Assembly (NCBI GenBank): GCA_003661385.1
Contig: QMWA01000031.1
Location: 1-12,337 of the forward strand
Length of the DNA stretch: 12,337 bases
Reading direction: 5' to 3'
Source: Thermoproteota archaeon
GTDB lineage: Archaea > Korarchaeota > Korarchaeia > B14-G2
Below the pieces are notes generated by a model, which had not been told where the DNA came from, did no database searches, and saw only the letters and a program-made list of their open reading frames with translations. A program made the position numbers and the translations under genes. Each line of letters starts with the position of its first letter. The first letter of the stretch is position 1. Shown here in pieces: positions 1-12,337 of the stretch.

Positions 1-6
1 CGTACT

Positions 7-17
7 GGAGGAGGGGG
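7..17 (+). promoter_or_regulatory. Shine-Dalgarno site of the radical SAM gene
   Basis: GGAGGAGGGGG ends nine bases before the GTG at 27 and is the reason for choosing that start. A strong Shine-Dalgarno site suggests the gene is not the leaderless first gene of its transcript, so a further gene or a leader probably lies upstream, outside the window. Confidence 0.6.
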
Positions 18-26
18 CTTGTCAGC

Positions 27-1193
27 GTGCTCAAGGGGATAGCTCGCTTCGGAGTGAGAAAGCCCTTCACACCAGGAGCACCCTTCCTCGTCGTCTGGAA
101 CTACACCTACGCCTGCAACCTCAAGTGCAAGCACTGCTATGCCTCAGCTGGCTTGGCTGGACGCAGGGAGCTGAGCACAGAGGAGGCGAAGCGTGTAGTG
201 AGGGACCTAGCTGACATAGGGGTTGTTGCCGTGGCTTTCTCAGGCGGAGAGCCCCTCTTGAGCAGGGACTTCTATGAGATAGCGAAGCTGGCACACGAGC
301 ATGGAATGTACACTGCTGTAGCCACAAATGGCACAGTGGTCACCAGGGAGGTTGCAGAAAAGCTGAGGGAGGCTGGAGTAGGCTACGTCCAAGTCAGCTT
401 AGATGGAGCTAGGGCAGAAACCCATGACTCATTCAGGGGGGTCAGGGGGGCATTCGAGAAGGCCATCGCAGGCATAAGGAACCTGGTTGAGGCAGGTGTG
501 TTCACTGAGGTAGCTACGACGGTAACCAAGCTGAACTACAGGGAGGTCATGGAGATCATAGAGCTCTGTGAGGAGCTTGGGGTGGACTGGTGGATGATGT
601 ATAACTTCGTCCCAACTGGTAGGGGGAGGGAGATCACTAAGCTCGACCTGAGCCCAGCTGAGAGAGAGGAGCTCCTGAGGATGCTATGGCTTAAGCTTAG
701 GGAGGGCTCAGGCGTGCAGGTGCTCTCGACTGCACCCCAGTTCGCTAGGGTAGCTCTCCAGGCTGAAGGTGAAGGAGATGAGGTTGTTGTCCCAGGGCAC
801 TTCTACAACCCTAAGCTCAGGGGGAGGCTTATTGAGCTGAGCAGCTTCATAGGTGGATGTGGAGCAGGTAGGCTATACTGCGCGATAGACGCCGACGGCA
901 GCATATACCCCTGCGTCTTCCTCCCCCTCAGGGTTGGAAGCGTCAGGGAAAGCAGCCTAGGGGAAGTGTGGGCTTGCAGCGATGTCTTCTGGGACCTCAG
1001 AGACAGGGAGAAGCTGAAGGGCGCGTGTGGCAGCTGCAGGTTCAAGTATGTCTGTGGAGGGTGCAGGGCTAGGGCATACGGCTACTTCAGAGATTACCTT
1101 GCACCTGACCCTGGATGCATTTATAGTGGTGTCAAGCAGGGTAGGCTTGAGGGGATGCTCTACCTTGAGCATCATGTCAAAGCCACTGCTTAG
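27..1193 (+). CDS. Radical SAM/SPASM domain protein (NirJ/AhbC/AhbD-like)
   Basis: A 388-residue radical SAM enzyme. The CxxxCxxC motif at C30, C34 and C37 would hold the SAM-cleaving [4Fe-4S] cluster, followed by GGEP at 73-76. The C-terminal SPASM region carries C278, C285, C296, then C334-x2-C337-x5-C343-x2-C346 and C364, enough for auxiliary Fe-S clusters. The pattern CGxC...CGGCRARAY ending in DPGC resembles the family of NirJ, AhbC, AhbD and peptide-modifying SPASM enzymes, so a tetrapyrrole (heme) or peptide substrate is possible, but the substrate cannot be read from the sequence. The GTG start at 27 is chosen because GGAGGAGGGGG lies at 7-17; the frame stays open to the window edge, so a longer form is possible. 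Its 3' end overlaps the start of a PadR regulator by 20 bases, suggesting co-expression. moaA, another radical SAM gene, lies nearby on the other strand, but a link is only inferred. Confidence 0.85.
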   Translation: MLKGIARFGVRKPFTPGAPFLVVWNYTYACNLKCKHCYASAGLAGRRELSTEEAKRVVRDLADIGVVAVAFSGGEPLLSRDFYEIAKLAHEHGMYTAVATNGTVVTREVAEKLREAGVGYVQVSLDGARAETHDSFRGVRGAFEKAIAGIRNLVEAGVFTEVATTVTKLNYREVMEIIELCEELGVDWWMMYNFVPTGRGREITKLDLSPAEREELLRMLWLKLREGSGVQVLSTAPQFARVALQAEGEGDEVVVPGHFYNPKLRGRLIELSSFIGGCGAGRLYCAIDADGSIYPCVFLPLRVGSVRESSLGEVWACSDVFWDLRDREKLKGACGSCRFKYVCGGCRARAYGYFRDYLAPDPGCIYSGVKQGRLEGMLYLEHHVKATA

Positions 1194-1476
1194 AGACATG
1201 CTGAGGCCCCTGATACTGGTGATGCTCTGCGAGAAGCCGATGCACGGCTATCAGCTCATAGAGAGGATAAGGGATGTCACAGGCTTCACGTTTGGCCCAG
1301 GAGTCGTCTACCCACTCCTCTATAAGCTCGAGGAGAAGGGGCTGATAAGGGGAGAGTGGATAGAGAGGGGTGTTAGGAGGAGAGTGAGGATATACAGGCT
1401 GACAGAGGAAGGCCGTAAGATGGTCAGGGAGGTCAGGGAGCTCCTCGAGAAGGTCTACAGCATGCTCGTCAGCTAG
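1174..1476 (+). CDS. PadR-family transcriptional regulator
   Basis: A 100-residue winged-helix protein of the PadR family. It shows the family's typical core: HGYQLIERI at about 24-32, then VYPLLYKLEEKGLI at about 45-58 (recognition helix and turn), a basic wing with RGVRRRVRIYRLTEEG at 65-80, and a C-terminal helix likely to serve in dimer formation. The length matches short PadR proteins. The ATG at 1174 is chosen because translation from it gives the usual N-terminus; the frame is open further upstream but that part is antisense-like noise over the SPASM region. A start at 1198 is also possible. No clear Shine-Dalgarno site precedes it. The overlap with the radical SAM gene suggests translational coupling, so the regulator may control that enzyme's operon. 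Its 3' end overlaps moaC, which runs the other way, by 8 bases. The ligand is unknown. Confidence 0.85.
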   Translation: MSKPLLRDMLRPLILVMLCEKPMHGYQLIERIRDVTGFTFGPGVVYPLLYKLEEKGLIRGEWIERGVRRRVRIYRLTEEGRKMVREVRELLEKVYSMLVS

Positions 1477-1912
1477 CCTTAAACTTCCTCACCACCCTGA
1501 TCTCCTCGATTGCAGTACTCGGGTACTGGCCCATCTCGTCCTTCTCATACTTCTTGACCATATCCCATATCACTAGGAGGGCTACAGCCACAGCTGTGAG
1601 AGCCTCCATCTCAACCCCAGTCCTAGCTGTGGTCTTCACCCTACACCAGACCTCAATGCAGCTGTGGCCCAGCTTCACCTCCGACTCAACATGCGTTATC
1701 GGTAGAGGGTGGCAGAGTGGTATGAGCTCAGGTGTCTTCTTAGCTGCCATGACAGCAGCAAGCTGAGCTGCCTGCAGAGGGTCCCCCTTCTCAACCCTCC
1801 CACTCTTTATGAGCTCAACTGTCTCAGGCTTGAGCCTTATGCGCCCATATGCCTCAGCCTCCCTATACACCTGAGGCTTACCTGTCACATCTACCATACT
1901 AACTTCGGGCAT
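1469..1912 (-). CDS. moaC: Cyclic pyranopterin monophosphate synthase MoaC
   Basis: A 147-residue MoaC, the usual length. It turns the MoaA product 3',8-cyclo-7,8-dihydro-GTP into cyclic pyranopterin monophosphate, the second step of molybdopterin (Mo/W cofactor) synthesis, in the cytoplasm as a homohexamer. Visible family marks are MVDVTGK at 6-12, KGDPL at 42-46, LCHPLP at 66-71, TGVEMEALTA at 98-107 and WDMVKKYEKD at 116-125. K42, H68, D117 and K120 line up with the active-site residues of the bacterial enzyme, so it should be active. The ATG at 1912 is supported by a strong Shine-Dalgarno site (GGAGGTG) inside the end of moaA. It overlaps moaA by 22 bases, so the two are one operon, transcribed from the moaA promoter. 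Confidence 0.96.
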   Translation of the reverse strand: MPEVSMVDVTGKPQVYREAEAYGRIRLKPETVELIKSGRVEKGDPLQAAQLAAVMAAKKTPELIPLCHPLPITHVESEVKLGHSCIEVWCRVKTTARTGVEMEALTAVAVALLVIWDMVKKYEKDEMGQYPSTAIEEIRVVRKFKAS

Positions 1913-2841
1913 GGCTTCACCTCCTTGAAGTAGGGCTCCCTAAGCCTGACAGCCTCAACAAAAGCCCTCCTGAGCTCCCTGTCACTTGCACCAGACCTCA
2001 TCAGAGACAGGATGTCCACGAGGTTATCCCCCCTCATCAGGCAGGGCTTGAGCCTCCCATCTGAAGTCAACCTGAGCCTGCTGCAGCTCATGCAGAACAA
2101 GCTGTTGTGCATCGGCTTCACAACCTCAACCTCACCACCATCCTTGAGCAGGTACTTCCTCCTGCTGTGCATGCTCCTCACCACAACAGCTTTAGCCCTC
2201 CTCCTGAGCTCCTCCTCTATGCCATCTAAGCTGAAGTGGTACCTCCTGTAGAAGCTGTCTGAGCCTGGTGTGCTTGACACGAGCTCTATGAGCTGTAGGA
2301 TAACCCCCATCCTCCTAGTGAACTCCAGCATCCTCCAGACCTCACTCGTGTTGACGCCCTTGAGGAGCACCATGTTCACCTTAACTGGGCTCAAGCCTGC
2401 TTCAACAGCTGCCTCAATCCCATGGATAGCCTTCCTCACATCACCTCCCCCAGTCACCCACCTGTACCTCCTGCCATCTAGGGTGTCTAGGCTCACGTTC
2501 ACCCTCCTCAGCCCTGCCTCAGCCAGCTCTCCAGCTAAGTCTGCTAGTAGAAGGCCATTTGACACCATCGAGACCTCCTCTACGCCAGGCAGGGAGCTGA
2601 GCTCAGCTACAAGCTCAACTATGTCCCTCCTAACCAGAGGCTCGCCACCAGTCAGCTTCACCTTGGTCATGCCGAGCTCAGATGCTATCTTAACTAGCCT
2701 AGTGACCTCCTCTAGCTCCATCTCCCCCCTGGGGTTGAGCTCACCCTCCCTGTGGCAGTATATGCACTTGAGGTTGCACCTCTGGGTCACTGAGACCCTG
2801 AGGCTGGTCACTGGCCTCCCGTACCTGTCTACTAGAGGCAT
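1891..2841 (-). CDS. moaA: GTP 3',8-cyclase MoaA
   Basis: A 316-residue radical SAM enzyme that converts GTP to 3',8-cyclo-7,8-dihydro-GTP, the first step of molybdopterin synthesis. The N-terminal cluster motif is C22, C26, C29 within TQRCNLKCIYC, followed by GGEPL near 65. The C-terminal cluster that binds GTP is C250, C253 and C267, in FCMSCSRLRLTSDG followed by KPCL. Both clusters are complete, so it should be active. The C-terminus reads REPYFKEVKPCPKLVW and lacks the Gly-Gly end known from bacterial and human MoaA; the part after REPYF coincides with the moaC ribosome binding site and start. A TATA-like box 25 bases upstream of the ATG at 2841 suggests a leaderless transcript. It forms an operon with moaC. 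Confidence 0.96.
   Translation of the reverse strand: MPLVDRYGRPVTSLRVSVTQRCNLKCIYCHREGELNPRGEMELEEVTRLVKIASELGMTKVKLTGGEPLVRRDIVELVAELSSLPGVEEVSMVSNGLLLADLAGELAEAGLRRVNVSLDTLDGRRYRWVTGGGDVRKAIHGIEAAVEAGLSPVKVNMVLLKGVNTSEVWRMLEFTRRMGVILQLIELVSSTPGSDSFYRRYHFSLDGIEEELRRRAKAVVVRSMHSRRKYLLKDGGEVEVVKPMHNSLFCMSCSRLRLTSDGRLKPCLMRGDNLVDILSLMRSGASDRELRRAFVEAVRLREPYFKEVKPCPKLVW
1918..1926 (-). promoter_or_regulatory. Shine-Dalgarno site of moaC inside moaA
   Basis: On the minus strand the sequence AAGGAGGTG sits five bases before the moaC ATG and at the same time encodes part of the moaA C-terminal tail. It fixes the moaC start and shows that internal operon genes here use Shine-Dalgarno initiation. 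Confidence 0.75.
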
Positions 2842-2863
2842 CAGCTCATCTTCCCAGCCTACC

Positions 2864-2869
2864 TTAAAA
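2864..2869 (-). promoter_or_regulatory. TATA-like box of moaA-moaC
   Basis: The minus-strand sequence TTTTAA (within CGTTTTAAGG) is centred about 25 bases upstream of the moaA ATG in an otherwise GC-rich stretch. No good Shine-Dalgarno site precedes the ATG, so transcription probably starts at or next to the start codon. Confidence 0.55.
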
Positions 2870-2888
2870 CGTTGGCGCTCAGCTGAGG

Positions 2889-3143
2889 CTACTTGACCAC
2901 TATGGCAGTGTGGGTGTCGATGACGCCTCCAATCTCCCTGACAGACTCCATGACGCGCCTCAGGATGTCTAGGCTCTCAACCTCCATATACACCACGACA
3001 TCGTATACTCCTGTTATCTCATGGACTACCTTCTCTCCACTAGCCTCAAGCACGTGCTCTCCCACCTTCTCCTTTATCTCAGCTATGACAGAGTCCTCGC
3101 TTCCAGGCTTTACCCTGATGAATATGAAGACCCTCAACTTCAC
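2889..3143 (-). CDS. Stand-alone RAM-domain protein (Lrp/AsnC effector domain)
   Basis: An 84-residue protein matching only the ligand-binding RAM domain of Lrp/AsnC regulators, without a DNA-binding helix-turn-helix. It starts with a strand (KLRVFIFIRVKPG), then a helix, then the GVYDVVVYMEVES segment at about 45-57 typical of the ligand-pocket region, and ends HTAIVVK. Such small proteins are common in archaea; they form oligomers that bind amino acids or other small effectors and may join full-length Lrp proteins. The effector cannot be told here. The start is a GTG at 3143, supported by a TATA-like box about 27 bases upstream and the lack of a Shine-Dalgarno site. It lies 47 bases upstream of moaA in the same direction, but moaA has its own box, so a shared function is not implied. 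Confidence 0.85.
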   Translation of the reverse strand: MKLRVFIFIRVKPGSEDSVIAEIKEKVGEHVLEASGEKVVHEITGVYDVVVYMEVESLDILRRVMESVREIGGVIDTHTAIVVK

Positions 3144-3166
3144 ACCACAAGCCCTACGCTCGCTAG

Positions 3167-3174
3167 CTTATAAG
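3167..3174 (-). promoter_or_regulatory. TATA-like box of the RAM-domain gene
   Basis: CTTATAAG, a perfect palindrome, lies about 27 bases upstream of the GTG start at 3143. The spacing fits an archaeal TATA box driving a leaderless transcript. Confidence 0.55.
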
Positions 3175-3197
3175 CTTACCACGCTTGCCTGAGCGCA

Positions 3198-3207
3198 GAA
3201 AAGGAGG
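3198..3207 (-). terminator. Possible weak T-tract terminator after the ABC permease
   Basis: Just past the permease stop codon the minus strand reads CCTCCTTTTC. Archaeal transcription often ends at short T-rich tracts without a hairpin. Four T's in a pyrimidine run is weak evidence, and read-through into the RAM-domain gene cannot be excluded. Confidence 0.2.
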
Positions 3208-4443
3208 TCAGACCCTGTAGAGCACCTGCTCGCTTCTGAACATCTTCACCATCGCTACTATCATGGCTGCTAGGAACAGGAGGTTTGACACCAAAGCAAG
3301 CCCAGTAGTCCTTAGGGTGAGCTCCCTCAGCACGGCGTCCCTCACAGCTACTATTATGCCCACCAGGGGGGTTGGGGCTAGCTTCTTTATGGTAGATGGG
3401 CTGAGGTATGGGACTATTATCACCGGCACTATTATGGCCATGTTGAGGAACCCAAGGTACTGGGTTCCCTCTCTGTATGTCCTGGCGTAGAGGCCTAGCA
3501 TCATCATCATTGAGCTGCCTATCATGCTCCCCAGGACGACGCCGAAGCCTATTGTAGCCATCTCTTTAAGCCCTATGCTGAACACCGACTGCACTCCAGG
3601 AGCTCCCTCTGCAGCAGCCATCTCAGTGAAGAGCTTCAGCTGCACCTTAGATGCTATGGCTAAGCCGACCATTGTGCTGGCTGCAGCAAGCAGCGACAGG
3701 GCCCAGACGCCGAGGAACTTCCCAAGTATCAGCTTTATCCTGGGCGCTGGCGCTGTGAGGAGCATCTCCAGGGTCTTCCTCTCCTTCTCACCTGCAGTCG
3801 TGTCTATGGCGTAGCTTGCGCCACCCAGAAAGGCTGTGAGCCCGACCATCATAGGTATCATCATTGCCAGCATAGCGACCTGAGGAGGCACAGCCTTAAC
3901 CGACTCCAAGACCACAGCAACAGGGTTCAGCACGTCCTCTGGGATCCCCTGCTCCCTCAGCCTGACTGCAGCAACCTGCTTCGAGTACGAGTCTACTGTG
4001 GTCCTCACTATCGAGAGCCCACTGCTCCCTCTCATGCTAGTTGGGTCCCATATCACCTTGAGCATGGCCTGCCTCCCAGCTCTGATCTTCCTCCCAAAGT
4101 CCCTCTCGAACTCCAAGGCCAGGTCGACTTTAGCTGAGGCCACTAGGGCTGTGAGGTTCGCCATAGGTGAGGCCTCGTAGACCAGGGCTAAGCCTGTGGA
4201 GTTCAGCATCTCGACAACAGCCTCAGCCTCACTATCCCAGTAGACTGCAGCTATCCTCGGAGGGTTCCTCTTAGGGGACACGAAGTACATTGGGAGGGTC
4301 ATGAGCACGGGGTAGAGGGCCACTGGCAGGACTATGGTCATCAGTATGGTACGCCTGTCCCTGAGTGCATCCAGGATCTCCCTCCAGGCGACTATAAGGG
4401 TGGTAGACCTCAGGGTCTTGAAGGGCTTAGCTAAGACGGTCAT
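3208..4443 (-). CDS. ABC-2 type transporter permease (NatB-like)
   Basis: A 411-residue membrane protein of the ABC-2 permease family. An N-terminal amphipathic part (to about 32) leads to a first membrane segment at about 33-55, a large extracytoplasmic domain at about 60-185, and then five or so further membrane segments at about 188-210, 242-265, 296-320, 330-347 and 380-400. The cytoplasmic loop GEKERKTLEMLLTAP at 218-232 is the coupling motif typical of NatB and related exporter permeases. It would form the channel of an exporter driven by the ATPase encoded just upstream. Its ATG overlaps the ATPase stop codon (ATGA), which indicates translational coupling. The substrate is unknown; NatAB exports sodium in Bacillus, but relatives export drugs or peptides, so the name is only by similarity. 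Confidence 0.9.
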   Translation of the reverse strand: MTVLAKPFKTLRSTTLIVAWREILDALRDRRTILMTIVLPVALYPVLMTLPMYFVSPKRNPPRIAAVYWDSEAEAVVEMLNSTGLALVYEASPMANLTALVASAKVDLALEFERDFGRKIRAGRQAMLKVIWDPTSMRGSSGLSIVRTTVDSYSKQVAAVRLREQGIPEDVLNPVAVVLESVKAVPPQVAMLAMMIPMMVGLTAFLGGASYAIDTTAGEKERKTLEMLLTAPAPRIKLILGKFLGVWALSLLAAASTMVGLAIASKVQLKLFTEMAAAEGAPGVQSVFSIGLKEMATIGFGVVLGSMIGSSMMMMLGLYARTYREGTQYLGFLNMAIIVPVIIVPYLSPSTIKKLAPTPLVGIIVAVRDAVLRELTLRTTGLALVSNLLFLAAMIVAMVKMFRSEQVLYRV

Positions 4444-5165
4444 CTCCCACCACCTAGCTGCATGAATACGTCTTCAAGCCTCTTCTCCCCCCTCTTCTCA
4501 AGGACCTCCCTCATCTCACCTACCTCAACTATCCTGCCCTTATGGATCAAGGCTAGCTCCCTGCACAGCTCCTCTGCCTCATACATGTTGTGGGTTGACA
4601 GGATCACAGTCTTCCCGCGAGCAGCCTTCTCCCTGATGAGCTCCCTCACCTCCCTAGCGCTCACCACATCAAGGCCTGTGGTAGGCTCGTCCATGATCAG
4701 GACAGGAGGGTCGAATAGGAGAGCTCTTATTATAGCGAGCTTCCTCCTCATCCCCTTCGAGAGCTTGTCAGCTATCACATCCCTCTTGTCAACCAGGTTG
4801 AACATGTCGAGGTAGTGGTCTATCCTCTCGACAGCGTCTTCGTAGCTCATCCCATAGAGCCTAGCATAGTACAGGAGGAACTCGACTGGGGTCATCCTGG
4901 GGTATATGCCTGTGTCCTCTGGCAAGTAGCCTATCCTCCTCCTGACCTCCATAGGCTGCTTCAGGATGTCGTAGCCTGCTACCCTAGCTGTCCCAGCTGA
5001 GGGCTTCAGCAGCGTAGTCAGTATCCTCAGGAGAGTGGTCTTCCCAGCTCCATTTGGGCCTAGAAGCCCGAAGACAACCCCCTCCCTCACCTTGAACGAC
5101 ACCTCATCGAGCGCCTTAAGCTCCCCATAGTACTTGGTGATACCCATGACCTCAATAGCATACAT
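4440..5165 (-). CDS. ABC transporter ATP-binding protein (NatA/CcmA-like)
   Basis: A 241-residue ATPase subunit of an ABC-2 exporter. The order of motifs is Walker A GPNGAGKTT at 36-44, the Q-loop region YLPEDTGIYPRMT near 80-92, the signature LSKGMRRKLAI near 132-142 (the KGM variant usual in NatA-type ATPases), Walker B VLIMDEPTTGLD and an H-loop with the expected histidine in STHNM. The C-terminus ends with the LEDVFMQL motif seen in this subgroup. All ATP-hydrolysis residues are present. It pairs with the downstream permease through an ATGA overlap. The ATG at 5165 is preceded by a TATA-like box at 25 bases and no Shine-Dalgarno site, so it should be the leaderless first gene of a two-gene operon. 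No neighbouring gene hints at the exported substrate. Confidence 0.95.
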   Translation of the reverse strand: MYAIEVMGITKYYGELKALDEVSFKVREGVVFGLLGPNGAGKTTLLRILTTLLKPSAGTARVAGYDILKQPMEVRRRIGYLPEDTGIYPRMTPVEFLLYYARLYGMSYEDAVERIDHYLDMFNLVDKRDVIADKLSKGMRRKLAIIRALLFDPPVLIMDEPTTGLDVVSAREVRELIREKAARGKTVILSTHNMYEAEELCRELALIHKGRIVEVGEMREVLEKRGEKRLEDVFMQLGGGR

Positions 5166-5186
5166 AGGCCACCATCATCAAGCCGG

Positions 5187-5194
5187 CTTTTAAG
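5187..5194 (-). promoter_or_regulatory. TATA-like box of the ABC exporter operon
   Basis: The minus strand reads CTTAAAAG about 25 bases upstream of the ATPase ATG at 5165. The spacing matches the other leaderless promoters in this window. The remaining gap from 5195 to 5370 shows no convincing gene, tRNA or conserved motif. Confidence 0.55.
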
Positions 5195-5372
5195 TATAAC
5201 GATAGACGAACAGCCACCAGCCAGCGGACGCTATAGACCGGGCATACAGCTGACAGCAGCTGCACTTAGGCATCTAGTGTAGCCAGCTCGGCTATATGCT
5301 CACCATGTACTGGGGCAGCTGGCACCTTAGGCCTTCAAAGCCCTGATGCAGTTCGACCATCAACTAACTTAG

Positions 5373-5379
5373 AGATAAA
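5373..5379 (+). promoter_or_regulatory. TATA-like box of the enoyl-CoA hydratase gene
   Basis: AGATAAA, in an AT-rich island (CTTAGAGATAAAG), is centred 27 bases before the ATG at 5403. No Shine-Dalgarno site is present, fitting leaderless transcription. The box is less canonical than the others in the window. Confidence 0.4.
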
Positions 5380-5402
5380 GGCCAGGGTGGCAGAGGGCCT
5401 CT

Positions 5403-6149
5403 ATGGGGGTAGTTGAACGCAAGCTTGATGGAGAAGTCTTCTGGGTTGTGCTTAACAGGCCTGAAAAGCTCAACGCCCTGAACCTGGAGGGGTGGCGTGG
5501 GCTAAAGGCTGCCATGGAGGAGGCATGGTCCAGCAGAGCTAAAGCTGTTGTCGTGACGGGGTCTGGCAGAGCTTTCTCAGCTGGAGACGACATCTACATG
5601 ATGGCTGAAGCAGAGAGCATAGAGGAGAACATCACAATATTCAGGGAGGTCAAGAGCGTCATAGAGAGGTTCTTAACGCTGGACAAGCCCATCATAGCTG
5701 CCGTAAACGGCTTAGCCTACGGAGGGGGGTTCGAGCTCGTGCTCCTCTGCGACCTAGCTGTAGCAAGCAAGGACGCCAAGTTCGCGCTCCCAGAGTGCGG
5801 GATAGGGGCATACCCGCCCGTAGCGTCAGCTCTGCTCCCCATCCTGGTCCCTAGGAAGATAGCAATGGAGCTCATGCTGACCAGGAAGGAGCTCACAGCA
5901 GAGGAAGCCCACAGGCTAGGGCTCGTAAACAGGGTTGTCCCAGGCGAGAGGCTCCTGGAGGAGGCCAGAAGCCTAGCCATGGAGGTGGCTTCAGTCCCCG
6001 CAGCAAGCCTGAGGGCAGTAAAGAAGATGGCAGCAGCCCTCCTATGGCAGCTGAACCTCCCAAGCACCATAGACGAGCTCATAGCCCTCTCTCAGACAAG
6101 GGAGTACAGGACAGCAGTCAAAGCATTCACGGAGAGGAGGCGTAAGTGA
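5403..6149 (+). CDS. Enoyl-CoA hydratase/isomerase (crotonase) family protein
   Basis: A 248-residue crotonase-fold enzyme, close to the usual 255-260. It probably adds water to, or isomerises, enoyl-CoA thioesters. Marks are LNRPEKLNALN at 17-27, the first oxyanion-hole segment GRAFSAGDDI at 55-64, KPIIAAVNGLAYGGGFEL at 95-112 and AKFALPECGIGAYPP at 125-139. E111 and E131 occupy the positions of the two catalytic glutamates of rat mitochondrial enoyl-CoA hydratase, so dehydratase/hydratase activity is likely. The exact CoA substrate is open: fatty acid oxidation, crotonyl-CoA metabolism or amino acid breakdown are all possible. The ATG at 5403 is favoured because an in-frame stop lies at 5370-5372. 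It has no operon partner and its own likely promoter. A decayed copy of its 3' end appears to follow the stop codon. Confidence 0.93.
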   Translation: MGVVERKLDGEVFWVVLNRPEKLNALNLEGWRGLKAAMEEAWSSRAKAVVVTGSGRAFSAGDDIYMMAEAESIEENITIFREVKSVIERFLTLDKPIIAAVNGLAYGGGFELVLLCDLAVASKDAKFALPECGIGAYPPVASALLPILVPRKIAMELMLTRKELTAEEAHRLGLVNRVVPGERLLEEARSLAMEVASVPAASLRAVKKMAAALLWQLNLPSTIDELIALSQTREYRTAVKAFTERRRK

Positions 6150-6219
6150 CCTAAGCACTGCCAAGGCAGGGAGATAGAGGGCAGCAGTCAAGGCGCACCC
6201 AGAGCGGGGACACAAGTAG
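6100..6219 (+). repeat. Imperfect direct repeat at the end of the crotonase gene
   Basis: The last 50 bases of the gene (6100-6149) resemble 6169-6219 just downstream. Both start GGGAG, share the exact decamer CAGCAGTCAA at the same offset (after a one-base gap), and keep scattered matches (about 25 of 39 in the second part, counted by hand) up to AAGT near the stop codon. This may be a remnant of a small tandem duplication, or chance in a biased sequence. The gap to larB (6150-6346) shows nothing else recognisable. Confidence 0.35.
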
Positions 6220-6346
6220 CTAGCAGCCTTCAGCCTGCTGCGCGCTGTCTCAGCTGCGTCAGGGCTCTAGCTGCCTCTGCTGCAGCGCTTGTGCCAGCTG
6301 GGTTGTGCTGAGGCTTCGCTTGAGGCTGAGGGGAGGAGGCAGCCTG

Positions 6347-7111
6347 CTAGCTTCTGAACTTGGCTGCTCTGTTCGCTATCATCGCTGCTATGACGCCAGC
6401 TGCGACACCTGCATCCACGTTGACTACTGCCACGCCGAGGGAGCAGGACTGGAGCATGGACTTGAGAGCTGCCTCCCCTTTGCCACCTATCCCGTAGCCT
6501 ACTGAGGTGGGTAGGCCTATGACTGGTATGTCGACCATGCTTGCTACCACTGAGGGTAGGGCTCCCTCCATTCCTGCTGCAACCACTATCACGTCTACAT
6601 CGTTCTCCACCATATCCCTTAGGGCCTTGAAGACTCTGTGTACGCCTGCTACGCCTACATCGTATGCTGTGTAGACCTCGCAGCCTAGCTCCCTGGCTAC
6701 GACCTTTGCCTCCTCAGCTACAGGTATGTCAGATGTCCCAGCTGTTATCACACCTACTCTGCCACCTGTCTTCTCTATGGGCGTCCTCCTGGCAACCAGG
6801 ATCCTAGCTGCCTCATGCACCTCCACCTCAGCATCCCCTAGGGCCTCTTTGACCGACTCCATGTGCTCTCTGCTTGCCCTGCTGACTATAACCCTGCCAC
6901 ACCTGTCTAGTATGGCTTTTGCTATCCTAGCTGTGGCTTCAGGAGGCTTCCCCTCTGCTAGGACTATCTCAGGAACCCCCCTCCTGACCTCTCTGCCGAG
7001 GTCGAGTAGAGCTAGGCTGCTGACCTCCTCTAGCAGCAGGGCCTTGATCATCCTCTCTGCCTCATCCACTGAGAGCTCTCCTCTAGCCAGCTTCTCGAGT
7101 ACACGCCTCAT
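6347..7111 (-). CDS. larB: Nickel pincer cofactor biosynthesis protein LarB
   Basis: A 254-residue LarB, the usual length. LarB carboxylates the pyridinium ring of nicotinic acid adenine dinucleotide and splits off AMP to give pyridinium-3,5-biscarboxylic acid mononucleotide, the first step of NPN cofactor synthesis. The N-terminal helical part includes GREVRRGVPEIV at 39-50. The C-terminal half is the PurE-like (AIR carboxylase) domain: ITAGTSDIPVAEEA at 122-135, YDVGVAGVHR at 150-159, AGMEGALPSVVAS at 179-191, LPTSVGYG at 200-207 and SCSLGVAVVNVDAG at 222-235. C223 lies in the SC..GV.VVN motif where the Lactobacillus enzyme has the cysteine that attacks the nicotinic ring. The ATG at 7111 has no Shine-Dalgarno site but a TATA-like box about 25 bases upstream. 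larC, larE and a nickel transporter lie nearby, which confirms the assignment; larB stands outside their operon. Confidence 0.96.
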   Translation of the reverse strand: MRRVLEKLARGELSVDEAERMIKALLLEEVSSLALLDLGREVRRGVPEIVLAEGKPPEATARIAKAILDRCGRVIVSRASREHMESVKEALGDAEVEVHEAARILVARRTPIEKTGGRVGVITAGTSDIPVAEEAKVVARELGCEVYTAYDVGVAGVHRVFKALRDMVENDVDVIVVAAGMEGALPSVVASMVDIPVIGLPTSVGYGIGGKGEAALKSMLQSCSLGVAVVNVDAGVAAGVIAAMIANRAAKFRS

Positions 7112-7128
7112 AGGCTACAGGAGGTAGG

Positions 7129-7141
7129 TTAAGCTTTTAAG
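7129..7141. promoter_or_regulatory. Shared AT-rich core of a divergent promoter (larB / DUF2258-like gene)
   Basis: The only AT-rich stretch between the two divergent genes is TTAAGCTTTTAA, a near-palindrome. Its centre lies about 25 bases from the larB ATG on one side and about 30 bases from the GTG of the opposing gene on the other. That is the distance expected for archaeal TATA boxes driving leaderless transcripts, so the two boxes seem to overlap and the two promoters may compete or be controlled together. Confidence 0.5.
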
Positions 7142-7164
7142 CAGGCTGGTATGCTCGAGGGCTG

Positions 7165-7533
7165 GTGGTGGAGGTGCCTACACTCAGCACTGGGTACATT
7201 ATAGTCGGCGCGTATGCTGATAAGCTGAGGAAGACCCTGTTCGCTCAGCAGAGCAGCCTCGTGAAGTCCGGTGAGCTAGATAGCAAGGAGCTCGCTAGGG
7301 CAGCAGGAGAGCTCAATAGGGTGCTCTTCGACATACTAGTCAACAAGCTCAACCTAGACAAGGGGGATGTGGTCAGGGTGAGAATAGGGTACGAGGTCGA
7401 AGACAGGACAGTTAAGTGGAAGTACAGCACACTGAGCATAGAGGCCTTCAGAAGAGTGGACCAGGGCTCCATCGACAAGGTGGTCGAGGAGGCCATATCA
7501 GCCGCCTCAGCTGAAGCTGGGGCTAGTGGCTAG
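7165..7533 (+). CDS. Conserved archaeal protein, DUF2258-like
   Basis: A 122-residue small soluble protein without signal peptide or membrane segment. The N-terminal LSTGYIIVGAYADKLRKTLFAQ at 7-28 and the later VVRVRIGYEV and WKYSTLSIEAFRRV segments resemble the archaeal DUF2258 family, which has no known function; the family match is from memory. It seems to be an N-terminal strand and long helix followed by two beta-strand segments and a C-terminal helix rich in alanine. The start is GTG at 7165, with GTG at 7168 and 7174 as alternatives, placed about 28 bases after a TATA-like box. It diverges from larB and its 3' end overlaps that of larE by 11 bases. This insertion between larE and larB may hint at a link to NPN or nickel metabolism, but could be chance. 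Confidence 0.8.
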   Translation: MVEVPTLSTGYIIVGAYADKLRKTLFAQQSSLVKSGELDSKELARAAGELNRVLFDILVNKLNLDKGDVVRVRIGYEVEDRTVKWKYSTLSIEAFRRVDQGSIDKVVEEAISAASAEAGASG

Positions 7534-8308
7534 CCTCTCTGTAGCCTTCTAGGTCTAGTGTTATGTACTTGTAGCCTAGCCTCCTGAGGTCCCCTGCTAT
7601 AGCTGGGAGGAGCTCTGCTGCCTTGAGCAGGTGGCTTCTAGCCACCTCTATCCTAGCTATCTCACCGTGGTCTCTCACTCTGATGAGCACTTCCCCCAGA
7701 GCTCTCCTTACAGCCTGCTCTGCTGCCCTCACCTTGAAGACCCTCTCTAAGGTTATCTCCTCTCCAGCTGGGATCCTCGTTGCCAGGCAGCTCTCCTGAG
7801 GCTTCCCCGCGGTGGGGAGCTTAAGGCTCCTAGCTGCCTCCCTGACCTCCTGCTTCGTCAAGCCTGCCTCAGCTAGGGGGGCTCTGACCCCCAGCTCCCT
7901 CATAGCCTTCAAGCCAGGCCTCCTAGCAGTTAGGTCTGATGCGGTGGTTCCGTCCAGGAGGGCTGCTAGCCCCATCCTAGATGCTAGCCTTGTGAGGAGG
8001 CTGTACCTGGCCTTCTTGCAGAGGTAGCATCTCTCCTGGGTGTTCTTGGTGAAGCCTGCTATGTTAAGCTCGTTGAAGTCTACTATGACGTGCTTCACTC
8101 CAGTGTGCTCAGCTACAGCCCTAGCGTAGTCTAGCTCCCATGGAGGGAGCAGAGGGGAGTTGACTGTGAAGGCGACCACATCAGGTAGGGCTTCAGCTGC
8201 TAGCGCTGTGAGCAGGGAGCTGTCTACTCCCCCTGAAAGCGCCACAGCTGCGCTCCCCAGAGATGAAATCAGCTCTTTGGCCCTCCTGAGCTTACTGCTC
8301 AAGCTCAC
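7523..8308 (-). CDS. larE: Pyridinium-3,5-biscarboxylate mononucleotide sulfurtransferase LarE
   Basis: A 261-residue LarE, near the usual 270. It activates the LarB product with ATP and adds sulfur at the two carboxylates, giving the dithiocarboxylic acid nucleotide that LarC loads with nickel. The PP-loop motif ALSGGVDSS is at 23-31, followed by LDGTTASDL at 118-126 and SCLATRIP at 173-180. C174 corresponds to the cysteine that the Lactobacillus enzyme sacrifices as sulfur donor. Two further cysteines in RCYLCKK (C94 and C97) create the three-cysteine set linked in other LarE proteins, such as the Thermotoga one, with a [4Fe-4S] cluster and catalytic sulfur transfer. The GTG start at 8308 overlaps the end of larC by 17 bases, so it is read from the same operon. 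It is the last gene of that operon. Confidence 0.96.
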   Translation of the reverse strand: MSLSSKLRRAKELISSLGSAAVALSGGVDSSLLTALAAEALPDVVAFTVNSPLLPPWELDYARAVAEHTGVKHVIVDFNELNIAGFTKNTQERCYLCKKARYSLLTRLASRMGLAALLDGTTASDLTARRPGLKAMRELGVRAPLAEAGLTKQEVREAARSLKLPTAGKPQESCLATRIPAGEEITLERVFKVRAAEQAVRRALGEVLIRVRDHGEIARIEVARSHLLKAAELLPAIAGDLRRLGYKYITLDLEGYREASH

Positions 8309-9497
8309 CAGCCTTCGCCATAGCCTTCTTCATCACAACCCTCAGGGGCTTGCCAGCTGACCTGGACACCCTCTTCAGGTCATCGAACTCAGGCTTAGCC
8401 CTCAGAACCCTGCCAGATAGGTCTCTGGCAACCTTCACCCTTATCCTCTCACCCTCCACCTCTGCCTCCACGAGCTCCCTCTGCAGCACCCTCCTAGAGG
8501 ACGTGTACACCCTCACCCCCAGGGTTCCTGTCTCCTCTATGACAGCCATGGCTATACGCTCTGCGTCCTCTGGGGCAGCTAAGGCCTTCAGGAGCATGGC
8601 AGGCCTCCCCTTCTTGCCGCAGCCATAGAGGGCTATGACATCCTTTGCTCCAAGCTCCATTATCCTCTCTATCGCATGGGACATGAGCTCGCCTGTCACG
8701 TCATCTAGGTTAGCTTCTATGACAGCAACCTGGTCTCTCACGAGCATTGGCGTCAGCTCTCCGACTACAACCCTGAGGACGTTAGCCACCTCAGGGTGGT
8801 CTCTTGCTCCAGCCCCGTAGCCTACTGCCTCAACCCTCATCTCAGGCTGGAAGCTAGCTGGCTCAGGCCTGAGAGCTGCCAGGAGGGCTGCTCCAGTCGG
8901 TGTTGTGAGCTCACCGCCAGCTGGGCCTCCAGCTGATGGGAGACCTGCTCTCCTGAGGATCTCTAGGGTAGCTGGAGCTGGAGCCGAGAACGTCCCGTGG
9001 GAGAAGGTGAAGAGCCCCCCTCCTAGGGCTATTGGGCTGCAGTAGACTCTGGAGGAGAAGGCTTTGAGGCTGTCTAGGGCTGCAGCTACCCCAGCTAAGT
9101 CCACCACGGTGTCAGGGGAGGCAGCCTCATGCAGGTGCACCTCGCTGGGGTCTACTCCATGCACCTCCGCCTCAGCCTCCACTAGGATTGACAGAGCCTC
9201 CATGGCGTACTCGATGGCCCTGCCTGAGCACCCTGCCTTGTTCAAGCCGCGTTCAACCGCCCTCTTGATCTCCTCTACACTGAGCCTCCTGTCCTCTGCC
9301 TCAACCAGCAGCCTGCTCGCCCTCACCCCCCTCCTCCTCACTTCAGTGAGCTTAACTGAGGCCTTGACCCCAGCTGAGCTGCATGCCAGCTTAGCTGCCC
9401 TCAGAGGCTCTTCTCCAAGCCCTGTGTCAGCTAAGGCTGCTAGAAGCATGTCACCTGATACCCCAGCTAGCCTGCAGTCCACGTATATGCCTCTCAT
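8292..9497 (-). CDS. larC: Nickel pincer cofactor nickel insertase LarC
   Basis: A 401-residue LarC, the CTP-dependent cyclometallase that inserts nickel into the sulfur-bearing nucleotide to finish the NPN cofactor. The N-terminal half (LarC1) shows DCRLAGVSGDMLLAALAD at 7-24, EVHLHEAASPDTVVDLAG at 119-136, SHGTFSAPAPATLEIL at 166-181 and GELTTPTGAALLAAL at 195-209. The C-terminal half (LarC2) shows ANLDDVTGE at 262-270, CGKKGRPAMLLKAL at 293-306, EETGTLGVR at 321-329 and KPEFDD at 368-373. Both halves lie in one frame, unlike the Lactobacillus gene, which needs a ribosomal frameshift. The histidine-rich stretch found in many LarC proteins is absent. The ATG at 9497 follows the pstS-like gene by 13 bases, and the 3' end overlaps larE. 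Confidence 0.96.
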   Translation of the reverse strand: MRGIYVDCRLAGVSGDMLLAALADTGLGEEPLRAAKLACSSAGVKASVKLTEVRRRGVRASRLLVEAEDRRLSVEEIKRAVERGLNKAGCSGRAIEYAMEALSILVEAEAEVHGVDPSEVHLHEAASPDTVVDLAGVAAALDSLKAFSSRVYCSPIALGGGLFTFSHGTFSAPAPATLEILRRAGLPSAGGPAGGELTTPTGAALLAALRPEPASFQPEMRVEAVGYGAGARDHPEVANVLRVVVGELTPMLVRDQVAVIEANLDDVTGELMSHAIERIMELGAKDVIALYGCGKKGRPAMLLKALAAPEDAERIAMAVIEETGTLGVRVYTSSRRVLQRELVEAEVEGERIRVKVARDLSGRVLRAKPEFDDLKRVSRSAGKPLRVVMKKAMAKAGELEQ

Positions 9498-9510
9498 GCT
9501 GACCTGCTAG

Positions 9511-10614
9511 CTAGTGGCGGGTGTAGCTTAAGAGGTTGCACCTAAGCTGCTGCCTGCCTCCACTGCCCTCTGATGTTATCATAGCTATGGTCTGGAGGTT
9601 CAGCTCCACAACCTCCCTTGGCAGCGGTGGGTAGTGGAGCTGTGGAGCATACCTCTGGCCTTCTGTCACAACCCATGTGAGGAACTCTGCTAGCGCCCTG
9701 GCTTTCTCAGGGCTCTCCTGGACTCTGCACACTATCACATAGGAGAAGCTTGAGATGGGGTAGGATAGCCTCCCTGGGGCATTGACTATCGAGACGTGCT
9801 CCCAGCTTTCATCTCCCCTGGGCAGGAGGCCTGCTGCTCCAGCTGCAGCTGCTGATATCGTGGTGAGGTTGGGCTCAACGAAGAAGCCATCCCTGTTCCT
9901 TATGAGGGCGGTCTGCAAGCTGCTCTGGATGGCATATGCCAGCTCAACGTAGCCTATGGAGCACTTGCTCTGCCTGACTACAGCTGCAACACCCTCATTT
10001 CCCTTCGCAGCTATCCCACGCGCCCCGACCTCTGGGGGGAACGAGAAGGTCTTGCCCCTCCCCACCCTCAGCCTCCACTCCTCTGACACCTCAGATAGGT
10101 AGTCTGTGAGTATGTAGGTTGTCCCGCTTCCATCTGCCCTCTTCACTACCACTATCTCCTCATCTGGCAGGTTCAGCCCTGGGTTCACAGCCCTTATCTC
10201 TGGGCTGCTCCACTTCCTGACCTTCCCCAGGTATATTGCAGCCAGAAGCTCTCCTGTGAGCTTCAGCCTCCCACCTAGCTCAGGTAGGTTGTAGACAACT
10301 GCCACACCACCCAGGGTTACTGGGATGTGAAGGACATCTGGGGCCTTAGCCCTCTCCTCTCTGCTCATTGGGACATCACTTGACCCCCAGTCGACGCTTC
10401 CAGCTGTCAGGAGCCTTATCCCAGCTCCGCTCCCCACGCTCTGGTAGCTCACTGAGACCTTGGGGTTGACCTTCCTGTACTCGCTTATCCACCTAGACAT
10501 CAGCGGGTACTGGAATGAGGAGCCTGCCCCCAGCAGGGAGATCTCTCCCCCGACTCTGAACGTGTAGGCCAGGTAAGCTAGAGCCAGCAGAGCCAGCGCT
10601 AGCGCCCTCTTCAA
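9511..10614 (-). CDS. pstS: PstS-like phosphate-type substrate-binding protein
   Basis: A 367-residue periplasmic-type binding protein. A short hydrophobic N-terminus (about 3-18, after MKR) is a signal peptide or membrane anchor. The PstS family marks follow: LLGAGSSFQYPL at 27-38, VSYQSVGSGAGI at 55-66, VDWGSSDVPMS at 74-84, and KRADGSGTTYILTDYL at 158-173, which contains the residues that grip phosphate in characterised PstS proteins; later come GNEGVAAVV and YPISSFSYVIV. It should bind phosphate or a similar oxyanion outside the cell membrane. The start is TTG at 10614, overlapping the stop of the ATPase gene (TTGA), with GAGGTGA six bases before. Unusually, no pstC, pstA or pstB is next to it; it lies between a nickel-type ECF ATPase gene and larC. 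The ligand and partner are unproven. Confidence 0.92.
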   Translation of the reverse strand: MKRALALALLALAYLAYTFRVGGEISLLGAGSSFQYPLMSRWISEYRKVNPKVSVSYQSVGSGAGIRLLTAGSVDWGSSDVPMSREERAKAPDVLHIPVTLGGVAVVYNLPELGGRLKLTGELLAAIYLGKVRKWSSPEIRAVNPGLNLPDEEIVVVKRADGSGTTYILTDYLSEVSEEWRLRVGRGKTFSFPPEVGARGIAAKGNEGVAAVVRQSKCSIGYVELAYAIQSSLQTALIRNRDGFFVEPNLTTISAAAAGAAGLLPRGDESWEHVSIVNAPGRLSYPISSFSYVIVCRVQESPEKARALAEFLTWVVTEGQRYAPQLHYPPLPREVVELNLQTIAMITSEGSGGRQQLRCNLLSYTRH

Positions 10615-11423
10615 CCCAGGTCACCTCTCAGCTCCCTTATCTTCTCAGCTAGCTCGCCTGGAGTCAAGGGAGGTGAGCCATCTAAGCCAGCCTGCCTGTA
10701 TGCTAAGGCTGGTGAAGGAGGCTTCACACCAGCTTCAGCTAGCAGGTCCAGGTCAGAGAGAACCTCCCTAGCTGGCCCATAGGCGTGCACGAGACCGCTC
10801 CTCAGGAGGAGGACCCTGTCAGCTAGCTCAGCTGCGAGCTCAGAGTCCTGTGTAGTGAACACCACAATGCACCCCCTACTCCTATAGGCTCTTATCAAGC
10901 TCTTAACAAGCTCCACACCACCCAAGTCTAGGCCTGAGGCAGGCTCATCTAGCAGCAGCACCTTGGGGCTAGCTGCCAGGACCCCAGCTAAGGCAACCCT
11001 CTTCTTCTCACCTTGGCTGAGCCTCATGGTCCTCCTGTCTAGGAGGTGGTCTGCTCCAGCCTGCATAGCAGCCTCCCTGACAGCCTTCTCCACCTCCTCT
11101 CTGCTGAAGCTGAGCTGCAAGGGGCCTATCGCTATGTCCTCCCGCACTGTCGGGGCTATCAGCTGGTCTTCTGGGCTCTGGAAGAGCACCCCACAGACCC
11201 TCCTGTACCTCAAGCCGAGCTCCCTGACATCGACGCCGTTGTAGCACACGCAGCCTGAGCTCGGGTCCAGTAGGCCAGCTAGCAGCAGTATAAGCGTCGT
11301 TTTGCCTGAGCCGTTTGCGCCCAGGACTGCTAGAGCCTCCCCTCCCCTGACCTCGAGGCTAACCCCCCTGATAGCCCAGCCTCCACCAGGGTACCTGTAG
11401 CCTAGCTCCCTGCATGACAGCAA
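10611..11423 (-). CDS. cbiO: ECF-type nickel/cobalt transporter ATPase (CbiO/LarO-like)
   Basis: A 270-residue ATPase of an energy-coupling factor transporter. Walker A is GANGSGKTT at 35-43; the Q-loop FQSPEDQLIAPTVREDIAIGP at 81-101 is typical of CbiO/EcfA proteins; the signature is LSQGE at 135-139; Walker B is VLLLDE at 155-160 with SGLD after it. The position of the H-loop histidine is Q192 (FTTQDSELA), an unusual change; the codon is CAG. The start is TTG at 11423, the only start after an in-frame stop. With the T-component and CbiM-type genes upstream it would power uptake of nickel (or cobalt); nickel is favoured because larC and larE follow in the same operon, as in the Lactobacillus lar operon, where the matching gene is larO. 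Confidence 0.93.
   Translation of the reverse strand: MLSCRELGYRYPGGGWAIRGVSLEVRGGEALAVLGANGSGKTTLILLLAGLLDPSSGCVCYNGVDVRELGLRYRRVCGVLFQSPEDQLIAPTVREDIAIGPLQLSFSREEVEKAVREAAMQAGADHLLDRRTMRLSQGEKKRVALAGVLAASPKVLLLDEPASGLDLGGVELVKSLIRAYRSRGCIVVFTTQDSELAAELADRVLLLRSGLVHAYGPAREVLSDLDLLAEAGVKPPSPALAYRQAGLDGSPPLTPGELAEKIRELRGDLG
10621..10627 (-). promoter_or_regulatory. Shine-Dalgarno site of the pstS-like gene
   Basis: GAGGTGA on the minus strand lies six bases before the TTG at 10614, inside the end of the ATPase gene. It supports the TTG as the start and coupled translation of the two genes. Confidence 0.6.
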
Positions 11424-11433
11424 CGTGGAGCCC

Positions 11434-12219
11434 CTATAGGGTTAGTGAAGCTGCTATTAAAGCTAAGGCCGGGGCTATAGCAGCAAGCGTCGCACCTGGG
11501 CTCCCGCTGCAGCAGGCTTCAGGCAGGGGGGCACGCGCCTCCAAGGCGAGCTTCCTGGAGTGAGCCCTGTCAAAGCTCTTGAGCAGGAGAGCTGAGACAG
11601 CTGTCGAAGCCCACCTCCAGCTGGCGAGCAGGCCTGTGTCAGCTAGCACCCTAGCCTCTCTTGCCTGAAGGAGCTTGGCCATGTCCCTGATCTGGAGGGG
11701 GGCTAGCCTAAACAGCCCCCAGAGGGCCTCCACCATGTGCTTCGGAGCACCTAGAGCTGCTATGCCAGCTATGAACCTGTAGGCTCCAGCGCCCACCACC
11801 ATAGCTAGCAGCATGGACACTGAGCCAAAGACCCTGGCTACGAGGTGAACAGCCTTGAGCACACCCTCCCTGGTGGCTGTAGCCCTCAAGCCTAAGAGGC
11901 TCAAGCTGGCTACAGGCTCTCCAGGCACCATGAAAATGAGGGGGAGGGCTACGGCAGCCATGAACAGAGCCCATGCAGCAGACACCTTGAGGGCCCTCCA
12001 GCGCCCCCCGCCTGCGGCGACGAAGGCTATGGCAGCTGCTAGAGCTGGTGCAGCCAGGCTTCTGCTCGCCAGCGAGACTGCTGAGACCGAGGCTGCAGCT
12101 GAGAGCACAACAGCTCTGGCGTCAGCCTCAGCCAGCAGGCTCCTCCCAGGGGCCTCTACAGCCTGCATCCACTCTGACAGAGCCTCCAGCACCCTCTGAG
12201 CTTCCTTGGAGAGCCTCAC
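11434..12219 (-). CDS. cbiQ: ECF transporter T-component (CbiQ/LarQ-like)
   Basis: A 261-residue, alanine-rich membrane protein with predicted membrane segments at about 37-54, 56-71, 80-98, 125-145 and 242-260. Between them, on the cytoplasmic side, are the two Ala-Arg motifs typical of T-components, within LQAREARVLADTG at 184-196 and LALEARAPLP at 224-233; these coupling helices contact the ATPase. It would link the ATPase to the CbiM-type nickel-binding subunit. Sequence identity to named CbiQ proteins is low by eye, so the call rests on these motifs plus its place between cbiM-like and cbiO-like genes. The GTG start at 12219 overlaps the stop of the upstream gene (GTGA) and follows a strong Shine-Dalgarno site. 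Ten bases separate it from the ATPase gene. Confidence 0.85.
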   Translation of the reverse strand: MRLSKEAQRVLEALSEWMQAVEAPGRSLLAEADARAVVLSAAASVSAVSLASRSLAAPALAAAIAFVAAGGGRWRALKVSAAWALFMAAVALPLIFMVPGEPVASLSLLGLRATATREGVLKAVHLVARVFGSVSMLLAMVVGAGAYRFIAGIAALGAPKHMVEALWGLFRLAPLQIRDMAKLLQAREARVLADTGLLASWRWASTAVSALLLKSFDRAHSRKLALEARAPLPEACCSGSPGATLAAIAPALALIAASLTL

Positions 12220-12337
12220 TTCCTCCTCCTCACCATGGCGTATGGGATGAGGAGTATCGCCACGCCAACCAGCCCTGAGATGATGTAGCCTACCACGTCG
12301 TTGAGCCCTGGGACAGTGTAGTCTGGTAGCAGCCCGC
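12216..12337 (-). CDS. Nickel/cobalt ECF permease C-terminus (CbiM/LarMN PDGLE-type), partial
   Basis: The last 39 residues of a gene whose start lies beyond the right edge of the window. They read LLPDYTVPGLND, then a membrane segment (VVGYIISGLVGVAILLIPYA) and the positive tail MVRRRK. The LPDY.VPG pattern, one membrane helix and an arginine-lysine end match the PDGLE domain that closes NikMN/LarMN or CbiM-type nickel and cobalt permeases, or the separate CbiN/NikN subunit. Whether it is fused to a CbiM part cannot be seen. Its stop codon overlaps the T-component start, which places it as an upstream gene of the nickel and NPN operon. Confidence 0.75.
   Translation of the reverse strand, partial: GLLPDYTVPGLNDVVGYIISGLVGVAILLIPYAMVRRRK
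12221..12230 (-). promoter_or_regulatory. Shine-Dalgarno site of the T-component gene
   Basis: AGGAGGAGGA on the minus strand ends just before the GTG at 12219 and also encodes the arginine-rich end of the upstream permease. It supports the GTG start. Confidence 0.55.

Follow-up and report, generated by a model that had tools for sequence, protein, structure and literature searches.

A pstS gene located within a nickel ECF/lar gene cluster of an archaeal genome, apart from pstCAB-phoU

The locus studied here raises the question of why a gene resembling pstS stands among genes for metal uptake and NPN synthesis, and which ligand and partners its product would have there. The window, meaning the whole stretch of DNA that was analysed (12,337 nucleotides), is the entire contig C31 of an archaeal MAG of 1.74 Mb, which comprises 206 contigs and is 91% complete.

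The pstS gene and its neighbours

The gene at positions 9511-10614 of the minus strand, which has a TTG start and encodes 367 amino acids, is a genuine pstS, as the first-pass annotation had proposed in calling its product PstS-like. The protein reaches 350.6 bits with TIGR00975, the PstS equivalog model, whose curated cut-off is 205, and the alignment is full length, with residues 28-346 of the 367 matching profile positions 2-314 of 315. It is also matched by Pfam PF12849 (1.8e-43) and by solved PstS structures in the PDB, with E-values down to 2.4e-73, while no Pfam or NCBIfam match to an ECF S, T, A or N component was found in it. Its N-terminus, MKRALALALLALAYLAYTF, is hydrophobic, has no lipobox cysteine and, by inspection, resembles a signal or an anchor; PstS would be exported and held on the outer side of the membrane. 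The structure predicted from a three-sequence alignment has a mean pLDDT of 39.9, and no conclusion is drawn from it.

The sequence confirms the close packing that had been described for this gene. The ECF ATPase gene and pstS share four bases (TTGA, 10611-10614, minus strand) that hold the stop of the former and the start of the latter, with a strong Shine-Dalgarno match, GAGGTGA, located six bases 5' of the TTG, and the pstS stop is separated from the larC start at 9497 by 13 bases (9498-9510). No Pst permease or ATPase gene occurs anywhere in the window, in line with the earlier statement that none is next to pstS.

All of the following neighbours are encoded on the minus strand. The ECF transporter ATPase gene (10611-11423, NikO/CbiO-like) matches PF00005, with the cbiO subfamily and ECF_ATPase models remaining below their cut-offs; the CbiQ/NikQ-like ECF-T gene (11434-12219) matches PF02361 with 60.3 bits (cut-off 25) and TIGR02454 with 80.6, which is below cut-off. 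The 3' end of a gene for a PDGLE-domain protein, NikN/CbiN-like, occupies 12216-12337, and its remainder lies on contig C144. C144 begins with the same 123 bases (1-123) with which the window ends (12215-12337), and this exact overlap shows that both contigs are adjacent in the genome. In addition to the rest of the PDGLE gene, C144 contributes cbiM (205.5 bits, cut-off 23.1) on the same strand, and the extended cluster reads cbiM, PDGLE gene, ECF-T, ECF-A, pstS, larC and larE. The ECF transporter thus has its own membrane S component, CbiM, and does not need a separate binding protein for metal uptake.

On the other side of pstS, larC (8292-9497), for nickel pincer cofactor synthesis, encodes LarC1 and LarC2 domains and is matched above cut-off by TIGR00299 (163.5 bits) and NF052512 (125.7 bits). 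It overlaps by 17 bases with larE (7523-8308), a sulfur transferase gene with 264.3 bits in TIGR00268 (cut-off 150); larB follows at 6347-7111 (NF033503, 250.2 bits, cut-off 175), with an opposite-strand gene between larB and larE. From the lar neighbours, the metal transported by the ECF system is presumed to be nickel. LarA (PF09861) was not found in the 91% complete genome, though larB, larC and larE are present, so the NPN-using enzyme is missing, unassembled or from another family. Further along the window, at 1469-2841, overlapping moaC and moaA genes were named by inspection on the minus strand.

Since the MAG is fragmented, it could be asked whether the contig joins DNA from different organisms through an error of assembly or binning. 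The reading frames, however, overlap by four bases at the upstream junction of pstS and are 13 bases apart at the other, and the GC3 of pstS (0.67) is like that of its neighbours (0.64-0.65) and of the pst genes of contig C37, described below (0.65-0.72). By GC3, there is thus no sign of an assembly join or of a recent foreign insert, and such an artefact is extremely unlikely.

Phosphate pocket and Pst transporter

The phosphate site of E. coli PstS is formed by T10, F11, S38, D56, R135, D137, S139, G140 and T141. In the alignment to this protein, the corresponding residues of the window PstS are S33, F34, S62, D80, R159, D161, S163, G164 and T165; all nine positions are kept, the sole change being the conservative replacement of T10 by serine. 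Relatives with pstS inside a pstSCAB cluster show this same change, and the string S F S D R D S G T also occurs in other archaeal PstS encoded within pst operons. Moreover, the pocket agrees with that of Xanthomonas PhoX, which is formed by Ser, Ser, Asp, Arg, Gly and Thr residues plus an Asn (PMC5439949). Phosphate would then be the ligand of the window PstS, judging from the conserved residues. The suggestion that the protein had taken a new ligand finds no support in a pocket where every phosphate-contact position is conserved, and it was rejected on this ground together with the parallel similarity of PstS and PstCAB reported below.

The search for pstCAB elsewhere in the genome, which the first-pass annotation had recommended, identified contiguous pstC-pstA-pstB-phoU genes on C37 (4556-7724), of which pstC-pstA-pstB cover 4556-7045. 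Here, pstC scores 263.9 bits (cut-off 196.45) and pstB 392.8 bits (cut-off 343.2), pstA being assigned by position and homology, so that the PstC, PstA and PstB partners for PstS are present in the same genome. Both flanks of this operon are assembled, with a divergent radical SAM gene 5' of pstC and a small roadblock-like gene, named by inspection, 3' of phoU, and no pstS occurs on C37 on either side of pstCAB-phoU. A PF12849 search of the genome returned no second good PstS, the only other match being a weak one of 28 bits on C60. As PstCAB is present, the idea of an orphan phosphate receptor lacking a transporter is unsupported.

History of PstS and placement of its gene in relatives

PstS and the concatenated PstC-PstA-PstB were compared across relatives through trees and sequence identities, the genome of the window being denoted G000. 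Both trees place the G000 proteins within a clade with G051, G029, G022, G017 and G031, outside the majority korarchaeal clade, the exact sister of G000 being poorly supported (branch support of 0.51 and 0.44 in the two trees). G051 is the nearest relative both for the window PstS (55% identity) and for the PstCAB of C37 (57%). The identities of the G000 PstS and PstCAB to other species are correlated (Pearson 0.93, Spearman 0.74, n=17, the points being non-independent through common ancestry), whereas the LarC identities do not track them (Spearman -0.38, n=9), with the closest LarC matches in G001 and G002. Thus, pstS shares its history with the phosphate transporter and not with the lar genes.

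In G051, G029, G022 and G017, the genes are arranged in the order pstS-pstC-pstA-pstB. In the same clade, a Nitrososphaera MAG encodes a natural PstS-PstC fusion of 734 amino acids (L079, 7902-10106), matched by both models above cut-off; a second PstS gene precedes the fusion gene. When contigs were scanned with the window PstS alone, a Nitrososphaera MAG was the one relative returned.

A second pstS could be missing from the assembly, the genome being 91% complete and divided into 206 contigs, and two relatives, G010 and G013, carry two PstS genes each. The gene in the window might accordingly be a spare paralogue, with the principal pstS in an unassembled part of the genome. This is unlikely, as the assembly includes the sequence on both sides of pstCAB-phoU and no pstS is present there, and the window PstS already shows the relationships expected of the partner of the C37 Pst system.

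Of the possibilities first raised for this protein, service to a distant Pst system is therefore favoured, by the pstCAB-phoU operon lacking pstS elsewhere in the genome and by the closest relatives that PstS and PstCAB have in common. It is very probable that pstS was displaced from the pst operon to its present place in the nickel/lar operon, with PstS still serving PstCAB. The gene would have left the head of pstSCAB-phoU for the nickel ECF/larCE operon, either by moving there or by being copied, the original being lost afterwards. PstS would then capture phosphate and hand it to PstC-PstA-PstB, encoded elsewhere in the genome, and would have no role in nickel uptake, for which the ECF transporter has its own membrane component, or in NPN synthesis.

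Displacement of pstS would also affect its expression. A TATA-like TTATAA is located upstream of pstC on C37 and another upstream of cbiM, and nothing comparable is seen in the 250 bases before pstS. The gene is thus probably read from the nickel/lar promoter instead of with pstCAB, and its co-transcription with the nickel uptake genes is plausible considering the four-base overlap and the missing TATA-like site. If pstS is expressed from a foreign operon, its regulation by phosphate would be odd.

Regarding the conservation of this placement, larC is present in 12 of the 29 genomes examined for the phylum, that of the window included, and pstS adjoins it only in the latter. The linkage is likewise absent from the lar loci of nine further archaea, and no report of pstS inside a lar operon was found in the open-access literature. 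A conserved lar-pstS linkage was rejected, as it was not found in 20 lar loci and 29 phylum genomes, and the insertion is hence not kept in related archaeal lar loci, where the first-pass annotation had advised looking for it. In relatives, pstS is adjacent to pstCAB in some cases and separate in others, but in none is it part of a lar locus, the pattern that the first-pass annotation had named beforehand as counting against its proposal; the linkage is thus confined to this lineage and provides no indication of a conserved functional link. In G002, the larC-larE genes are followed by genes for an NMT1-like binding protein, an ABC permease, an ABC ATPase and a UbiD-family decarboxylase (L083, 5766-11896), and the transporter beside lar is different from that of the window.

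These observations bear on two functional readings of the position. PstS may have been recruited as an accessory receptor for the nickel ECF transporter or for NPN synthesis, with nickel, a metal-phosphate, an oxyanion or a nucleotide as its ligand, as could be supposed from a gene inside the operon with a four-base overlap and a strong ribosome-binding site. However, all phosphate-contact positions are conserved, the ECF module already includes CbiM and the PDGLE protein, PstS similarity follows PstCAB and not LarC, and the arrangement is missing from every other lar locus and from the other phylum genomes examined, which makes recruitment highly improbable. It is also very unlikely that a beneficial co-regulation of phosphate capture and nickel uptake retains pstS in the nickel/lar operon, or that PstS additionally assists the ECF transporter.

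Separation of pstS from pstCAB is, by itself, not restricted to the window. In G002, a complete genome in a single contig, the two are 98 kb apart, and they are also split, away from lar, in G001, G003, G004, G010 and G024. The unlinked korarchaeal PstS form their own clade in the tree, and the separation in the lineage of the window consequently looks like an independent event. In the cases read, the unlinked pstS of this Korarchaeum type adjoins a divergent gene with AbrB/MazE-type and PhoU domains; in G002 (L059, 6858-9131), the divergent gene encodes a protein of 336 amino acids combining an AbrB/MazE-type DNA-binding domain with a PhoU domain, which is a candidate archaeal phosphate regulator.

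Comparison with known systems

The window PstS seems to be an ordinary protein with an unusual gene position and possibly altered regulation, and there is no evidence for a new ligand or for a partnership with the ECF transporter. The interest of the locus is one of annotation and regulation and involves no new mechanism. It is a clear case of an operon neighbourhood that would mislead functional annotation, as the neighbours suggest nickel and the rest of the genome phosphate. Furthermore, more than one korarchaeal lineage has lost the linkage between pstS and pstCAB, a fact of relevance to the regulation of phosphate uptake in these archaea.

As in the PstSCAB importer, whose PstS is described by TIGR00975, the protein gives a full-length match above cut-off, has the pocket residues and is accompanied by pstCAB-phoU in the genome; the difference is the location of its gene in the nickel ECF/larCE operon and not at the head of pstCAB. 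The Korarchaeum-type unlinked pstS of G002 and its relatives shares with the window a PstS encoded far from pstCAB, but it is transcribed divergently from a gene of AbrB-PhoU type, its protein falls in another PstS clade, and lar genes are not close by. Dispersed pstS homologues are also found in marine Synechococcus WH8102, near regulator, stress and chaperone genes, and three of its PstS proteins have been assayed for ligand binding (PMC10846223). While this bacterium has several paralogues, the genome of the window has one PstS found, encoded in an archaeal operon of another function.
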